From an uncultured Chryseobacterium sp. (GTDB taxonomy: Bacteria > Bacteroidota > Bacteroidia > Flavobacteriales > Weeksellaceae): 64,000 bases of DNA. The position numbers and the translations under genes are program-made. Shown one piece after another: positions 1 through 64,000 of the stretch. The notes under the pieces were generated by a model, which was not told where the DNA came from, did no database searches, and was given only the letters and a program-made list of their open reading frames with translations. The stretch's first letter is position 1, and every line of letters begins with the position of its first letter. The DNA lies in assembly GCA_913778085.1 (NCBI GenBank), contig CAJYXJ010000063.1, positions 1 through 64,000 on the forward strand, in the 5' to 3' direction.

Positions 1-36
1 GCTTTAGCCCATAATTTAAGAAAGAAGGTTGCATGA
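1..36 (+). CDS. C-terminal end of an unidentified ORF, cut by the window edge
   Basis: Only frame 1 is open at the left edge. It gives about eleven residues, ALAHNLRKKVA, before a TGA at 34-36. An ending of this kind (hydrophobic, then HNLRK) recalls the C-terminus of some transposases, but eleven residues cannot establish a family. The reading may also be chance. Nothing else is seen between here and the hairpin at 88-120. Confidence 0.25.
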   Translation, partial: ALAHNLRKKVA

Positions 37-83
37 TGATGACAACTTTTTCTTTTCCAAAGAATGCCGGAATTTAATGAATA

Positions 84-120
84 TAAAAATCCGCCTCACT
101 TGGTGGTTGTGAGACGGATT
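84..120 (-). terminator. Terminator after the amidoligase cluster
   Basis: A 12-base arm at 88-99 pairs with 109-120, with one mismatch and a 9-base loop. On the minus strand it is followed by a T-rich run (complement of 84-89). It lies just after the stop of the last minus-strand gene at 130 and probably ends that transcript. The hairpin could also serve rightward transcription entering from the edge. Confidence 0.6.
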
Positions 121-129
121 CTTTAATGT

Positions 130-588
130 TTAAAGATTTTCCCAGGTTGATTTTATCTTCTGCATCTTAACCAGATAAAAATACAGCGGAATCAATTCCA
201 GGCGTATTGTAAAGTTGATGTTCGGAACAGTGAACGGGATAATCACCATCATAATGATACAGACGGCAATCCCGATGAAGGCATCGATAATAGCAGCCTG
301 AGGTGCCCATTGCTGTTCAAACCAGAGTCCGTAGGCTACAATCCCCTTAAATACAAGTAACGCCGTTACAATGATCCCGGCTAAAGTATAAGGATGGGTA
401 GCGGTAATTCCGTAAAGCGATAAATTGATATGGTCCATAAATGGCCCGATGATTAAAAAAATAACGGAGAGTACACCTCCGATCAAAAAGAACCATAAAA
501 ATATTTTAATCCACAGGGGCAGCAAATTCCTTCTTCGGGTAAAATTTCCTTTCGTTTCAAACTCCTGAAAAGCTGAGCTTTCTTCCAT
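130..588 (-). CDS. Small integral membrane protein at the end of the ligase cluster
   Basis: 152 residues with a polar N-terminus of about 25 residues, then four hydrophobic segments (roughly 27-50, 62-85, 92-118 and 122-142). This is a polytopic inner-membrane protein. No family motif is recognised. The start lies only 18 bases after the stop of the ATP-grasp-like gene on the same strand, so it is probably the last gene of that transcript. It could export or sense the cluster's product, but nothing in the sequence proves this. Confidence 0.75.
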   Translation of the reverse strand: MEESSAFQEFETKGNFTRRRNLLPLWIKIFLWFFLIGGVLSVIFLIIGPFMDHINLSLYGITATHPYTLAGIIVTALLVFKGIVAYGLWFEQQWAPQAAIIDAFIGIAVCIIMMVIIPFTVPNINFTIRLELIPLYFYLVKMQKIKSTWENL

Positions 589-606
589 GTATATCAGTTT
601 TTAAAA

Positions 607-1791
607 TTATTCTTTTGCAAAAAAAGCATTTGAGCTCCCGATCCAGATCGCATCTTTTTTATTGAAGTCGACATTTACCATGGCGGCTTTGGTCATCCTT
701 CCCAGATTTTCAAGCAGAATGGGACGTTCGTCATTTTCACGCCAAATATACAATAATCTGATCTCCGCTTTGGAAAAATCTCCGTTAATATCTTCAAAAA
801 CCGGTTCGTACTGTACTTTCCGTTGTAGAATATAGTTTTCTTTGTCCTCAATAGCTTCAGTGATTTCTTTGGTCGGATTTAAATTGACGCCGCTTCCGGC
901 AAAGGAGAACAGAGGTTTCAATACAAAATCATCAAGATTTTCATGTTCCGGAAACTGGTGAAGAAAATAGCTTTTCGGGACAAACTGATGCTGTAAAAGC
1001 GGCAGCAGAAATTTGGAAATCTTAAAAAACCAATTCGGATGCGTTACCCACGTTACCTCAACATCTTCACGGAAGTCAAACTCCGTCTTCAGATCCGGGA
1101 TTCTGTCCAGCTCGTCGAAAATAACGCGGTTATAAATTCTTTTGATCTCCGTTAGCTTTCCATTGTTGTCGTAAAATAATTTTTTACCCTCTTTTATTAT
1201 TTTGGTCAGGCAAACCGTTTTAATGCCTAGCAAATGTTCCGTAAAGATAAAATCAATGGCTGTTTTCTGCTTTTCAGGATAAATTTCAAGAAGGACAACA
1301 TTTTCAGGATTTTCGTTGCCGACAATCAGTTCTTTTAAATAATTTTTAAAAGTCTCATCAGGTATTTTATTTCTGATCTCTGAAAGGAATGGATAAACTT
1401 CACAGAATGTATCTTCAAAAATCCTCTGGAAAGCATAAAGGGAAGGAAATGCCTGGAGCTCGATCAGTTGCGGTTCTATTTCTCCGTTTTCACTTCTGCA
1501 GATCCCGAAATCGATGGTAAAAAAATGCGGCTGATCCGTATCGTTCGGGACACGGCAATTTTCCGGGATGGCTTTTTGTAAAGTTTCCGGCGGTAAAGCT
1601 TTGATCTGGCCGATAATGCTCTCGCTGGCATTCAGGAGTTTAGATTCGAATTCTTTGGTCAGGAACAGCGGGCTTTCCGATATCCTGAATGCGGGCTCGA
1701 CACCGCTTTTTTCTTTTAGGATTTCCTTCAGCCGGGTATACTTTTCCGCTGAAAATTCCTGATTGAACTGCTTTCTGTATTTTGGGATCAT
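607..1791 (-). CDS. ATP-grasp-type ligase, glutathionylspermidine-synthase-like
   Basis: 394 residues. Near the N-terminus is FTIDFGI (91-97) followed by PQLIELQAFPS (107-117). At the C-terminal end FVLKPLFSFAGSGV (289-302) looks like the nucleotide-binding lysine and glycine-rich loop of an ATP-grasp. It is followed by LQRK (322-325), EIRLL (343-347) and ENLGR (361-365), candidates for metal and substrate contacts. This order resembles the rearranged ATP-grasp of glutathionylspermidine-synthase-like proteins. The inferred reaction is ATP-dependent amide-bond formation on an acyl phosphate; the substrate is unknown. It is the last enzyme of the minus-strand cluster, 75 bases after the glutamine amidotransferase gene. 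Confidence 0.7.
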   Translation of the reverse strand: MIPKYRKQFNQEFSAEKYTRLKEILKEKSGVEPAFRISESPLFLTKEFESKLLNASESIIGQIKALPPETLQKAIPENCRVPNDTDQPHFFTIDFGICRSENGEIEPQLIELQAFPSLYAFQRIFEDTFCEVYPFLSEIRNKIPDETFKNYLKELIVGNENPENVVLLEIYPEKQKTAIDFIFTEHLLGIKTVCLTKIIKEGKKLFYDNNGKLTEIKRIYNRVIFDELDRIPDLKTEFDFREDVEVTWVTHPNWFFKISKFLLPLLQHQFVPKSYFLHQFPEHENLDDFVLKPLFSFAGSGVNLNPTKEITEAIEDKENYILQRKVQYEPVFEDINGDFSKAEIRLLYIWRENDERPILLENLGRMTKAAMVNVDFNKKDAIWIGSSNAFFAKE

Positions 1792-1866
1792 ATCCTTTTT
1801 TCTTTTTGTGATTTAAAAAATCGGACAATGCGTGCCCGATTTTTCAAAATATATTAATGGCTATTG

Positions 1867-2700
1867 TTAAATTGTTGCCTGCGGCCGGTTCAGGATCTTC
1901 TGTTTTGCCATATTCAGGAATCGGGGAAGAATCTGAGCCTGTGTAAGGGTAATTTTATCTTCGTCATCAATTCTGTCGATGGTTTCAAGGTATTTTTCAA
2001 TTCCGAAATTCTCGATCATCGCCTGCTTATTTTTCTCGTCCTTCAGATTTTCGATCATACCTGCCGGATTTGCTTCCGGATGAAATTGTGTTCCGAAAAT
2101 CTCTTCTGAAAAACGGACGGCCATTACCGCTCTTTCCAGATTAATATGAGGACGCGATTTCTCAATGGCTGCGATTTTCATTTCCAATTCTTCAAGACGC
2201 TTATAATCAGGCTCAATAAACTGGAACGCTCTCGAATCCACTCCATAAAAAGGATCCGGTAAATTTTTAAGCAGAAAATCCTGTTCGCCTTCTTCGGTTT
2301 TATGAATCGGCATCACCCCAAAAGAATACGATTTCCTTCTGTTGATCGTTCCGAGCTTCCAGTGGATGCTGGCCAGCTGGAAAGAATGACAGATCAGAAA
2401 CAGGTATTTCTTATGGTCATTCGATTGATTATGCTGTAAAATACCATCCAGCAAAGCAGCAAAACGGTCTTCCCATTCTAGTCCTTCCCGGTGCGGATCG
2501 CCCGGCCCGCCTGATGAAATGAAGATATCAAAGTCCTTCATCGCTGGCATTTCATTCTTAAACCTTACATCAAATGTTTCAATACTTACCACTTCTTCCG
2601 TGCTTTGCTGAAAGGCTTCAGAGATTTCTTTAATATTCTTAAACCCCTGGTTTACCTGGTTATTGTTCATGTCCAGCAAAGCAATCCGTATATCCTTCAT
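1867..2700 (-). CDS. Class I glutamine amidotransferase domain protein
   Basis: 277 residues of the GATase-1 fold. SSGGPGDP (62-69) forms the oxyanion loop, ICHSFQLA (103-110) carries nucleophile Cys104, and GTQFHPEA (203-210) supplies His207 and Glu209, so the catalytic triad is intact. Such domains release ammonia from glutamine for a partner synthetase. No synthetase domain is fused, so the acceptor is probably one of the neighbouring ligases. The start lies 32 bases after the carboxylate-amine ligase stop. The C-terminal region (about 215-277) is charged and unassigned. A gamma-glutamyl peptidase role on a glutamylated product is the main alternative. Confidence 0.85.
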   Translation of the reverse strand: MKDIRIALLDMNNNQVNQGFKNIKEISEAFQQSTEEVVSIETFDVRFKNEMPAMKDFDIFISSGGPGDPHREGLEWEDRFAALLDGILQHNQSNDHKKYLFLICHSFQLASIHWKLGTINRRKSYSFGVMPIHKTEEGEQDFLLKNLPDPFYGVDSRAFQFIEPDYKRLEELEMKIAAIEKSRPHINLERAVMAVRFSEEIFGTQFHPEANPAGMIENLKDEKNKQAMIENFGIEKYLETIDRIDDEDKITLTQAQILPRFLNMAKQKILNRPQATI

Positions 2701-2732
2701 ACAACCTAATTTTTTGCAAAGTTACCGAAATA

Positions 2733-3851
2733 TTATAAAGCCGTTTCGCTGTGGGTGATTCCATACTCCGTTTCGGAGATCATATAATCTACCACTTTGG
2801 TAAGGTCGCCGGTCTCGTGGAATACCTTAAGCTGGCGGTCTGCACCTGTTCCGTTTTCCAGGATTGTCCAGGCATATTCCACTTCTTTACGGCATCCCAG
2901 ATCATCCACGACATCATCTATAAATTCCAGCAGCTCTCTTAACAAATCAGGATAAGGAACGGATTCTTCTTTACCAAAATCGATGAGGTGAGCTTCAATC
3001 CCGCTTTTGGAAGCCCTCCATTTATTCTCATTCAACAAAAGTCTGCGGTAGCTTCTGAAGCTTAGGTTCTGCTGGTGAAGTTTGTAGATTTTTGCGACCA
3101 ATGCCTGCATAATCGCTGCAAGGCACACGGTTTCATCGATTCTCAATGGCATATCACAGATCCTGAACTCAATGGTAGGGTAGAAAGGGTGAACCCGGAG
3201 ATCCCACCAGATTTTCTTCGCATTGTCTATGGTTCCTGTTTTTACCAGCAGATCAACATAGCTGTCAAATTCCGCCAAGGAATTGAAGAAGCTCGGAATC
3301 CCGGTTCTTGGGAATTTCACGAAAATTTCCTGGCGGTAGGATTTAAACCCTGTATTTCTTCCGATCCAGAAAGGAGAATTGGTCGACAGAGCGTAAACAT
3401 GCGGCAGAAAATATCGCATGACATTTTGTATTCTTACCCCTTCTTCACGGTTGGGTATACCAATGTGCACATGAAGCCCGAAGATCAGGTTGCCCCGGGC
3501 TACATCGCCCATGTCATCTACGATTTTATTGTAGCGTTCCCCATTTGTAATGGTGTTGTGTTCCCAGTTGGAAAAAGGATGCGTTCCGCCGCCGGAAACC
3601 CGAAGTCCCTGTTCATGAGCCGTTTTGATGAGATGCCTTCTCAGGTTTGTAAGCTCGGCTTTCGCCTCCTGAATGTTCTGGCAGATTCCCGTTTCCATCT
3701 CGATCATGGATTCGTGCATTTCGTGCTTTAAATTCTCACTTAAAACCGCTTTTCCGCCTTCGATAATTTTCGAAACATGAGAGATCAGGTCCCTGCTCTC
3801 AACATCAATGATCTGATATTCTTCTTCGATTCCGATAGTAAACTGATGCAT
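2733..3851 (-). CDS. Carboxylate-amine ligase, YbdK / GCS2 family
   Basis: 372 residues, the usual length for the YbdK family of glutamate-cysteine-ligase-like enzymes. Recognisable parts are the N-terminal FTIGIEEEYQ (4-13, glutamates that bind metal-ATP), GGGTHPFSNWEHN, a HVHIGI strand, and a late block containing PTIEFRICDMPLR. YbdK proteins show weak gamma-glutamyl-cysteine ligase activity; here the company of ATP-grasp enzymes and a glutaminase suggests a different amine or acid substrate. The gene follows the 317-residue ATP-grasp gene by 25 bases and is probably co-transcribed with it. Family assignment is firm, substrate unknown. Confidence 0.9.
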   Translation of the reverse strand: MHQFTIGIEEEYQIIDVESRDLISHVSKIIEGGKAVLSENLKHEMHESMIEMETGICQNIQEAKAELTNLRRHLIKTAHEQGLRVSGGGTHPFSNWEHNTITNGERYNKIVDDMGDVARGNLIFGLHVHIGIPNREEGVRIQNVMRYFLPHVYALSTNSPFWIGRNTGFKSYRQEIFVKFPRTGIPSFFNSLAEFDSYVDLLVKTGTIDNAKKIWWDLRVHPFYPTIEFRICDMPLRIDETVCLAAIMQALVAKIYKLHQQNLSFRSYRRLLLNENKWRASKSGIEAHLIDFGKEESVPYPDLLRELLEFIDDVVDDLGCRKEVEYAWTILENGTGADRQLKVFHETGDLTKVVDYMISETEYGITHSETAL

Positions 3852-3876
3852 TTTTTTTCGTGTTTTTTAGAGGTTT

Positions 3877-4830
3877 TTATTTTACAGAATCTTTTACAAA
3901 AGTTCCCCAGGAAATATTCGGTTTTCCGGGAACATATTCTTTTGCTTTTTCTACGGCTAATTTGGCAGCATGCTCCACGATCCAGGCAAAATTTTCTTCG
4001 CCTACCGAATTCCGGTCCGCATCGGGAGCGGGATTGCAGAAGTCGATTGCATAAGGGATTCCGTCACGTACGGCAAACTCTACCGTGTTAAAATCATATC
4101 CCAGTGCTTTATTCATTTTAATCGTATAATCTTGTATGGTTTTCAGCAGCTTTTGAAGTTCTTTTCCTGAAGTTTTATGAGTCGTTTCATATCTCAGGTG
4201 AGGCGCATTTCTAGGCTCGTAAGGCATGATGTGAACATATTTCTGACCCAGACAATACACGCGGTAATAATCGTCAAAAATAATTTCTTCCTGCACCATC
4301 ATTACCAGCTGCTCCGTTTCGCCCAATTTTGCCCAAAGGTCTTCCGGACTGTCCACCCGGTAAACGTTTCTCCAGCCGCCTCCGTCGTGAGGTTTCATGT
4401 ATGCCGGAAATCCTACGTAATCGAAAATATATTCCCAATCGTGAGGGAATTTCAGGTTTCTGAAAGACGTCTCCGAAGTATTGGTCGGTCTTTCGTGAGA
4501 AGGAAGCAATACGGTTTTCGGAAGAGGAATCCCAAGTTTCGTCATTAATGCATTGTTGAAAAACTTTTCGTCGGCACTCCACCAGAAAGGATTGTTAATG
4601 ACATACGTTCCGTTCAGTGCTGCATTTTTCAGGTAAGCCCGGTAAAAAGGAACGTCCTGCGAAATTCTGTCAATGATTACTGCATATCCGTAATCGGTAC
4701 CTTGTTCAAGTTTATCGATGTTTACAGGCTCGGCAACGATTTCCCCTTTACCGAGTTCATTCACTTTATCGATAAATGCCCATGGAAACGTATCTTCCAT
4801 CCCGAACAAAATTCCTACTTTTTTAGCCAT
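3877..4830 (-). CDS. ATP-grasp ligase, RimK / D-Ala-D-Ala-ligase-like
   Basis: 317 residues. An N-terminal pre-ATP-grasp region (1-90) is followed by the ATP-binding strand PAYMKPHDGGGW (142-153; Lys146, glycine loop 150-152), the hinge MMVQEE (177-182), and the metal-binding VEFAVRDG (250-257) and AIDFCNPAPD (261-270; Asp263, Asn266). All core ATP-grasp elements are therefore present and an active carboxylate-amine or thiol ligase is likely. Tight linkage to the YbdK-like gene (25 bases) suggests that the two enzymes add successive units to one molecule. The acid and amine substrates cannot be read from the sequence. Confidence 0.85.
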   Translation of the reverse strand: MAKKVGILFGMEDTFPWAFIDKVNELGKGEIVAEPVNIDKLEQGTDYGYAVIIDRISQDVPFYRAYLKNAALNGTYVINNPFWWSADEKFFNNALMTKLGIPLPKTVLLPSHERPTNTSETSFRNLKFPHDWEYIFDYVGFPAYMKPHDGGGWRNVYRVDSPEDLWAKLGETEQLVMMVQEEIIFDDYYRVYCLGQKYVHIMPYEPRNAPHLRYETTHKTSGKELQKLLKTIQDYTIKMNKALGYDFNTVEFAVRDGIPYAIDFCNPAPDADRNSVGEENFAWIVEHAAKLAVEKAKEYVPGKPNISWGTFVKDSVK

Positions 4831-5004
4831 AATGTATTTTTTAATGTTTTATATCAATGTTTATTTTATTAAACTTTTTAAAGTGAGATAATTTAAAAAA
4901 TCTTTGATTTTTATCTTTTAAGAACTGTTGATTATCTACAGTATCCCGAATAAACGTCTTTTGTGACTTTTATGATTGAATTTATAGTGTGACTTAAACA
5001 GGTT

Positions 5005-5718
5005 TTACGAAAAAAACGTCCCTATAAAGGTTGGAAACACCATTCTCCAGAGCGGCCAGTCGTGGTTGATCCATTTTCTTTCATCGTACCAGAAATCGAT
5101 TCCTTTTGAAGCAAGGATTTCTGCCATTTCTACATTCTTATCCCTGCAGATGTCCTGATCGGAAGTGCTTAGGACAATATGCATATGCCTGTATTTCCAA
5201 GCTTCATCATTCTTTACGAATTCCCTCGGACAGTTATAATACACCAGCTCATCGGAATAGCCGTCCATGAAATTTCTGATGCTGAAGGCTCCCGAGAGGC
5301 AGAATAAGTGCGACACAACATCAGGAAACCGGAAGGCAAAATTGGCCGCATGATATCCTCCGAAACTCGCTCCCGCTACGGCTACACGGTGTGTCTGATG
5401 CAGCTTCTGAACATATGGCACAAATTCCTTAATAAGAAACTGTATATATTTTTCGTAATTCCTGATTCGCTGCTGCGGCGGAATGCTTTCATCATAAAAG
5501 CTCCAGCTGTCGATTGTCTGGATATTGTAAAGCTTTACTTTTCCCTGTTCGACAAACCAGTTAATACTTCCGTTCAGCTGAAAATCATGGTTTTGGGTGT
5601 AAAGACCCTGTGAAGTCGGAAACATGATGATTGGATAGCCATAATGGCCCGTGACCTCAACTTTAAGGCTGGTTCCTAAGATATGTGAATAATAATCGGT
5701 ATGTTCTATTTTCGGCAT
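5005..5718 (-). CDS. Alpha/beta-hydrolase esterase (esterase D-like)
   Basis: 237 residues without a signal peptide, so probably cytoplasmic. The nucleophile elbow GASFGG (116-121) gives Ser118; an acid is likely in the STSDQDICRD segment and the catalytic His in KWINHDWPLW near the C-terminus. This matches the putative-esterase family that contains esterase D and enterochelin esterases. It lies between two ATP-grasp genes on the same strand, so it may hydrolyse an ester or amide made by the cluster, act as a thioesterase-like transferase, or cleave a protecting group. The 174-base gap on its downstream side contains no ORF that I would support. Confidence 0.85.
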   Translation of the reverse strand: MPKIEHTDYYSHILGTSLKVEVTGHYGYPIIMFPTSQGLYTQNHDFQLNGSINWFVEQGKVKLYNIQTIDSWSFYDESIPPQQRIRNYEKYIQFLIKEFVPYVQKLHQTHRVAVAGASFGGYHAANFAFRFPDVVSHLFCLSGAFSIRNFMDGYSDELVYYNCPREFVKNDEAWKYRHMHIVLSTSDQDICRDKNVEMAEILASKGIDFWYDERKWINHDWPLWRMVFPTFIGTFFS

Positions 5719-5833
5719 TTTTTGTTATTTGGAATTAAAAGGTAATCAAACCTTTGATTTGCTTTTGTTTTAAATCGATGGCAAAACTTAAATGACACCA
5801 GTTTTTTCATTTCCGGTGTATGACATTTAAAAG

Positions 5834-7045
5834 CTATGAGGTCGGTTTGTTTTTCGGAGGAAGGATATTCAGCATTTCGGCCTGGATTTTTTCAGCGGAC
5901 CTGTCCAGCCGTTCCTGGATGACCTCCGCATCCTTGGATTTATAGATGATGCCGACATGGTAATCAATAGGGAGAAATCGTACGGCTTCTTCGCATTCAA
6001 ACACACGGTAATCGGGCGTCTGATCTTTGATCAGTGCTATAATAAGTCCGGAATAATACCCGGTAGGTTTTGAAATGTTATAATCGTTTCCTTTCAGTAG
6101 GGCATCTTCAATTCTTGCCCATTCCCGCCATATATTGATGTTGCTTGAGGCTTCTACCAGATCAGGGATGTGGGCCCCTCCGACCCGTGATGATGTTTCA
6201 AGGAAATAATATTTACCGTTTTCCCGGCTTCTGATAAATTCGGTATGCGTAGCGCCATTCATCAGCCCGAAATTAGAAAGAACTTTTTCATTGGCCTTTT
6301 CCAACGCCTGAAATTCATCCGAATAACGCCCCAGAGTTTTGGTTCTGAAAACGCCGCCTTCATGCGAAACCTGCATCGGCGGAGCGAGATATTTTGAAGC
6401 GGAGGTGAAAACAATTTCTTTATTGAAAGTAAGGCTGTCTACATGATAAACATCACCGGGTTTGAAGCTTTCCAGCAGAAACAGGTGGCGTTCTTCTCCG
6501 AGATTATTGAGGGATTCCCAAAGTTCGTCTTTGGAAGATAATTTTTTGATTCCGGAGGCAGAGGCTTCCGAGCGTGGTTTAAGAACCCAGGGTGCAGGAA
6601 CCTTATCGGCAAAAGCATTTACCTCAGCGTTATTGAAAACAGCAGTAAATTCGGGCACGTTGATGCCGGAGTCCTTCGCTTTCTGGCGCATGGCCAGCTT
6701 ATCTCTGAAATAGCGGTGGGTAGTCTGGCCCATCCCGGGAATCCTGAAGGTTTCACGGATGAGGGCTGCCTTTTCCACATCATAATCATCGAGGGCAATT
6801 ACAGCATGTACTTTCCGGGTCTGCATCAGATGGGAAAATCCCTGGATCAGATGATCAAGATTCCATACCGACGGTTTAATTTCAGGCATGTAAAATACCT
6901 CGTCGATGGCGTGCCAGGGCCAGTTTTTTTCCTTAAGATTTTCAGATGTTACCAGAATGACTTTATTACCGAGTTTTTTCATTTCATCCATGAAATCATA
7001 ACCCTTGTAATAGCACGAAATACATACTATAGTTTTCTCCTCCAT
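5834..7045 (-). CDS. ATP-grasp ligase of the L-amino-acid ligase / carnosine synthase type
   Basis: 403 residues. N-terminal Rossmann-like domain (5-90, with the acidic IALDDYDVEKA), then the ATP-grasp core: WVLKPRSEASASGI (153-166; Lys156), LLESFKPGD (190-198) and the metal-binding pair THTEFI (266-271) and YYFLETSSRVGG (279-290; Glu283, Arg287). The pattern TEF...E.x.R.GG is typical of BacD, carnosine-synthase and biotin-carboxylase-like ATP-grasps that join free amino acids. A C-terminal domain of about 100 residues follows. This is the first ligase of the minus-strand cluster in transcript order, 140 bases after the aminopeptidase. Confidence 0.85.
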   Translation of the reverse strand: MEEKTIVCISCYYKGYDFMDEMKKLGNKVILVTSENLKEKNWPWHAIDEVFYMPEIKPSVWNLDHLIQGFSHLMQTRKVHAVIALDDYDVEKAALIRETFRIPGMGQTTHRYFRDKLAMRQKAKDSGINVPEFTAVFNNAEVNAFADKVPAPWVLKPRSEASASGIKKLSSKDELWESLNNLGEERHLFLLESFKPGDVYHVDSLTFNKEIVFTSASKYLAPPMQVSHEGGVFRTKTLGRYSDEFQALEKANEKVLSNFGLMNGATHTEFIRSRENGKYYFLETSSRVGGAHIPDLVEASSNINIWREWARIEDALLKGNDYNISKPTGYYSGLIIALIKDQTPDYRVFECEEAVRFLPIDYHVGIIYKSKDAEVIQERLDRSAEKIQAEMLNILPPKNKPTS

Positions 7046-7185
7046 ACAATGTTTTTGGTTTTTTAGTGAATTTTCAAAAATAAAAACGATTTTTTATTAA
7101 TTAATCAATGTTAAAAAATAAAATATCATGCACTTTTGTAAATCCTTTATCAATGATACAGAGAATTTTTGTAATAAACTAATTT

Positions 7186-8601
7186 TTAGTGATAATTTTC
7201 GATTAAATCTGCCAGCAGCTGCACGCCAAATCCGGTTGCCGCTTTTTCTTTGGCATAGCCTACATTTCCGAAAGCAACTCCGGCAATATCCAGATGGGCC
7301 CACCTTGTATGGTTTTCAATAAACTGTTCCAGGAACTTTGCAGCCACAATACAATCTCCGATCGGCTTCATGGAAATATTTTTAAGGTCGGCTACATCAG
7401 ATTGAATGTCTTCTTTCCAGATGTCCCAAAGTGGCAGGTTCCAAAGGCGTTGATTGGTTTTGTCTCCGGTTTTCAATAGAAGGTTTTTCAGCTCTTCATC
7501 ATTGGAAAACAGGGCTCCGCAGGTATCGCCGAACATCCGTACTGAACTTCCCGTTAAAGTGGCAAGATCAATCAGGAAATCGGTTTTGAAATTTTTAGAC
7601 AGATAAGAAAGTCCGTCTGCCAGGATCATCCGGCCTTCCGCATCAGTATTTAATACCTCGATGGTTTTTCCGTTGTAGGCGGTAATCACATCGCTTGGAA
7701 GAAAAGCTTTCTCTGAAATGGCATTATCGGTGATGGGCAGGACCGCTACAATATTCACCGGAAGCTGCATCTCGGCAGCATAGATCAATGTTCCCAGAAC
7801 AGCCGTTGCACCGCCCATATCCGATTTCATATAATGCATATTGTCCGGGTTTTTTAAAGAAATTCCGCCGGTATCGAACAGTACGCATTTTCCGACCAGT
7901 CCGAAGGTTTTGGCATTTTTAACGGCGGTTCTGTATTCCAGTATGGTAAAGGCGGCATCATAGGCGCTTCCCTGATTTACCGAAAGATAAGCCCCTAAGC
8001 CAAGCTCTTCACATTTTTTTCTGTTGAAAACCGTATACTTTAAATCATGCTTTTTGGCTAAATTTTTTAAGTATGAGCTGAAAACATCCGGTCTTTTAAG
8101 GTTGGCGGGTTTGTTCAGCCATTCCTGGCCGGCCGTCTGTCCGTTGCTGATTGCTTCCGCCTTTTTATTAATGTGATCCAATTTTTTCTGGCTTAAATTT
8201 TCAAAATGCAGCTCGAATTTAGGATTCCAGAAAGCATGGTTTTTTTCGAAAGGGTAGTGGTAGGTTCCGGTCAGCAGGCCTTTTGCAAATTCTTCAAATT
8301 GCCTTTCGTTCATAAAGTCCGCCAGCATCAGCGTCGGAACTGCCTGTACTTTTTCTTTTTGGATCTGGGCAAATTTTACCGCCACCTGCTGAATTTCAAA
8401 ATCCTGCAGTGCTGATTTTCCAAGTCCGACAAAATAGGTAGTGCCTTCTTCATGTACATTTATAAAAACTTCATATTTTTTCCCGGTAAAAAAAGTGGAA
8501 ATATTTCTATGGAAATTTTTTCCGGACTTCGTCCATTCCTCTTCTGTAAAAAGATGAAATACCTGCGTGTAATTTTTATTTTTTTTGTTGATGAGCTTCA
8601 T
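7186..8601 (-). CDS. M17 family leucyl aminopeptidase
   Basis: 471 residues, normal for the family. The C-terminal catalytic domain shows LVGKCVLFDTGG (235-246; metal ligands Lys238 and Asp243), Asp261, and the signature NTDAEGRMILADG (318-330; Asp320, Glu322, Arg324). The two-zinc site therefore looks complete. The enzyme removes N-terminal residues from short peptides in the cytoplasm. It begins 11 bases after the esterase stop and precedes the ATP-grasp gene, so it may trim or degrade the peptide-like product of the cluster as well as serve general peptide turnover. PepA and PepB type members cannot be separated here. Confidence 0.93.
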   Translation of the reverse strand: MKLINKKNKNYTQVFHLFTEEEWTKSGKNFHRNISTFFTGKKYEVFINVHEEGTTYFVGLGKSALQDFEIQQVAVKFAQIQKEKVQAVPTLMLADFMNERQFEEFAKGLLTGTYHYPFEKNHAFWNPKFELHFENLSQKKLDHINKKAEAISNGQTAGQEWLNKPANLKRPDVFSSYLKNLAKKHDLKYTVFNRKKCEELGLGAYLSVNQGSAYDAAFTILEYRTAVKNAKTFGLVGKCVLFDTGGISLKNPDNMHYMKSDMGGATAVLGTLIYAAEMQLPVNIVAVLPITDNAISEKAFLPSDVITAYNGKTIEVLNTDAEGRMILADGLSYLSKNFKTDFLIDLATLTGSSVRMFGDTCGALFSNDEELKNLLLKTGDKTNQRLWNLPLWDIWKEDIQSDVADLKNISMKPIGDCIVAAKFLEQFIENHTRWAHLDIAGVAFGNVGYAKEKAATGFGVQLLADLIENYH

Positions 8602-8612
8602 AATGTTAATTT

Positions 8613-9728
8613 TTAAATGCTGTTCTGCTTCGGTTTTACTTCTACAGGGTTTTCAATATTGTTGTAGTACAGCCACTCGATGGCTCTCGGAAATTCCTGC
8701 GACCAGTAGAATTCGCTGTGGGTACCTTCCGGGTTGATGCTGGTCCTGATCTCAAAATCAAACAGGCGGTTCTCTTCCCATCGTTTCAGTGATTCTTCAA
8801 AGGCATGGATCCGTTTTACCATTTTAGAACCTTCCTGACCGCCGCCGTAAAGATAAATTTTCGTTTTAAAAGGAATCCTGAAATTCATCATCGGGAAATT
8901 GTTATTCGGTTCTACCCAAAGAGAAGGAGAGAAGATCAAAAGCTTGGAGTAGACTTCCGGATAAAGAAAACCGCTGTAAATGCTGATCAGGGCACCAAGC
9001 GAGCTTCCGCCGATCCCTGTATTCTCACGGTCTCCCTTGGTACGGTAGTTCCGGTCTACAAAAGGTTTTAAAGTATCGGTAATGAAACGGATGTATTTCT
9101 TTCCTTCGGAGCCGTTGGCCACATGGTCGTTGTCAAAAATATATTCTTTAATCCGGTCGTCACTGCCGTGTTCGATGGCAATAATAATGATGTCACCGCG
9201 GCCATACTCCGTAAGAACGGAAAGTTTTTTATCAATTTCCCAGTTTCCGTAATCACTGCCTTCATTAAAAAGGTTTTGGGCATCCTGCAGATACAGTACG
9301 GGGTAGTTTTTATCCGAAGTATAATAGTCGTATGGCAGAAGTGCCCAGACTTTCCGGTAGCGGTCGAGCTGGGGGATATAAAATCTGTCCGAAATTATTT
9401 CAGCAATCGGAAAGTATTCAGTTTTAAAAGGCCCCCAGTTCAGCCTCCATTTTTCTACGGTGTTGGAAACGGTTCCTGCGGATTTCAATGCTTTCCGGTT
9501 CGGGGTAATATTTCCTTCTTGGTCCAACTCTACATTTTCCCAGCCGCCTTTTGTGAATTTGTATTCCACGAGACCCGGCAGCAGATGATCTTCAATTTCT
9601 ATAGAATATTGGTTGGTACCTTTCCGGATAAGACGGAAACGCTGGTCCCTTGGGTTCCAGCTGTTGAAATTCCCGGTGACGTAAATAATTCTTTCATCCT
9701 GTTCTGTGGTATGGAGTTCAAACTTCAT
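8613..9728 (-). CDS. Esterase with N-terminal CBM48/AMPK-like domain
   Basis: 371 residues in two parts. Residues 1-75 form a short beta domain with YVTGNFNSWNPRDQ (16-29) and EYKFTKGGW (55-63), the pattern of AMPK glycogen-binding and CBM48 modules. Residues 105-360 are an enterochelin-esterase/esterase D-like hydrolase with elbow GIGGSSLGAL (238-247; Ser243) and a late GTHSEFYW (His). No signal peptide is seen. It is the first gene of the minus-strand cluster and divergent from glgB, which begins 212 bases away with a similar NFNNWN motif. Whether it acts on a glucan ester, a siderophore-like ester or the cluster product is open. Confidence 0.85.
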   Translation of the reverse strand: MKFELHTTEQDERIIYVTGNFNSWNPRDQRFRLIRKGTNQYSIEIEDHLLPGLVEYKFTKGGWENVELDQEGNITPNRKALKSAGTVSNTVEKWRLNWGPFKTEYFPIAEIISDRFYIPQLDRYRKVWALLPYDYYTSDKNYPVLYLQDAQNLFNEGSDYGNWEIDKKLSVLTEYGRGDIIIIAIEHGSDDRIKEYIFDNDHVANGSEGKKYIRFITDTLKPFVDRNYRTKGDRENTGIGGSSLGALISIYSGFLYPEVYSKLLIFSPSLWVEPNNNFPMMNFRIPFKTKIYLYGGGQEGSKMVKRIHAFEESLKRWEENRLFDFEIRTSINPEGTHSEFYWSQEFPRAIEWLYYNNIENPVEVKPKQNSI

Positions 9729-9940
9729 CAGTGTCTTTACTAAAATTTAAAGGGATAAATTTATAAAAAATCTTTTTATGGCAAATAATTTCCTGAATCA
9801 TGGAAATACTGGATGAAAAACTTTATATTTGATAGAAACTAGCAACAGAAGCTGCTTAACATAATAATTAATTCACCCGTAATTAATATTGTTTGCCGGT
9901 ATTTTCCGTAGTTTCAAAAAATATAAAATAAATTAAAACC

Positions 9941-11893
9941 GTGATGAATTCGGTTAAAACATACACTCTTTTTACGGATCAGGACATTTATCTTTTCAGG
10001 GAAGGTAAACATTATAAGCTCTACGATAAGTTTGGAGCGCATTCAGCTGAAAAAGACGGGGTACAGGGCGTTTACTTCTCAGTCTGGGCACCCAATGCCA
10101 AAAAAGTTTCGGTACTCGGCAATTTTAACAACTGGAATCAGGACGGTCACATTTTATTTCCACGCTGGGATGGCTCCGGAATCTGGGAAGGATTTATTGC
10201 CGGCCTTACCTGGGGAACGCTGTATAAATATGCCATTGAAACTTACCGAGGAGAAATCCTGGAAAAAAGTGATCCGTATGCTTTAAGCTGGGAGCAGAAC
10301 CTGCAGGCGGCGTCACTTGTTTCCACGACCTGGTACGAGTGGCAGGACAAAGAATGGATGGAAAGCCGCTGGCAGAAAAATACCCTTAAGGCTCCCATTT
10401 CCGTCTATGAAATGCATGTAGGATCCTGGATGCGGGATGAATACAATCCGGAAAAATTTCTGAATTACCGTGATCTTGCCGCAAAGCTTATTCCCTATCT
10501 CAAAGAAATGGCTTTTACACATGTGGAATTTATGCCTTTGATGGAATATCCGTATGAGCCGAGCTGGGGCTACCAGATTACCGGGTTTTATGCCGCAACT
10601 TCACGCTTCGGTTCGCCGCAGGACCTGATGTTTCTGATCGACGAGCTTCACCGTAGCGGAATCGGGGTGATTCTAGACTGGGTGCCTTCACATTTTCCGG
10701 GGGATGCCAACGGTCTGCACCGGTTTGACGGTTCTTATTTATATGAGCATGAGGACCCGCGCAAAGGCTTCCATCCCGACTGGAAATCCTATATTTTCAA
10801 TTACGGAAGAAATGAAGTGAAATCCTTTCTGATTTCCAATGCCATGTTCTGGCTGGAACGTTATCATGCCGACGGATTGCGGGTAGATGCGGTAACGTCT
10901 ATGCTTCACCTGGATTATTCCCGGAATGAAGGAGAGTGGGAACCGAATATCTTCGGCGGAAACGTGAACCTGGAAGCCAAAACATTCCTTCAGGAGTTCA
11001 ATGCGGCAGTTTATAAAGAATTTGGCGATAACATCATTACCATTGCGGAAGAGAGCTCCGATTTTCCGATGCTTACCAAACCCGTTCATGACGGCGGCGT
11101 AGGTTTCGGGATGAAATGGATGATGGGCTGGATGCACGATACACTGGCTTATTTTAAGGAAGATCCCATCGACAGGAAATTCTTCCACCATAAGCTGACT
11201 TTCGCTTCCATGTATATGTACAACGAGAATTACATGATGCCGTTGTCACACGACGAAGTGGTGCATGGAAAAGCAAGTATGATTTATAAAATGAAAGGTG
11301 ACGAATGGCAGAAATTTGCGAATCTCCGCGCCCTTTATGTCTATATGTTTACACATCCGGGAGCAAAGCTGCTTTTTATGGGCGATGAATTCGGACAGAC
11401 GAGCGAATGGAATTTCAAGAAAAGCCTGGATTGGCATCTGCTGAATTTCCCAGTCCACAAAGGATTGCAGACCTTGGTAAAGGATCTGAACCGTCTTTAT
11501 CGCGAAGAAACGGCCTTTTACGAAAACCAGTTCAGCCCGGAAGGTTTTGAATGGGTGGAAGCGGATGATGCGGATAACTCGCTGTATATTTATTTAAGGA
11601 AAGGAAAAAAGAAAGAGGATGTCCTAATGGTTATCCTGAATTTAACACCAAGGGTTTTGGATTATAAGATCGGAGTAGATGCCGCAAGCCGTTGGGAGAT
11701 TATTTTCAATTCCGATGATGAAAAATACGCGGGAAGCGGGGTGGAGCCGGATATTTTCAGGGAAGATCAGGAAGAATTTAAAGGACATAAAAAATCCATC
11801 AGCATTAAGCTGCCACCGCTGGCCGGAGTGGTTTTAAGAAGGAAGCCGAAAAAATATAAGCAGAGCAGGATTAATCAACATAAAAAATCATGA
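9941..11893 (+). CDS. glgB: 1,4-alpha-glucan branching enzyme
   Basis: 650 residues. An N-terminal CBM48 domain (KVSVLGNFNNWNQDG) is followed by a GH13 barrel with GLRVDAV (nucleophile Asp near 316), IAEESSD (acid Glu near 370) and LSHDEVVHGK, then a C-terminal beta domain. It moves short alpha-1,4 chains to alpha-1,6 branch points during glycogen synthesis in the cytoplasm. The start is one of two adjacent ATGs (9,941 or 9,944). The stop TGA overlaps the ATG of the next gene, so the two are translationally coupled. It is the first gene of the glycogen group. Confidence 0.96.
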   Translation: MMNSVKTYTLFTDQDIYLFREGKHYKLYDKFGAHSAEKDGVQGVYFSVWAPNAKKVSVLGNFNNWNQDGHILFPRWDGSGIWEGFIAGLTWGTLYKYAIETYRGEILEKSDPYALSWEQNLQAASLVSTTWYEWQDKEWMESRWQKNTLKAPISVYEMHVGSWMRDEYNPEKFLNYRDLAAKLIPYLKEMAFTHVEFMPLMEYPYEPSWGYQITGFYAATSRFGSPQDLMFLIDELHRSGIGVILDWVPSHFPGDANGLHRFDGSYLYEHEDPRKGFHPDWKSYIFNYGRNEVKSFLISNAMFWLERYHADGLRVDAVTSMLHLDYSRNEGEWEPNIFGGNVNLEAKTFLQEFNAAVYKEFGDNIITIAEESSDFPMLTKPVHDGGVGFGMKWMMGWMHDTLAYFKEDPIDRKFFHHKLTFASMYMYNENYMMPLSHDEVVHGKASMIYKMKGDEWQKFANLRALYVYMFTHPGAKLLFMGDEFGQTSEWNFKKSLDWHLLNFPVHKGLQTLVKDLNRLYREETAFYENQFSPEGFEWVEADDADNSLYIYLRKGKKKEDVLMVILNLTPRVLDYKIGVDAASRWEIIFNSDDEKYAGSGVEPDIFREDQEEFKGHKKSISIKLPPLAGVVLRRKPKKYKQSRINQHKKS

Positions 11894-12453
11894 TTCAGGC
11901 ATCAGACGTTTTGGGAAAGGACTATAAAGAGTTTGAGAAATATATTGTAAGACGTGATTTTGGTGCAGAAGCATTAAAATCTTTCTCTAAACAAGGTATT
12001 CATCCTCCTTTAACTGAAGCGATATTTAATGTAGAATTATACTTTAATACTTTTAAAATTGAAAGATATAAAGTGCGTTTTTTCGAAAACAAAATATTCA
12101 GTATTCAATTTATAGCGGATGAATATGATTCAGTAAATATGATTCAGAATCTCATTAATCAAGACTCTTTTATTTTTAAGTTTTATACTAACAAACAGCT
12201 AAAAGAAACAGAATGGATAGATAAAGGTGCGGATTTTAAAGGAGGGTTCACGGAATGGAAAATTAAAAAATTTGATTTTGATGGATCTTCTGTATTTAAT
12301 ATTGAGTCTCTCGGAGATTATGGGTTGATTACATTTTACTCCCAACAAATGAGTATCATGGTAAAAAGCCATGTTATGGATGAGGGTGCTTTTTATTTGT
12401 TTGAATTACAAGCAGATATTCATATTTTTAAAAATGATTTTCAAAATAATTAA
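11890..12453 (+). CDS. Unknown protein between glgB and glgA
   Basis: 187 residues, soluble, rich in Phe, Ile, Lys and Asp, with no signal peptide, membrane segment or recognised domain. It starts in the ATGA overlap with the glgB stop and ends 18 bases before glgA, so it is part of the glycogen transcript. Its base composition is clearly more A+T-rich than glgB or glgA, and its codon choice differs. It may have been acquired and kept in frame. The size and composition resemble small immunity-type or stand-alone unknown proteins, but no function can be assigned. Confidence 0.75.
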   Translation: MIQASDVLGKDYKEFEKYIVRRDFGAEALKSFSKQGIHPPLTEAIFNVELYFNTFKIERYKVRFFENKIFSIQFIADEYDSVNMIQNLINQDSFIFKFYTNKQLKETEWIDKGADFKGGFTEWKIKKFDFDGSSVFNIESLGDYGLITFYSQQMSIMVKSHVMDEGAFYLFELQADIHIFKNDFQNN

Positions 12454-12471
12454 TTAAGTTTAATAAAAAAG

Positions 12472-13878
12472 ATGACAGTATTTCACATCAGTACAGAATG
12501 TTATCCAGTGGCAAAAGTAGGAGGGCTGGCCGATGTAGTAGGGGCTTTGCCTAAATATCAGAATAAAATTAAAGGAGTTGATGCGAAGGTGGTTATGCCC
12601 TGGTACAACAAATCTTTCGTTTATGACCATGAATTTGACATAGTTTTTGATGGTTTCATCCATCAGGGGCCAAACATGCTGCAGGTGCAGGTTTTAAAGG
12701 AAAAATCAAACGCTTTAGGATTTGAATTGTACATGGTCAGAATCCCGGGATTGCTAGATCGTGACAACCCTTACGGTTACCAGGATGAGAACTTTCAGTT
12801 TATCGGTTTTCAGCATGGTGTGCTTCACTGGCTCAGTGCGATGCAGATCCGTCCGGATGTTCTGCACTGCCACGATTATCATACGGGGCTGATTCCTTTT
12901 ATGGTGGAACATTGCTGGGAATTTTCTTTTCTGAAAGGCGTAAAAACCATAGCTACCATCCATAATGGCGAATACCAGGGAATGATGAGCTGGGAAATGG
13001 CCAATTATATTCCTTCTTTCGACCGGTACAAATGGGGTCTGATGGATTGGGAAGGGCTGATCAATCCTTTGGCCAGCATGATTAAATGTTCCCATGCTTT
13101 TACTACGGTTTCTCAAGGATATATGGAAGAACTTTTTATCAGCTTCCGCGGATTGGAGAGCCTGGTGCGTGAAGAATTCGGAAAAGCCTACGGAATTATC
13201 AACGGAATTGATACCGAAGTCTGGAATCCCGAAACCGACCCGATGCTGGATTTTAATTTCAATAAGAAAAATGCGGTAGCCATGAAGAAAAAGAATAAAG
13301 AAAAGCTTTGTAAAGAATACGGTTTACGGCCTGAATTGCCGCTGTTTGCCTTTATCGGGAGATTTGCTACGGAAAAAGGAGCAGATTTCCTGCCGGACGT
13401 CGTCTGGAGAAGCATCACACAGACTCATGGCGCCTTAAACGTTATGATTCTCGGATCAGGAAATTCATTCATTGAAAATAAGCTGAAGGAATACGATTAT
13501 ATTTACAGCAATTTCGCGCTGGACCTCGGATATAAGGAATATCTTTCACATAAAATATACGCTTCGGCGGACTTTTTGCTGATGCCATCGAGGGTAGAGC
13601 CCTGCGGACTGAACCAGATGTATTCGATGAGATACGGTACGGTTCCGGTCGTAAGATATACAGGTGGTCTGCGGGATACGGTAAACGATATCTCGACCGG
13701 CGGGGCAGGATTAAATTTTACGTTTCCCGGCGTTGACGATATTCTCCATGCGATGAACAGAGCCTTACTGGTATATAACCAAAAAGGGACAATGGAAAAC
13801 CTGATCCGCGCCAATATGAATTTTGATTTTGCATGGGAAAAATCTGCTGAAAAGTATATTAATTTGTATAAAAACTAA
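12472..13878 (+). CDS. glgA: Glycogen (starch) synthase
   Basis: 468 residues of the GT5 family. N-terminal KVGGLADVVGALPK (from residue 15) is the ADP-glucose-binding KxGGL loop; the C-terminal domain has EPCGLNQMYSMRYGTVP followed by TGGLRDTV, typical of the retaining catalytic site. It elongates alpha-1,4-glucan using ADP-glucose made by GlgC, encoded just downstream. The order glgB, unknown gene, glgA, glgC on one strand supports an operon for carbon storage. Confidence 0.96.
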   Translation: MTVFHISTECYPVAKVGGLADVVGALPKYQNKIKGVDAKVVMPWYNKSFVYDHEFDIVFDGFIHQGPNMLQVQVLKEKSNALGFELYMVRIPGLLDRDNPYGYQDENFQFIGFQHGVLHWLSAMQIRPDVLHCHDYHTGLIPFMVEHCWEFSFLKGVKTIATIHNGEYQGMMSWEMANYIPSFDRYKWGLMDWEGLINPLASMIKCSHAFTTVSQGYMEELFISFRGLESLVREEFGKAYGIINGIDTEVWNPETDPMLDFNFNKKNAVAMKKKNKEKLCKEYGLRPELPLFAFIGRFATEKGADFLPDVVWRSITQTHGALNVMILGSGNSFIENKLKEYDYIYSNFALDLGYKEYLSHKIYASADFLLMPSRVEPCGLNQMYSMRYGTVPVVRYTGGLRDTVNDISTGGAGLNFTFPGVDDILHAMNRALLVYNQKGTMENLIRANMNFDFAWEKSAEKYINLYKN

Positions 13879-13999
13879 TAACTTACACAAGTGAAAATTT
13901 TAGTTTTCTATTCAGCTTGGGATTTTTAATTCATCTGAATCTTTGTCAAATCGTTTTGCTGGAAAAATAGAATAATAAAAATAAAAAATAAACGTACGT

Positions 14000-15268
14000 A
14001 TGAATCGCAATGTAATATCCATTGTTTTAGGAGGCGGAAGGGGAACAAGATTATTTCCCCTAACCTATTCAAGGTCTAAGCCGGCTGTTCCGATTGCCGG
14101 AAAATACCGGCTGGTAGACATTCCTATTTCCAATTGTCTGAATTCAGGGATGAACAAGATCCTGGTCTTAACGCAGTTTAATTCAGCTTCACTGAATTCG
14201 CACATCAAAAACTCTTATCACTTCGATATTTTCAGCAAAGGATTCGTAGATATTCTGGCAGCGGAGCAGAATGTAGAAAATGAAAGCTGGTACCAGGGAA
14301 CGGCCGATGCCGTTCGTCAGTCGATGAAGCATCTGGAGAAGTATGATTATGAATATATCCTGATTCTTTCCGGAGACCAGCTTTACCAGATGGACTTCAA
14401 GGAGATGCTGGATTTTCACATCGAAAAAGGGGGTGATGTAACCATTGCTACGATTCCCGTTAATGCGAAAGATGCTACCGGTTTCGGAATTTTGAGCTCT
14501 GACGACGAAGGAAATATCACATCTTTCGTTGAAAAGCCGGGCTACGACATGCTGGATGGCCTGAAATCTGAAGTTTCGGATGAAAACAAGAATTTAGGTA
14601 AAGAATATCTGGCGTCTATGGGAATCTATATCTTTACAAAAAGCATTCTGAAAAAAATGTTTGACGAAGGTGCAGGGGATGATTTCGGAAAAGACATTAT
14701 CCCGAATTCTATCGGTAAATACACGACTTTAAGCTATCAATACGAAGGATACTGGACCGATATCGGAACCATTGAGTCTTTCTACGAGGCAAATCTCGAT
14801 CTTTGTCAGGATTTTCCTCAGTTCAACCTGTTTTCCTCTTCACCGATCTACACCAGAGCGAGGATGCTTCCTCCTTCGAAAATTAATGGTTCTTACGTAA
14901 GCAAGGCTGTTTTTGGAGACGGATGTATCATCATGGCGGATAAGATCGAAAATTCTGTGATCGGAAACCGTACGCGCATTGATAAAGGAAGTACCATCGT
15001 GAATTCATATGTGATGGGTTCGGATTTCTACCAGGGTACGGCTGAGATTGTGGAAAACGATAACAACGGCCACCCGAATATGGGCATTGGAAAATATTGC
15101 TATATTGAAAAGGCAATTCTGGATAAAAACTGCTACATCGGCGACAACGTAAGAATTATCGGAGGCAAGCATCTTGAGGATGGTGACTATGGAACCTATT
15201 CGGTTCAGGACGGGATTATCGTCGTGAAGAAAGGTGCGGTGCTGAGAGCGGGAACGCATATCGGATAG
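14000..15268 (+). CDS. glgC: Glucose-1-phosphate adenylyltransferase
   Basis: 422 residues. The N-terminal nucleotidyltransferase domain begins with LGGGRGTRLFPLT (10-22) and has SKPAVPIAGKYRLVD and ISNCLNSG. The C-terminal half is the left-handed beta helix (VIGNRTRIDKGS, NCYIGDNVRI). It makes ADP-glucose from glucose-1-phosphate and ATP, the committed step of bacterial glycogen synthesis, and is usually controlled allosterically. A 121-base gap separates it from glgA, so it could also have its own promoter. A hairpin at 15,335-15,360 follows. Confidence 0.96.
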   Translation: MNRNVISIVLGGGRGTRLFPLTYSRSKPAVPIAGKYRLVDIPISNCLNSGMNKILVLTQFNSASLNSHIKNSYHFDIFSKGFVDILAAEQNVENESWYQGTADAVRQSMKHLEKYDYEYILILSGDQLYQMDFKEMLDFHIEKGGDVTIATIPVNAKDATGFGILSSDDEGNITSFVEKPGYDMLDGLKSEVSDENKNLGKEYLASMGIYIFTKSILKKMFDEGAGDDFGKDIIPNSIGKYTTLSYQYEGYWTDIGTIESFYEANLDLCQDFPQFNLFSSSPIYTRARMLPPSKINGSYVSKAVFGDGCIIMADKIENSVIGNRTRIDKGSTIVNSYVMGSDFYQGTAEIVENDNNGHPNMGIGKYCYIEKAILDKNCYIGDNVRIIGGKHLEDGDYGTYSVQDGIIVVKKGAVLRAGTHIG

Positions 15269-15334
15269 ACAACAGTAGATTTAATGAAAATAGATTTATA
15301 TATTTTTCATTCTTTATTTTAAATAAATTAAAAC

Positions 15335-15366
15335 AGAGTGGCCCTCATATTGGTCACTCTTGTTAT
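15335..15366 (+). terminator. Possible terminator after glgC
   Basis: A 9-bp stem (15,335-15,343 with 15,352-15,360, including one G-T pair) is followed by a T-rich stretch. It lies 66 bases after glgC and just before the next gene, so it probably ends the glycogen transcript. Confidence 0.55.
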
Positions 15367-15384
15367 TTTCTATACATTTGTGTC

Positions 15385-16425
15385 ATGCGTTTTTTTAAGA
15401 TCATAGCGGTGCTTGTTGTTTTGTTGATCGGGGCTTATGCGGCTTCGATGTACTATTTTGTGGACGAAAGCAAGGATTTCAAAATAGAGAAAGAGATCGA
15501 CTATCCCCTGGAAAAAGTCTTTTCGCAGTTCAACAACCTGCAGCATTTTACGCGCTGGAATAACTTCTTTACGAGTTCAAAATCGGTCGATATTGATTAC
15601 TATACACCATATGAAGGGCAGGGAAGTTCCATCAGTTATGCCGATCCTAAAAACGATACCGACGGGGAAATGTTCATCCGCTACGAAAATCCTAACAAAT
15701 CGCTCCGGTACCAGCTTTTTGAAGAGAAAAATGAGAGCCCGACCATTGTGGACGTTAAATTCAAACCCATCTCCGCTCAAAAAACAAAAATTACCTGGGT
15801 CGTACACACGCCTAAGCTCTCTGTTTTAAAAAGAGTGGAAAATTTCTGGACGGAAGACCGTTTCGCAGAAAATATCGACAAAAGCATGGTAAACCTTAAA
15901 AATGTCCTCGGCAACAAAGTAGAGAAGGACAACCAGATGGCCGCCATCAAATACGACAGCATTATGGTTGAAAATGAAGAAGAAAAACTACTGCTTGGGA
16001 TCAATGTAAGTGCCTCCAACAAGAAGGATGCGCTGTACAAAAACATCGTGATGAATTACAACAAAATCTATAATTACACCACAATGGACCTGGGTAAGAA
16101 AGAGGATGAGTTCGGTTATCCTGTTCTTGTTACCGATGCGGATAATTATAAAGACAAAGAAGTGTCTTATTTCCTTGGAATACCATTGTCTAAAAAGTTT
16201 GGGGTTACGGATAATAATTTCAGTTTCAGGACGCTTAATCCTGTACAGAATTATGTGATGTATTATAAAGGAAATTATGAGGGAAGGGTCAAAGCTATAC
16301 AACAGTTAATCCAGAAGGCCAAGAAAGATGAAATGCGTTTTAATGATATTCGTCAGACTTTTATAGAGCGCCCTCTGGAGGACCAGGATGTCAATATGAA
16401 ACTCTCATTATCAGTATTTAAGTAG
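15385..16425 (+). CDS. SRPBCC-fold protein with N-terminal membrane anchor
   Basis: 346 residues. One hydrophobic segment (about 5-26) acts as signal anchor. It is followed by a START/polyketide-cyclase-like region (about 35-165: IDYPLEKVFSQFNNLQHFTRWN, with GQGSSISY later), and then a second, less clear effector-binding-like half. Proteins of this kind bind small hydrophobic ligands; no ligand can be named. It is a separate unit between glgC and sucA. The start is the first ATG after a terminator-like hairpin. Confidence 0.75.
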   Translation: MRFFKIIAVLVVLLIGAYAASMYYFVDESKDFKIEKEIDYPLEKVFSQFNNLQHFTRWNNFFTSSKSVDIDYYTPYEGQGSSISYADPKNDTDGEMFIRYENPNKSLRYQLFEEKNESPTIVDVKFKPISAQKTKITWVVHTPKLSVLKRVENFWTEDRFAENIDKSMVNLKNVLGNKVEKDNQMAAIKYDSIMVENEEEKLLLGINVSASNKKDALYKNIVMNYNKIYNYTTMDLGKKEDEFGYPVLVTDADNYKDKEVSYFLGIPLSKKFGVTDNNFSFRTLNPVQNYVMYYKGNYEGRVKAIQQLIQKAKKDEMRFNDIRQTFIERPLEDQDVNMKLSLSVFK

Positions 16426-16538
16426 GAAATTATTTTATACTTTTTTTAATAGTTTAAAGGCTGCTCCAAGTCGGTTTTTTTTATTAAATTTGAAGCTTAA
16501 TTCGACAAACAAATTTTAATAACAGATAAACTGTAATA

Positions 16539-19352
16539 ATGGACAGATTTTCATTCCTAAACGCAGCTCATTCTCAGTTAATTGAGGATTTATACCACCA
16601 GTACTTAAAATATCCGGACTCTTTGGAACCATCATGGAAAGCCTTCTTTCAGGGCTTTGATTTTGCTTTGGAGAACTACGGGGACGAGGATACCGTTCAA
16701 TATGTTCAGGCTCCGGCCGCTTCAGCTCCTGTAGTACAGCAGGCAGCCCAGGCCGCTTCAAACGGTGAAGTTCCGGAACACATCAGAAAGGAATTCAAGG
16801 TAGTGAACCTGATCGAGGCGTACAGGACGAGAGGGCATCTGTTTACAAAGACAAATCCTGTTAGGGAAAGAAGACACTATACACCAACGCTGGATATTGA
16901 AAACTTCGGACTTGACAAATCGGATTTAAATACAAAATTCAACTGTGCGGTTGAGACCGGAATGAAAGGTCCCGCAACTTTGCAGGAGCTGATTACTCAC
17001 CTGGAAAACATTTACTGTGATTCCATCGGGGTGGAATATATGCACATCAACAACGTTGAGGAAAAGGATTACATCAAGCAGTGGCTTCAGGTAAACGAAA
17101 ACCACCCGAACCTTTCTGCCAACGAAAAAACAGAAATTCTCTTAAAATTAAATCAGGCCGTCGCGTTTGAAAATTATCTTCATACAAAATTTGTCGGGCA
17201 GAAGAGATTCTCCCTTGAAGGCGGGGAAACGCTTATTCCTGCATTGGACCAGCTGATCTCCAGATCTTCGCAATTAGGGGTTGACGAGGTTGTTTTAGGA
17301 ATGGCGCACAGGGGAAGACTGAATGTGCTTACCAATATCTTTGGAAAATCCTATAAGCAGATCTTCTCAGAATTTGAAGGGAAAGAGTTTGAAGAGGACG
17401 TATTCTCAGGAGATGTTAAATATCATCTGGGTTCATCCAAAAAAATCAAAACAGCTTCCGGCGAGGAAGTTTCCATCAATTTAACACCGAACCCTTCTCA
17501 CCTTGAAACGGTGGCTGCCCTTGTAGAAGGAATCTGCCGTGCAAAAGTTGATGATAAATACAAGGATTATTCTAAGATTTTACCGATCATCATTCATGGT
17601 GACGGTGCATTGGCGGGCCAGGGTATCGCCTATGAGGTAGCCCAGATGATGACACTGGAAGGCTACAGAACGGGAGGTACGGTTCACATCGTAGTAAACA
17701 ACCAGGTTTCCTTCACAACCAATTACATGGATGCCAGATCGTCCACTTATTGTACAGATGTTGCAAAAGTTACGGAATCCCCTGTGATGCACGTCAACGC
17801 GGATGATGCCGAAGCTGTAGTTCATGCGATTCATTTTGCTGCCGATTTCAGAGCGAAATTCGGTAAAGATGTATATATTGATCTGCTGGGTTACAGAAAA
17901 TACGGTCATAATGAAGGGGATGAACCGAGATTTACTCAGCCTAATCTGTATAAGATCATTTCCAAGCATCCTAACCCAAGAGAAATCTATAAAGATCAGT
18001 TATTGAAAGATAATGTGACTTCCAATGATGTGATCGCCAAAATGGAAACTGAATTCAAGGCCTTACTGGATAAAGATTTTGATGCATCCAAGGAAATCGA
18101 GAAAAACGTAATGGACCTATTCATGGCCGATGACTGGACAAATTATCCTATTGCCAAAAGAGGGGCTGTTCAGCAGGCTGTCGATACAAAATTTGATCTT
18201 GAAAAGCTTAAGGAACTAGCCGTTAAAATGTCTACGCTTCCGGCAGATAAGAAATTTTTGAATAAAATCACCAGACTTTTTGAAAACAGAATTAAAGCCA
18301 TCGAAGCAAACTCTCTGGATTGGGCGCTTGGGGAATGGCTGGCTTATGCAACCCTTCTTGTAGAAGGTCATAATGTAAGAATCTCAGGGGAAGATGTGGA
18401 AAGGGGAACATTCTCCCACAGACATGCGGTAGTGAAAACCGAAGACACGGAAGAAGAATACATCCCGTTGAGACACGTTTCTGAAAACAGGTTCGATGTT
18501 TACAACTCGCACCTTTCCGAATACGGGGTTTTAGGTTTCGATTACGGGTATGCCATGGCTTCTCCGAACACCTTAACCATTTGGGAAGCGCAGTTCGGGG
18601 ATTTCGTAAACGGAGCCCAGATTATTGTTGACCAGTATCTGGCTGCGGCAGAGGAGAAATGGAAGATTCAGGACGGTCTGGTGATGCTGCTGCCTCACGG
18701 TTCGGAAGGGCAGGGTGCAGAACACTCTTCGGCAAGACTTGAAAGATTCCTTACGCTTTGTGCAAATGAAAATATGGTGGTTGCGAATATCACTTCACCG
18801 GCCAACTATTTCCACCTGCTGAGAAGACAGCTGAAATGGGCATTCAGAAAGCCACTGATCGTGATGAGCCCTAAATCATTGTTAAGACATCCGAAAGTGG
18901 TTTCTCCGCTTGAAGATTTTGCAACCGGAGGATTCCAACCGATTCTTGACGATCTTAACGCAGATCCTGCAAAAATTGAAAAACTGGTGCTTTGCTCCGG
19001 TAAACTATACTTTGAACTGCTCGCAAAAAAAGAAGAATTAAATGCTGAAAATATAGCTTTGGTAAGATTCGAGCAGTTGTATCCACTTCAGACGGATGCC
19101 ATTGAAGCCATTTTTGAAAAATATTCAAACCGGAAAGAAATCGTATGGGCGCAGGAAGAACCAGAAAATATGGGAGCTTGGTCTTATATCCTGAGAAACT
19201 TCAGAGATACGGGAATCCAAGTGGTTGCTCCTGTACCGAGCGGTGCTCCTGCTCCGGGAAGCCACAAAATGTTCGAGAAAAATCAGAATGCCGTTATCAA
19301 CAGGGTATTCGACAGAAATGATGCTCCGGTAAAAAGACCTGTAACGGCTTAA
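16539..19352 (+). CDS. sucA: 2-oxoglutarate dehydrogenase E1 component
   Basis: 937 residues, normal for E1o. The N-terminus holds the E2-binding-type FLNAAHSQLIEDLYHQYL; the thiamine diphosphate region includes GMAHRGRLNVL and HGDGALAGQG with its acidic loop; and a transketolase-like C-terminal half contains LPHGSEGQG. It decarboxylates 2-oxoglutarate and transfers the succinyl group to the lipoyl arm of E2, encoded 38 bases downstream. A TAAATTTG box at 16,485-16,492 matches the Bacteroidetes -7 element. Confidence 0.97.
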   Translation: MDRFSFLNAAHSQLIEDLYHQYLKYPDSLEPSWKAFFQGFDFALENYGDEDTVQYVQAPAASAPVVQQAAQAASNGEVPEHIRKEFKVVNLIEAYRTRGHLFTKTNPVRERRHYTPTLDIENFGLDKSDLNTKFNCAVETGMKGPATLQELITHLENIYCDSIGVEYMHINNVEEKDYIKQWLQVNENHPNLSANEKTEILLKLNQAVAFENYLHTKFVGQKRFSLEGGETLIPALDQLISRSSQLGVDEVVLGMAHRGRLNVLTNIFGKSYKQIFSEFEGKEFEEDVFSGDVKYHLGSSKKIKTASGEEVSINLTPNPSHLETVAALVEGICRAKVDDKYKDYSKILPIIIHGDGALAGQGIAYEVAQMMTLEGYRTGGTVHIVVNNQVSFTTNYMDARSSTYCTDVAKVTESPVMHVNADDAEAVVHAIHFAADFRAKFGKDVYIDLLGYRKYGHNEGDEPRFTQPNLYKIISKHPNPREIYKDQLLKDNVTSNDVIAKMETEFKALLDKDFDASKEIEKNVMDLFMADDWTNYPIAKRGAVQQAVDTKFDLEKLKELAVKMSTLPADKKFLNKITRLFENRIKAIEANSLDWALGEWLAYATLLVEGHNVRISGEDVERGTFSHRHAVVKTEDTEEEYIPLRHVSENRFDVYNSHLSEYGVLGFDYGYAMASPNTLTIWEAQFGDFVNGAQIIVDQYLAAAEEKWKIQDGLVMLLPHGSEGQGAEHSSARLERFLTLCANENMVVANITSPANYFHLLRRQLKWAFRKPLIVMSPKSLLRHPKVVSPLEDFATGGFQPILDDLNADPAKIEKLVLCSGKLYFELLAKKEELNAENIALVRFEQLYPLQTDAIEAIFEKYSNRKEIVWAQEEPENMGAWSYILRNFRDTGIQVVAPVPSGAPAPGSHKMFEKNQNAVINRVFDRNDAPVKRPVTA

Positions 19353-19390
19353 TAAAAAGTAATAATCAATAAAAAAATAAAAAATACGAT

Positions 19391-20656
19391 ATGTCAGTTT
19401 TAGAAATGAAAGTTCCTTCACCGGGCGAATCCATTACAGAAGTTGAAATTGCAACCTGGCTTGTAAAAGATGGGGATTATGTAGAAAAAGATCAACCCAT
19501 TGCTGAAGTAGATTCAGACAAAGCTACTCTTGAATTGCCTGCTGAACAAAGTGGTATCATCACTTTGAAAGCTGAAGAGGGTGATGTAGTACAGGTAGGA
19601 CAGGTGGTTTGCCTGATCGATATGGATGCTGCAAAACCTGAAGGAGGAAGTGCTCCTGCTGCAGAAGCTCCAAAACAGGAAGAGGCTCCGAAAGCAGTTC
19701 AGCAAGCTCCACAGGAAGCCCCTAAGCCTGCTGCTCAACCTGCTCAGGCGGCTGCAACGCAAACTTATGCAACCGGTGCTCCTTCTCCTGCGGCTAAAAA
19801 AATTCTTGATGAAAAAGGAATGGATGCTGCTCAGGTTTCAGGAAGCGGAAGAGACGGAAGAATTACAAAATCTGACGCTGAATTGGCAGCAGTTCCGGCA
19901 TTTGGCGGAAATCCGGTTACGGCTACAGGTTCCCGATCGACAACGACAACAAAACTTTCAGTTCTAAGAAGAAAAATCGCACAGAGACTGGTTTCTGTAA
20001 AAAATGAAACTGCGATGCTGACGACTTTCAACGAAGTGGATATGTCCGAAATCTTCAGATTAAGAAAACAATATAAAGAAGAATTCGCACAAAGACACGG
20101 GGTAGGCCTTGGTTTTATGTCTTTCTTCACGAAAGCGGTTACCAGAGCATTGCAAATGTATCCGGATGTAAACGCATCCATCGACGGAGACTTCAAAGTG
20201 AACTATGATTTCTGCGATATTTCAATTGCCGTTTCCGGTCCTAAAGGATTGATGGTTCCGGTATTGAGAAATGCTGAAAATATGTCTTTTGCCAGCGTTG
20301 AAGCAAACATTAAAGATCTTGCCATCAAAGTAAGAGACGGAAAGATCACAGTTGACGAAATGACGGGCGGTACCTTTACCATTACCAATGGCGGTACTTT
20401 CGGTTCTATGTTGTCTACACCGATCATCAATCCTCCACAATCTGCGATCCTGGGAATGCATAATATTATCCAGAGACCGGTTGCCGTGGACGGGCAGGTG
20501 GTAATCCGTCCGATGATGTATGTGGCGATGTCTTATGACCACAGAATTATCGATGGAAAAGAGTCTGTAGGATTCCTTGTAGCGGTAAAAGAGGCGATCG
20601 ATAACCCGGTTGGAATTCTGATGAACGGAGACGAAAGAAAAGGTCTCGGATTATAA
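19391..20656 (+). CDS. sucB: 2-oxoglutarate dehydrogenase E2 (dihydrolipoyl succinyltransferase)
   Basis: 421 residues. One N-terminal lipoyl domain (1-77; lipoylated Lys in [10 protein letters not shown]), an Ala/Pro/Gln-rich linker (about 80-125), a peripheral subunit-binding domain (about 130-165: [12 protein letters not shown]), and the catalytic domain ending in [17 protein letters not shown], whose His and Asp are the acyltransferase residues. It forms the core of the 2-oxoglutarate dehydrogenase complex. It directly follows sucA and shares its transcript. Termination is likely at the hairpin at 20,688-20,714. Confidence 0.97.
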
Positions 20657-20686
20657 GACTAAAAAACAATTCCCCTATAAATTTAA

Positions 20687-20714
20687 GATCTCGCCTCAAA
20701 AAGGCGAGATTTTT
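20687..20714 (+). terminator. Terminator after sucAB
   Basis: A strong stem of nine base pairs (GATCTCGCC-type arm with GGCGAGAT-type arm, loop of A residues) is followed by TTTTTG. It lies 31 bases after sucB and only 26 bases before apaG. Confidence 0.8.
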
Positions 20715-20739
20715 GTATCTCTTATATTAAATACTCAAG

Positions 20740-21129
20740 ATGATGTTCTCAAAAATGACCTCCAATATCAAAGTTTCAGTAGTTCCTGAATATGATACCA
20801 AAAACAGTTATCCTTCCGAAAACCGTTATGTTTTTAAATACCATATTACCATCGAAAACGACGGCATGTTCCCGATCAAAGTACTGAAGAGAAAATGGCT
20901 GATATTTGATGTTGGCTTTGGTTATACCGAGATTACGGGCGATGGCGTCATCGGGCTTACTCCGGAGATCGTAAACGGCGAAAATTTCACGTATTTTTCC
21001 AATGTAATGCTACGGTCCGGTGTAGGGAATATGAGCGGAAAATACCTGGTGAGAAATATGGAAACCCAGGAAAACTTTGAAATTGATATCCCTAAATTCA
21101 ATCTGCTGTCTGAAGTGTTGAGTAATTGA
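20740..21129 (+). CDS. apaG: ApaG domain protein
   Basis: 129 residues, essentially a single ApaG domain: YVFKYHITIENDG followed by VLKRKWLIFD, then the glycine-rich GDGVIGLTPEI and a late SGKYLVRN. ApaG proteins form a fibronectin-like beta sandwich and have been linked to cobalt/magnesium resistance and phosphate metabolism, but the biochemical role is unsettled. Three possible starts exist (20,740; 20,743; 20,755); the ApaG core begins after all of them. It stands alone after the sucAB terminator. Confidence 0.9.
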   Translation: MMFSKMTSNIKVSVVPEYDTKNSYPSENRYVFKYHITIENDGMFPIKVLKRKWLIFDVGFGYTEITGDGVIGLTPEIVNGENFTYFSNVMLRSGVGNMSGKYLVRNMETQENFEIDIPKFNLLSEVLSN

Positions 21130-22058
21130 TAGGCCGGAAGGATAAATTTTAAATTTTTTTCGATTCTATAATAAAGGTTTTTAATGTTAAAAAACCTAAA
21201 TCTCGGGAAATACAAAACTAATGTTAGATTTTATCTTTCAAGAGTTCCAGAATAAAACTATATGATAACAAAAGCATAATAAATTGTCAATTGTGACAGA
21301 TGCGAAGTGCTTATATTGATGAAGGAACTAAATAAACTTTTGTGTACTGACATAAAATCCCATCTTTAATAATTGTATATCTATTTAAAGTGAACCCTAA
21401 GAAGAACCGGAGTTAACAGGCTGGAAGAGGAATGCCGGATACCGGAAGTCTTTCCTGTCAAAAATACATCCGGAGGTCTTGATAATCAAACAAATATTTT
21501 GTTGTTCTATCAGAGAAAATGCTTAGTTAATGCTGAAAAATAGCCTTATACCAAGGTCTGATTTATATTGTTTTAAAGTCCCGGAGGGACGGCTTACTAA
21601 AGGATAGGATAAAATCCTATCAGAAGCATAAACCGTTTACTCATTTTACCCGAAGGAATTCTATTCATAATCCTGACTGAATCAGCCTTAATTTTATTTT
21701 GAATTAAGTAAATGATTGAATATGATATTGATATGGCCGAATTCACGTTATTTAAGACCTGAGCTTAATAAGTATGACGTTCCTGTAATTTTTTTTAAAA
21801 TCATTTAATTAAATTGTGTTCATTGTGCTTGACTGAAGAAAAGTAAAAAGTTTAAATGATTTTCATAATAAAAAGCCTCTGTGGAATTAGATTGCTTAAT
21901 TTGTTAAACAACCCGTCTCACTATCATTGAAAATAGACTTTTGTTACTATTTTTCTCGACCTCCTGCCGGAGAATAATTTTCATTTAAGCTATTATTTAC
22001 CAATATCGCTTAGTGGTGAGGCCAACTCTAAAAAATATCGATTTTTCAATTATTTTTT
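21130..22058. other. Gene-free region with palindromes
   Basis: No convincing coding region on either strand over about 930 bases. It is A+T-rich with several small palindromes. Two adjacent ones stand out: GTCCCGGAGGGAC at 21,578-21,590, and GATAGGAT pairing with ATCCTATC at 21,603-21,621. Such paired palindromes look like a REP-type intergenic element. The rest may be decayed sequence. It separates the sucAB-apaG block from the surface-protein genes. Confidence 0.6.
21578..21621. repeat. REP-like double palindrome
   Basis: Two hairpins 12 bases apart: a 5-bp GC-rich stem with a 3-base loop (21,578-21,590), and an 8-bp stem with a 3-base loop (21,603-21,621). No second copy of the pair was noticed in this window. 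The form matches intergenic palindromic repeats, but copy number in the genome is needed to confirm this. Confidence 0.4.
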
Positions 22059-22066
22059 TATCTTTG
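22059..22066 (+). promoter_or_regulatory. Bacteroidetes-type -7 box before the surface-protein genes
   Basis: TATCTTTG matches the TAnnTTTG consensus and lies 24 bases before the ATG at 22,090. No clear -33 TTG is seen at the usual distance, where the sequence is T-rich. Confidence 0.55.
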
Positions 22067-22089
22067 CAAGATCTCTTTAAAAAAACAGG

Positions 22090-23337
22090 ATGAAAAATAA
22101 TTATTCAATACTGCAGACACTATTCCTTTTTAGTGTCCAAATCTACTATTGTCAAGTAGGTATCAATACAACAACTCCTAAAGCAACTTTAGAAATCGTA
22201 GGAAAGAACTCAGGAGGAGTTGTAGATCCTAAAGATGGGATAATAATTCCTCGTGTAAATCAGGTCTCTAATGTATCCGGTACCGCAAACAGCCAACTGG
22301 TTTATTTAACAGCCAATGACGGAAGTCTGGTTCCCGGATTTATATTCTGGGATGGGGCAGCTTGGAAACAGTTAGGAGGCGGATCATTAACTTTGTCAAA
22401 TTTTTCAGCAGTATCACCATTAGCTTATAATAATGTAACGGGTGCTTTCTCAATATTTCAGGCAGGATCTTCTGGCAATGGCTATTTATCATCAGCTGAT
22501 TGGAATATATTTAATAATAAACAAAATGCTTTAATTTTTTCAACAGGTTTTACCAATACGGCTAATACGATTACACTAAATCCTGCTACAGCGTCTACTA
22601 TCGGAGGGATAAAGGTAGGTAACGGATTAAATGTTGCATCCGATGGTACAATAAGTGTTCCTTCGAATGTGAGCAGTTTCAGTACAGGAACTACCGGATT
22701 AACTCCTTCCACTTTAACATCAGGAGCAGTCACTTTAGCAGGAACCTTAAAACCATCTAATGGAGGTACAGGAAACATAACAGTGCCTGCTGTCGGAACT
22801 CTTTTACAGGGTGATGGCACTATTTACCAAACTCTTCTACCGGGAACAGCTGGACAGGTATTAACATCAGGCGGAGCAGGAAACGCATTAAGCTGGTCTA
22901 CACCCTTTACTTCAAATACAGCGGAAATATATGATGCGGCAGGAACACAGACTTTTGCAACGGCAGCTGGATTTACAACAATGTTAATAACCTCCGCTGG
23001 GGTTGTAGACAGTGGTTACACTGCAGGTTCAGGGACAATTACTGTTACCAATACAGGAAAATACAAGGTAACCTATCGTATATCTGCATCTGTAACTACA
23101 AATTCTCAAGCTACCGGAGAATATAAATTGCAGGTAAACGGAAATGATGTTGCAGGAACTTCAGGCTTTACATTTCATAGGAACAATGCAGATCCAAGAG
23201 GTTCTGTAACAGTGATAAAGATACTGAACCTTAATGCTAATGACATTTTAAGAGTGCAGGGAAAAGTTTGGAATACCACGAACAGAAGTCTTCAGCTTGT
23301 TGCCAATGGTTCATCATTAATTGTAGAAAAAATGTAA
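22090..23337 (+). CDS. Secreted VGINT-type surface protein with C-terminal beta domain
   Basis: 415 residues. A signal peptide (about 1-21, ending near YYCQ) is followed by VGINTTTPKATLEIVG, a start common in Flavobacteria exported proteins. Residues 60-270 are Gly/Ser/Thr/Asn-rich and low in charge (GGIKVGNGLNV, GTLLQGDGT), as in phage-tail-like fibres. The C-terminal 140 residues (about 275-415) form a beta domain resembling C1q/TNF-like heads. No T9SS sorting domain or S74 peptidase is visible. Probably an exported filament or adhesin. The next gene follows after 10 bases. Confidence 0.7.
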   Translation: MKNNYSILQTLFLFSVQIYYCQVGINTTTPKATLEIVGKNSGGVVDPKDGIIIPRVNQVSNVSGTANSQLVYLTANDGSLVPGFIFWDGAAWKQLGGGSLTLSNFSAVSPLAYNNVTGAFSIFQAGSSGNGYLSSADWNIFNNKQNALIFSTGFTNTANTITLNPATASTIGGIKVGNGLNVASDGTISVPSNVSSFSTGTTGLTPSTLTSGAVTLAGTLKPSNGGTGNITVPAVGTLLQGDGTIYQTLLPGTAGQVLTSGGAGNALSWSTPFTSNTAEIYDAAGTQTFATAAGFTTMLITSAGVVDSGYTAGSGTITVTNTGKYKVTYRISASVTTNSQATGEYKLQVNGNDVAGTSGFTFHRNNADPRGSVTVIKILNLNANDILRVQGKVWNTTNRSLQLVANGSSLIVEKM

Positions 23338-23347
23338 TTCTTTAAAA

Positions 23348-24490
23348 ATGAAAATTTTAAATTTAAGCAGAATATTCCTTATTATACCAATTTTAGCAGC
23401 TATTAATTCTTTTGCGCAGGAAACTATACCAACGGCAGCAGGATTTGGAACAGCAGCTGAAGGTAATTTATATAAAGCAACTGATGATGGGCAGATTTAT
23501 ATAGGTCTGCGAAATGGGGCCCTTAAATTAGTAGGAGGCAATATCGTTGTAGATAATGTAACACTTTCGGGAACAGGAACAGCTGCAAACCCTCTTAAAC
23601 TGGCTCAAAACGGAGCCTCAAACCAACAGGTTATGACTTGGGACTCCACCATTAATAACTGGAAACCTGCAACGCCTGCGGCTGCTTCTAACTGGCTGAT
23701 TACAGGAAATGCCAATACAACTTCCAGTAATTTTTTGGGAACTACCAATGATGTGAAACTTCAGCTCGCGTCAAACAATACCCCTATGCTGGAAGTTGGG
23801 CGAAGACAGACTTTAGGCTTGTATGATTCCAGCAGTACAGGTCTTTATCCCTATAATCAAACCGATGCATCAGTGATGTATGTTCGAGGAACAGGAGGAA
23901 ACTCGGCATTACAATTTGAAGCAGGCGGTGCAAGTTTTTACAAGCCTGTTTTTTATACAGACAGTAACGGAAACTTCAGATTAAGAGGTTCTTCTGCCGG
24001 AACTGATTTCTTTGAAATGGGAAGCAGCGGAGCATCCAATGCGGGAAGATTCGATTTTATAATCGGGGATGACGGAGATGAGCCTTTTGTTTTTAACAAA
24101 TATAATGGCACTACAGCTGCTACAGTAGAGTTAATGCGCTTATCCGGAAATGGTCTTAATACCAATGTAAGGGTGGGAATAAATACGGGTGCCTTAGCCA
24201 ATTCCACATTACAGAACAATGGATCACTATCCACTTCAACCATCACAACTACAGCCGCTTTAACACTTACTGAGAATCACTTTACAGTAATTATTGGAGG
24301 GAATCACACGATCACTTTGCCGGCTGCAAATACCTGTACCGGAAGGTTATATGTGATTAAAAATCCTACAACCAATACCCCGGCAATTTCTTCATACAGA
24401 AATTTATCAGGAACTGCTGTAACTACACTTGCTGCAAACTCTATTTTATGGCTTCAAAGTGACGGTACTAATTGGCAACGTATAAACTAA
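23348..24490 (+). CDS. Secreted fibre-like protein, paralog A
   Basis: 380 residues with a signal peptide (about 1-23, ending in NSFAQ). The mature part begins AAEGNLYKATDDGQIYIGLRNG and continues Gly/Asn/Thr-rich; FFEMGSSGAS and FDFIIGDDGDEP lie in the middle, and the C-terminus reads FTVIIGGNHTITLP, then GRLYVIKN and SILWLQSDG. The whole protein is closely related to the next gene, so the pair is a tandem duplication. No enzyme motif is seen. Likely an exported structural or adhesive protein. Its TAA stop overlaps the next start by one base. Confidence 0.7.
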   Translation: MKILNLSRIFLIIPILAAINSFAQETIPTAAGFGTAAEGNLYKATDDGQIYIGLRNGALKLVGGNIVVDNVTLSGTGTAANPLKLAQNGASNQQVMTWDSTINNWKPATPAAASNWLITGNANTTSSNFLGTTNDVKLQLASNNTPMLEVGRRQTLGLYDSSSTGLYPYNQTDASVMYVRGTGGNSALQFEAGGASFYKPVFYTDSNGNFRLRGSSAGTDFFEMGSSGASNAGRFDFIIGDDGDEPFVFNKYNGTTAATVELMRLSGNGLNTNVRVGINTGALANSTLQNNGSLSTSTITTTAALTLTENHFTVIIGGNHTITLPAANTCTGRLYVIKNPTTNTPAISSYRNLSGTAVTTLAANSILWLQSDGTNWQRIN

Positions 24491-25617
24491 TGAAAATGAA
24501 AGGAATTTATTCTGTTATTTTTATCATCATCATTAATATTTTTTCTTTTGGGCAGGAAAATATAGCATCTGCTTCTAATGCTTCTGGAGCAGCAGAAGGC
24601 AATCTATATAAGGCAACTGATGACGGGCAGATTTATATAGGTTTGCGAAACGGTACAGTGGGTGCATTGAGTCCGGTTTTTACCGCAACTACATTTTCTG
24701 GTAGCGGGACATCATCAAGCCCATATTATTTGGGACAAATGGGAGCAAATAGTGGGCAGGTATTAAGCTGGAACAGTACGACGAACTCTTGGGCACCATT
24801 TACTGATGCTGCCACCAACAATTGGTTTCTCACAGGTAATGCAAACGCTGCAAACAGCAGTTTGTTAGGAACAACAAACAATGTGCGTCTACAACTACGT
24901 TCCAATAATACCGAAATGTTAGAGCTAGGAACAAGACAGACTTTAGGTCTTACAGAAAGTTCAAAGCCAAGCCCTTACAATTCCACAACTGCATCTACAA
25001 TGTATATAAGAGGGACATCAGGAAATTCCGCACTGCAATTTCAGGCAGATAATGCCACCATCTATAAACCAGTTTTTTTTACAGATAGCAATGGTAATTT
25101 TAAAATGAGGGGTTCTGCAGCTTCCAGTGATTTTTTTGAACTTGGAAGTAATGGAGCATCAGATAATGGAAGATTTGATTTTCTGGTAGGAGATGATGGT
25201 GATGAGCCTTATCTGTTTTATAAATACAACTATACCTCTCAAACATATATTGAAATGCTTCGTCTGCAAGGTACGGGATTAGATAGCACAGTTCGGGTAG
25301 GAATCAATATGGCAGGAAGTATTCCTAATTCAACACTGCAGATTTCTGGATCATTCTCTTTGCCAATAGTTATTACTTCAGCAGCCCTAACATTAACAGA
25401 GTTAAACTTCACGGTCATTATAGGCGGAAATCATGATATAAGTCTTCCTTCTGCCAGTTTATGTAACGGTAGAATTTATATCATTAAAAATCCTACTACG
25501 AATACTCCTTCAATATCAGCATACAATAGTATTTCGGGAGGAAATGTTTCAACTATTGCTGCGAACTCTATACTTTGGTTACAAAGCATTAATAATCAGT
25601 GGGAACAAATTAATTGA
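24490..25617 (+). CDS. Secreted fibre-like protein, paralog B
   Basis: 375 residues from the ATG at 24,490, chosen over an upstream in-frame TTG at 24,472 because the signal peptide MKMKGIYSVIFIIII begins there and the TAATG junction couples it to paralog A. It shares with paralog A the AEGNLYKATDDGQIYIGLRNG block, the LLGTTNNVRLQL and FFELGSNGAS blocks, and the C-terminal TVIIGGNHDISLP, GRIYIIKN and NSILWLQS. Codon use is A+T-rich like its partner. Function unknown, probably surface-exposed. Confidence 0.7.
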   Translation: MKMKGIYSVIFIIIINIFSFGQENIASASNASGAAEGNLYKATDDGQIYIGLRNGTVGALSPVFTATTFSGSGTSSSPYYLGQMGANSGQVLSWNSTTNSWAPFTDAATNNWFLTGNANAANSSLLGTTNNVRLQLRSNNTEMLELGTRQTLGLTESSKPSPYNSTTASTMYIRGTSGNSALQFQADNATIYKPVFFTDSNGNFKMRGSAASSDFFELGSNGASDNGRFDFLVGDDGDEPYLFYKYNYTSQTYIEMLRLQGTGLDSTVRVGINMAGSIPNSTLQISGSFSLPIVITSAALTLTELNFTVIIGGNHDISLPSASLCNGRIYIIKNPTTNTPSISAYNSISGGNVSTIAANSILWLQSINNQWEQIN

Positions 25618-25771
25618 ATATCTTATTTGCCTATTGTATAAAAATTAGTTTTAACAGCCAATAATTTATTAGATTCTTTGTATATCAGAACATTGCTGAT
25701 GATATAGCAGGTTTATTATACTTTATTTCAATAATTTTTTATGAAACACAAATCGATTAAAATCTGTCTAA

Positions 25772-26326
25772 TCAGAGTTTTTTAATTTTCAATTTCATAA
25801 AGTCTGCCACTTCGTCGTTGCTTGTAAGAAAAAGCTTTTCAAAGGCAAGTAAAGATATTTTTGCACATACTTCGGCATCAGCGCCGGCCCGGTGATGGTT
25901 GAAACTGATCTGATGGTATTCTGCTAAAGGTTTTAGCCCGTATTTCGGAAGGTAGTCCCAAGATTTTTTAGCAAGCTGAATACTGCACAGATAATTCATT
26001 TTTGGAGTAAACATCCCGTAGTGATTTAGGCATCCGCGCAAAACACCTGCATCAAAACCCGCATTGTGAGCGATCATCAGAGTTCCATACATCATTTCTT
26101 CCACTTCATACCAGATCTCATCAAAGGTAGGAGCATCTTTTACATCTTCCGGAAGAATTCCATGGACATCCACATTAAACGGACTGAAATAAGGAAAGCT
26201 CGGCGGCTTGATGAGCCATGTTCTGGTCTCAACAATTTTAGAATCCTGCACGATACAAATTCCCAGTTCGCACGCAGAATTTTTCTCGTGTGTTGCCGTT
26301 TCGAAATCAATTGCACAAAAATCCAT
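25772..26326 (-). CDS. DnaQ-like 3'-5' exonuclease
   Basis: 184 residues consisting of one DEDD exonuclease domain. Exo I is FCAIDFETAT (3-12; Asp7, Glu9), Exo II is IAHNAGFDAGVL (near 95-106), and Exo III is HRAGADAEVCA (His and Asp near 145-152). This is the DEDDh pattern of the DNA polymerase III epsilon type, but as a small stand-alone protein it is better called an epsilon-like exonuclease acting in repair or RNA/DNA turnover. It lies 47 bases beyond the preceding minus-strand gene and may be the last of that transcript. Confidence 0.88.
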   Translation of the reverse strand: MDFCAIDFETATHEKNSACELGICIVQDSKIVETRTWLIKPPSFPYFSPFNVDVHGILPEDVKDAPTFDEIWYEVEEMMYGTLMIAHNAGFDAGVLRGCLNHYGMFTPKMNYLCSIQLAKKSWDYLPKYGLKPLAEYHQISFNHHRAGADAEVCAKISLLAFEKLFLTSNDEVADFMKLKIKKL

Positions 26327-26373
26327 TTATTTTGATTGAAATTAATAATTTAAGATAAGAAATTTATTTAAAA

Positions 26374-26991
26374 TTAATAAGTCTTTACTTTTATAAAAAT
26401 TGTTTTCTTTTCGGCCCGAGTTTTTGAAATATTACTGATCTCTGATGCAAATTTTTCTTTCAGATCATCAAAACTAAAAAGATCTTCGTCTGTAACAGTA
26501 ATTGTAAAAGTTGTTGCAGAACTATCATCTTCGGAGTTGTAAGTCGATTCTTTTGAGATCGTGCCGTGTGTAATTTTTTTATTTAAATAAGACTCTAAGT
26601 TTATAATTTTTGATCGGTCAGCTTTGGAATTAATATTAATTTGAAAATTATCACCATTAATTTCTTGTTTCAATCTGATCAAATAAACTGAATTTTTTTT
26701 GAAATTTAATTTTTTTTCACTTAATCCAATTTTTCCATCTATCGTCTTATAAGAAGCTTTTGTCGTTGGTATAGGAGACTTTTCGGTATTTAGATCAATA
26801 TCGTTCAATATACCGGAAAAGGAATATAACTCAAATTCAATTGGGGAGTCACTGTTCAATAATTCCTTACTTTTTTCGGAGATAATTGTATAGCTGCAAC
26901 TCTTATCGATTGTAACCCAATTATTCTTCTGTGCAAAACTTAATTGAAAAATAAGAATAAACAGTAAAGATAATCTGCTTAATATTTTCAT
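26374..26991 (-). CDS. Unknown secreted protein
   Basis: 205 residues from the ATG at 26,991, where a clear signal peptide begins (MKILSRLSLLFILIF, cleavage near FAQ) and where TAATG couples it to the glycosyltransferase stop. A longer reading would add nine residues before the signal peptide. The mature protein is Lys/Ser/Asp-rich with no recognised domain. It may form a beta-rich periplasmic protein. Its base composition is more A+T-rich than the two envelope genes before it. Confidence 0.7.
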   Translation of the reverse strand: MKILSRLSLLFILIFQLSFAQKNNWVTIDKSCSYTIISEKSKELLNSDSPIEFELYSFSGILNDIDLNTEKSPIPTTKASYKTIDGKIGLSEKKLNFKKNSVYLIRLKQEINGDNFQININSKADRSKIINLESYLNKKITHGTISKESTYNSEDDSSATTFTITVTDEDLFSFDDLKEKFASEISNISKTRAEKKTIFIKVKTY

Positions 26992-27959
26992 TATAAAAAG
27001 TGTTTGAAGATGAGCCACTCCGTTTGATAAAACCGGTTTTTCTGATGTTTCTGTCTGCGTTTCCAGCTACCTTCTGCAAATCCGTAAAAACTGAAATGTG
27101 CTTTTAAGACAGCCACAAAATGAGGAAAGCCGAGCTTTATTCCAAAATAAACTCCGGCAATACCATCCAGACAGAGCCTCAGAAAAAGAATACCGATCAA
27201 TTGTGGGAAAGGTGCGTTCTTTAAGACCATGGAGAGATTATTCCGGATATTCAGGAACGTTTTCCTTGGGCTCTGCTTGTTCAACGTTCCGCCGCCTACG
27301 TGGTACACTTTTGATTTCCAGGTGTAGAAGATCTTTCTTCCCGAGTTAATTAGTCGCCAGCACAGATCGATTTCTTCCTGATGGGCAAAAAACCGTTCAT
27401 CAAACCCGTTCTGATCCCAGAAATCTTTCGAACGGATAAAAAAGCAACATCCCGACGCCCAAAAAATTTCGGTCTCATCATCATACTGGCCTGTATCCTC
27501 TTCAATATCATCAAATATCCTTCCTCTGCAGTACGGATAACCAATATTGTCGATCAGTCCGCCAGCTGCTCCGGCAAATTCAAAATAAGTTCTGCGGTTA
27601 TAGGCTAAAATTTTAGGCTGAATGGCTGCAATGGACGGATTTTTTTCAAATAAATTTAAAGCAGGTTCTGTCCAGCCTTCGGTAACTTCCACATCGGAGT
27701 TCAGAAGGCAGTATAATTCGTTTCCGATATGTCTCAGTCCTTCGTTATACCCACCTGCAAAACCGTAGTTCTTGTCATTTTTAATAACCTTAACAGAAGG
27801 GAAGTTTTTCGTTAATAATACCAAAGAATCATCTGTGGAGCAGTTATCGATCACATAAACATCCGCATCCGGGGAAAACCTTATAACATCCGGGAGAAAC
27901 TTTTCGAGCCAATCTCTTCCGTTCCAGTTGAGAATGGCAACCGCTAATTTTTTTGACAT
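26991..27959 (-). CDS. Family 2 glycosyltransferase
   Basis: 322 residues. The GT-A fold starts AVAILNWNGRDWLEKFL (6-22), then VYVIDNCSTDDS (34-45), FAGGYNEGL (67-75) and CLLNSDVEV (84-92), the Asp-x-Asp-like metal site. A hydrophobic stretch near 250-285 may bind the membrane. It resembles rhamnosyl- and other nucleotide-sugar transferases acting on surface polysaccharide or glycolipid. It starts 8 bases after the acyltransferase gene, so the two belong to one envelope operon. Donor and acceptor unknown. Confidence 0.88.
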   Translation of the reverse strand: MSKKLAVAILNWNGRDWLEKFLPDVIRFSPDADVYVIDNCSTDDSLVLLTKNFPSVKVIKNDKNYGFAGGYNEGLRHIGNELYCLLNSDVEVTEGWTEPALNLFEKNPSIAAIQPKILAYNRRTYFEFAGAAGGLIDNIGYPYCRGRIFDDIEEDTGQYDDETEIFWASGCCFFIRSKDFWDQNGFDERFFAHQEEIDLCWRLINSGRKIFYTWKSKVYHVGGGTLNKQSPRKTFLNIRNNLSMVLKNAPFPQLIGILFLRLCLDGIAGVYFGIKLGFPHFVAVLKAHFSFYGFAEGSWKRRQKHQKNRFYQTEWLIFKHFL

Positions 27960-27967
27960 GGGAAAGA

Positions 27968-28852
27968 TTATATTTTTTCTGAATCAAATTTTTTAATAGA
28001 ATCCTGGTATTTCCATTTACGGTGCGACCACAGGTAGTTGTCGGGACGTTTGTGAAGCGTATTTTCCAGGAGTTTATGAAATTTTTTTACGACTTCGTTT
28101 TCCGTAAATTTTTCTCCGTCGGGATAAATCCGGTGGTAATTAACCTGATAATAGCCGCGTTTCACCTTCTTCATCTCGCAATAAATGAAAGCGAGGTCCA
28201 TTCTTGTTGCCAGCTTGTCGTACCCGATAAAAGCGGGTGTCCTCTGGTTTAAAAATTCAAGCCCATAGGTAACGTGGGAAAAATGGGGAGTCTGGTCGGC
28301 TACAAACATATAAGCGGAATTCCCGTCATTTTTTGATCTGAAAATATTTAATATTACTTCATTTGCCTCCAACGCCTCATTTCCAAACCTGTTCCGGACT
28401 TTTTTCATCTGGTCTTCCCAGAAATTATTGTTAACTTTCCGATATACCGGATGGCAGTGCGCCTGTGGAATAAATTTGGCCATGGCATTGATCCATTCCC
28501 AGTTGAATACATGCCCTGCCAGCATGATCACATTTTTTCCTTCAGCTTTTGCATCATGAAATACCTGTTGGTTGATGTGCTGCATCCTTACCCGGGATTC
28601 TGTTTCGGAGATACTGAAGGACTTGACGGTTTCCACAAGATAATCTGAAAAATTCCGGTAAAACTTCTTTTTGATCTGCTTTATTTCATCGTCCTGCTTC
28701 TCAGGGAAAGAATTCTTCAGATTTTGGGTAATAACATTTCCTCTGTATGCTATAATATAATAATTCAGAAAAAAAATAATATCCGAAAATATATACAGGA
28801 TTTTCAGCGGAAGTTTAGAGATCAGATTTAATATTTTGATAAGAAAATTCAT
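27968..28852 (-). CDS. Lipid A biosynthesis acyltransferase, LpxL/HtrB family
   Basis: 294 residues from the ATG at 28,852; an upstream in-frame ATG at 28,873 would add seven residues. The N-terminal hydrophobic anchor (about 3-35) and the motif AGHVFNWEW (112-120; His114 and Glu119 of the HxxxxD/E catalytic pair) place it in the LpxL/LpxM family, which adds acyl chains to lipid A precursors at the inner membrane. A TAAATTTG box on the minus strand (complement of 28,861-28,868) sits just upstream of 28,852 and supports the shorter start. Related aminolipid acyltransferases are the main alternative. Confidence 0.85.
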   Translation of the reverse strand: MNFLIKILNLISKLPLKILYIFSDIIFFLNYYIIAYRGNVITQNLKNSFPEKQDDEIKQIKKKFYRNFSDYLVETVKSFSISETESRVRMQHINQQVFHDAKAEGKNVIMLAGHVFNWEWINAMAKFIPQAHCHPVYRKVNNNFWEDQMKKVRNRFGNEALEANEVILNIFRSKNDGNSAYMFVADQTPHFSHVTYGLEFLNQRTPAFIGYDKLATRMDLAFIYCEMKKVKRGYYQVNYHRIYPDGEKFTENEVVKKFHKLLENTLHKRPDNYLWSHRKWKYQDSIKKFDSEKI

Positions 28853-28889
28853 AAAACAGGCAAATTTACGCATAATAAAATTATGGTTC

Positions 28890-28897
28890 TATTTTTG
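28890..28897 (+). promoter_or_regulatory. -7 box before the thioredoxin-like gene
   Basis: TATTTTTG matches TAnnTTTG and lies 34 bases before the ATG at 28,932, in the short divergent gap to the acyltransferase. No -33 TTG is found at 17-19 bases. Confidence 0.45.
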
Positions 28898-28931
28898 CTG
28901 CCAATAAGTATTATTTTTTTATTTTTATAGT

Positions 28932-29501
28932 ATGAAAAAATTTATGGTAACCGTTTTTCTGGGATCCAGTCTTTTTGCATTTTCCCAGGAGCTAAAAGAT
29001 AAATCTCAAGAGAAACCAGGCGATAGAACTTTGCTTGTAAAAACCGAGCAAGCCGAGTTGGACGCAAAGAAAAAGGCAGCTGAAGAAAAAGCGAAACTCC
29101 CAAAACCTTATGATCCGAAAGCGGATGCCGAAAAGGATATTCAGAATCTGATCGCAAAAGCAAAAAAGGAGAAGAAAAACATCATGATCCAGGCCGGCGG
29201 AAATTGGTGCATCTGGTGTCTGAGATTCAATCAGTATGTACAGACTACACCTGAACTGAAGAAAATTGTAGATGAGAATTACGAGTATTATCACCTGAAC
29301 TATTCTCCGGAGAATAAAAACGAGAAGATTTTTGCTAAATACGGAAATCCAGGAGATCAATTTGGATATCCGGTTTTCATTATTCTGGATCAGAACGGTA
29401 AAATGATCCATGTGCAGCAGAGTGATGTCCTGGAAGAAGGAAAAGGTTACAGCCTTGAAAAAGTAAAAGAGTTTTTTAATACATGGACTCCAAGATCATA
29501 A
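28932..29501 (+). CDS. Exported thioredoxin-family protein
   Basis: 189 residues. Signal peptide about 1-18 (MKKFMVTVFLGSSLFAFS). A charged Lys/Glu/Ala-rich segment (about 20-80) precedes a thioredoxin fold with the active site CIWC (Cys93 to Cys96 in GGNWCIWCLRF) and a late FGYPVFIILDQNGK, the usual cis-proline strand. It should act as a periplasmic thiol-disulfide oxidoreductase, possibly reducing, in the DsbD/TlpA-like group. It is a single gene followed by a hairpin. Confidence 0.88.
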   Translation: MKKFMVTVFLGSSLFAFSQELKDKSQEKPGDRTLLVKTEQAELDAKKKAAEEKAKLPKPYDPKADAEKDIQNLIAKAKKEKKNIMIQAGGNWCIWCLRFNQYVQTTPELKKIVDENYEYYHLNYSPENKNEKIFAKYGNPGDQFGYPVFIILDQNGKMIHVQQSDVLEEGKGYSLEKVKEFFNTWTPRS

Positions 29502-29538
29502 AATTAAAGCCGGGAAATTTAGTTTTTCGGCTTTAATT
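29502..29538 (+). terminator. Hairpin after the thioredoxin-like gene
   Basis: An 11-bp stem (29,502-29,512 with 29,528-29,538) encloses a 15-base loop directly after the stop codon. The T run after it is short, so it may stabilise the 3' end as much as terminate. Confidence 0.5.
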
Positions 29539-29550
29539 TATTCTGTTGAA

Positions 29551-29580
29551 ATAAAAATGCTGCCTCAAAGGAGACAGCAT
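29551..29580 (-). terminator. Terminator of the rpsF-rpsR-rplI operon
   Basis: Arms at 29,557-29,564 and 29,573-29,580 form a stem that, read on the minus strand, is followed by a T run (complement of 29,553-29,557). It lies 28 bases beyond the rplI stop. Confidence 0.7.
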
Positions 29581-29607
29581 GATATATAAAATACTTTTAA
29601 AGTACTA

Positions 29608-30117
29608 TTAAGCTTCTTCAGAAGATGTTTCTTCCTTTTTAGCAGGAGCTGCTTTCGGAGCTTCTACCGGAGCGTCAGATACGATGTCGAATTCAAAGTT
29701 GTACTCAACATTTCTGTGTAATCTGATGTTAGCAGTAACTTTACCTGTTCTCTTAATAGTGTTCCCAGGAATTTTGATGTATTTTTTCTCTACAGATACC
29801 CCTGCTTTTTCTAAAGCGGCAGAAAGATCTGCATTGTTGATCGATCCGAATAATTTATCACCTGAACCTACTTTTGCAGGGATGGTAACGGAAGTTTTCT
29901 TCAATTGCTCTACTACCGCGTTTGCAGCAGCGATTAATTTAGCTTCTTCTTCTTTTCTTGCTTCCAAAGTAGCTTCCAGAGCTGCTTTGTTTTTAGGAGT
30001 TGCTAAAAGCGCGTACCCTTGAGGGATTAAAAAGTTTCTGGCATAACCAGGCTTTACGCTTACGGTGTCGAATTCAAGACCTAAGTTTTCTACGTCTTTT
30101 TTTAGGATAATGTCCAT
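29608..30117 (-). CDS. rplI: 50S ribosomal protein L9
   Basis: 169 residues. N-terminal MDIILKKDVENLG followed by GYARNFLIPQGYA is the L9 signature in the rRNA-binding domain; a long helix (about 45-75) connects to the C-terminal domain. An acidic Ala/Pro/Glu/Lys tail after residue about 148 exceeds the usual length. L9 binds 23S rRNA domain V. It is the last gene of rpsF-rpsR-rplI, separated from rpsR by 109 bases that hold a perfect palindrome. Confidence 0.97.
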   Translation of the reverse strand: MDIILKKDVENLGLEFDTVSVKPGYARNFLIPQGYALLATPKNKAALEATLEARKEEEAKLIAAANAVVEQLKKTSVTIPAKVGSGDKLFGSINNADLSAALEKAGVSVEKKYIKIPGNTIKRTGKVTANIRLHRNVEYNFEFDIVSDAPVEAPKAAPAKKEETSSEEA

Positions 30118-30135
30118 TGTTGTTGTCCTTTTTTA

Positions 30136-30155
30136 GATTTTAGAATTCTAAAATC
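30136..30155. repeat. Perfect 20-base palindrome between rpsR and rplI
   Basis: The 20 bases read the same on both strands (GATTTTAGAA and its complement). A weaker AGCCA/TGGCT hairpin follows at about 30,189-30,213. Both lie inside a ribosomal-protein operon and could affect RNA stability or rplI expression. Confidence 0.5.
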
Positions 30156-30226
30156 AAGTTAGAATTAATGATGTATTCAGCAACAAAAAGCCAAAAGCAA
30201 GAAGCTAATGGCTGATTGTAATATTT

Positions 30227-30529
30227 TTACTTTAATAAGTCAGCTACGTATGGTAGTAACGCCAAGTGTCTTGCTCTTTTGATTGCAGCAGAAACTTTTC
30301 TCTGATATTTTAAAGAAGTTCCGGTATATCTTCTTGGTAAGATTTTACCTTGTTCGTTTACAAATTGTAATAAGAAATCAGCATCTTTATAATCTACATG
30401 CTTAATTCCGTATTTTTTGAATCTACAATATTTCTTTTCAGATTTTGTATTGATATCAAGCGGAGTAAGGAATTTTACTTCTGATTCTCCTCCAGCAGAG
30501 GCTTGTTTAGCCATTTCGTCTATTGCCAT
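30227..30529 (-). CDS. rpsR: 30S ribosomal protein S18
   Basis: 100 residues. The core shows [18 protein letters not shown], then [17 protein letters not shown] and [13 protein letters not shown], the conserved S18 blocks. A 20-25 residue N-terminal extension ([11 protein letters not shown]) is longer than in Proteobacteria. S18 pairs with S6 on the platform of the small subunit. It lies 33 bases after rpsF on the minus strand. Confidence 0.97.
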
Positions 30530-30562
30530 GTCTTGTCTTTTTTAAAAAAATAGGGTTAATAA

Positions 30563-30904
30563 TTAAGCTTTAGCAGCTTTTACTTTAGCTCTTCTTGTTA
30601 CAGCATAGTCTACAGCATGCTTGTCAAGTTTTGTCGTAAGGTAACGGATTACTCTTTCGTCACGCTTGAATGCCAATTCTAAATCAGCTACTACAGAACC
30701 TTCACCTTTAAATTCGATCAAAGTGTAGAATCCGTTTTTTTTCAATTGGATCGGGTAAGCTAATTTTTTTAATCCCCAGTTTTCTTTAGCAACGATTTCG
30801 CAGTTCTTTTCTTTGATAAGATCTACATACTTGTTCACTGCTTCCTCCACCTGAGCTTCAGATAGAACGGGAGTTAAAATGAAAACAGTTTCGTAATTGT
30901 TCAT
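30563..30904 (-). CDS. rpsF: 30S ribosomal protein S6
   Basis: 113 residues. [16 protein letters not shown] is the S6 N-terminus, with [19 protein letters not shown] in the middle. It forms a heterodimer with S18, encoded next. First gene of the operon; no ssb gene lies between rpsF and rpsR. Confidence 0.97.
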
Positions 30905-30938
30905 AATGTTAAATGAATTTGTTAATTATTTCGAGGTG

Positions 30939-30969
30939 CAAAAGTAGTGTAAATTTATCAACTATACAA
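30939..30969 (-). promoter_or_regulatory. Promoter of the rpsF operon
   Basis: On the minus strand TACTTTTG (complement of 30,939-30,946) matches TAnnTTTG, and a TTG (complement of 30,967-30,969) lies 20 bases upstream, one more than the usual maximum spacing. The predicted leader before rpsF is short, about 30 bases, and shows no S6:S18 leader motif that I can recognise. Confidence 0.55.
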
Positions 30970-31031
30970 GTTTTTAATTGCTATCGTCGTATTTTTTTGG
31001 TTCAATCTATTAAACTAATATCCATATAGCC

Positions 31032-31624
31032 ATGAGATACAAAAATTTTCTGTTTCTGCTTTTATATACAGGTACCTGTTGTTTCGGTCAGGACAAAATA
31101 TTGATGAAAAAGGAAGACAGGTAGATGCGAAAATTGTTGAAGTAAGTCCTGTTGCAATCATCTACAAACAATCTGATAATCTGGAAGGGCCTATTCATTC
31201 CATCGATAAATCTGAATTTTACCGGATTACCTACAATAATGGAAAGACCGAGGTCTTGGGAAAATATTCCGGTACGGAAGAGGCAAAAAAAATTATCGTC
31301 AGCACCATTAACGAATTCGGGATAGACCGGAACATCGGCTGGCAAAAGCTGCAGGCTGAGTTTAAAGAAGACCTGCTGAGAATTAATTCCATCAATAAAA
31401 AGGGGAGCGCCGTAGAAGAAGGTGATTTTTGGGACCTCGGTAAAGTGATTGAATTTCATAAGATTTCATTCCGGAATAACAATACCTGTTACCTGAATAT
31501 CGTAACTTTCCGATTTCGAAACTCTAAGCCCGAACTGGATAAGCTTGTGATTAAAATGACCGATTACCAGGCTGCAGAAAACGTATTGAATGCGATGAAG
31601 GATCTTCAAATTATGCTTAAATAA
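31032..31624 (+). pseudogene. Secreted unknown protein with a frameshift after the signal peptide
   Basis: The ATG at 31,032 opens a clear signal peptide (MRYKNFLFLLLYTGTCCFGQ) that runs into a TAG at 31,122. The main body, about 170 residues (GRQVDAKIVEVSPVAIIYKQ and onward to 31,624), is in another frame. One extra A in the five-A run at 31,107-31,111 would join them as DKILMKKGRQVD. Read without the signal part, the gene would need a TTG at 31,079. The body has no recognised domain. Either a recent frameshift or a sequencing error; the coding signal after it is intact. Confidence 0.7.
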
Positions 31625-31745
31625 TCTTTAAAACTGTAAAATAATAGATAGTTTGGTTCGGATTCCATAATGGGAAAATTCTATTTAAATTCCTGATCAT
31701 CTATCTGCCATTTAAAAATGAATACGATCGAATTCACACCTATTT

Positions 31746-33110
31746 TTAATGATCTTTGTTATTTTCTGCCCTGATCTCGGCTAAAAAACTCACTTTAATC
31801 AGATCATACAGCGAGTGCCGGCTTACGAGAATCGATGCAATGGAAGAAATCATTCCGGCGAGCATCAGATGAAAAATCAAAGAGTGCCGGTCGGTCATTT
31901 CCAATACAATAATGGCTGAAGTAAACGGTGCCCTGGTAATTCCGGTCAGAAAAGCAACCATTCCGCCGAGAACGACAACATTGGTTTCATTCGGGCTTAA
32001 ATGAATAAATCCTGAAATCACGGAGCCTATACTTGCTCCTGCCGTTAGAGCCGGGGCAAAGATGCCTCCCGCGCCGCCGGAAGTAAAGGAGAGGGCAGGG
32101 CCTAGCATTCTTAAAACGGGAACATACCAATCCTCGTGTTTTTCCGGAGTGAAAAGCACCCGTTCCATAATCTCTTTTCCGGAACCCAGAATTTCCCGGT
32201 TGATGAAAAATGCAGTGGAAGCAATGAACAAAGCGGAAATAACCAGAAAAATTATATTCGCCCTGTCGGTTTTCAGTTTTCTTTTTTTCCAGGCCGTTAT
32301 TTTCAGCATGATGACCGAGAGCTGGCTGGCTAAAATTCCGGCAATCCCTGCTACAAGTATAATCGGGAACATAACCATCAATGAGACATCATTTGTTTTC
32401 GGATATCCCAGGTACAGATAAGATCCCGCCAGCGTCTGTGCTGTTAATCCGGCGATGATGACTGCCGTAAACAAAGCGGTTTTAAAATAATTGATATGCG
32501 TTTTGGAAAGCTCCTCAACAGCAAATACAATACCGCCGAGCGGAGTATTGAATGCAGCGGCAAGCCCTGCGGCAGCACCCGTCATGATCATGTTTTTTTT
32601 TGAAATTTTTGGCCACCAGTCGGGAAGGTATTCGTTAACTTTCCTGAAAACCGATCCTGCGATTTGAATCGTCGGGCCTTCGCGCCCTACAGCGCCTCCT
32701 CCGATCACCAAAACCACGGAGGAAAGGATTTTAAAAACAATGATTTTGAGACTTAATAAATTCCTGATTGTCGTGTGTTCTTTCGGATTGGCCAGTTCTA
32801 TGGCTGCCATTACCTGCGGGATTCCGCTGCCTTTGGCATTGGGTGCAAATTCTTTTACCAGCCACCAGGACAGTACAAAGCCGATAGGAGCAATAATAAA
32901 GATCATCCACAAATGCCAGTTTAAGCTAAAATGAAGAAGACTTTCGCCCCAGGCAAAAATCTTGGCATACATCACTGCCACAAACCCCGTAACCACGGAG
33001 CCGATCCAGAAAGGGATAGCCTGAAGTAAGTTGTGCTTCAGCTGTTCGTTTCTGATATTGTCGAAGGATTTTTTAATAGATCTTCTGAGGCGGGCCAGGA
33101 TTTTCAGCAT
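31746..33110 (-). CDS. ClC-type chloride channel / H+-Cl- exchanger
   Basis: 454 residues from the ATG at 33,110. The longer reading to 33,296 adds 62 residues of non-conserved sequence and was rejected. ClC filter motifs are present: GSGIP (94-98), GREGP (142-146, with gating Glu144) and GIFAP (349-353). A second acidic pair in IVFAVEEL (near 199-200) corresponds to the internal proton glutamate of exchangers, so antiport rather than channel activity is likely. About ten membrane helices. No CBS domains. Possible role in acid resistance or chloride balance. Transcribed alone. Confidence 0.9.
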   Translation of the reverse strand: MLKILARLRRSIKKSFDNIRNEQLKHNLLQAIPFWIGSVVTGFVAVMYAKIFAWGESLLHFSLNWHLWMIFIIAPIGFVLSWWLVKEFAPNAKGSGIPQVMAAIELANPKEHTTIRNLLSLKIIVFKILSSVVLVIGGGAVGREGPTIQIAGSVFRKVNEYLPDWWPKISKKNMIMTGAAAGLAAAFNTPLGGIVFAVEELSKTHINYFKTALFTAVIIAGLTAQTLAGSYLYLGYPKTNDVSLMVMFPIILVAGIAGILASQLSVIMLKITAWKKRKLKTDRANIIFLVISALFIASTAFFINREILGSGKEIMERVLFTPEKHEDWYVPVLRMLGPALSFTSGGAGGIFAPALTAGASIGSVISGFIHLSPNETNVVVLGGMVAFLTGITRAPFTSAIIVLEMTDRHSLIFHLMLAGMISSIASILVSRHSLYDLIKVSFLAEIRAENNKDH

Positions 33111-33811
33111 TCGGTAAATTTGCAGGTGATGAACATAAAAATACGTAAAAAATTTAGTTAAAAACAAAAGTTTGATAAAGTAATTTGAACCTAAAGCAGA
33201 AGCCGGATTTGAAAAATGAAAAGGGAGCCGAAAACCGGATGTTGGAAGTTTTTTTGTCAACATGCCAATTGACCGTTCAAAAAGATTTATCTGCATGGAA
33301 GCCCGATCTGAAACTTCCGGTCATTTCTTTTCATTTGATAAATTACAGAAATAATTAGAGCCTATTCAAATTTAGAGTTTATTTTTTATTAGGAAATTAA
33401 GGGATTTTCAACTTAAAATCCATTTATGGGTCGCTAGATTTTATTTGCTTCATTCATTGAAATAGAGTTGCCATGTAAAGCGTAGAATAAGCGAAGTTTA
33501 TTTTAATTCAGAAAATCAATAAAGAGAGAGATGAGAGAAGTGACGGAAAATTTCTAAGTTGAAATTTAAAAAGACTCTGAAAATATCAAGAGCAAACTGA
33601 ATGAAGACCAAAGATTTTATATTCAATTTCCATGAGAATCTAATCACATTAAAATAAACGCAATGATCTGTGAAAATCTGAGCAGATCAGTGGTTGAAAA
33701 ATTACAGGCAAAGGTTTCAAACACCAAGCTATCTGAGAATATTCCGGAATCTGAGCCTGCAGAAGCCAGAAAATCATTAATGAAAGCCTTGGTGATTTAT
33801 TCAAAAAAACA
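33111..33811. other. Intergenic region with one solitary repeat
   Basis: About 700 bases with no supportable gene. A plus-strand ORF starting inside it at 33,663 runs antisense into the next gene and begins within a repeat, so it is not accepted. The only recognisable element is the ATCTGTG-type repeat at 33,657-33,700. Confidence 0.6.
33657..33700 (+). repeat. Solitary copy of the ATCTGTG repeat
   Basis: It reads AACGCAATG, then ATCTGTGAAA, ATCTGAGCAG and ATCAGTGGTT, matching the repeat family around 53,574-54,286 with several changes. No GxxExxY gene lies beside it. Confidence 0.7.
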
Positions 33812-34435
33812 TTACACCCATTTTAAAAATTCAGCTACCTGTAAAGCGTTATCGGCGGTAAGATTTTTAGGCAGTCCGAAATTCAATATATTATTTTTGA
33901 TTTCTAATTTAAAATCATCATCGGGAAAGGCTTTGATGAGTTCTTTACGGGTTTCATTTAAGAAAGCCATCGTCTTCAACCTGTCGCTGCCCAATACATA
34001 GAAGTCATTAAATTCCCTATCCCTGAAGTTGATGTTAAATCGGTTAAAAATACCGGCGATTCTGTCTGCCCATTTCTTTCTGTTGATGGCTATAAAGCCG
34101 TAATTTTCATTGAGCAATTTCATACCCCAGATCTGCAGGCTGTCATATAAAGCCGTCGTACGGACACCTTTTACCGTAGTGCCGATTTTGCTGACAATGA
34201 AAAGATAAAACGGATTTTCCTTATTTTTATCCGTAATGAAATAGCAAATTTTCGGGCTGAATAAAGAGTTTCCTTCACCGGAATCAAAGGCCTGAAAAGG
34301 GGAATCTTCCACTGCAACTACAGAAAGATCATAAATTCCGAATAATCGATCATAAATTCCGAAAATAAGTTGTTCCTGCTCTTTGGAAAATTCAAAAAGC
34401 TTTGCAGCGTTCAATTTCCTGAAATCGAGTTCCAT
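33812..34435 (-). CDS. Unknown cytoplasmic protein
   Basis: 207 residues, no signal peptide or membrane segment, mixed alpha/beta composition (ICYFITDKNKENPFYLFIVSKIG in two parts, DREFNDFYVLG). No domain recognised. It lies alone on the minus strand, with its upstream side at the terminator of the E2 gene and its downstream side at a repeat-bearing intergenic region. Composition is like the neighbours, so there is no sign of recent transfer. Confidence 0.7.
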   Translation of the reverse strand: MELDFRKLNAAKLFEFSKEQEQLIFGIYDRLFGIYDLSVVAVEDSPFQAFDSGEGNSLFSPKICYFITDKNKENPFYLFIVSKIGTTVKGVRTTALYDSLQIWGMKLLNENYGFIAINRKKWADRIAGIFNRFNINFRDREFNDFYVLGSDRLKTMAFLNETRKELIKAFPDDDFKLEIKNNILNFGLPKNLTADNALQVAEFLKWV

Positions 34436-34482
34436 TTTGTATACCGTTTATTTAAAGATAGAAGTATTTCGCCATACTTCAG

Positions 34483-34511
34483 ACAAAAAAACCTCCGGAA
34501 AATCCGAAGGC
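34483..34511 (-). terminator. Terminator after the E2 gene
   Basis: Arms CCTCCGGA and TCCGAAGG (34,492-34,510, one mismatch) form a hairpin. On the minus strand it is followed by seven T (complement of 34,484-34,491). It lies 40 bases past the E2 stop at 34,550. Confidence 0.7.
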
Positions 34512-34549
34512 TTTTATTTTAATCTGTAAGAGTACTCAATACCGATTGC

Positions 34550-35863
34550 TTATATTTCCGTGTTCAGATCCCAATTTTCAAGGTAATCGTGAACGTGCTT
34601 CAGCATCATTCCTCCCAAAGAACCATCTACCACCCTGTGGTCGTACGAGTGAGACATGAACATGAGGTTTCTGATGGCAATCACATCACCGTCAGGAGTT
34701 TCAAGAACAGCAGGCTTTTTAACGATCGCTCCGATGGCTAAAATCGCTACCTGCGGCTGCGGGATGATCGGTGTTCCCATCAGGTTTCCGAAGCTTCCCA
34801 CATTGGAAATCGTATACGTTGCGCCCTGCGTATCTTCCGGTCTAAGTTTTTTATTTCTTGCTCGGTAAGCCAGGTCGTTGATCGCTTTTGCCAATCCTGA
34901 AAGGGACAGCTGGTCTGCATTTTTAATTACAGGCACGATCAGGTTTCCGTCCGGAAGGGCTGTGGCCATACCGATGTTGATGTTTTTCTTTTTGATAATA
35001 TTCTCCCCACTGATGGAAACGTTGATCATCGGGAAATCCTGGATTGCTTTTACCACTGCTTTTACGAAAATCGGCATAAACGTCAGCTTCTCACCTTCAC
35101 GCTTTTCAAAAAGCGATTTGTTTTTATTTCTCCATTTTACCACGTTGGTAACGTCCGTTTCAATAAAGGAAGTAACGTGCGGTGCAATCTGCTTGGCTTT
35201 CACCATATTTTCAGCAATGATCTTCCTCATACGGTCCATCGGGATGATCTCATCACCGGCAGCAGCAGTAATTGTTGCTGCAGGAGCAGACGTCTTTACC
35301 GGCTGTTGGGCAGGAGCTGCCTGCTGTACCGGGGCCGCTTGTGGTGCCGATTGGTTGCCTCTGTTTTTAACATAGGCTAAAATATCTTCTTTGGTGATTC
35401 TTCCTTCCAGACCGTTTCCTGTAATGGATTTCAGTTCAGATTCGGAAATATTTTCCTGTTGTGCGATTGATTTTACCAGTGGAGAAAGGTAAAGGTCTCC
35501 CGAAAACTCCGTGGAAGCCGCTCCTTTCAGCGGTTCTTCAATGGTTTTCAATGTTTCCGCATCCGGAGCTGCGGGTGCAGTTTCGGCCGGTACCTCTTCC
35601 GAAGCGGTGTTTCCGCCTTCTCCTTCAATTTCTAAAATAGCAATGGCTTCACCCACTTTTGCAACTTCGTCCTTTTGCTTCAGGATCTTTACGATTTTTC
35701 CCGAAACCGGTGTCGGAACGTCTGAATCTACTTTATCGGTTGCAATTTCTACTACGGAATCATCCTCTTTTACAGTATCGCCTTCGCTGAACAGCCAGGT
35801 GATAATTGTCGCTTCCATAACACCTTCTCCCATGGAAGGAAGCAATAATTTGTATTCTGCCAT
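34550..35863 (-). CDS. 2-oxoacid dehydrogenase E2, probably branched-chain type
   Basis: 437 residues: one lipoyl domain (1-80; Lys in EIATDKVDSD), Ala/Pro/Glu-rich linker (85-110), subunit-binding domain (about 125-165: LSPLVKSIAQQENI), Gln/Ala/Pro linker, and a catalytic domain ending SHSYDHRVVDGSLGG with the His and Asp of the acyltransferase site. It differs clearly from SucB in this window. A single lipoyl domain and overall layout suggest the branched-chain 2-oxoacid or a mixed-substrate complex rather than pyruvate dehydrogenase, but E1 and E3 are not adjacent to settle this. A TATATTTG box (complement of 35,884-35,891) lies upstream. Confidence 0.9.
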   Translation of the reverse strand: MAEYKLLLPSMGEGVMEATIITWLFSEGDTVKEDDSVVEIATDKVDSDVPTPVSGKIVKILKQKDEVAKVGEAIAILEIEGEGGNTASEEVPAETAPAAPDAETLKTIEEPLKGAASTEFSGDLYLSPLVKSIAQQENISESELKSITGNGLEGRITKEDILAYVKNRGNQSAPQAAPVQQAAPAQQPVKTSAPAATITAAAGDEIIPMDRMRKIIAENMVKAKQIAPHVTSFIETDVTNVVKWRNKNKSLFEKREGEKLTFMPIFVKAVVKAIQDFPMINVSISGENIIKKKNINIGMATALPDGNLIVPVIKNADQLSLSGLAKAINDLAYRARNKKLRPEDTQGATYTISNVGSFGNLMGTPIIPQPQVAILAIGAIVKKPAVLETPDGDVIAIRNLMFMSHSYDHRVVDGSLGGMMLKHVHDYLENWDLNTEI

Positions 35864-35926
35864 TTTTAATTTTTAGATTTTGACAAATATATAAAAAAAA
35901 TCGATTTTTTTATGAAATATTAAATT

Positions 35927-36754
35927 TTAGAAAAATTCAATGTAAATATTCTCGCCTACGTTCATCCCAAAGAGTGACTTGGCACCGTTTTTTTTGTTGC
36001 CTTTGTAGATGGTAAGCTCCAACAGCTGACTGTCATTGAATATTGCAGCCGACTGTCCGTGGTATTCGGTCTCCCTTTCCCAGTCGGAAACCACCTCCGT
36101 ATGGTTTGAAAAAACTTTTGAAAGTGCCAGGTTCCTGAATTTTATTGTGAAATTTTCGTAGCCTTTGCTGATGGTCTCAAAAAAATCTTTATTAATATTT
36201 GAGATTATATTTCCGAAATTATCAATATAGGTAACTTCCCCGATGATCATCTTTTCAGATTCGTTATAAACCGGTTTCGGGAACAGGAGCTGCTTCGCGG
36301 AATCTATTTTCCGGCCGATCACTTCAGGAAGCCCGCCATTTGCCAGATGTACCGCCGCCGGTACAAAAATATCGGTAGAGGTAAAGTTTACAATGTCATC
36401 AAACCGGTTGTTTAAAGTGATCTCGTAGATCGCCTCCGGTTTTATATCGAAGAAAATAAGGCTCAAAACACCGTTGTCTGCCGCGAGAAAATAATGTCCG
36501 TCGGATTTATAAATGATATTTTTCCTCGATCTGTTGTGAAAGCTGTCTACGGAAATAATATGGATGGTCCCTTTCGGAAAGTGTTTATAGGCATTTCTTA
36601 CAATGTAAGAGGTCTGCACCAGGTTAAAAGCCTGGATATCGTGGGTGATGTCAATGATATTAACCTCCTGGTTCAGAGACAGAATGCTGCCTTTTACAGC
36701 GGCGGCTCTGTAATCCAAATTTCCGAAATCTGAAGTAAGGGTAATGATTGGCAT
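35927..36754 (-). CDS. SAM hydroxide adenosyltransferase (SAM hydrolase, DUF62)
   Basis: 275 residues. N-terminal ITLTSDFGNLDYRAAAVKG has the Asp that binds the adenosyl ribose, followed by NIIDITHDIQAFN and HIISVDSFHNR; the C-terminal beta barrel contains GEVTYIDNFGN. This matches the fluorinase/chlorinase-like family whose common members use water to split S-adenosylmethionine into adenosine and methionine. The long insertion loop that marks true fluorinases is not evident. Physiological role in SAM balance is inferred. It lies divergent from phoH. Confidence 0.88.
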   Translation of the reverse strand: MPIITLTSDFGNLDYRAAAVKGSILSLNQEVNIIDITHDIQAFNLVQTSYIVRNAYKHFPKGTIHIISVDSFHNRSRKNIIYKSDGHYFLAADNGVLSLIFFDIKPEAIYEITLNNRFDDIVNFTSTDIFVPAAVHLANGGLPEVIGRKIDSAKQLLFPKPVYNESEKMIIGEVTYIDNFGNIISNINKDFFETISKGYENFTIKFRNLALSKVFSNHTEVVSDWERETEYHGQSAAIFNDSQLLELTIYKGNKKNGAKSLFGMNVGENIYIEFF

Positions 36755-36888
36755 GGAATGATGATAAGTGATCGTAATGCAAATTTATTTAAAATAAAAG
36801 GAAAGCCCGGTAAATAATGGAAAAGAATTTGATATAAGTTTTCAAAAAAAGCATTACATTTAAAATCTAAAATTAATACTACGACTGC

Positions 36889-37848
36889 ATGTTTGAATTA
36901 ACATATGATCTGGAAGACATCGATGCAAAGATCTTCTATGGGGTGAATAACCAATATTTCAATTTAATAAAATCCACTTTTCCGACGCTTAAAATTACCG
37001 GTAGGGATCACTATATTTTTGCCATGGGAAATCAGGAGGCTTTGGATATATTTAAGAAAAAGCTGGATGATATCGTCAATTATATTTCAAATAATAATTC
37101 CATCGGACTGAAGGATGTGGAGAATATCCTGAACATCAAAGACGAAAACGAGAAGCAGCTGGTTTTTGATCAGGACATTATCGTTAAGGGAGTAAACGGG
37201 AAGATCATTAAGGCAAAAACTACCAATCTTAAAAAGCTGGTAAAGGAAACCGAGAAAAAAGACATGGTTTTCGCGATCGGTCCTGCAGGAACCGGAAAAA
37301 CTTATACCAGTGTTGCTTTGGCTGCGAAAGCCTTAAAGGACAAGCAGGTAAAGAGAATCGTCCTGACGAGACCTGCCGTGGAAGCAGGGGAGAGCCTCGG
37401 ATTTTTGCCAGGTGACCTAAAGGAAAAGCTGGATCCTTATTTGCAGCCCCTTTATGATGCCCTGCGCGATATGATCCCTCATGAAAAGCTGGAAGGTTTT
37501 ATTGAGAAAAAAGTAATCGAAGTGGCACCACTTGCATTTATGAGAGGCAGAACACTGGACGATGCATTTGTAATTCTGGATGAAGCGCAAAATACCACCC
37601 ATTCGCAGATGAAAATGTTTTTGACGAGGATGGGAATGAATGCCAAATTCATCATTACAGGTGATCCTACCCAGATCGATCTCCCTCCAAAACAGCAATC
37701 CGGCCTTAAAGAAGCCATGCGAATCCTGCAGGATGTAAAAGAAATAGGATTTGTACATCTTACGGAAGAGGATGTTGTAAGACACCCTGTGGTTAAAAAA
37801 ATTATCCTAGCCTATAATAACGAGGATAAAAAACATAGAAATGAATAA
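36889..37848 (+). CDS. PhoH-like ATPase
   Basis: 319 residues. Walker A GPAGTGKT (131-138) and Walker B FVILDEAQNT (near 223-232) define the PhoH P-loop ATPase with superfamily I helicase-like fold. ELTYDLED and the next 90 residues form the N-terminal KH-like region usual for this family. PhoH proteins are associated with RNA metabolism and often sit near ybeY or ribosome-maturation genes; no such partner is adjacent here. A hairpin at 37,874-37,901 follows. Confidence 0.92.
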   Translation: MFELTYDLEDIDAKIFYGVNNQYFNLIKSTFPTLKITGRDHYIFAMGNQEALDIFKKKLDDIVNYISNNNSIGLKDVENILNIKDENEKQLVFDQDIIVKGVNGKIIKAKTTNLKKLVKETEKKDMVFAIGPAGTGKTYTSVALAAKALKDKQVKRIVLTRPAVEAGESLGFLPGDLKEKLDPYLQPLYDALRDMIPHEKLEGFIEKKVIEVAPLAFMRGRTLDDAFVILDEAQNTTHSQMKMFLTRMGMNAKFIITGDPTQIDLPPKQQSGLKEAMRILQDVKEIGFVHLTEEDVVRHPVVKKIILAYNNEDKKHRNE

Positions 37849-37873
37849 TTTTAGTTAAAATATAAACTTATTT

Positions 37874-37905
37874 ATGCAGAATGATGAAAATTGTTCTGCA
37901 TTTTT
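37874..37905 (+). terminator. Terminator after phoH
   Basis: ATGCAGAA (37,874-37,881) pairs with TTCTGCAT (37,894-37,901), followed by a T run. Confidence 0.7.
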
Positions 37906-37933
37906 AATTTTTAGTAAAAAATTCATGTGTATT

Positions 37934-37962
37934 TTGATATTTGAAAAAAAATGCTATTTTTG
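37934..37962 (+). promoter_or_regulatory. Promoter of the first outer-membrane barrel gene
   Basis: TTG at 37,934-37,936, an 18-base spacer, then TATTTTTG at 37,955-37,962. This is a full match to the Bacteroidetes -33/-7 consensus. The start codon is 28 bases after the -7 box. Confidence 0.75.
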
Positions 37963-37989
37963 CCATCGAATTAATTAAAAACTTTAAGC

Positions 37990-38556
37990 ATGAAAAAATT
38001 ACTACTGCTTGGTGCTTTTGCAGTTTCAGGAATTGCTATGGCACAGGAAAATTCAATTAAAGCAAATCCGGTAGCCCTTCTTGGCGGTACAGACCTTATT
38101 TCATTTGAACATAAGCTGGGAGATCATTTCTCAGGTGTTGTAGGTGGAGGTTATGGAGGTTTCAAACTGGGAGGTTACAAGTATAACAGCTACGGAGGCG
38201 GTCTTCAGGGAAGATATTATTTCACTGAAGCAATGACCGGTTTCTACGGGGCTGTGGTAGCTGACTATATCGGAGGAAAAGTTAAAATTGAAGAAATGGA
38301 TTTCGGCAGCATGATGGGAGATACATCAGGAAGTGCCAAAACAGAAATCAATTTCTCAGGATTCGGTGGAGGTGTAAGAGCCGGTTACCAGTGGATCTTC
38401 GATTCCGGCTTTACTTTGGATGTAAACCTTGGAGCATCATACAGAAGCTACAAGTACAAGTGGAACAGTACAGCAGAAGAAGAAACTTATGAAGACGGCC
38501 TAAAAGGAAACGGAGTACTTCCTACAGGATCTGTAGGAATCGGATATTCTTTCTAA
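37990..38556 (+). CDS. Outer-membrane beta-barrel protein 1
   Basis: 188 residues. Signal peptide about 1-18 (MKKLLLLGAFAVSGIAMAQ). The mature part has alternating hydrophobic strands with Gly/Tyr/Ser-rich turns and ends in GIGYSF, a C-terminal aromatic residue as required by the BAM machinery. Eight strands are plausible for this length. First of five barrel genes with near-identical signal peptides; each has its own terminator or promoter, so they are probably separate transcripts. Ligand or function unknown. Confidence 0.8.
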   Translation: MKKLLLLGAFAVSGIAMAQENSIKANPVALLGGTDLISFEHKLGDHFSGVVGGGYGGFKLGGYKYNSYGGGLQGRYYFTEAMTGFYGAVVADYIGGKVKIEEMDFGSMMGDTSGSAKTEINFSGFGGGVRAGYQWIFDSGFTLDVNLGASYRSYKYKWNSTAEEETYEDGLKGNGVLPTGSVGIGYSF

Positions 38557-38576
38557 AAAAAATTACATTTATAACG

Positions 38577-38606
38577 AAGCGGTACAGAATTTGTACCGCT
38601 TTTTTG
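38577..38606 (+). terminator. Terminator after barrel gene 1
   Basis: AAGCGGTACA pairs with TTGTACCGCTT-type arm (38,577-38,601), followed by TTTTTTG. Confidence 0.85.
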
Positions 38607-38655
38607 TTTTTAACTCTAAAACAATTCAAATATTCTAATCTTAAACTTATTGAAA

Positions 38656-39177
38656 ATGAAAAAACTATTATTATTAGGTGCTTTTGCATTTTTCGGAGGT
38701 CTTGCCCATGCTCAGGAGGGTTTCAGACTGGGAGGCCATATCGGTGCTCCGCTTGGAGATGCAGCAGATGCGGCAAGTGTAACATTAGGAATTGATGCGG
38801 CTTATATGTGGAATATTACCAAAGGTCTGGATATCGGTGCGGCTACGGGATATTCTCATTTTTTCGGAAAAGACAATGTGGAGGATTTCGGATTTATTCC
38901 TCTGGCGGTTTCCGGTAAATACACTTTTAATAAAGTTCCTCTTTTTGTAGGACTGGATTTAGGAGCAGCGATTTCTACTAAAAACTATATCAACAGTGGT
39001 CTGTATGTTGCTCCGCGAGTAGGGTACCAGATGAAGAACGTAGAGCTGTATTTAGGATTCCAGAACATTGGCAGTAAATACAAGGATCATGATCCTGGAC
39101 CAGATCCGCGTTGGCATGGTAACGACCGATTTAATTTCGGTGCCGTTAATTTCGGAGCCAATTTTTTCTTAAGGTAA
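38656..39177 (+). CDS. Outer-membrane beta-barrel protein 2
   Basis: 173 residues from the ATG at 38,656; an upstream in-frame TTG at 38,650 is a less likely start. Signal peptide MKKLLLLGAFAFFGGLAHAQ, then amphipathic strands with Gly/Asp turns (GLDIGAATGYSHFFGK, LFVGLDLGAAIS) and a C-terminus of NFFLR. It belongs to the same barrel group as its neighbours but is not a close copy of barrel 1. Role unknown. Confidence 0.78.
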   Translation: MKKLLLLGAFAFFGGLAHAQEGFRLGGHIGAPLGDAADAASVTLGIDAAYMWNITKGLDIGAATGYSHFFGKDNVEDFGFIPLAVSGKYTFNKVPLFVGLDLGAAISTKNYINSGLYVAPRVGYQMKNVELYLGFQNIGSKYKDHDPGPDPRWHGNDRFNFGAVNFGANFFLR

Positions 39178-39202
39178 AATTTTTTCCAAAACAAATATAA
39201 TC

Positions 39203-39233
39203 AGCTCCAGTTGCAGAATTGGAGCTTTTTTTT
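39203..39233 (+). terminator. Terminator after barrel gene 2
   Basis: AGCTCCA pairs with TGGAGCT around a 9-base loop, followed by a long T run. Confidence 0.8.
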
Positions 39234-39352
39234 GTGAAAAGTTGTGAAAATGTAAATCGGCTTCTTTTAATGCATTTTATTCTCGAAAATTAGAAATATT
39301 GAGCAATGATATTAATCACATTAACAAATTTTAATATTCGTTGCCCTCACTG

Positions 39353-39360
39353 TAAATTTG
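39353..39360 (+). promoter_or_regulatory. -7 box before barrel gene 3
   Basis: TAAATTTG matches TAnnTTTG, 28 bases before the ATG at 39,389. No TTG is placed at the usual -33 position. Confidence 0.5.
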
Positions 39361-39388
39361 CCGTCAGAAAGTATTAAATTTTTAAAAA

Positions 39389-40048
39389 ATGAAGAAAGTA
39401 TTAATGGCGGGTGCAATTGCCCTTTTCGGTTTATCCAATGCTCAGATCGCTCAAGGAACGGCTTATTTATCAGGTTCTGTAGAATATTCTCAGGAAGAAA
39501 GAAATAACGGCAACAATAAAACGGAAAATTTCAATGTATTGCCTACGGTTGGATATTTCGTAAGTAACAATTTCGCAATCGGTTTAGGAATCGGTTATGA
39601 GACCGTAAAAAATACCGATGTAATGAATAATGCTATTTTTCCGGGAAGCACAATAGTGACAACTCGTGAAACAAAGCAGCCTGCTTTCATAGTAGCTCCT
39701 TTTGCAAGAAAATACTGGACATTAGGAGATAAATTATACATCTTCGGTCAGCTGGCAGTACCGATGAAGTTCGGAAAAACCGAAACTGAAAATACGACTG
39801 TAAGTACTTCGGGATCTTCTGTGGCGACTACTACGTCTTCTTCCGAGGCGAAATATACTCAGATCGGGGTAACGGTAAAGCCGGGTCTTGATTATTTCCT
39901 TAATAAAAACTGGTCTATCGAAGCGACTATCGGGGAATTCGGTTACAACAACTACAAGCCGAAAGATGGGAATGCTACCAACAACTACAGCTTCGGCCTG
40001 AATTTATCTACCGTAACTTTCGGAGTTAAATATGTTTTTGCCAAGTAA
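39389..40048 (+). CDS. Outer-membrane beta-barrel protein 3
   Basis: 219 residues. Signal peptide MKKVLMAGAIALFGLSNAQ, then IAQGTAYLSGSVEYS and strands typical of small OmpW/OmpA-like barrels; ARKYWTLGDKLYIFGQLAVPMKFGK and GLDYFLNKNWSIEATIGEFGY are shared almost word for word with the next gene. The C-terminus is VKYVFAK. Barrels 3 and 4 are a recent duplication; barrel 3 has a Ser/Thr-rich insert near 130-145, probably an exposed loop. Function unknown. Confidence 0.8.
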   Translation: MKKVLMAGAIALFGLSNAQIAQGTAYLSGSVEYSQEERNNGNNKTENFNVLPTVGYFVSNNFAIGLGIGYETVKNTDVMNNAIFPGSTIVTTRETKQPAFIVAPFARKYWTLGDKLYIFGQLAVPMKFGKTETENTTVSTSGSSVATTTSSSEAKYTQIGVTVKPGLDYFLNKNWSIEATIGEFGYNNYKPKDGNATNNYSFGLNLSTVTFGVKYVFAK

Positions 40049-40131
40049 TAAACAAATCATATAAGATGAAAGAGTCCTCGGTTTTTAACCCAGGGCTTTT
40101 TTCACTTAACCATTTTTTTAAACTAATCATC

Positions 40132-40800
40132 ATGAAAAGATTACTGACCGCCGCTGCAGTTACGCTGTACAGCCTTTCAAATGCTCAGATTAAACAAGGA
40201 ACCGCATATATTTCAGGAGAAATAAACTACAATACCTACAAAAATAACGACCAGTATACCAAACAGCAAATCTTCAAAGTGATTCCGACCGCAGGGATAT
40301 TTATTGCGCCCAATCTGGCTGTAGGTACAGGTTTGGGATATACACACACCAAGCTGGATTATACACAGGCCATCTACAACGGACCTTACATTACTTTCAT
40401 AGACTATGCAGGAAAGACAAATGCCGTTACGGTAGCCCCTTTTGTAAGGAAATACTGGACCTTATCAGAAAAATTATACTTTTTCGGACAGCTTCAGGTT
40501 CCGATGGAATTCGGAAAGCTTCGGCAGGATGCTTTTGTGACTGATGTTTATGAGCCAACAGGCTATGTGAGCTATCAGACATTATCCAATGAGAGAAGAC
40601 ACACTGCTATCGGGATTAATGTAAAGCCGGGTCTGGATTATTTTCTGAATAAAAACTGGTCTGTTGAAGCTACGATAGGAGAGTTCGGGTACAGAAGCCT
40701 TTTGCATAAAGATGCGGACGAGCTAAATATAAAAGACTATAATTTCGGGATTAACCTGTCTGCCATTTCTTTCAGTGTGAAATATGTTTTCGCAAAATAA
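40132..40800 (+). CDS. Outer-membrane beta-barrel protein 4
   Basis: 222 residues from the ATG at 40,132, where the signal peptide MKRLLTAAAVTLYSLSNAQ starts. A longer reading from 40,066 would put 22 residues before it. It shares with barrel 3 the TAYISGEINY start, the RKYWTLSEKLYFFGQLQVPMEFGK block, GLDYFLNKNWSVEATIGEFGY and the VKYVFAK end. Only 83 bases separate it from barrel 3, so co-transcription is possible. Confidence 0.8.
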   Translation: MKRLLTAAAVTLYSLSNAQIKQGTAYISGEINYNTYKNNDQYTKQQIFKVIPTAGIFIAPNLAVGTGLGYTHTKLDYTQAIYNGPYITFIDYAGKTNAVTVAPFVRKYWTLSEKLYFFGQLQVPMEFGKLRQDAFVTDVYEPTGYVSYQTLSNERRHTAIGINVKPGLDYFLNKNWSVEATIGEFGYRSLLHKDADELNIKDYNFGINLSAISFSVKYVFAK

Positions 40801-40837
40801 TCAAATAAACTAAACTTTTTTAAATAAATAAATTTTT

Positions 40838-41473
40838 ATGAAAAAATTATTATTAGCAGGTGCTGTGGCACTTTTCGGTTTGTCTAATGCACAAATGACT
40901 AAAGGAGACTGGGTAATCAGCGGGAATACCGGTTTTGGATTCAACAGTGTAACAACTAAGATAAAGGCTGAAGGTCAGTCTGCAGACGGGCCAAAAGTAA
41001 GCACGTTTTCATTAACGCCATCAGTTGGATACTTCGTTATTGATAAATTGGCTGTTGGTATCGATTTGGGCCTTACCAGTACTACCACAAAATATACCGG
41101 CACTAAAGATACGACAACAAGTTTCTCTGTAATGCCTACCGCAACGTATTATTTTGCTAACGACAGCAAATTTGTTCCTTTCTTAGGCGCCGGGATCGGA
41201 TATGCCACTGTAAAAAACAAAGAGCAAGTAAATGCAATGGGAGTTTCCGGTTCTACTGAAACAACAGCGGATGGGCTTGCATGGAAAGTAAAAGGTGGTG
41301 TAACTTATATGGCTACTCAGTCGTTAGGGATTAACTTAGGTGTTTCTTATGACCAGTTTTCCAACAAAGAAACGTATATGGGTACCGATGTTAAAACTCA
41401 CGTAAACACTTTTGGAGTAAACGTAGGTTTCTCTTATTTCATCAAGGCTAAAGCTCAGAAATCTGACAAGTAA
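40838..41473 (+). CDS. Outer-membrane beta-barrel protein 5
   Basis: 211 residues. Signal peptide MKKLLLAGAVALFGLSNAQ, nearly the same as barrel 3. The body has barrel strands (SLTPSVGYFVIDKLAVGIDLG, in two halves, and FVPFLGAGIGYATVKN) and an OMP-like GVNVGFSYF close to the end. A polar tail KAKAQKSDK follows, so the last strand is not strictly terminal. It lies 37 bases after barrel 4. Confidence 0.78.
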   Translation: MKKLLLAGAVALFGLSNAQMTKGDWVISGNTGFGFNSVTTKIKAEGQSADGPKVSTFSLTPSVGYFVIDKLAVGIDLGLTSTTTKYTGTKDTTTSFSVMPTATYYFANDSKFVPFLGAGIGYATVKNKEQVNAMGVSGSTETTADGLAWKVKGGVTYMATQSLGINLGVSYDQFSNKETYMGTDVKTHVNTFGVNVGFSYFIKAKAQKSDK

Positions 41474-41517
41474 AAAAACTTTGTCAAAGATCAAAACTTT
41501 GATAAAGTCCAAAAAAC

Positions 41518-41552
41518 AAATCCGGCTCACAATTGAGCCGGATTCTTTTTTT
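41518..41552 (+). terminator. Terminator after the barrel array
   Basis: An 11-bp stem (AATCCGGCTCA with TGAGCCGGATT, 41,519-41,544) with a 4-base loop is followed by CTTTTTTT. It may also serve the convergent TM2 gene. Confidence 0.85.
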
Positions 41553-41565
41553 ATTTCAATTTAGT

Positions 41566-41844
41566 TTAAAACCATTCTTTCTGGTTCTGAACATACGTCC
41601 TGTCGAATTCCTCATCAGACTTGGTAAGGTAAATAATTCCTTCGATTAATCCTATTAGTCCGCCAATACATAAAAAACTCAAAAGAATTTGGATAATTCC
41701 TGCTTTGGTATATCCAAGGTAAAATTTATGCACTCCAAATCCTCCCAACAAAATTGCCAAAATACCTGCCGCTACTTTCTTTTCAGATTTATAGGGCACT
41801 CCTTGATTGTAATTGTAATTCCCTTGTTTTTCATTAATTTCCAT
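41566..41844 (-). CDS. TM2 domain protein
   Basis: 92 residues. After a polar N-terminus comes KKVAAGILAILLGGFGVHKFYLG and a second helix ending GLIGLIEGIIYL, the two-helix TM2 domain with its GxHKFYLG turn. Small inner-membrane protein of unknown role, common in bacteria. It starts 29 bases after the ffh stop on the same strand. Confidence 0.88.
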   Translation of the reverse strand: MEINEKQGNYNYNQGVPYKSEKKVAAGILAILLGGFGVHKFYLGYTKAGIIQILLSFLCIGGLIGLIEGIIYLTKSDEEFDRTYVQNQKEWF

Positions 41845-41873
41845 GATAATATTTTTTATTTGTTTTTCGGTGG

Positions 41874-43235
41874 TTATTTTCCGAACATTCCGCCCATTCC
41901 AGGCATATTCGGCATTTTGCTCATCATCTGCATCATCTGTTTTCCCTGAGGGCCTTGCATCATCTTCATCATTTTGCCCATCTGGTCGAACTGTTTCATC
42001 AGTTGGTTAACGTCTTCAATTTTTCTACCTGCTCCTTTGGCAATCCTGTTCTTTCTCTGCGTATTGATAATCGAAGGCTTTCTTCTTTCTTCCGGCGTCA
42101 TTGAGTAGATAATTGCTTCGATATGTTTGAAAGCATCGTCGCTGATCTCTACATCCTTGATCGCTTTTCCAACGCCCGGAATCATTCCCATCAGATCTTT
42201 CATATTTCCCATCTTCTTGATCTGATTGATCTGCTTCAGGAAATCGTCGAAACCGAATTCGTTTTTAGCGATTTTTTTATGAAGTTTTTTAGCTTCTTCT
42301 TCGTCAAACTGCTCCTGCGCTCTTTCTACCAGGGAAACAACGTCTCCCATTCCCAGGATCCTGTCGGCCATCCTTTCAGGGTAGAAGAGGTCCAAAGCTT
42401 CCATTTTTTCACCGGTAGAGATGAACTTGATTGGCTTTTCCACTACGGAACGAATCGTCAGTGCAGCTCCACCACGGGTATCACCATCTAATTTGGTTAG
42501 AACAACCCCGTCGAAATTCAAAGTATCGTTGAAGGCCTTGGCTGTATTTACGGCATCCTGACCGGTCATGGAATCCACAACGAATAAAGTTTCGTTTGGT
42601 TTAATGGTAGTATGAACGGTTTTGATCTCATTCATCATCTGCTCATCGATTGCTAAACGTCCTGCCGTATCGACGATAACCACATCATGACCATTTGATT
42701 TTGCAAAATCGATGGCATTCTGTGAAATGCTTGAAGGATCCATAGAACCTTCCTCTGTAAAAACCGGAACCCCGATCTGACCGCCCAGTACTTTCAGCTG
42801 ATCGATTGCCGCCGGACGGTATACGTCACAGGCTACCAGAAGAGGCTTTTTATTTCTTTTTGTTTTTAAATAGCTGGCTAATTTTCCGGAGAAAGTCGTC
42901 TTTCCGGAACCCTGAAGCCCTGCAATAAGGATAACGGACGGTTTTCCCGAAAGGTTGATACCTTCCTGAGAGCCTCCCATCAGATCCACCAGTTCGTCAT
43001 GGACGATCTTCGTCATCAGCTGGCCCGGTGTAAGCGATGTAAGAACGTCTTGTCCTAACGCTTTATCCTGAACTCTTTTGGTAAGGTCTTTGGCAACTTT
43101 ATAATTAACATCGGCATCCACCAATGCTCTTCTGATCTCTTTTACGGTTTCCGCTACGTTGATTTCCGTGATTTTTCCACGTCCTGAAATATTGTGCAGC
43201 GCTTTGTCTAATTTATCCTGTAAACTGTTGAACAT
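41874..43235 (-). CDS. ffh: Signal recognition particle protein Ffh
   Basis: 453 residues: N-terminal helical bundle, GTPase G domain with GLQGSGKTTFSGKLA and DTAGRL, and a C-terminal M domain ending in a Met-rich tract (GKMMKMMQGPQGKQMMQMM in part), which binds 4.5S RNA and signal sequences. It targets membrane proteins with FtsY. A TATTTTTG box on the minus strand (complement of 43,259-43,266) lies just upstream. The 4.5S RNA gene is not nearby. Confidence 0.97.
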   Translation of the reverse strand: MFNSLQDKLDKALHNISGRGKITEINVAETVKEIRRALVDADVNYKVAKDLTKRVQDKALGQDVLTSLTPGQLMTKIVHDELVDLMGGSQEGINLSGKPSVILIAGLQGSGKTTFSGKLASYLKTKRNKKPLLVACDVYRPAAIDQLKVLGGQIGVPVFTEEGSMDPSSISQNAIDFAKSNGHDVVIVDTAGRLAIDEQMMNEIKTVHTTIKPNETLFVVDSMTGQDAVNTAKAFNDTLNFDGVVLTKLDGDTRGGAALTIRSVVEKPIKFISTGEKMEALDLFYPERMADRILGMGDVVSLVERAQEQFDEEEAKKLHKKIAKNEFGFDDFLKQINQIKKMGNMKDLMGMIPGVGKAIKDVEISDDAFKHIEAIIYSMTPEERRKPSIINTQRKNRIAKGAGRKIEDVNQLMKQFDQMGKMMKMMQGPQGKQMMQMMSKMPNMPGMGGMFGK

Positions 43236-43375
43236 ATTTATTGTAAATTATAAGTTCGCAAAAATAAGGATTTTTTTAGTATATATAAACGGTCGGGCAC
43301 GTAATATTATATATAAATAGACAAAATATAAGGATGATATAAATCAAATGTTGATGAGATCCGGGGGAAAAAGCC

Positions 43376-43383
43376 TATTTTTG
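43376..43383 (+). promoter_or_regulatory. -7 box before the gene upstream of atpB
   Basis: TATTTTTG matches TAnnTTTG, 50 bases before the ATG at 43,434. A TTG at 43,351 is 22 bases away, somewhat too far. Confidence 0.4.
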
Positions 43384-43433
43384 CCCTGAATTAAAATTAG
43401 CCTAATGATTGTTAGGTTAAAAATAAATTTAAA

Positions 43434-43805
43434 ATGAAGATCAATCCCAATATTCTTGTAACGGTTCTCTTTTTCTTAACCTTCTTGGTTCATTTTTCGC
43501 TGTGGAAGTTTGTTTTCCATCTGGATGAAATTGTAATCGTGAAGTTTTATCTTTTCCTGAGCGTTATGTTTATGATGATGATTACGCTTATTGTCTTAAT
43601 CAACAGGGTAGCACCGGAATTTTTAGGTTTGTCGGTGATTGGTCTTATCCTTTTGAAATTCGGTCTGATGTACCTGATCAGAAAAAAACTAAACTTTGAG
43701 GCGTTTCCAGGCTATAAATTTCATTTTATCATTCCTTATTTTGTCCTGACAACATTACTTACGTACTATGCGATTAAGCTGATTAATCATGACAAAAAAC
43801 AGTAA
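43434..43805 (+). CDS. Small membrane protein upstream of the ATP synthase operon
   Basis: 123 residues with four membrane helices (about 8-28, 33-55, 62-84 and 96-117). Its position just before atpB is the place of AtpI in other bacteria, whose product helps assemble the c-ring. The sequence itself shows no clear AtpI motif. A promoter for atpB lies after it, so it may be independent. Likely an AtpI functional analogue, by position only. Confidence 0.7.
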   Translation: MKINPNILVTVLFFLTFLVHFSLWKFVFHLDEIVIVKFYLFLSVMFMMMITLIVLINRVAPEFLGLSVIGLILLKFGLMYLIRKKLNFEAFPGYKFHFIIPYFVLTTLLTYYAIKLINHDKKQ

Positions 43806-43814
43806 AATTATTTA

Positions 43815-43844
43815 TTGTAAACCAGAAAAAATATTATATTTTTG
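43815..43844 (+). promoter_or_regulatory. Promoter of the atp operon
   Basis: TTG at 43,815-43,817, a 19-base spacer, then TATTTTTG at 43,837-43,844. The atpB ATG is 22 bases further. This is a full consensus match. Confidence 0.75.
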
Positions 43845-43865
43845 CACAACGAAAAAAACCTATCA

Positions 43866-44966
43866 ATGTTTAAGAAATTCGCAGTTTTATTCTACAGTAT
43901 TTTTGTATTAAACTTAGTGTCTGCACAGCACGGTGAGGCTACTGCCGAGGCAGGTTCTGCTACCACGGAGCTTTCAGAGAAAGACAAAGTAAGTAAAGAA
44001 AACAAAGAGTACATCGATCATCACTTGTTGGATGCACACGACTTTACATTGATGGTGGATAAAGAAGGTCACCACATCGGTTTTCCGCTTCCTGTTATTT
44101 TTTATGATAACGGTATTCATTCTTTCATGAGCAATAAAGAAGGTTTCATTCATGGAGAAACAACGGAAGTAGACGGATCTTATTATAAATTACACCACGA
44201 AAAAATTTATAAGACGGATGCTGCCGGGAATTTAGCTTTCGATAAAGAAGGTCATGTAACTTCAGAAAAAGTATTGGACTTGTCCATTACGAAAAGTGTA
44301 CTGATCATCTTATTAACTTCAATTTTCATGTTGTTGTTATTTACAGGAATGGCCAAATCTTATAAAAAATCTCAGGTTCCTACAGGAGCAGCAAGATTCT
44401 TAGAGCCTTTGGTAATCTTCGTAAGAGACGAAATCGCTATCCCGAATATTGGACACAAGTATAAAAGATTCATTGGTTATTTATTAACGGTATTTTTCTT
44501 TATCTTATTTTTGAACGTATTGGGTTTAATGCCTTTCGGAATCAACGTTACCGGTAACATCACCATGACATTTTTCTTAGCGATCCTTACGTATCTTATT
44601 ACAACGTTCTCTGCGAATAAAGATTATTGGAAACATATTTTCTGGATGCCGGGTGTTCCTGTACCAATGAAACTGATTATGTTGCCGATCGAATTGTTAG
44701 GAACAATCACCAAGCCTTTCGCTTTGATGATCCGACTTTTTGCCAACATGACGGCAGGACACATTGTTGTAATGAGTTTGATCGGACTGATCTATGTGTT
44801 TAAAAATGTAGTTGCAGGTGTGGCTTTCCCTTTCCTTACCCTGGTGATTTATTTACTGGAAGTATTGGTGGCGTTCTTACAGGCTTATATCTTCACGATG
44901 TTATCCGCTTTATTTATCGGAATGGCTGTACAGGATCACGAGCACGAACACCACGCGGCTCACTAA
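43866..44966 (+). CDS. atpB: ATP synthase F0 subunit a
   Basis: 366 residues from the ATG at 43,866; an in-frame TTG at 43,842 falls in the promoter and is rejected. A signal-like N-terminus (about 1-20, ending VSAQ) and a long periplasmic domain (about 20-140, His/Lys/Asp-rich) precede the membrane part, as is usual in Bacteroidetes. The conserved MIRLFANMTAGHI carries the essential Arg of the proton path. The C-terminus is His/Glu-rich (HEHEHHAAH). First gene of atpBEFHAG. Confidence 0.96.
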   Translation: MFKKFAVLFYSIFVLNLVSAQHGEATAEAGSATTELSEKDKVSKENKEYIDHHLLDAHDFTLMVDKEGHHIGFPLPVIFYDNGIHSFMSNKEGFIHGETTEVDGSYYKLHHEKIYKTDAAGNLAFDKEGHVTSEKVLDLSITKSVLIILLTSIFMLLLFTGMAKSYKKSQVPTGAARFLEPLVIFVRDEIAIPNIGHKYKRFIGYLLTVFFFILFLNVLGLMPFGINVTGNITMTFFLAILTYLITTFSANKDYWKHIFWMPGVPVPMKLIMLPIELLGTITKPFALMIRLFANMTAGHIVVMSLIGLIYVFKNVVAGVAFPFLTLVIYLLEVLVAFLQAYIFTMLSALFIGMAVQDHEHEHHAAH

Positions 44967-45017
44967 TTAAAGTGTAAAAAATAGTAAGTAAGAGACAAAT
45001 TTTTAAAATTATATATT

Positions 45018-45212
45018 ATGGAAATCCCTAAAATTGTAGGTGCTGGTATCGTGGTACTAGGTGTAGGTATCGGTCTTGGTAAAATCGGAGCTGCTGCTCT
45101 TGAAGCTATCGCTAGACAACCTGAACAATCTGGAAAAATCCAAACAGCTATGCTTATCGCAGCTGCACTTGTAGAAGGTGTTGCGTTTGCTGCTCTATTC
45201 GCAGTAAACTAA
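45018..45212 (+). CDS. atpE: ATP synthase F0 subunit c
   Basis: 64 residues, two helices joined by the polar loop ARQPEQSGK (RQPE signature). The ion-binding carboxylate is the Glu in AALVEGVAF. The Gln expected in helix 1 of sodium-type c subunits is absent, so a proton-driven ring is likely. It is shorter than most c subunits. Expression must exceed that of its neighbours; the strong hairpin that follows may contribute. Confidence 0.96.
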   Translation: MEIPKIVGAGIVVLGVGIGLGKIGAAALEAIARQPEQSGKIQTAMLIAAALVEGVAFAALFAVN

Positions 45213-45221
45213 TTAAACTAA

Positions 45222-45258
45222 AACCACTATCCGTAACGGTTGGTTACAGATAGTGGTT
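45222..45258 (+). promoter_or_regulatory. Strong hairpin between atpE and atpF
   Basis: Arms 45,222-45,231 (AACCACTATC) and 45,249-45,258 (GATAGTGGTT) pair fully. After one C-A mismatch an inner GTAAC/GTTAC stem (33-37 with 43-47 of the same hundred) closes a 5-base loop: about 15 base pairs in all. No U run follows, so it looks like an mRNA-stabilising or processing hairpin rather than a full terminator. Confidence 0.7.
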
Positions 45259-45297
45259 ATTTAAGAAAAAAGTAATAATTATTTATACATTTATATA

Positions 45298-45795
45298 ATG
45301 GAATTAATTCACCAGTTTTCATCAGGATTATTTATTATCCAAACAGTTATTTTTCTGGCACTGTTATTCTTGTTAGGTAAATTCGCTTGGAAACCTATTT
45401 TAAAATCTATTAATGATAGAGAAACTTCTATTGTTGACGCTCTTAATCAGGCTACATTGGCAAGAAAAGAGATGGAAACTTTAAAAGAGGATAACGAAAG
45501 AATCATTCGTGAGGCTAAAATCGAAAGAGATGCCATCCTTAAAGAAGCGAGAGAAATCAGAGATAAAATCGTAGGTGAAGCTAAAGATGTTGCTAAATCT
45601 GAAGGTGATAAAATGATCGAAGCTGCTAAACAAACCATCAATGCTGAGAAAAATGCTGCTATGGCAGACATCAAATCTCAGATCGGTACATTATCAGTAA
45701 ACATCGCAGAATCGATCCTTCAGCAGAAACTGGACAACAGCGAAGCTCAAAACGAATTAGTTCAGAATTATTTAAACAAATCAAACCTTAACTAA
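45298..45795 (+). CDS. atpF: ATP synthase F0 subunit b
   Basis: 165 residues. One N-terminal membrane helix (about 10-30: FIIQTVIFLALLFLLGKFAW in part) and a long charged helix (40-150) that forms the peripheral stalk. WKPILKSINDRE matches the conserved start of the stalk. It ends 2 bases before atpH, so translation is probably coupled. Confidence 0.95.
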   Translation: MELIHQFSSGLFIIQTVIFLALLFLLGKFAWKPILKSINDRETSIVDALNQATLARKEMETLKEDNERIIREAKIERDAILKEAREIRDKIVGEAKDVAKSEGDKMIEAAKQTINAEKNAAMADIKSQIGTLSVNIAESILQQKLDNSEAQNELVQNYLNKSNLN

Positions 45796-45797
45796 GA

Positions 45798-46337
45798 ATG
45801 CTTACATCTAAAGTAGCTAAAAGATACGCACAAGGTTTACTTGATTTCACTAATGAGTCAGGTCAAACGGCTACTGTATTTTCTGAAATGAAAGATGTAG
45901 TGAAGATCATGAAAGAGTCTGCGGACTTAAACAAATTTTTCATGACGCCTTACATCGATTCTAAAAAGAAAGTAGAAGTAGCAAGTGAAATATTCAAAGG
46001 TTTATCGGTTTCCAGCCGCAATCTGATTACTTTGGTGATCAAGCACGGTCGTGAAAACCAGCTTAAAAATATTGCACAGGAATTCATCAACAAAGTAGAG
46101 GATATCAACGGGGTACAGAGAGTAACTCTTACAACGGCGACTCAGCTTTCCAAAGAAAACCTTGAGCAGATTTTAAGAACTTCCAATCTGGTTAACATCA
46201 ATACCAACTTCGATTTGCAGGTAAATGTAAAGCCTGAAATTTTAGGAGGTTATATTTTAAGAGTGGGAGACCAGCAGATCGATGCATCTGTAAAGTCTAA
46301 GCTTAACCAGGTTAAAAAAGACTTTAGCTTAAATTAA
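45798..46337 (+). CDS. atpH: ATP synthase F1 subunit delta
   Basis: 179 residues. [15 protein letters not shown] is the delta/OSCP N-terminus, and [20 protein letters not shown] near the end is the conserved C-terminal block. It connects the b stalk to the alpha/beta head. It sits 26 bases before atpA. Confidence 0.95.
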
Positions 46338-46363
46338 TTCAAAAAAGAAAAAACAACCATACA

Positions 46364-47941
46364 ATGGCAGAAATAAATCCGGCAGAAGTATCTGCGATCT
46401 TAAAACAGCAATTGGCCAACTTCGATACTCAATCAAACGTTGAGGAAGTAGGTACAGTTTTAACCATCGGTGATGGTATTGCTCGTGTATACGGGTTAGA
46501 AAACGTACAATACGGAGAGTTGGTGAAATTTTCTAGTGATGTAGAAGGTATTGTACTGAACCTTGAAGAAGACAACGTTGGGGTTGCGCTACTTGGTGAA
46601 AGTAAATTAGTAAAAGAAGGAGACACTGTAAGAAGAACCAACACCATCTCATCAATCAAAGTAGGAGAAGGTATGTTGGGAAGAGTAGTAGATACTTTGG
46701 GTAACCCTATCGATGGTAAAGGTCCTATCACAGGAGATTTATACGAAATGCCATTGGAAAGAAAAGCACCGGGAGTTATCTACAGACAGCCGGTAACTGA
46801 GCCTTTACAGTCCGGTATCGTGGCCATCGACTCCATGATCCCTGTAGGAAGAGGACAGAGAGAGCTTATCATCGGTGACAGACAGACCGGTAAAACTACT
46901 GTTGCGATCGATACCATCATCAACCAGAGAGAATTCTATGATGCAGGACAGCCTGTATACTGTATATATGTTGCGATCGGACAGAAAGCGTCTACCGTAG
47001 CACAAATCGTTAAAACTTTATCAGACAAAGGAGCTTTGGCTTACACCGTAATCGTTGCAGCTAATGCTTCAGATCCGGTTCCGATGCAGGTTTATTCTGC
47101 TATGGCAGGAGCTTCCATCGGGGAGTTCTTCAGAGATACCGGAAGACCGGCTTTGATCGTTTATGATGATCTGTCCAAGCAGGCGGTTGCTTACCGTGAG
47201 CTTTCTCTTCTATTGAGAAGACCACCGGGCCGTGAAGCTTACCCAGGGGACGTTTTCTATCTTCACTCCAGATTATTGGAAAGAGCGGCAAAAGTAATCG
47301 CTGACGATACCATTGCAAGCCAGATGAACGACTTACCGGAATCTTTAAAGCCAATCGTAAAAGGAGGAGGATCATTAACGGCACTTCCGATTATCGAAAC
47401 TCAGGCAGGTGACGTTTCTGCGTATATCCCGACCAACGTAATCTCTATTACCGACGGGCAGATCTTCCTGGAGTCTGATTTATTCAACTCAGGGGTTCGT
47501 CCGGCGATCAACGTGGGGATCTCCGTATCAAGGGTAGGAGGTAACGCTCAGATCAAATCAATGAAAAAAGTTTCTGGTACATTAAAACTAGACCAGGCTC
47601 AGTATAAAGAATTGGAAGCGTTTGCTAAATTCGGTTCCGATCTTGATGCCTCTACTTTGGCGGTTATCTCGAAAGGAGAAAGAAACGTGGAGCTTTTGAA
47701 GCAGCCGGTTAACTCTCCGCTTCCGGTAGACAGCCAGGTAGCGATGATCTATGCAGGAACTGAGAATTTATTGAGAAACGTTCCGATCAGAAAAGTAAAA
47801 GAATTCCAGACTGAATATATCGAATTCCTGAGATCCAAGCACCCGGATACAATGGCGGCTATCAAAGCAGGAAAAATCGATGATTCCATCACCAGCGTTC
47901 TTAAGCAGGCAGCTAACGATTTAGCTTCTAAATATAACTAA
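46364..47941 (+). CDS. atpA: ATP synthase F1 subunit alpha
   Basis: 525 residues. P-loop GDRQTGKT (near 169-176), [20 protein letters not shown] and [13 protein letters not shown] are conserved alpha-subunit blocks. It forms the non-catalytic nucleotide sites of the F1 head together with the beta subunit, whose gene (atpD) is not in this operon and must be elsewhere. The spacer to atpG holds low-complexity repeats. Confidence 0.97.
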
Positions 47942-47950
47942 AAATTCAAT

Positions 47951-48001
47951 GTTTAAGGTTTAGAATTAAATGTTTTAGACCTTAAACTTTAGACCTTAAA
48001 C
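47951..48001 (+). repeat. CTTAAAC-type repeats in the atpA-atpG spacer
   Basis: GTTTAAGG at 47,951-47,958 can pair with CCTTAAAC at either 47,980-47,987 or 47,994-48,001. The spacer consists almost only of such short words, so alternative hairpins can form just before the atpG start. Confidence 0.55.
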
Positions 48002-48015
48002 CTTGAACCAAAATA

Positions 48016-48879
48016 ATGGCAAACTTAAAAGAAATACGAGGCAGAATTACATCAATTTCATCAACGATGCAGATTACCCGTGCCATGAAAATGGTTTCCG
48101 CTGCGAAACTTAAAAAAGCACAGGACGCCATCGTGATGTTGAGACCTTATTCTGAAAAACTTCAGGAACTGATCCAGAATGTAAATTCAAGCTCGGATCC
48201 CGACCAGATTTCGGTTTATGCTCAGAAAAGACAGGTGAGAAGAATCCTTTTCATCGCCGTTACTTCAAACAGAGGTCTTGCAGGAGCTTTTAACTCATCC
48301 ATCGTTAAGGAACTGAATATCCAGTTTCAGAACAATTCCCAATACGAAGTAGAAGTACTTTCTATCGGTAAAAAAGCTTTCGATGCGGTAAGAAGAACCC
48401 GTACGGTATATGCCAATGAAAGCGGAATTTACGATAAACTGAGCTTTGAAGCGGTTTCCCATGTTGCAGAAGCGGTAATGGACAGTTTCAGAGAAGGTAA
48501 ATTTGACGAAGTTTATTTAATTTATAATAAATTCGTGAATGCCGCTACTCAGGAAGTAACGACCGAACAGCTTCTTCCGATTTCAATGCCTGAAACTACG
48601 GAACCTCAGGTGGAGACGGACTACATCTTTGAACCGAGCAGAGCGGAAATCCTTGACAATCTGATTCCTAAATCCATTAAGACCCAGGTTTTCAAAGCAG
48701 TTCTTGATTCTGTAGCTTCCGAACACGGAGCGAGAATGACAGCCATGCATAAAGCAACCGATAATGCCCAGGCATTGAAAAATGATCTGGTTATTTTCTA
48801 TAATAAAGCAAGACAGGCAGCCATTACCAACGAGATCCTTGAGATCGTTTCCGGAGCTGAAGCTTTGAAAAATTCATAA
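48016..48879 (+). CDS. atpG: ATP synthase F1 subunit gamma
   Basis: 287 residues. N-terminal LKEIRGRITSISSTMQITRAMKMVSAAKL (in two halves) and C-terminal SEHGARMTAMHKATDNA are the conserved coiled-coil ends that form the central rotor shaft. Last gene of the operon, followed by a terminator. Confidence 0.96.
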   Translation: MANLKEIRGRITSISSTMQITRAMKMVSAAKLKKAQDAIVMLRPYSEKLQELIQNVNSSSDPDQISVYAQKRQVRRILFIAVTSNRGLAGAFNSSIVKELNIQFQNNSQYEVEVLSIGKKAFDAVRRTRTVYANESGIYDKLSFEAVSHVAEAVMDSFREGKFDEVYLIYNKFVNAATQEVTTEQLLPISMPETTEPQVETDYIFEPSRAEILDNLIPKSIKTQVFKAVLDSVASEHGARMTAMHKATDNAQALKNDLVIFYNKARQAAITNEILEIVSGAEALKNS

Positions 48880-48908
48880 ATAATTATTTTACCATAGTAT
48901 TTATATTG

Positions 48909-48937
48909 AAGCATCGTATACCACGATGCTTTTTTTG
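48909..48937 (+). terminator. Terminator of the atp operon
   Basis: AGCATCGT and ACGATGCT form an 8-bp stem with a 5-base loop, followed by seven T and TTG. The tail overlaps the -33 element of the next promoter. Confidence 0.85.
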
Positions 48938-48961
48938 TTATTTTTATTTTGTATATATTTG
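48935..48961 (+). promoter_or_regulatory. Promoter of the CorC/TlyC-like gene
   Basis: TTG at 48,935-48,937 and TATATTTG at 48,954-48,961 with a 16-base spacer, one less than usual. The ATG is 27 bases after the -7 box. Confidence 0.6.
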
Positions 48962-48987
48962 TAGCAACAAATTTATATCACTTCTAA

Positions 48988-50346
48988 ATGGACTCGGACA
49001 TAGTCAGGCTTTTGCTGGCCGTATTACTTGTTTTACTTAATGGCTTCTTCGTAGCCGCAGAATTTTCAATCGTTAAAGTTCGTTACTCACAGATCCAGTT
49101 GAAAGCCGCAGAGGGAAACTCGATGGCCAAACAGGCAGAGCACATCATCAAGCATCTTGATGAGTACCTCTCCGCCACACAGCTTGGGATCACATTGGCT
49201 TCCCTTGCCCTCGGTTGGGTAGGAGAAAGTGCCTTACATCATATTGTGGAAAATATTTTTGATTCTCTTAGCGTTGAACTCAGCCAAGCTACCGTTACTT
49301 CAATTTCGGTAATTACGAGTTTTGTCCTGATTACGATTATGCATATTGTTTTCGGAGAGCTGATCCCGAAATCCATTGCGATCAGGAAATCGGAATCTAC
49401 GACTATGGCGACGGCCATCCCGTTAAGGGTTTTTTATACCGTATTCAAGCCATTTATCTGGTTGATGAATCTGATGTCCAATACCTTTTTAAGGCTGGTA
49501 AAAATCCATCCGGCGTCAGAGCATGAAATCCACTCCACGGAAGAACTCCAGCTTTTGGTGAAGCAAAGCGCAGACAGCGGGGAAATTGAGGAAGAAAACT
49601 ACGAAATTATTAAAAATGCCTTTGATTTTACGGACCATTCGGCCAAGCAGATCATGGTGCCGCGTCAGAACATCACGTCTATCGATTTTGAGGAAGATGT
49701 AAACGAGATCATTAATAAGATCATGGACAGCGGCTATTCCAGGATTCCCGTTTATCTGGATTCGATCGATAACATCATCGGTATCCTCTATACCAAGGAA
49801 ATTATCAGGGAATTTGTAAAGAGAAAAGGCGAGCTGAACCATGATGATCTTAAGGAGCTCATGAGAGATGCCTTCTTTGTAGTGGGAAGCAAAAAGATTT
49901 CGGACCTGCTGAAAATTTTCCAGCAGAAAAAGCAGCATTTGGCTATTGTCATTGATGAATTCGGCGGAACGGAAGGTATTATTACCCTGGAAGACATTCT
50001 TGAAGAGTTGGTGGGAGAAATTCAGGATGAAGAAGACGACGAAGAGAAAATCGTAGATAAGATCGGAGAAAACACCTATTGGGTGCAGGCCACTCAACCG
50101 CTGGACGAGATCAATGAATTTTTACCGAAGAAACTTTCTCTTTCAGAGGAAAGCGAGTACAATACCCTGGCAGGATTTATACTTCATGCATTAGAAGATA
50201 TTCCGGAAGAGAACCAGGAATTCGAACTTGAAAATTACCAGTTCAAAATTCTTAAAATGAATAACAAGAGCGTCGAATTGGTAGAGCTGGTTTATGAAGA
50301 ACCCAACAACATCAACGATCTGGCGGAAAAAATAGGAGAAGTTTAA
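48988..50346 (+). CDS. CNNM/CorC-type membrane protein with CBS domains
   Basis: 452 residues: an N-terminal CNNM (DUF21) domain of about four membrane segments (1-190), two CBS domains (about 215-340: IMVPRQNITSID, SRIPVYLDSIDNIIGILY in two parts, and GGTEGIITLEDILEELVG in two parts), and a C-terminal CorC/HlyC domain (about 355-440). The family is often annotated as hemolysin but is better linked to magnesium/cobalt efflux. A 19-base gap leads to clpS. Confidence 0.9.
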   Translation: MDSDIVRLLLAVLLVLLNGFFVAAEFSIVKVRYSQIQLKAAEGNSMAKQAEHIIKHLDEYLSATQLGITLASLALGWVGESALHHIVENIFDSLSVELSQATVTSISVITSFVLITIMHIVFGELIPKSIAIRKSESTTMATAIPLRVFYTVFKPFIWLMNLMSNTFLRLVKIHPASEHEIHSTEELQLLVKQSADSGEIEEENYEIIKNAFDFTDHSAKQIMVPRQNITSIDFEEDVNEIINKIMDSGYSRIPVYLDSIDNIIGILYTKEIIREFVKRKGELNHDDLKELMRDAFFVVGSKKISDLLKIFQQKKQHLAIVIDEFGGTEGIITLEDILEELVGEIQDEEDDEEKIVDKIGENTYWVQATQPLDEINEFLPKKLSLSEESEYNTLAGFILHALEDIPEENQEFELENYQFKILKMNNKSVELVELVYEEPNNINDLAEKIGEV

Positions 50347-50365
50347 TCTGTTTAAACAAATAAAA

Positions 50366-50668
50366 ATGTTTTACAACCATATAAAAGATTACGACGACCC
50401 GAAACGGAAGTACGAAGAAGAAGTCCTAGTACTGGATGATACGGATGAAGTCTATAAGCTTGTCCTGCATAATGATGACATCCATACCTTCGATTATGTA
50501 ATCGATTCTTTAATTGAAATATGCAAGCATACTTTAGAACAGGCAGAGCAATGTACGCTGCTGGTTCATTTCAAAGGCAAATGCACGGTAAAAACAGGCT
50601 CACTGGATTTACTGAAGCCTATGCATGAAAAATTACTTTCAAGGGAATTAACCAGCGAAATCGTATAA
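50366..50668 (+). CDS. clpS: ClpS adaptor protein
   Basis: 100 residues. VYKLVLHNDDIHTFDYVIDSL (two halves) contains the LxNDDxHTF pocket that binds N-degrons, and EQAEQCTLLVHFKGK is the second conserved block. ClpS delivers N-end-rule substrates to ClpAP/ClpCP. It follows the CorC-like gene by 19 bases and ends at a strong terminator. Confidence 0.92.
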   Translation: MFYNHIKDYDDPKRKYEEEVLVLDDTDEVYKLVLHNDDIHTFDYVIDSLIEICKHTLEQAEQCTLLVHFKGKCTVKTGSLDLLKPMHEKLLSRELTSEIV

Positions 50669-50671
50669 TAT

Positions 50672-50697
50672 AATCCGGCACATCGCCGGATTTTTTG
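50672..50697 (+). terminator. Terminator after clpS
   Basis: AATCCGGC pairs with GCCGGATT around a 5-base loop, followed by TTTTG. Confidence 0.85.
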
Positions 50698-50810
50698 TTG
50701 GGTAAAACACATGGTTTGAAATATAGATTAACGGGCTAGAGATAGGATGAGAGATGCTAAAATTTATTCGGGATTAATAAGAGTTTATTCTGATAAAAAA
50801 TCCGGATATT

Positions 50811-50875
50811 TGCTCATGAGCTGAGCATGGCGCAACCGGAAAATTTGGCGCAACAATTTTACCTGAACCTTAGCG
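50811..50875 (+). repeat. Duplicated intergenic segment, copy 1
   Basis: It begins TGCTCATGAGCTGAGC and contains GGCGCAACAATTTTACCTG, matching copy 2 apart from a short internal length difference (about four to six bases) and scattered changes. Confidence 0.7.
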
Positions 50876-51038
50876 TTTCTCTGTTTAAGTGAAATCCAGC
50901 CAATCACATTTTCAAATTAACTGACCTGTCTTTATTTTTGCTTTGTAAAGTCCATATTCTCATTAATATTCCGGCTTTAACCATCAGCATCAGATTGACA
51001 CTCTTACATTGCACATTATGCCGACCAACACGAAGGAT

Positions 51039-51109
51039 TGCTCATTTGCTGAGCGAAGCGCCCTTGCGCCCGGAAAATAGGCGCAACAATTTTACCTGAA
51101 ATCTTTGCG
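51039..51109 (+). repeat. Duplicated intergenic segment, copy 2
   Basis: It begins TGCTCATTTGCTGAGC, has a longer GCGCCCTTGCGCCC middle, and shares GGCGCAACAATTTTACCTG with copy 1. Confidence 0.7.
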
Positions 51110-51214
51110 GGCATTGCGCTTTAATAAAATTTATTTACCCTTTAAAATAAATTAATTTTATCCTTAAGAAACGCCGATCTTCCTTCATCTGCTTCCGGCT
51201 TTTAAATAAAATAG

Positions 51215-51222
51215 TATATTTG
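51215..51222 (+). promoter_or_regulatory. -7 box before udk
   Basis: TATATTTG matches TAnnTTTG, 26 bases before the ATG at 51,249. No clear -33 TTG. Confidence 0.5.
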
Positions 51223-51248
51223 TAAAAACTATAAAAGAATAAAAAAGA

Positions 51249-51863
51249 ATGCTTGTAATAGGAATTGCGGGAGGTACAGGATCCGGCAAAACGACGGTGG
51301 TAGACAAAATTATCCAGCAGCTGGATATTGAAGGAATGAACATTCTTTCACAGGACAATTATTATCATGATAACCACAATCTCACCCTTGTTGAGCGGGA
51401 AGCGCTGAACTATGACCATCCGAAATCCATCGATTTCGATTTATTGATCAAACATGTGAGAGCATTAAAAAACAATCAGCCGATCGAGCAGCCGATTTAC
51501 AGCTTCGTAACCCACTCCAGAACCGGAGATCATGTCACGGTAGAACCTAAAAACGTATTGGTAGTAGAAGGCATCCTGGTGCTTACTAATAAGGAGCTGC
51601 TGAAGGAATTCGATCTTAAGGTATTCGTACATGCCGATTCCGATGAAAGACTGATCAGGAGAATCAGGAGAGATACGCAGGAAAGGGGAAGAGACCTTAA
51701 CGAGGTGCTGCACCGTTACCAGACTACTTTAAAGCCGATGCACCAGGAATTCATCGAGCCTTCAAAAAATGAAGCGGATCTGATTATCCCGAACATGAGG
51801 CAGAATTCTGTAGCTATTGACTTTTTAACTACCGTTATAAAAAATTCTTTGAGAAAACATTAG
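51249..51863 (+). CDS. udk: Uridine kinase
   Basis: 204 residues. P-loop GIAGGTGSGKTTVV (5-18), then SQDNYYHDN and NYDHPKSIDFD, the substrate-binding blocks of uridine/cytidine kinase, and RLIRRIRRDTQERGR, the lid with its arginines. It phosphorylates uridine and cytidine in pyrimidine salvage. It precedes the divIC-like gene by 2 bases, an operon pairing that recurs in Flavobacteria as far as I recall. Confidence 0.95.
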   Translation: MLVIGIAGGTGSGKTTVVDKIIQQLDIEGMNILSQDNYYHDNHNLTLVEREALNYDHPKSIDFDLLIKHVRALKNNQPIEQPIYSFVTHSRTGDHVTVEPKNVLVVEGILVLTNKELLKEFDLKVFVHADSDERLIRRIRRDTQERGRDLNEVLHRYQTTLKPMHQEFIEPSKNEADLIIPNMRQNSVAIDFLTTVIKNSLRKH

Positions 51864-51865
51864 TC

Positions 51866-52222
51866 ATGAAAGAAAATAAACTGATCCGAGACATCCAGCC
51901 CAAATCCGAGACATTCAAGCTTATCCAGAATTACATTCTGAATAAATATACGATCACGATCTGCCTGTTTCTGGTCTGGATGATTTTCTTTGATAAAACT
52001 TCTTTCCTCGTTATCAACGAGCTCAACGGTGAAATCAGCAAATACGAAGAGCAGCTTCAATACTATAAAACCGAATATGAAAAAAATGATGCGTTTTATA
52101 AAAAGCTGATGAACAACAAATCCGAAAAGGAAAAATACGCCCGTGAAAATTACTTCATGAAAAAACCGAATGAAGAAATTTTTATTCTGGTCGTAGACAG
52201 CACGAAGATTGCAAAAAAATAA
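51866..52222 (+). CDS. FtsB/DivIC-type septum protein
   Basis: 118 residues. Cytoplasmic N-terminus (1-28), one membrane helix (about 29-46: TITICLFLVWMIFF), then a coiled coil (52-88) and YARENYFMKKPNEEIF, the conserved segment of the DivIC/FtsB family that works with FtsL and FtsQ in the divisome. It starts 2 bases after udk. Confidence 0.88.
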   Translation: MKENKLIRDIQPKSETFKLIQNYILNKYTITICLFLVWMIFFDKTSFLVINELNGEISKYEEQLQYYKTEYEKNDAFYKKLMNNKSEKEKYARENYFMKKPNEEIFILVVDSTKIAKK

Positions 52223-52300
52223 TTAAAAAGTGAATCGTGAATGGTGAATTCGCTGCTTGTCAATTTTTTAAATAAAAGACATTTATAAAATTCACCTGCA
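52223..52300 (+). repeat. GTGAAT...ATTCAC spacer element, copy A
   Basis: It starts AAAAAGTGAATCGTGAATGG and ends near AAATTCACCTGC. It matches the spacer after etfA (62,265-62,335) in order and wording, with inverted GTGAATT/AATTCAC ends. Confidence 0.5.
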
Positions 52301-52356
52301 ATTCAAAATTAACAATTCATCATCGACTATCCACCACCACCCAAAATCTATACGCC

Positions 52357-53508
52357 ATGTCAGACAACGCCTGGGAAAATTTAGTAAAAAAGCAGCTTAA
52401 GACCGACGATATCTATTCCGTTCTTAAAAAAGAAAACCTGGAGGGAATTGAAATTAAGCCTTACTATGATTCTGTTGAAAAATCTTTGGTTAACCTGCCA
52501 AAAATAGAAGAAAGCACACATCTTGTGGCCAGGTATCATGAAAGCCTTCGGGATGATGTTTTTGCCTTTATTTTGGAGCAGAACGTTGAAGACCTCGAGC
52601 AGAAAACTATTTTTGTCAATAATGTTGATCTCGCTGGGCATATCAGCCCGAAAGAAGAAGATCAGTACTTTTCTCTGATCGATGTTTTTGATGAAAAAGA
52701 AGCGGTGATTAACGATCAGCTGGTGAAAGAATTGCTGGCCAAACAATTCAGGAGAAATATCTGTGTTGATATTTCACTCCACCAGAATGCCGGAGCATCA
52801 ATCCATCAGCAACTCGGCATTGCCCTGGCCAAAACAAAGGAGCTGATAGAGTTCTATGGTACGGAAATTTTAAATAAATTGTTATTCAGGATCGCCATCG
52901 GAGCCAATTATTTCTTTGAAATGGCAAAGGTCAGGGCCTTTAAAATTGTCTTTAATCAGCTTTCCAAAGAGTATGGCCTGGATGAAATTCCTTACATTTT
53001 TGCAGAGACTTCCCTTCGGAATAAAGCGGTTTCCGATAATGAAAACAACCTCATACGTTCTACGCTGGAACTGGCCTCAGCGATGATCGGAGGTGCAGAT
53101 GCGGTGTTCAGCAACAATTATCTGATGAATAATGGTAGTGAAAATTCGGAAGAAATTTCCTTTAAACAGCAAATCGTCCTGGCTTACGAAAGCATCATCA
53201 ATGTTTTTGAAGACGCTTCCAACGGGAGTTATTATGTAGAAGATATTACCCGGCAGATTGCAGAAAAGTCCTGGGCATTTTTCGTTGAAACAGAAGACGC
53301 AGGAGGATATCTGAAATTACTAAAGCAAGGAACCATTCAGAAAAAAATCTACGATCATGCGGTAGCAGAACAGCAATGGGTGGAAGAAGGAAAAATAAAA
53401 TTGATCGGTGTCAACCTGTATCCGAAATTAGAAATAAAAAAATCGTATGAAGAATTATACAGTGCAAAAGAAATTAAAGCAGTTCGCTGGGCTGAAATGT
53501 TTGAGTGA
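52357..53508 (+). CDS. mutA: Methylmalonyl-CoA mutase small subunit
   Basis: 383 residues with the TIM-barrel fold of the mutase but no cobalamin-binding DxHxxG segment, as expected for the non-catalytic small subunit. Recognisable blocks are NICVDISLHQNAGAS, IGANYFFEMAKVRAFK, FAETSLRNKAVSDNENNLIR (two halves) and GGADAVFSNNY. It would pair with the large MutB/ScpA subunit to interconvert methylmalonyl- and succinyl-CoA. No large-subunit gene follows: the next items are repeats and a broken gene. Confidence 0.9.
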   Translation: MSDNAWENLVKKQLKTDDIYSVLKKENLEGIEIKPYYDSVEKSLVNLPKIEESTHLVARYHESLRDDVFAFILEQNVEDLEQKTIFVNNVDLAGHISPKEEDQYFSLIDVFDEKEAVINDQLVKELLAKQFRRNICVDISLHQNAGASIHQQLGIALAKTKELIEFYGTEILNKLLFRIAIGANYFFEMAKVRAFKIVFNQLSKEYGLDEIPYIFAETSLRNKAVSDNENNLIRSTLELASAMIGGADAVFSNNYLMNNGSENSEEISFKQQIVLAYESIINVFEDASNGSYYVEDITRQIAEKSWAFFVETEDAGGYLKLLKQGTIQKKIYDHAVAEQQWVEEGKIKLIGVNLYPKLEIKKSYEELYSAKEIKAVRWAEMFE

Positions 53509-53573
53509 TTTTTCCCGATGAATTTTTTGCCTAAATAATATTTAGGGTTCAAAACAAAAACAATTGGATTGAT

Positions 53574-53614
53574 TTTAACCACAGATTGGCACAGATCTTC
53601 ACAGATGTTTGCGC
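53574..53614 (-). repeat. ATCTGTG repeat, inverted copy (left end of the GxxExxY unit)
   Basis: Read on the minus strand it gives CGCAAACATCTGTGAAG, ATCTGTGCCA and ATCTGTGGTT in order, the same triple unit as the right-hand copies but in the opposite orientation. Confidence 0.8.
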
Positions 53615-53643
53615 AGAGAATATAAATAAAAACACAACATAAA

Positions 53644-54027
53644 TAATGAAAGAAAATGAGATAAGTTTTTATATCAGGAAAGCTATTTTTTCGGTATATA
53701 ATGAGTTAGGTCCAGGATTACTGGAGAAGGTTTATGAAAATGTTTTGTATCACGAACTTAAAGTAACGGTTTATCTGTAATGGTCCAGGGTCCGATGAAA
53801 ATCAGGTATAGGGATACTTTCTTGGATTCCGGTTTTATTGCGGATATTATTGTAGAAGATAAAGTAATTATCGAAATAAAAGCAGTGTCGGAAATCAACA
53901 ATATCCATCATCAGCAATTACTTACGTATCTAAAATTAACAAATTTATAGCTAGGCATTTTAGTTAATTTTAATACTGATTATATTGATAAAAGCATATT
54001 CAGAAAAATAAACGGAAATTTAGATTA
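53644..54027 (+). pseudogene. GxxExxY-family gene, decayed
   Basis: The ATG at 53,644 opens MKENEISFYIRKAIFSVYNELGPGLLEKVYENVLYHELK, read in two parts, with the family motif GPGLLEKVY. Three lesions follow: a missing A near 53,761-53,763 (frame shifts to SNGLSVMVQGPMKIRYRD), a missing T near 53,819-53,820 (shifts to FLDSGFIADIIVED), and an in-frame TAG at 53,948-53,950. The last part has ADIIVEDKVIIEIKA, an Asp...Glu-x-Lys pattern like PD-(D/E)XK nucleases. Intact length would be about 128 residues. The family function is unknown; the gene here cannot make the full protein. Confidence 0.85.
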
Positions 54028-54037
54028 ATCAAATTTC

Positions 54038-54081
54038 AACGCAATCATCTGCGAAAATCTGTGCGAATCCGTGGTTAAAAA
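54038..54081 (+). repeat. ATCTGTG repeat, right end of the GxxExxY unit
   Basis: AACGCAATC, then ATCTGCGAAA, ATCTGTGCGA and ATCCGTGGTT, then an A run. It is in inverted orientation to the copy at 53,574-53,614, so the pair bounds the broken gene. Confidence 0.85.
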
Positions 54082-54135
54082 TAGTATTAATTAGTTCTGA
54101 TCAATTAAGTCTAGACAGGAAATAATTAAAAAATA

Positions 54136-54180
54136 AACGCAATCATCTGTGAAAATCTGTGCGAATCTGTGGTTAAAAAA
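54136..54180 (+). repeat. ATCTGTG repeat, additional right copy
   Basis: The best-preserved copy: AACGCAATC, then ATCTGTGAAA, ATCTGTGCGA and ATCTGTGGTT starting at 54,145, 54,155 and 54,165, exactly 10 bases apart, then an A run. Confidence 0.85.
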
Positions 54181-54241
54181 TACTGCCTATCCAATTACTT
54201 ATTCTTGATTAACTGAATACCGAAGCGAAATTATTACAAAT

Positions 54242-54286
54242 AAATACAATCATCCACGAAATCTGTACAATCTGTGGTTAAAAAAA
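54242..54286 (+). repeat. ATCTGTG repeat, copy containing a start codon
   Basis: Degenerate copy: ATCCACGAA, ATCTGTACA and ATCTGTGGTT, then an A run. Its final GTG (54,274-54,276) is the start of the methyltransferase reading frame. Confidence 0.75.
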
Positions 54287-55422
54287 TAATAGATCAAAAC
54301 ATCCAGCAATACATCAATGCAAATCTTAATACCGATCTGCATGCCTTATTATTAAAAAAGTCTCCTTTTCCTGAGGTTTCCATGCAGGAAATCGTTCAGC
54401 AGATCAAAGGAAAGCAGGTCGCACAGAAAAAATTTCCTTTTTTATTGAGAGACGGAATTATTTTTCCGCCGCAGCTTAATTTGGAACAGGCTTCTTCGGA
54501 GAAAACAGCGCTTTATAAATCGGAAATATTAAAAGGAAAGAAATTCATTGATCTTACAAGCGGATTTGGGATTGACGCTTATTATTTATCTAAAAACTTT
54601 GACGAAATAACGCTGGTCGAGCAAAATAACGAGCTTTTGGAAATCGTTGAGCACAACTGGAATCTTTTAGAAAGGAAAGCCGAATTTATAAATCAGAAAC
54701 TGGAAGATTTTCTGGAAGAAAACAACGGATCATTTGATGTGGTCTATCTGGATCCGGCACGCAGGGATACCCAAAAAAACAAAGTTTTCCTGTTGGAAGA
54801 TCTTTCCCCGAACATCCTGGAAATCCAGGAGCAGCTGCTTTCCATTTCGAAAGAAGTGGTGATTAAACTCTCGCCGCTCATCGATTTAAAATACCTTATT
54901 TCCGTTTTACCAGATATTTTAAGGATAGACATCATCGCTGTGAAAAATGACGTAAAAGAAGTCGTAGTTTTTCTATCAAAGCAAAACAGGAACGGAATCA
55001 TCTGCCATTGTGTAAATCTCGGAAGCGGGGAACCGATATTTAATTTTCATTTCGGAACGGAAGAAAATCAAACGGCTGAATATGGAGAACCGGAGAAATT
55101 CATCTATATCCCGAATAACTCTATTTTAAAAGCCGGGATTTTCAACCTGATTTCGCAAAAATTCAATTTAAAAAAGCTCCATCCGAATACCCATCTTTAT
55201 ACTTCAGATCAGAAAATGCAGGACTTCCCCGGGCGTATTTTTGAAGTGGAAACCATTGAGGCTAAACAAATTCAAAAGAAAAGTCAGTTTAATATCATAT
55301 CAAAGAATTATCCGTTAAAACCGGAAGAAATCAGGAAAAAATACAATCTGAAAGATGGTGGTGAAAACTATCTTATTTTTACACAGTCCAAAAAAGGAAA
55401 AATAATTCTAAAATCCGTATAA
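54274..55422 (+). CDS. Class I SAM-dependent methyltransferase with THUMP-like C-terminus
   Basis: 382 residues from GTG at 54,274. No ATG occurs in frame before residue 37, and an in-frame TAA lies at 54,241, so GTG is the only reasonable start. The central Rossmann fold has FIDLTSGFGIDAYYLS (91-106), VEQNNELLEI and FDVVYLDPARRD (near 153-164), the SAM and catalytic motifs. The last 100 residues look like the THUMP-like domain of this bacterial family. Probable RNA or protein methylation; substrate unknown. Confidence 0.85.
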   Translation: MVKKIIDQNIQQYINANLNTDLHALLLKKSPFPEVSMQEIVQQIKGKQVAQKKFPFLLRDGIIFPPQLNLEQASSEKTALYKSEILKGKKFIDLTSGFGIDAYYLSKNFDEITLVEQNNELLEIVEHNWNLLERKAEFINQKLEDFLEENNGSFDVVYLDPARRDTQKNKVFLLEDLSPNILEIQEQLLSISKEVVIKLSPLIDLKYLISVLPDILRIDIIAVKNDVKEVVVFLSKQNRNGIICHCVNLGSGEPIFNFHFGTEENQTAEYGEPEKFIYIPNNSILKAGIFNLISQKFNLKKLHPNTHLYTSDQKMQDFPGRIFEVETIEAKQIQKKSQFNIISKNYPLKPEEIRKKYNLKDGGENYLIFTQSKKGKIILKSV

Positions 55423-55532
55423 AAATGTTGCTGTAAAATGTAGGATTTCTTAATTTTGGGCAATTAAAATATAATTATGAATCGCTTTCCATACTGCGGT
55501 TTCATATAAATTTGAAAAAATAAATTTTCCAT

Positions 55533-55835
55533 ATGAAAAAATTAGTGATATGTTTAGCCCTTGCTACGGTTGCGGTAAGCTGTAAAAAGATCCAGGCTGG
55601 CGGAAATAAAGACGTGATCAAGCTGGAAGAAGGAGTAGAGAGATATTCTGACGACGAGCAGACAAGCGGTGAGCAGGATAATCTTTCAAAATACAGAGGA
55701 GATGCACACGAAGGCCATGAAGCTCCCGCAAAAACAGATACTGCCGGTGCTGTACAGCCTAAAGCAGAAGACGGAAAGCATTCTGATGCAACATCCATTC
55801 CTGAAGGATCTCAAACACCAAAGGCTGAGCACTAA
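55533..55835 (+). CDS. Small lipoprotein
   Basis: 100 residues. Signal peptide MKKLVICLALATVAVSC with a lipobox-type Cys17 (AVSC). The mature part is short, Lys/Glu/Asp/Gly-rich and mostly disordered (YSDDEQTSGEQDNLSKYRGD, about residues 39-58), with no fold recognised. Likely a surface or periplasmic lipoprotein. Followed by a terminator. Confidence 0.78.
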   Translation: MKKLVICLALATVAVSCKKIQAGGNKDVIKLEEGVERYSDDEQTSGEQDNLSKYRGDAHEGHEAPAKTDTAGAVQPKAEDGKHSDATSIPEGSQTPKAEH

Positions 55836-55852
55836 TTGCTGAAAATATTAAA

Positions 55853-55880
55853 AAGTCCTGCAGAAATGCAGGACTTTTTT
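55853..55880 (+). terminator. Terminator after the lipoprotein gene
   Basis: AAGTCCTGCA pairs with TGCAGGACTT around a 4-base loop, followed by TTTT. Confidence 0.88.
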
Positions 55881-55985
55881 GTGGGGCATAGTTGAATGAA
55901 TCCTTTTCAAACCTGAGGAAAATTATACCTTTTTGTTTGTCCCGGCGCGGCAAATTCTTTACTTTTAGCAAAATAATATTTTACA

Positions 55986-57365
55986 ATGCAAGAGACTTTA
56001 AATTACATCAACGAAAACAAGCAGCGCTTCGTTGATGAATTGTTTGAATTACTGAGAATTCCTTCTATTTCTGCGGATCCTGCTTATAAAGAAGAAGTTC
56101 TGAAATGTGCAGGGGTTGTAGCAGCTTACCTGGAAAATGCGGGTGCTGACAACGTGGAAGTATGCCAGACCAAAGGATATCCTATTGTTTTCGGGGAAAA
56201 GATTTTAGATACAAACCTGCCTACGGTTTTGGTATACGGACACTACGATGTTCAGCCGGCCGATCCGTTGGAATTGTGGACCAAACCGCCTTTTGAACCG
56301 TATATCGAAAAGACGGTGCTTCACCCGGAAGGTGCCATCTTTGCCAGGGGTTCTGCCGATGATAAAGGCCAGTTTTTCATGCATCTGAAAGCTTTTGAAG
56401 CGATGATGAAAACCAACGCGCTTCCTTGCAATGTTAAATTTATTCTGGAAGGTGAAGAAGAAGTAGGATCGGTAAGCCTGGGGGATTTTGTTAACGAAAA
56501 CAAAGAAAAATTAGCCTGCGACTGTATCCTGATTTCCGATACCCATATTTACAGCAACGAGCAGCCTACCGTAACCACAGGACTAAGAGGTCTGAGCTAT
56601 GTAGAAGTGGAGATCGAAGGCCCGAACAGGGATCTGCATTCCGGACTTTACGGAGGTGCCGTTCCGAACCCGATCCACGTGCTTTCAAGAATGATTGCCA
56701 AACTGATCGATGAAGACGGGCACATTACAATCGATGGGTTCTATGACAATGTAGAAACAGTCTCTGATTCCGACAGAGCGGATATGAATAAACTGAAAGA
56801 CAATCCGGAAGAATTTAAAAAATCCATCGGTCTCAATGGGGTAGAAGGCGAAAAAGGCTACACAACTCTGGAAAGAACATCGATCCGTCCTACTTTAGAC
56901 TGCAATGGCATCTGGGGAGGCTATACGGGAGAGGGTGCAAAAACGGTCATTCCTTCTAAAGCTTCTGCTAAGATTTCCATGCGTCTGGTTCCTTATCAGA
57001 CCCCGGAAGAAATCACGGAAAAATTCACTGCTTACTTTAAGAAAATCGCTCCTGAAAACGTAAAGGTAAAAGTAACGCCGCACCATGGAGGAATGCCTTA
57101 CGTCCTGCCGACGGATACCAAAGAATTTACGGCGGCAAAACGGGCGATGGAAACCGCTTTCGGAAAAGAAGTCCTTCCATACCGAGGAGGTGGAAGTATT
57201 CCTATCACGGCAATGTTTGAGCAGGTTTTAGGAGCTAAGTCTGTTTTAATGGGCTTCGGATTAGATTCAGATGCGATCCACTCTCCAAATGAGCATTACG
57301 GATTATTTAATTTCTATAAAGGAATTGAAAGTATACCTCTCTTTTTCGAGAATTATGCTAAATAA
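55986..57365 (+). CDS. M20 family dipeptidase
   Basis: 459 residues. VLVYGHYDVQPADP (near 77-90) gives the first zinc His and Asp, GSADDKGQF the bridging Asp, EGEEEVGS (near 156-163) the general base and metal Glu, and a C-terminal DAIHSPNEHYG the last His. An inserted lid/dimerisation domain (about 190-350) is present. It resembles PepV/CNDP-type dipeptidases that split dipeptides in the cytoplasm. No signal peptide. Confidence 0.93.
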   Translation: MQETLNYINENKQRFVDELFELLRIPSISADPAYKEEVLKCAGVVAAYLENAGADNVEVCQTKGYPIVFGEKILDTNLPTVLVYGHYDVQPADPLELWTKPPFEPYIEKTVLHPEGAIFARGSADDKGQFFMHLKAFEAMMKTNALPCNVKFILEGEEEVGSVSLGDFVNENKEKLACDCILISDTHIYSNEQPTVTTGLRGLSYVEVEIEGPNRDLHSGLYGGAVPNPIHVLSRMIAKLIDEDGHITIDGFYDNVETVSDSDRADMNKLKDNPEEFKKSIGLNGVEGEKGYTTLERTSIRPTLDCNGIWGGYTGEGAKTVIPSKASAKISMRLVPYQTPEEITEKFTAYFKKIAPENVKVKVTPHHGGMPYVLPTDTKEFTAAKRAMETAFGKEVLPYRGGGSIPITAMFEQVLGAKSVLMGFGLDSDAIHSPNEHYGLFNFYKGIESIPLFFENYAK

Positions 57366-57390
57366 GTGATATTAATAAATTTATATAAAA

Positions 57391-57420
57391 AAAATCCCGC
57401 AGATATCTGTGGGATTTTTT
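57391..57420 (+). terminator. Terminator after the dipeptidase gene
   Basis: AAATCCCGCAGA pairs with TCTGTGGGATTT, with a minimal loop and one G-T pair, followed by a T run. Confidence 0.8.
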
Positions 57421-57454
57421 ATATTTACCTGAAAAATAATTAATAAATATTATT

Positions 57455-58456
57455 ATGAAAAAAATTCTATTTTTTGCTTTAGGACTATTTTCAATTAATG
57501 CTGCTTTCGGGCAGGTTATTGACAGCCAGAATTTTAATAGCCTTACTACTGGAAATGTAGGAACTAACTTTACGGGGGCTTCTGCAGGGCAGGGAGGCTA
57601 TTATTTAATCAACGGGGTTGCTTCAGATTATCAGATTGTGACTATTGATGCCGCACATGCCAATTCAATCAGAATTACAGCCGGTCCTGGTTATGCAGCT
57701 ACCAGCGACCCTAATAATCATACCGTAGCAAAGCCTGTAGGAGTGAATGCCAACGCAGGTAACAATATTATAAAAGCAACATATAGTTTTTATACGGGTT
57801 CAGCAAATGGAGCGGGTTCAATTTATTTCAATCTGCTTGATGATGGAACCACACCAGGAGTAATTGTTAGTCTCATTTACAATGTGGCTACTAAAACAAT
57901 AACCGCCGGAGGAGCTGTAACCAATAATGGAACCAGGGTTTTTGCGGGTATTAAAACGCTTGGGGCCACTTATCCAGCAAATACATGGGTGCCTGTTGGT
58001 ATGGCTTATAATATGACCACTGGCGCCATGACTTGGTATACGCCTCAGGAAACATATACATTCTCCACACCGCCTGCGGGATATGCTTTAATTCCAGGAC
58101 TTGATGTAGGGCAATACAGAACCTATAATTTGAATGCGTCAGGAAACTCTGCAGCCTATACTTGGGCTTTTGACGACTTTAATCTTTCTTACTCTAATAA
58201 TATTGTATTAGCCACTAAGGAGGTTACTAAAGAAAATAATGACATTCAGATATATCCTAATCCTGTAGTAGATCACCTTACATTAAAATCTGCATCCAAA
58301 ATTAATAAAGTAGAAATTTTTGATATGTCAGGAAAAAATACAGGTAGTAGTTTAAATGGAGACAAAGTTGATGTCAGTACACTTACTTCCGGAACGTATC
58401 TGATTAATATCGAAACTAAAGAAGGTAAAATTTCTAAGAAATTTATCAAAAAATAG
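57455..58456 (+). CDS. T9SS-exported protein, cargo 1
   Basis: 333 residues. Signal peptide about 1-19 (MKKILFFALGLFSINAAFG). The body (20-245) is a Gly/Asn/Thr-rich beta sandwich similar to lectin-like domains (YSFYTGSANGAGSIYF). The last 70 residues are a type A sorting domain: QIYPNPVVDHLTL, VEIFDMSGK, LTSGTYLINIETKEGK and KKFIKK. It should be carried to the surface by the type IX system, with the domain cleaved on exit. Ligand unknown. Confidence 0.88.
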   Translation: MKKILFFALGLFSINAAFGQVIDSQNFNSLTTGNVGTNFTGASAGQGGYYLINGVASDYQIVTIDAAHANSIRITAGPGYAATSDPNNHTVAKPVGVNANAGNNIIKATYSFYTGSANGAGSIYFNLLDDGTTPGVIVSLIYNVATKTITAGGAVTNNGTRVFAGIKTLGATYPANTWVPVGMAYNMTTGAMTWYTPQETYTFSTPPAGYALIPGLDVGQYRTYNLNASGNSAAYTWAFDDFNLSYSNNIVLATKEVTKENNDIQIYPNPVVDHLTLKSASKINKVEIFDMSGKNTGSSLNGDKVDVSTLTSGTYLINIETKEGKISKKFIKK

Positions 58457-58471
58457 TCAATTTAAATTATA

Positions 58472-58512
58472 GAGAAATCACCTTAATCGAGGTGATTTCT
58501 TATTTTTTTTAA
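58472..58512 (+). terminator. Terminator after cargo 1
   Basis: GAAATCACCT pairs with AGGTGATTTC around a 6-base loop, followed by a long T run. Confidence 0.85.
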
Positions 58513-58594
58513 GATTCTTTTAAATAAATCTATTCGTAATTGTTTGATTGATAAAATATTATTATTATCTTTATGATAGCTAAATAATAATAAT

Positions 58595-59518
58595 ATGAAA
58601 AAACTTTTACTTGTAGGCTCATTATTGGGACTAACTATGATGAATGCTCAAGGCACCAATGTGTATAGTTACGGTTTTGATGCCGCCTTTGGAGCAGACT
58701 GGATTACGACCAACCAGAGTACTCCTTCCACCACTTCTTTGTGGACTAAGGCTACTTATACGACACCGTTAACCAATCCTTTATTCGGAAGCGGCAATAC
58801 GACTACGGTACCTTCAGGACAGGCAGGCGGGGCCAACTCATTTGCCTTGGTGAATTATACCAGCACCTCCGGGGCCGGAATTATCAGCAACTGGCTCATT
58901 ACACCATCAGTTAACGTGAAAGACGGAGATGTGGTAAGTTTCTATACCCGGAAAGGTACTGACGGTACTATTGATTATCCAGACCGCCTGGAATTGCGGT
59001 ACAGTACGGCAGCAACTGCTGTGACACCTTCCGGAGGATCTTCCGGATTAGGTTCTTTTACCAATGTGGGAGTAACGGTAAATCCTAATCTTGCCTCAGG
59101 ATTTGTGTATCCTAAAACCTGGACAAAATACAGTTTTACCATTACAGGAGTGGGAAACACTCCCGTTGCGGTTAAATTTGGTTTCAGATATTATGTAACT
59201 GATGGAGGACCAAGCGGAACAAATTCTGATCTGATCGGTATCGATACCTTCTCTATTGACAGAGCTGTTTTAGCCACCAATGAAGTAGGCGCGACCAGTA
59301 GAGCAGTTTCGGTATATCCTAATCCAACAACGGATTATTTGACCGTTAAATCTGAAGAAAAAATCAGTACAGTGGAAATATATGATATTGCAGGCAAAAA
59401 AATTCCGGTATCTGTTGAAGGCAATACAATAGATGTAAGGAAACTTAATGCAGGAACCTATCTGATTAATTTAGAAACTAAAGCAGGCAGAATTTCAGAA
59501 AAATTCATTAAGAAATAA
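58595..59518 (+). CDS. T9SS-exported protein, cargo 2 (choice-of-anchor J-like)
   Basis: 307 residues. Signal peptide about 1-19 (MKKLLLVGSLLGLTMMNAQ). The body resembles the choice-of-anchor J / cleaved-adhesin type of beta sandwich (NWLITPSVNVKDGDVVSFYT and IGIDTFSID). The C-terminal sorting domain SVYPNPTTDYLTV, VEIYDIAGKKI, LNAGTYLINLETKAG and KFIKK is clearly related to that of cargo 1, but the bodies differ. Surface delivery by T9SS is expected. Confidence 0.88.
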   Translation: MKKLLLVGSLLGLTMMNAQGTNVYSYGFDAAFGADWITTNQSTPSTTSLWTKATYTTPLTNPLFGSGNTTTVPSGQAGGANSFALVNYTSTSGAGIISNWLITPSVNVKDGDVVSFYTRKGTDGTIDYPDRLELRYSTAATAVTPSGGSSGLGSFTNVGVTVNPNLASGFVYPKTWTKYSFTITGVGNTPVAVKFGFRYYVTDGGPSGTNSDLIGIDTFSIDRAVLATNEVGATSRAVSVYPNPTTDYLTVKSEEKISTVEIYDIAGKKIPVSVEGNTIDVRKLNAGTYLINLETKAGRISEKFIKK

Positions 59519-59541
59519 ATACTGACAAATGTTAGTTAGTA

Positions 59542-59570
59542 AAAAACGCTCCAATTGGAGCGTTTTTCTT
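59542..59570 (+). terminator. Terminator after cargo 2
   Basis: AAAACGCTCCAATTGGAGCG is almost a perfect palindrome, followed by a T run. Confidence 0.85.
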
Positions 59571-59597
59571 ATTTTTAAGAATTAAATCCAAAATATT

Positions 59598-60305
59598 ATG
59601 TTAGAGAATAAAGTCGCTTATATCACCGGAGGAACAAAAGGAATCGGTTTCGGAATTGCTAAAATTCTATTGGAAAACGGAGTATCTGTCGCATTTTCAG
59701 GAAGAAATAGAGATGATGTGGAAAAAGCCGAACAAGAATTGAAACCGTATTCTGAAAACGTTTTGGGAATTGTTTCCGATGTTAAAAATCTTGAAAGTGA
59801 AGAGGAAGCAGTGAGACATACCAAAGAAAAATTTGGAAAGCTTGATTTTGTAATAGCCAACGCAGGACTGGGGGTCTTTAAACCGGTAGACCAGCTTTCT
59901 GCAGAAGAGTGGAATGACATGATCGAAACGAATTTAACAGGGGTTTTCTACACTTTAAAAGCATCGGTGGAAGAACTGAAGAAAACAGAAGGCTATTACA
60001 TTACGATCGCCAGTCTGGCAGGGGCCAATTTCTTTGAGAACGGTGCCGGTTACAATGCCTCGAAATTCGGAGTGGTAGGCTTTACACAGGCGGCGATGAT
60101 TGATTTAAGGAAATACAACATCAAATCCACGGTCATCATGCCGGGTTCCGTAGCTACGAACTTTAACAGGAATATCCCTTCCGAAAAGGATTCCTGGAAA
60201 ATACAGCCTGAAGATATGGGAAATCTGGTGCTGGACATTTTAAAGATGAATTCGAGGGTTTTACCGAGCAAGATCGAATTTAGGGCGACAAAACCGGCGA
60301 AGTAA
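59598..60305 (+). CDS. Short-chain dehydrogenase/reductase
   Basis: 235 residues. TGGTKGIGFGIA (10-21) is the cofactor-binding TGxxxGIG, VIANAGLG the NNAG-like strand, and YNASKFG the catalytic YxxxK with an upstream Ser in IASLAG. Classical SDR using NAD(P)H. Substrate not predictable. Single gene between terminators. Confidence 0.92.
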   Translation: MLENKVAYITGGTKGIGFGIAKILLENGVSVAFSGRNRDDVEKAEQELKPYSENVLGIVSDVKNLESEEEAVRHTKEKFGKLDFVIANAGLGVFKPVDQLSAEEWNDMIETNLTGVFYTLKASVEELKKTEGYYITIASLAGANFFENGAGYNASKFGVVGFTQAAMIDLRKYNIKSTVIMPGSVATNFNRNIPSEKDSWKIQPEDMGNLVLDILKMNSRVLPSKIEFRATKPAK

Positions 60306-60339
60306 AAACATCTAATGCGCTGAATAATAAATTAGTAAG

Positions 60340-60357
60340 TATTATGCATGCATAATA
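60340..60357. repeat. Perfect 18-base palindrome upstream of etfB
   Basis: TATTATGCA followed by its complement, 138 bases before etfB. It could be an operator for a dimeric regulator or the end of a hairpin; nothing supports a particular factor. Confidence 0.4.
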
Positions 60358-60494
60358 TATATTTTATTTATATTAGCGAAACTTAATTCAATAAAAATTC
60401 CGGTATAAAGATCCAGCATTTTTATGCCACAGATAACAATAAAGCACGTATGAAACCTTAAGGGGACGTAAGGCAAATAAAAATTAAACAACGT

Positions 60495-61241
60495 ATGAAA
60501 ATATTAGTTTGCATCAGTAGTGTTCCGGATACTACTTCCAAGATCAATTTCACGGCAGATAAATCTGCATTCGACAAAAACGGAATTCAGTGGGTAATCA
60601 ACCCCCTTGATGAGTTTGCACTGACAAAAGCTATTAAATTGCAGGAATCTCAGGGCGCAACCGTAACGGTTATCAACGTAGGAGATGCGGTAACGGAGCC
60701 TGTAATCAGAAAAGCACTGGCTATCGGCGCAAATGATGCGGTAAGGGTAAACCTTGATCCTAAAGACAGTTTTTCCACGGCAAAAGAAATTGCTGCCGTT
60801 GCGCAGAATGGAGGATATGATCTGATCCTTTGCGGTAAGGAATCCATCGACTACAATGGCGGTTCCGTTCCGGGAATGGTAGCCCAGCTGTTAAACCAGC
60901 CTTTCGTAAATGCATCCGTAGGTCTCGACGTCAACGGAAGCGAAGCGACTGCCGTAAGAGAAATCGAAGGTGGAAAAGAGACGATCTCCGTTAAATTACC
61001 GGCCGTAATCGCAGGACAAAAGGGATTGGTAGACGAAAAAGACCTAATTATTCCGAACATGAGAGGGATCATGTCGGCAAGAACAAAACCTTTGCAGGTG
61101 GTAGAACCTACTTCTTCCGAAGTGAAAGTTCAGGGCGTATCCTATGATAGTGTTCCGCCGAGAGCAGCCGTTAAAATGGTTTCTCCCGATAATCTGGATG
61201 AACTGGTAAGATTACTTCACGAAGAAGCAAAAGTTATTTAA
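60495..61241 (+). CDS. etfB: Electron transfer flavoprotein subunit beta
   Basis: 248 residues. MKILVCISSVPDTTSKI is the usual N-terminus, and ILCGKESIDYNGGSVPGMVA (two halves) the conserved signature region. The beta subunit binds AMP and passes electrons from acyl-CoA dehydrogenases with EtfA. The gene pair is separated by a 75-base spacer of low-complexity words. Confidence 0.95.
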   Translation: MKILVCISSVPDTTSKINFTADKSAFDKNGIQWVINPLDEFALTKAIKLQESQGATVTVINVGDAVTEPVIRKALAIGANDAVRVNLDPKDSFSTAKEIAAVAQNGGYDLILCGKESIDYNGGSVPGMVAQLLNQPFVNASVGLDVNGSEATAVREIEGGKETISVKLPAVIAGQKGLVDEKDLIIPNMRGIMSARTKPLQVVEPTSSEVKVQGVSYDSVPPRAAVKMVSPDNLDELVRLLHEEAKVI

Positions 61242-61261
61242 TCATTCTAAATCCAACATTT

Positions 61262-61290
61262 AAAATTCAGAAAAACCAACCTTGAATTTT
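61262..61290 (+). repeat. Inverted words in the etfB-etfA spacer
   Basis: AAAATTCA (61,262-61,269) pairs with TGAATTTT (61,283-61,290); TTTAAA and CTTAAA words continue to the etfA start. This is the same style of spacer as between atpA and atpG. Confidence 0.45.
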
Positions 61291-61316
61291 GAACTTTAAA
61301 TCTTAAATATAAAATC

Positions 61317-62264
61317 ATGGCAGTATTCGTATACGCAGAAAATATAAACGGAGTTTACAAAAAAGCGGCTTTTGAAGCGGTTTCTTATGCCAAGGCAGTG
61401 GCTGATCAGGCTGGAAATACCGTAACGGCAGTCTCTGTAAACCCTACCGATTCTTCAGATTTATTATACAAATATGGAGCATCAAACGTTATCAACATCA
61501 AGGACGAAGGTCTTAAAAACTTTTCCGCTAAAGCTTATGCACAGGCTGTAAGTGAAGTAGCCACCGGAAACATCATCGTTTTCCCTCACACAACGGATGC
61601 GTCATCTGTAGCACCGATGTTGGCAGTGATGAACGGATATTCTCTCATCACCAATGCATTGGAAGCTCCGGAAAGCCTTTCGCCGTTCCAGGTAAAAAGA
61701 AGAGCTTTTTCAGGAAAAGGTTTTATGCATGCCAAAGCGGAAGGAAACGGAGTAATCGTTACCGTTTCCCAGAATGCCTTCGGAGTTAAGGAAAATGCCG
61801 TTTCAGGTTCGGAAGAAGTGAAAAATCTTTCAGTTGCCAATGAAGATACCAAAGTGATTTCCCATGAGCAGAGCTCAGGAAAGCTGGATCTGAAAGAAGC
61901 AGAAATCGTAGTGTCTGCAGGAAGAGGAATGAAAGGCCCTGAAAATTGGGGAATGATTGAAGATCTTGCCAGTGTTCTGGGAGCGGCGACAGCCTGTTCA
62001 AAACCGGTATCTGACATCGGATGGAGACCTCACACAGAACACGTTGGGCAAACAGGTAAAGCGATCGCACCGAATCTCTATATTGCAGTAGGGATATCCG
62101 GAGCTATTCAGCACCTGGCGGGAGTAAATTCATCAAAAACCATTGTGGTAATCAATAGTGATCCGGAAGCTCCGTTCTTCAAATCTGCAGATTACGGAGT
62201 AGTAGGAGATTCTTTCCAGATCATCCCTGCATTGACGGAGAAAATCAAAGCTCTGAAAGGATAA
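61317..62264 (+). CDS. etfA: Electron transfer flavoprotein subunit alpha
   Basis: 315 residues. The C-terminal FAD domain has VVSAGRGMKGPENWGM, CSKPVSDIGWRPHTEHVGQTGK (in parts) and LYIAVGISGAIQHLAGV, the EtfA signature, and VINSDPEAPFFKSADYGVVGD. It holds the FAD that takes electrons from dehydrogenases and passes them to the ETF-quinone oxidoreductase. It links fatty acid and branched-chain amino acid oxidation to respiration. Confidence 0.96.
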   Translation: MAVFVYAENINGVYKKAAFEAVSYAKAVADQAGNTVTAVSVNPTDSSDLLYKYGASNVINIKDEGLKNFSAKAYAQAVSEVATGNIIVFPHTTDASSVAPMLAVMNGYSLITNALEAPESLSPFQVKRRAFSGKGFMHAKAEGNGVIVTVSQNAFGVKENAVSGSEEVKNLSVANEDTKVISHEQSSGKLDLKEAEIVVSAGRGMKGPENWGMIEDLASVLGAATACSKPVSDIGWRPHTEHVGQTGKAIAPNLYIAVGISGAIQHLAGVNSSKTIVVINSDPEAPFFKSADYGVVGDSFQIIPALTEKIKALKG

Positions 62265-62335
62265 AAAAGTGAATTGTCAATAGTCAATTCGCTTTGCTTG
62301 GTAATTTTTAAAACAAATTTAGAAATTCACTTGCG
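62265..62335 (+). repeat. GTGAAT...ATTCAC spacer element, copy B
   Basis: It starts AAAAAGTGAATTGTCAATAG and ends AAATTCACTTGC. It matches the spacer after the divIC-like gene (52,223-52,300). Confidence 0.5.
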
Positions 62336-62377
62336 AAGCAAAACTGACAACAGAGTTAATTCACTATTCATTTATAA

Positions 62378-62405
62378 AAGCCCTGTTCCGGGCTTTTATT
62401 TTTGT
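62378..62405 (+). terminator. Terminator of etfBA
   Basis: AAAAGCCC pairs with GGGCTTTT around a 6-base loop, followed by ATTTTTG. Confidence 0.8.
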
Positions 62406-62438
62406 CTAAAAAGTAAAAAAAACTTTGAAAAATTAATC

Positions 62439-62446
62439 TATATTTG
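62439..62446 (+). promoter_or_regulatory. -7 box before the bifunctional nuclease gene
   Basis: TATATTTG matches TAnnTTTG but lies only 5 bases before the ATG at 62,452. The transcript would then be almost leaderless, or the true start is further downstream. Confidence 0.4.
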
Positions 62447-62451
62447 TAGCT

Positions 62452-63051
62452 ATGGATTATAAACAGTTAATTATTCGCGGAATATCGTACAGCCAGACAC
62501 AATCCGGGGCGTACGCACTATTATTGGAACATGAAGAAACACATATAAAATTACCTGTTGTTATAGGGAATTTCGAGGCACAATCCATTTCTCTCGGTCT
62601 TGAGAAAGACATTCATCCGCCTCGCCCGCTTACGCACGACCTGTTCACAAAATTTATTGTTTCTGCCAATTATGAACTCCTTTCGGTGATCATCTACCAA
62701 ATCGTAGACGGCGTTTTCTTCTCCAATATCAACTTTAAAAATAAAACAACGGAAGAAGAGCTTATCCTCGATGCAAGAACTTCGGATGCCGTAGCGATGG
62801 CCGTCCGTTTTGATGCGCCGATCTTTACCACCCAGCAAGTGCTGAATGAAGCGGGAATCCTGCTTGAGCTGGAAGACGTGTCCAAAGAAGAGGAACACTT
62901 TTCGGAAACCGTACAAGAGGAAGATAACCTGAGATCTGTTTCCATGGAAGAGCTTCAGAAGCTTCTGGACGAGGCCGTAAAAGAAGAAGATTACGACACC
63001 GCACTGGAAATTCAGGAAGAGATCAAACGGAGGAAAAAGAAAATCGATTAA
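62452..63051 (+). CDS. Bifunctional nuclease (DUF151) with UVR motif
   Basis: 199 residues. The N-terminal bifunctional nuclease domain (1-135) has LPVVIGNFEAQSI, RPLTHDLF and LDARTSDAVAMAVRFDAPIF in parts, typical of DUF151. A C-terminal segment (about 163-195: LQKLLDEAVKEEDYDTAL) is a UvrB/UvrC interaction motif. Plant members degrade RNA and DNA; the bacterial role is poorly known. The gene after it begins 21 bases later and may be co-transcribed. Confidence 0.88.
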   Translation: MDYKQLIIRGISYSQTQSGAYALLLEHEETHIKLPVVIGNFEAQSISLGLEKDIHPPRPLTHDLFTKFIVSANYELLSVIIYQIVDGVFFSNINFKNKTTEEELILDARTSDAVAMAVRFDAPIFTTQQVLNEAGILLELEDVSKEEEHFSETVQEEDNLRSVSMEELQKLLDEAVKEEDYDTALEIQEEIKRRKKKID

Positions 63052-63072
63052 AAGAGATATTACAACTATACA

Positions 63073-64000
63073 ATGAATTTAAAATTACGTTTGATTATCC
63101 TCAGCTTTCTGCAGTTTGGAGTCTGGGGCGCTTATCTTACATCCATGGGGAATTATTTAGGCTCCGTGGGATTAGGATCCAAAATAGGATTATTCTACGC
63201 AATGCAGGGAATCGTATCGATTTTTATGCCCGCGATTATGGGGATCATTGCAGACCGGTGGATACAGGCGCAGAAACTGCTGGGAATTTCCCATTTTCTG
63301 GCAGCTGTTTTTCTCATCTGGGCCGGTTATTACGGTATGTCTGCCGGTGATCATGTAGAATTTTCCAGGCTTTTTATTCTTTACAGTTTGAGTGTAACCT
63401 TCTATATGCCGACGATCGCTCTTTCCAACTCGGTAGCTTACACAGTATTAGTCAATAACAATTATGATACGATCAGATCTTTTCCGCCGATCCGTACATT
63501 AGGGACCGTAGGATTTATCTGTGCCATGCTTTTTGTAAATTTTGCAGGCATTCAGAACGGAAGCCTGACATTTAATTTTTCTAATGATACGAGCTTCCCT
63601 AGCTTTCAGCATAGCTACAGCCAGTTTTTTGTTTCCGGGATTTTAGGGATTATTTTATTCCTGTATTCTTTTACCCTACCTAAATGTGAAGTTAATACAA
63701 GTAAAGAAAAAAGAACCCTTTCCGATGCTCTGGGCTTAAAGGCCTTTGCCTTATTTAAAGAAAAAAAGATGGCTATTTTTTTCATCTTTTCCATGTTTCT
63801 GGGAGTTTCTTTACAGATTACGAATGGATATGCAAATCCTTTCATTACAAGCTTTAAAGCCATTCCTGAATATGTAGATACCTGGGGTTCAAACAATGCG
63901 AATGCACTTATTTCCTTATCGCAGGTATCTGAAACCCTTTGTATATTGTTGATTCCGTTCTTCTTAAAACGGTATGGAATTAAAAAAGTAATGCTGATGG
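63073..64000 (+). CDS. Nucleoside:H+ symporter, NupG-like (3' end missing)
   Basis: 309 codons are present from ATG 63,073 before the window ends, with no stop. MNLKLRLIILSFLQFGVWGAYLTS in parts, then FYAMQGIVSIFMPAIMGIIADRW and RTLGTVGFICAML match the NupG/XapB nucleoside permease branch of the major facilitator superfamily; about nine helices can be traced. It imports nucleosides with protons. Uridine kinase in this window could use such uptake, but they are not in one operon. Confidence 0.85.
   Translation, partial: MNLKLRLIILSFLQFGVWGAYLTSMGNYLGSVGLGSKIGLFYAMQGIVSIFMPAIMGIIADRWIQAQKLLGISHFLAAVFLIWAGYYGMSAGDHVEFSRLFILYSLSVTFYMPTIALSNSVAYTVLVNNNYDTIRSFPPIRTLGTVGFICAMLFVNFAGIQNGSLTFNFSNDTSFPSFQHSYSQFFVSGILGIILFLYSFTLPKCEVNTSKEKRTLSDALGLKAFALFKEKKMAIFFIFSMFLGVSLQITNGYANPFITSFKAIPEYVDTWGSNNANALISLSQVSETLCILLIPFFLKRYGIKKVMLM

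Follow-up and report, generated by a model that had tools for sequence, protein, structure and literature searches.

RimK adds glutamates to a ribosomal protein, and in the gamma-glutamyl protection systems PuuA/PuuD and BtrJ/BtrG a glutamyl ligase is paired with a glutamate-removing enzyme. Amidoligase operons of the general kind considered here were reportedly predicted by comparative genomics by Iyer et al. in 2009. The locus analyzed here lies in a window (the whole stretch of DNA examined, 64,000 bases, numbered from base 1 of an 81,023-base contig) from an uncultured Chryseobacterium sp., and comprises nine open reading frames (ORFs), g1 to g9, all on the minus strand and read in the direction g9 to g1. 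The number and strand of these genes, their families and their intact active sites, as described in a previous sequence-only reading, were borne out by ORF coordinates, family matches and homologue alignments. The operon g6-g5-g4-g3-g2 within it was not found in the literature searched (titles and abstract openings).

The five genes g6 to g2, hereafter the core, begin with a PF00756 serine esterase (g6, 5005..5718), in which the active-site residues Ser118 and His219 were present in 90 of 91 and 91 of 91 homologues, respectively. The most widely retained member, g5 (3877..4830), encodes an ATP-grasp ligase of RimK/LysX type, with RimK as the closest fold, and scored below the RimK family cut-off (TIGR00768, 33.5 bits vs 143.4). 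The YbdK/GCS2 carboxylate-amine ligase g4 (2733..3851) exceeded two curated cut-offs (TIGR02050, 306 bits for a cut-off of 176.4; PRK13515, 537.8 bits for 371) and matched the structures PDB 1tt4 and 1r8g. The class I glutamine amidotransferase (GATase)-fold cysteine enzyme g3 (1867..2700) retained its Cys-His-Glu triad (C104, H207 and E209) in all 93 homologues and fell under the curated amidotransferase equivalog cut-offs (best 44 bits vs 264); it is likely a hydrolase, an amidotransferase or an acyltransferase. The g3 profile also weakly matched homoserine O-succinyltransferase (2vdj, E = 0.00034), which we take to be an acyl-transferring relative with the same fold. The last core gene, g2 (607..1791), has the ATP-grasp synthetase fold of GspS/YgiC type and scored below the Pfam GSP_synth cut-off (19.1 bits vs 29.3). 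It is classed by fold as a putative GspS/YgiC-type ligase.

Upstream of the core, g7 (5834..7045) encodes an L-amino-acid-ligase-like ATP-grasp protein with sequence matches to L-amino acid ligases (PDB 4wd3, E = 2.3e-18; 3vot, E = 7.8e-8) and active-site residues (K156, E283 and R287) present in 52 of 52 homologues. It is accompanied by g8 (7186..8601), an M17 leucyl aminopeptidase-like protein whose site residues (K238, D243, K250, D261, D320, E322 and R324) were conserved in 34 of 34 homologues, and by g9 (8613..9728), a PF00756 esterase with weak N-terminal AMPK1_CBM similarity and an active site (Ser243 and His337) intact in 26 of 26. A simple hydropathy scan, which is not a signal-peptide predictor, found none of the eight enzymes g2 to g9 to contain a hydrophobic 19-residue segment. 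The remaining gene, g1 (130..588), encodes a 152-residue membrane protein with four hydrophobic stretches and gave no family match in profile searches.

We examined gene order in the closest 80 of at least 591 g5 relatives from named genomes (hereafter the 80 closest loci), a sample that favors near kin and in which 62 loci had enough flanking DNA to be evaluated. The core order g6-g5-g4-g3-g2, on one strand, was found in 57 of these 62 (exceptions: L174, L181, L183, L207 and L210), which spanned Weeksellaceae, Maribacter and its kin, Dyadobacter, Hymenobacter, Mucilaginibacter and one Saprospiraceae record. Several amide ligases are therefore held in a conserved neighborhood in 57 of the 62 evaluable loci among the 80 closest. 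Two further loci that fell outside the 62 under the flank rule (L163 and L205) had no g4 between g5 and g3. As the 80 closest loci favor close relatives, 59 more were mapped across families (hand-chosen; 57 from the 108 g5 matches in a 296-genome sample and two from a within-family search). The full core was present in 13 of these, g5-c5-g3 with or without g6 in 11 (c5 being a circularly permuted ATP-grasp protein), and other partial cores in 20, while g5 had no adjoining core gene in 15. In four of the 59, the position of g3 between g4 and g2 was taken by an M29 peptidase-like gene, and those four genomes had no g3 anywhere. Peptidases of unrelated folds (M17, M29 and GATase-fold enzymes) are thus coupled to the ligases.

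The position of g7 was more variable. Among 54 evaluable loci of the 80 closest, g7 was upstream on the same strand in 19, on the opposite strand or downstream in three, and out of reach in 32. In 20 further regions centered on g7 (two of which, L222 and L232, had no g7 ORF in the ORF map), g8 was adjacent in 10 and g9 also in nine, indicating that g7 to g9 often stay together apart from the core. They are joined to the core in Weeksellaceae and lie mostly elsewhere in other families. Moreover, g1 was found in only three of the 80 closest and two of the 59 cross-family loci, and is not conserved with the system. The cluster is therefore two modules, the core (g6 to g2) and module 2 (g7 to g9), rather than a nine-gene unit; of the nine-gene cluster first proposed, the five-gene core stood, whereas module 2 proved separable and g1 fell outside. 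At three module 2 loci (L214-L216), genes of a single cluster adjoined g9, and the member searched (L216) was AceK, isocitrate dehydrogenase kinase/phosphatase. A divergent esterase on the opposite strand, less than 45% identical to g9, was present in 38 of the 80 closest loci (within L156-L212), which means that an additional esterase of PF00756 type frequently accompanies the system.

To assess co-inheritance, we searched a single sample of 296 Bacteroidota genomes (E-value thresholds: g5 and g4, 1e-20; g2, 1e-10; g7, 1e-40; c5, 1e-30; g3, 1e-15), which contained g5 in 108, g4 in 103, g2 in 92, g3 in 70, g7 in 66 and c5 in 16. Ignoring shared ancestry in all four Fisher tests, g5 accompanied g2 in 89 of 92 genomes (p = 3.1e-52), g4 in 91 of 103 (p = 1.4e-44), g3 in 69 of 70 (p = 6.3e-38) and g7 in 66 of 66 (p = 1.9e-37). 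Many of the co-occurring genes were on separate contigs or distant from g5, and linkage therefore does not account for their co-occurrence. The association was incomplete in both directions: among the 108 g5 genomes, 17 were without g4, 39 without g3 and 42 without g7, and in the same 296-genome sample three g2 genomes and twelve g4 genomes were without g5. Within the family of the window, g5 occurred in 21 of 60 genomes. Distance matrices of the core proteins were correlated pairwise (r = 0.84 to 0.94 across 48 loci), in line with joint inheritance, a result obtained with no control gene and one that plain vertical descent would also give. A distant g5 relative (41% identity) was found beside two squalene/phytoene synthase genes (L130:6653-10392), and the g5 family may accordingly have a second role.

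Exactly one of g2 and c5 was present in 103 of the 108 g5 genomes, and neither in four, such that g5 with either g2 or c5 forms a near-constant pair. This mutual exclusion implies that one ligase step is probably interchangeable. In position, c5 occupies the place of g4, and eight of the 16 c5 genomes were without g4 as well; c5 may replace g2, g4 or both. Where g2 stood alone, genes of a single cluster lay directly beside it in six of 10 loci (L233-L238), with the searched member (L234) assigned to Amidohydro_3, a possible further partner. At three loci with g4 alone (L243-L245), genes of another cluster adjoined g4, and the searched member (L244) was a Peptidase_S10 serine carboxypeptidase. 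Overall, the coupling of amide ligases proposed from the window alone was upheld by conserved order and genome-level co-occurrence, and the search for both across Bacteroidota that the sequence-only reading had suggested returned the core order in 57 of 62 evaluable loci (among the closest 80 of at least 591) and g5 in 89 of 92 g2 genomes. That reading had also named genes lying apart in related genomes as an observation that would count against it. Such separation was literally found in several families, but the unlinked genes still co-occur by genome, and the coupling therefore stands.

Spacer lengths were measured in 23 Weeksellaceae loci (L160 was left out). The window has a g8-g7 spacer of 140 bases (7046..7185, minus strand; 7036-7185 when delimited more broadly), and 11 of 12 measured loci titled Chryseobacterium likewise have one of 140 or 141 bases, while in the twelfth (MAG L151) it was 780 bases, and its length varied in other genera. 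In the same 11 loci, other spacers ranged more widely (g7-g6, 24 to 314 bases; g6-g5, 38 to 295; g3-g2, 45 to 212), although the short g5-g4 and g4-g3 spacers were likewise narrow in range. The g8-g7 spacers of other loci were 70 to 89% identical to that of the window, compared with 58 to 61% for shuffled copies, and a related form occurred in three Kaistella loci. Close to the 5' end of the spacer, a motif is able to base-pair with the region of the g7 start codon in four of four folded sequences (z = -1.98, -1.21, -1.34 and -3.33). The spacer is plausibly an internal promoter or a leader. All nine genes had been provisionally read as one transcript, with the caveat that gaps might hold promoters; with a conserved 140-base spacer ahead of g7, one unbroken transcript is less certain.

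The spacers of the window also contained no conserved precursor-peptide ORF, in agreement with the earlier view that none could be supported there. Six spacer ORFs (18-95 amino acids) were compared across loci: two fall within or straddle the end of g8 and the conserved g8-g7 spacer, one (9883-9966) had weak matches in seven of 14 loci with internal stops in four of these, and the remaining three matched zero to two loci.

The gene content, gene order, co-inheritance, g2/c5 exclusion, folds and intact active sites were observed, and from them we propose, with moderate confidence, that the system works inside the cell and without the ribosome to assemble and later break down a small, peptide-like metabolite with amide linkages. 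The lack of membrane segments in the hydropathy scan of the eight enzymes and of a conserved spacer precursor suggests that the compound would be built intracellularly from free acids and amines. Judging by family, the YbdK-type g4 would make a glutamyl-type amide, the RimK-fold g5 would add another amino acid or amine, and g2 (or its stand-in c5) would form an amide between an amine and the carboxylate on the growing chain. The action of g3 would be to remove or transfer an acyl group, much like a gamma-glutamyl hydrolase, and g6 would cleave an ester. In module 2, g7 would supply a dipeptide, which g8 and g9 would degrade. We infer the order of steps and the substrates of this relay, as fold alone gives no specificity. 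More tentatively, and with somewhat less than even confidence, the core product could be a cofactor-like or reserve compound, retained inside the cell across Bacteroidota, with g2 and c5 performing the same step in different lineages. At a single locus (L103:4853-10393), g5 and g4 are separated by genes of the same orientation for a TetR regulator and for HlyD and MFS export proteins. No other exporter pair was noted next to the system; this one counts against retention in the cell and makes an exported product possible at L103, and g1 is also a membrane protein. An anti-phage defense role was considered and is disfavored, with zero PADLOC families matched by the nine window proteins and c5.

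The strongest rival, which we nonetheless consider unlikely, is a protein target, whereby a host protein would receive amino acids or an amine from g5 and the other ligases and lose them again through g3 and the peptidases. It draws on RimK being the closest fold of g5 and on the side-by-side placement of enzymes for synthesis and removal. Apart from the core, module 2 and the extra esterases, however, no gene family occurred in more than 15 of the 80 closest loci, and thus no fixed substrate protein was seen beside the core, although one might be encoded elsewhere; in our judgement, four ligases and two esterases also exceed the needs of a tag. Rather less probable is a thiol or polyamine conjugate resembling glutathione or glutathionylspermidine, in which the YbdK protein would be GshA-like, g5 or g7 GshB-like and g2 GspS-like. 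Links to bacillithiol or polyamine genes were not supported: BshC (bacillithiol synthesis) turned up in all 40 genomes tested, whether or not they carry the system, and the DS family in 17 of 21 genomes that have g5 and 15 of 19 that do not. Furthermore, YgiC itself is described as having no glutathionylspermidine synthase activity in PMC12506659 (citing Sui et al. 2012).

A role in nitrogen and carbon reserve metabolism tied to cyanophycin and glycogen is quite improbable, despite the setting of the cluster in Chryseobacterium. In loci of that type, the region just beyond the core encodes cyanophycin synthetase, cyanophycinase and an Asparaginase_2 protein (L133:15566-20201), and glgB/glgA-like genes, read from their translations, are on the other side of the cluster (window 9941-13878). 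Between the latter, an ORF at 11890-12453 on the plus strand had no Pfam or NCBIfam match. Yet flanking genes differ in most other genera, and cyanophycin synthetase was above its cut-off in six of 21 g5 genomes and two of 19 without g5. The separation of g7 to g9 and of single core genes in several families could also mean that these are unrelated neighboring enzymes, each in its own known pathway; this is very improbable given that genome-level co-occurrence persists for unlinked genes, and it is contradicted by the core order as well. To our knowledge, graspetide biosynthesis does not use ligases of the YbdK and GspS types. A cluster for a ribosomally made, ATP-grasp-modified peptide (graspetide) can be all but dismissed, for while the cluster does contain ATP-grasp ligases and graspetides occur in Chryseobacterium (PMC8939145), none of the ORFs in the cluster spacers of the window shows conservation as a separate peptide.

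This ATP-costly amide-ligase set is carried by 108 of the 296 Bacteroidota genomes sampled, or roughly one in three, and is co-inherited even when scattered, implying that its product is probably worth keeping; no function for the set was found in the searches made. Each of the enzyme families is already known, and the value of the system lies in the definition of an orphan pathway: co-occurrence and g2/c5 exclusion define a minimal set, and the question of what it does becomes directly testable.

Compared with individual enzymes, g5 shares 14 to 19% identity with the ATP-grasp ligases RimK, LysX and ArgX, and g2 shares 12 to 16% with YgiC, YjfC and GspS of Escherichia coli, lacks an amidase domain and falls under the Pfam cut-off. 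While g4 passes the family cut-offs of YbdK carboxylate-amine ligases, it differs from them in sharing an operon with two other ligases. Unlike the L-amino acid ligases 4wd3 and 3vot, g7 is frequently found with an M17 peptidase and an esterase, and g5 was present in 66 of 66 sampled genomes that carried it. PuuA/PuuD and BtrJ/BtrG show the same pairing of a ligase with a remover, by analogy only, as the enzyme families differ. The operons reportedly predicted by Iyer et al. (2009) resemble the present system in placing several non-ribosomal amide ligases with peptidases and hydrolases in conserved neighborhoods.
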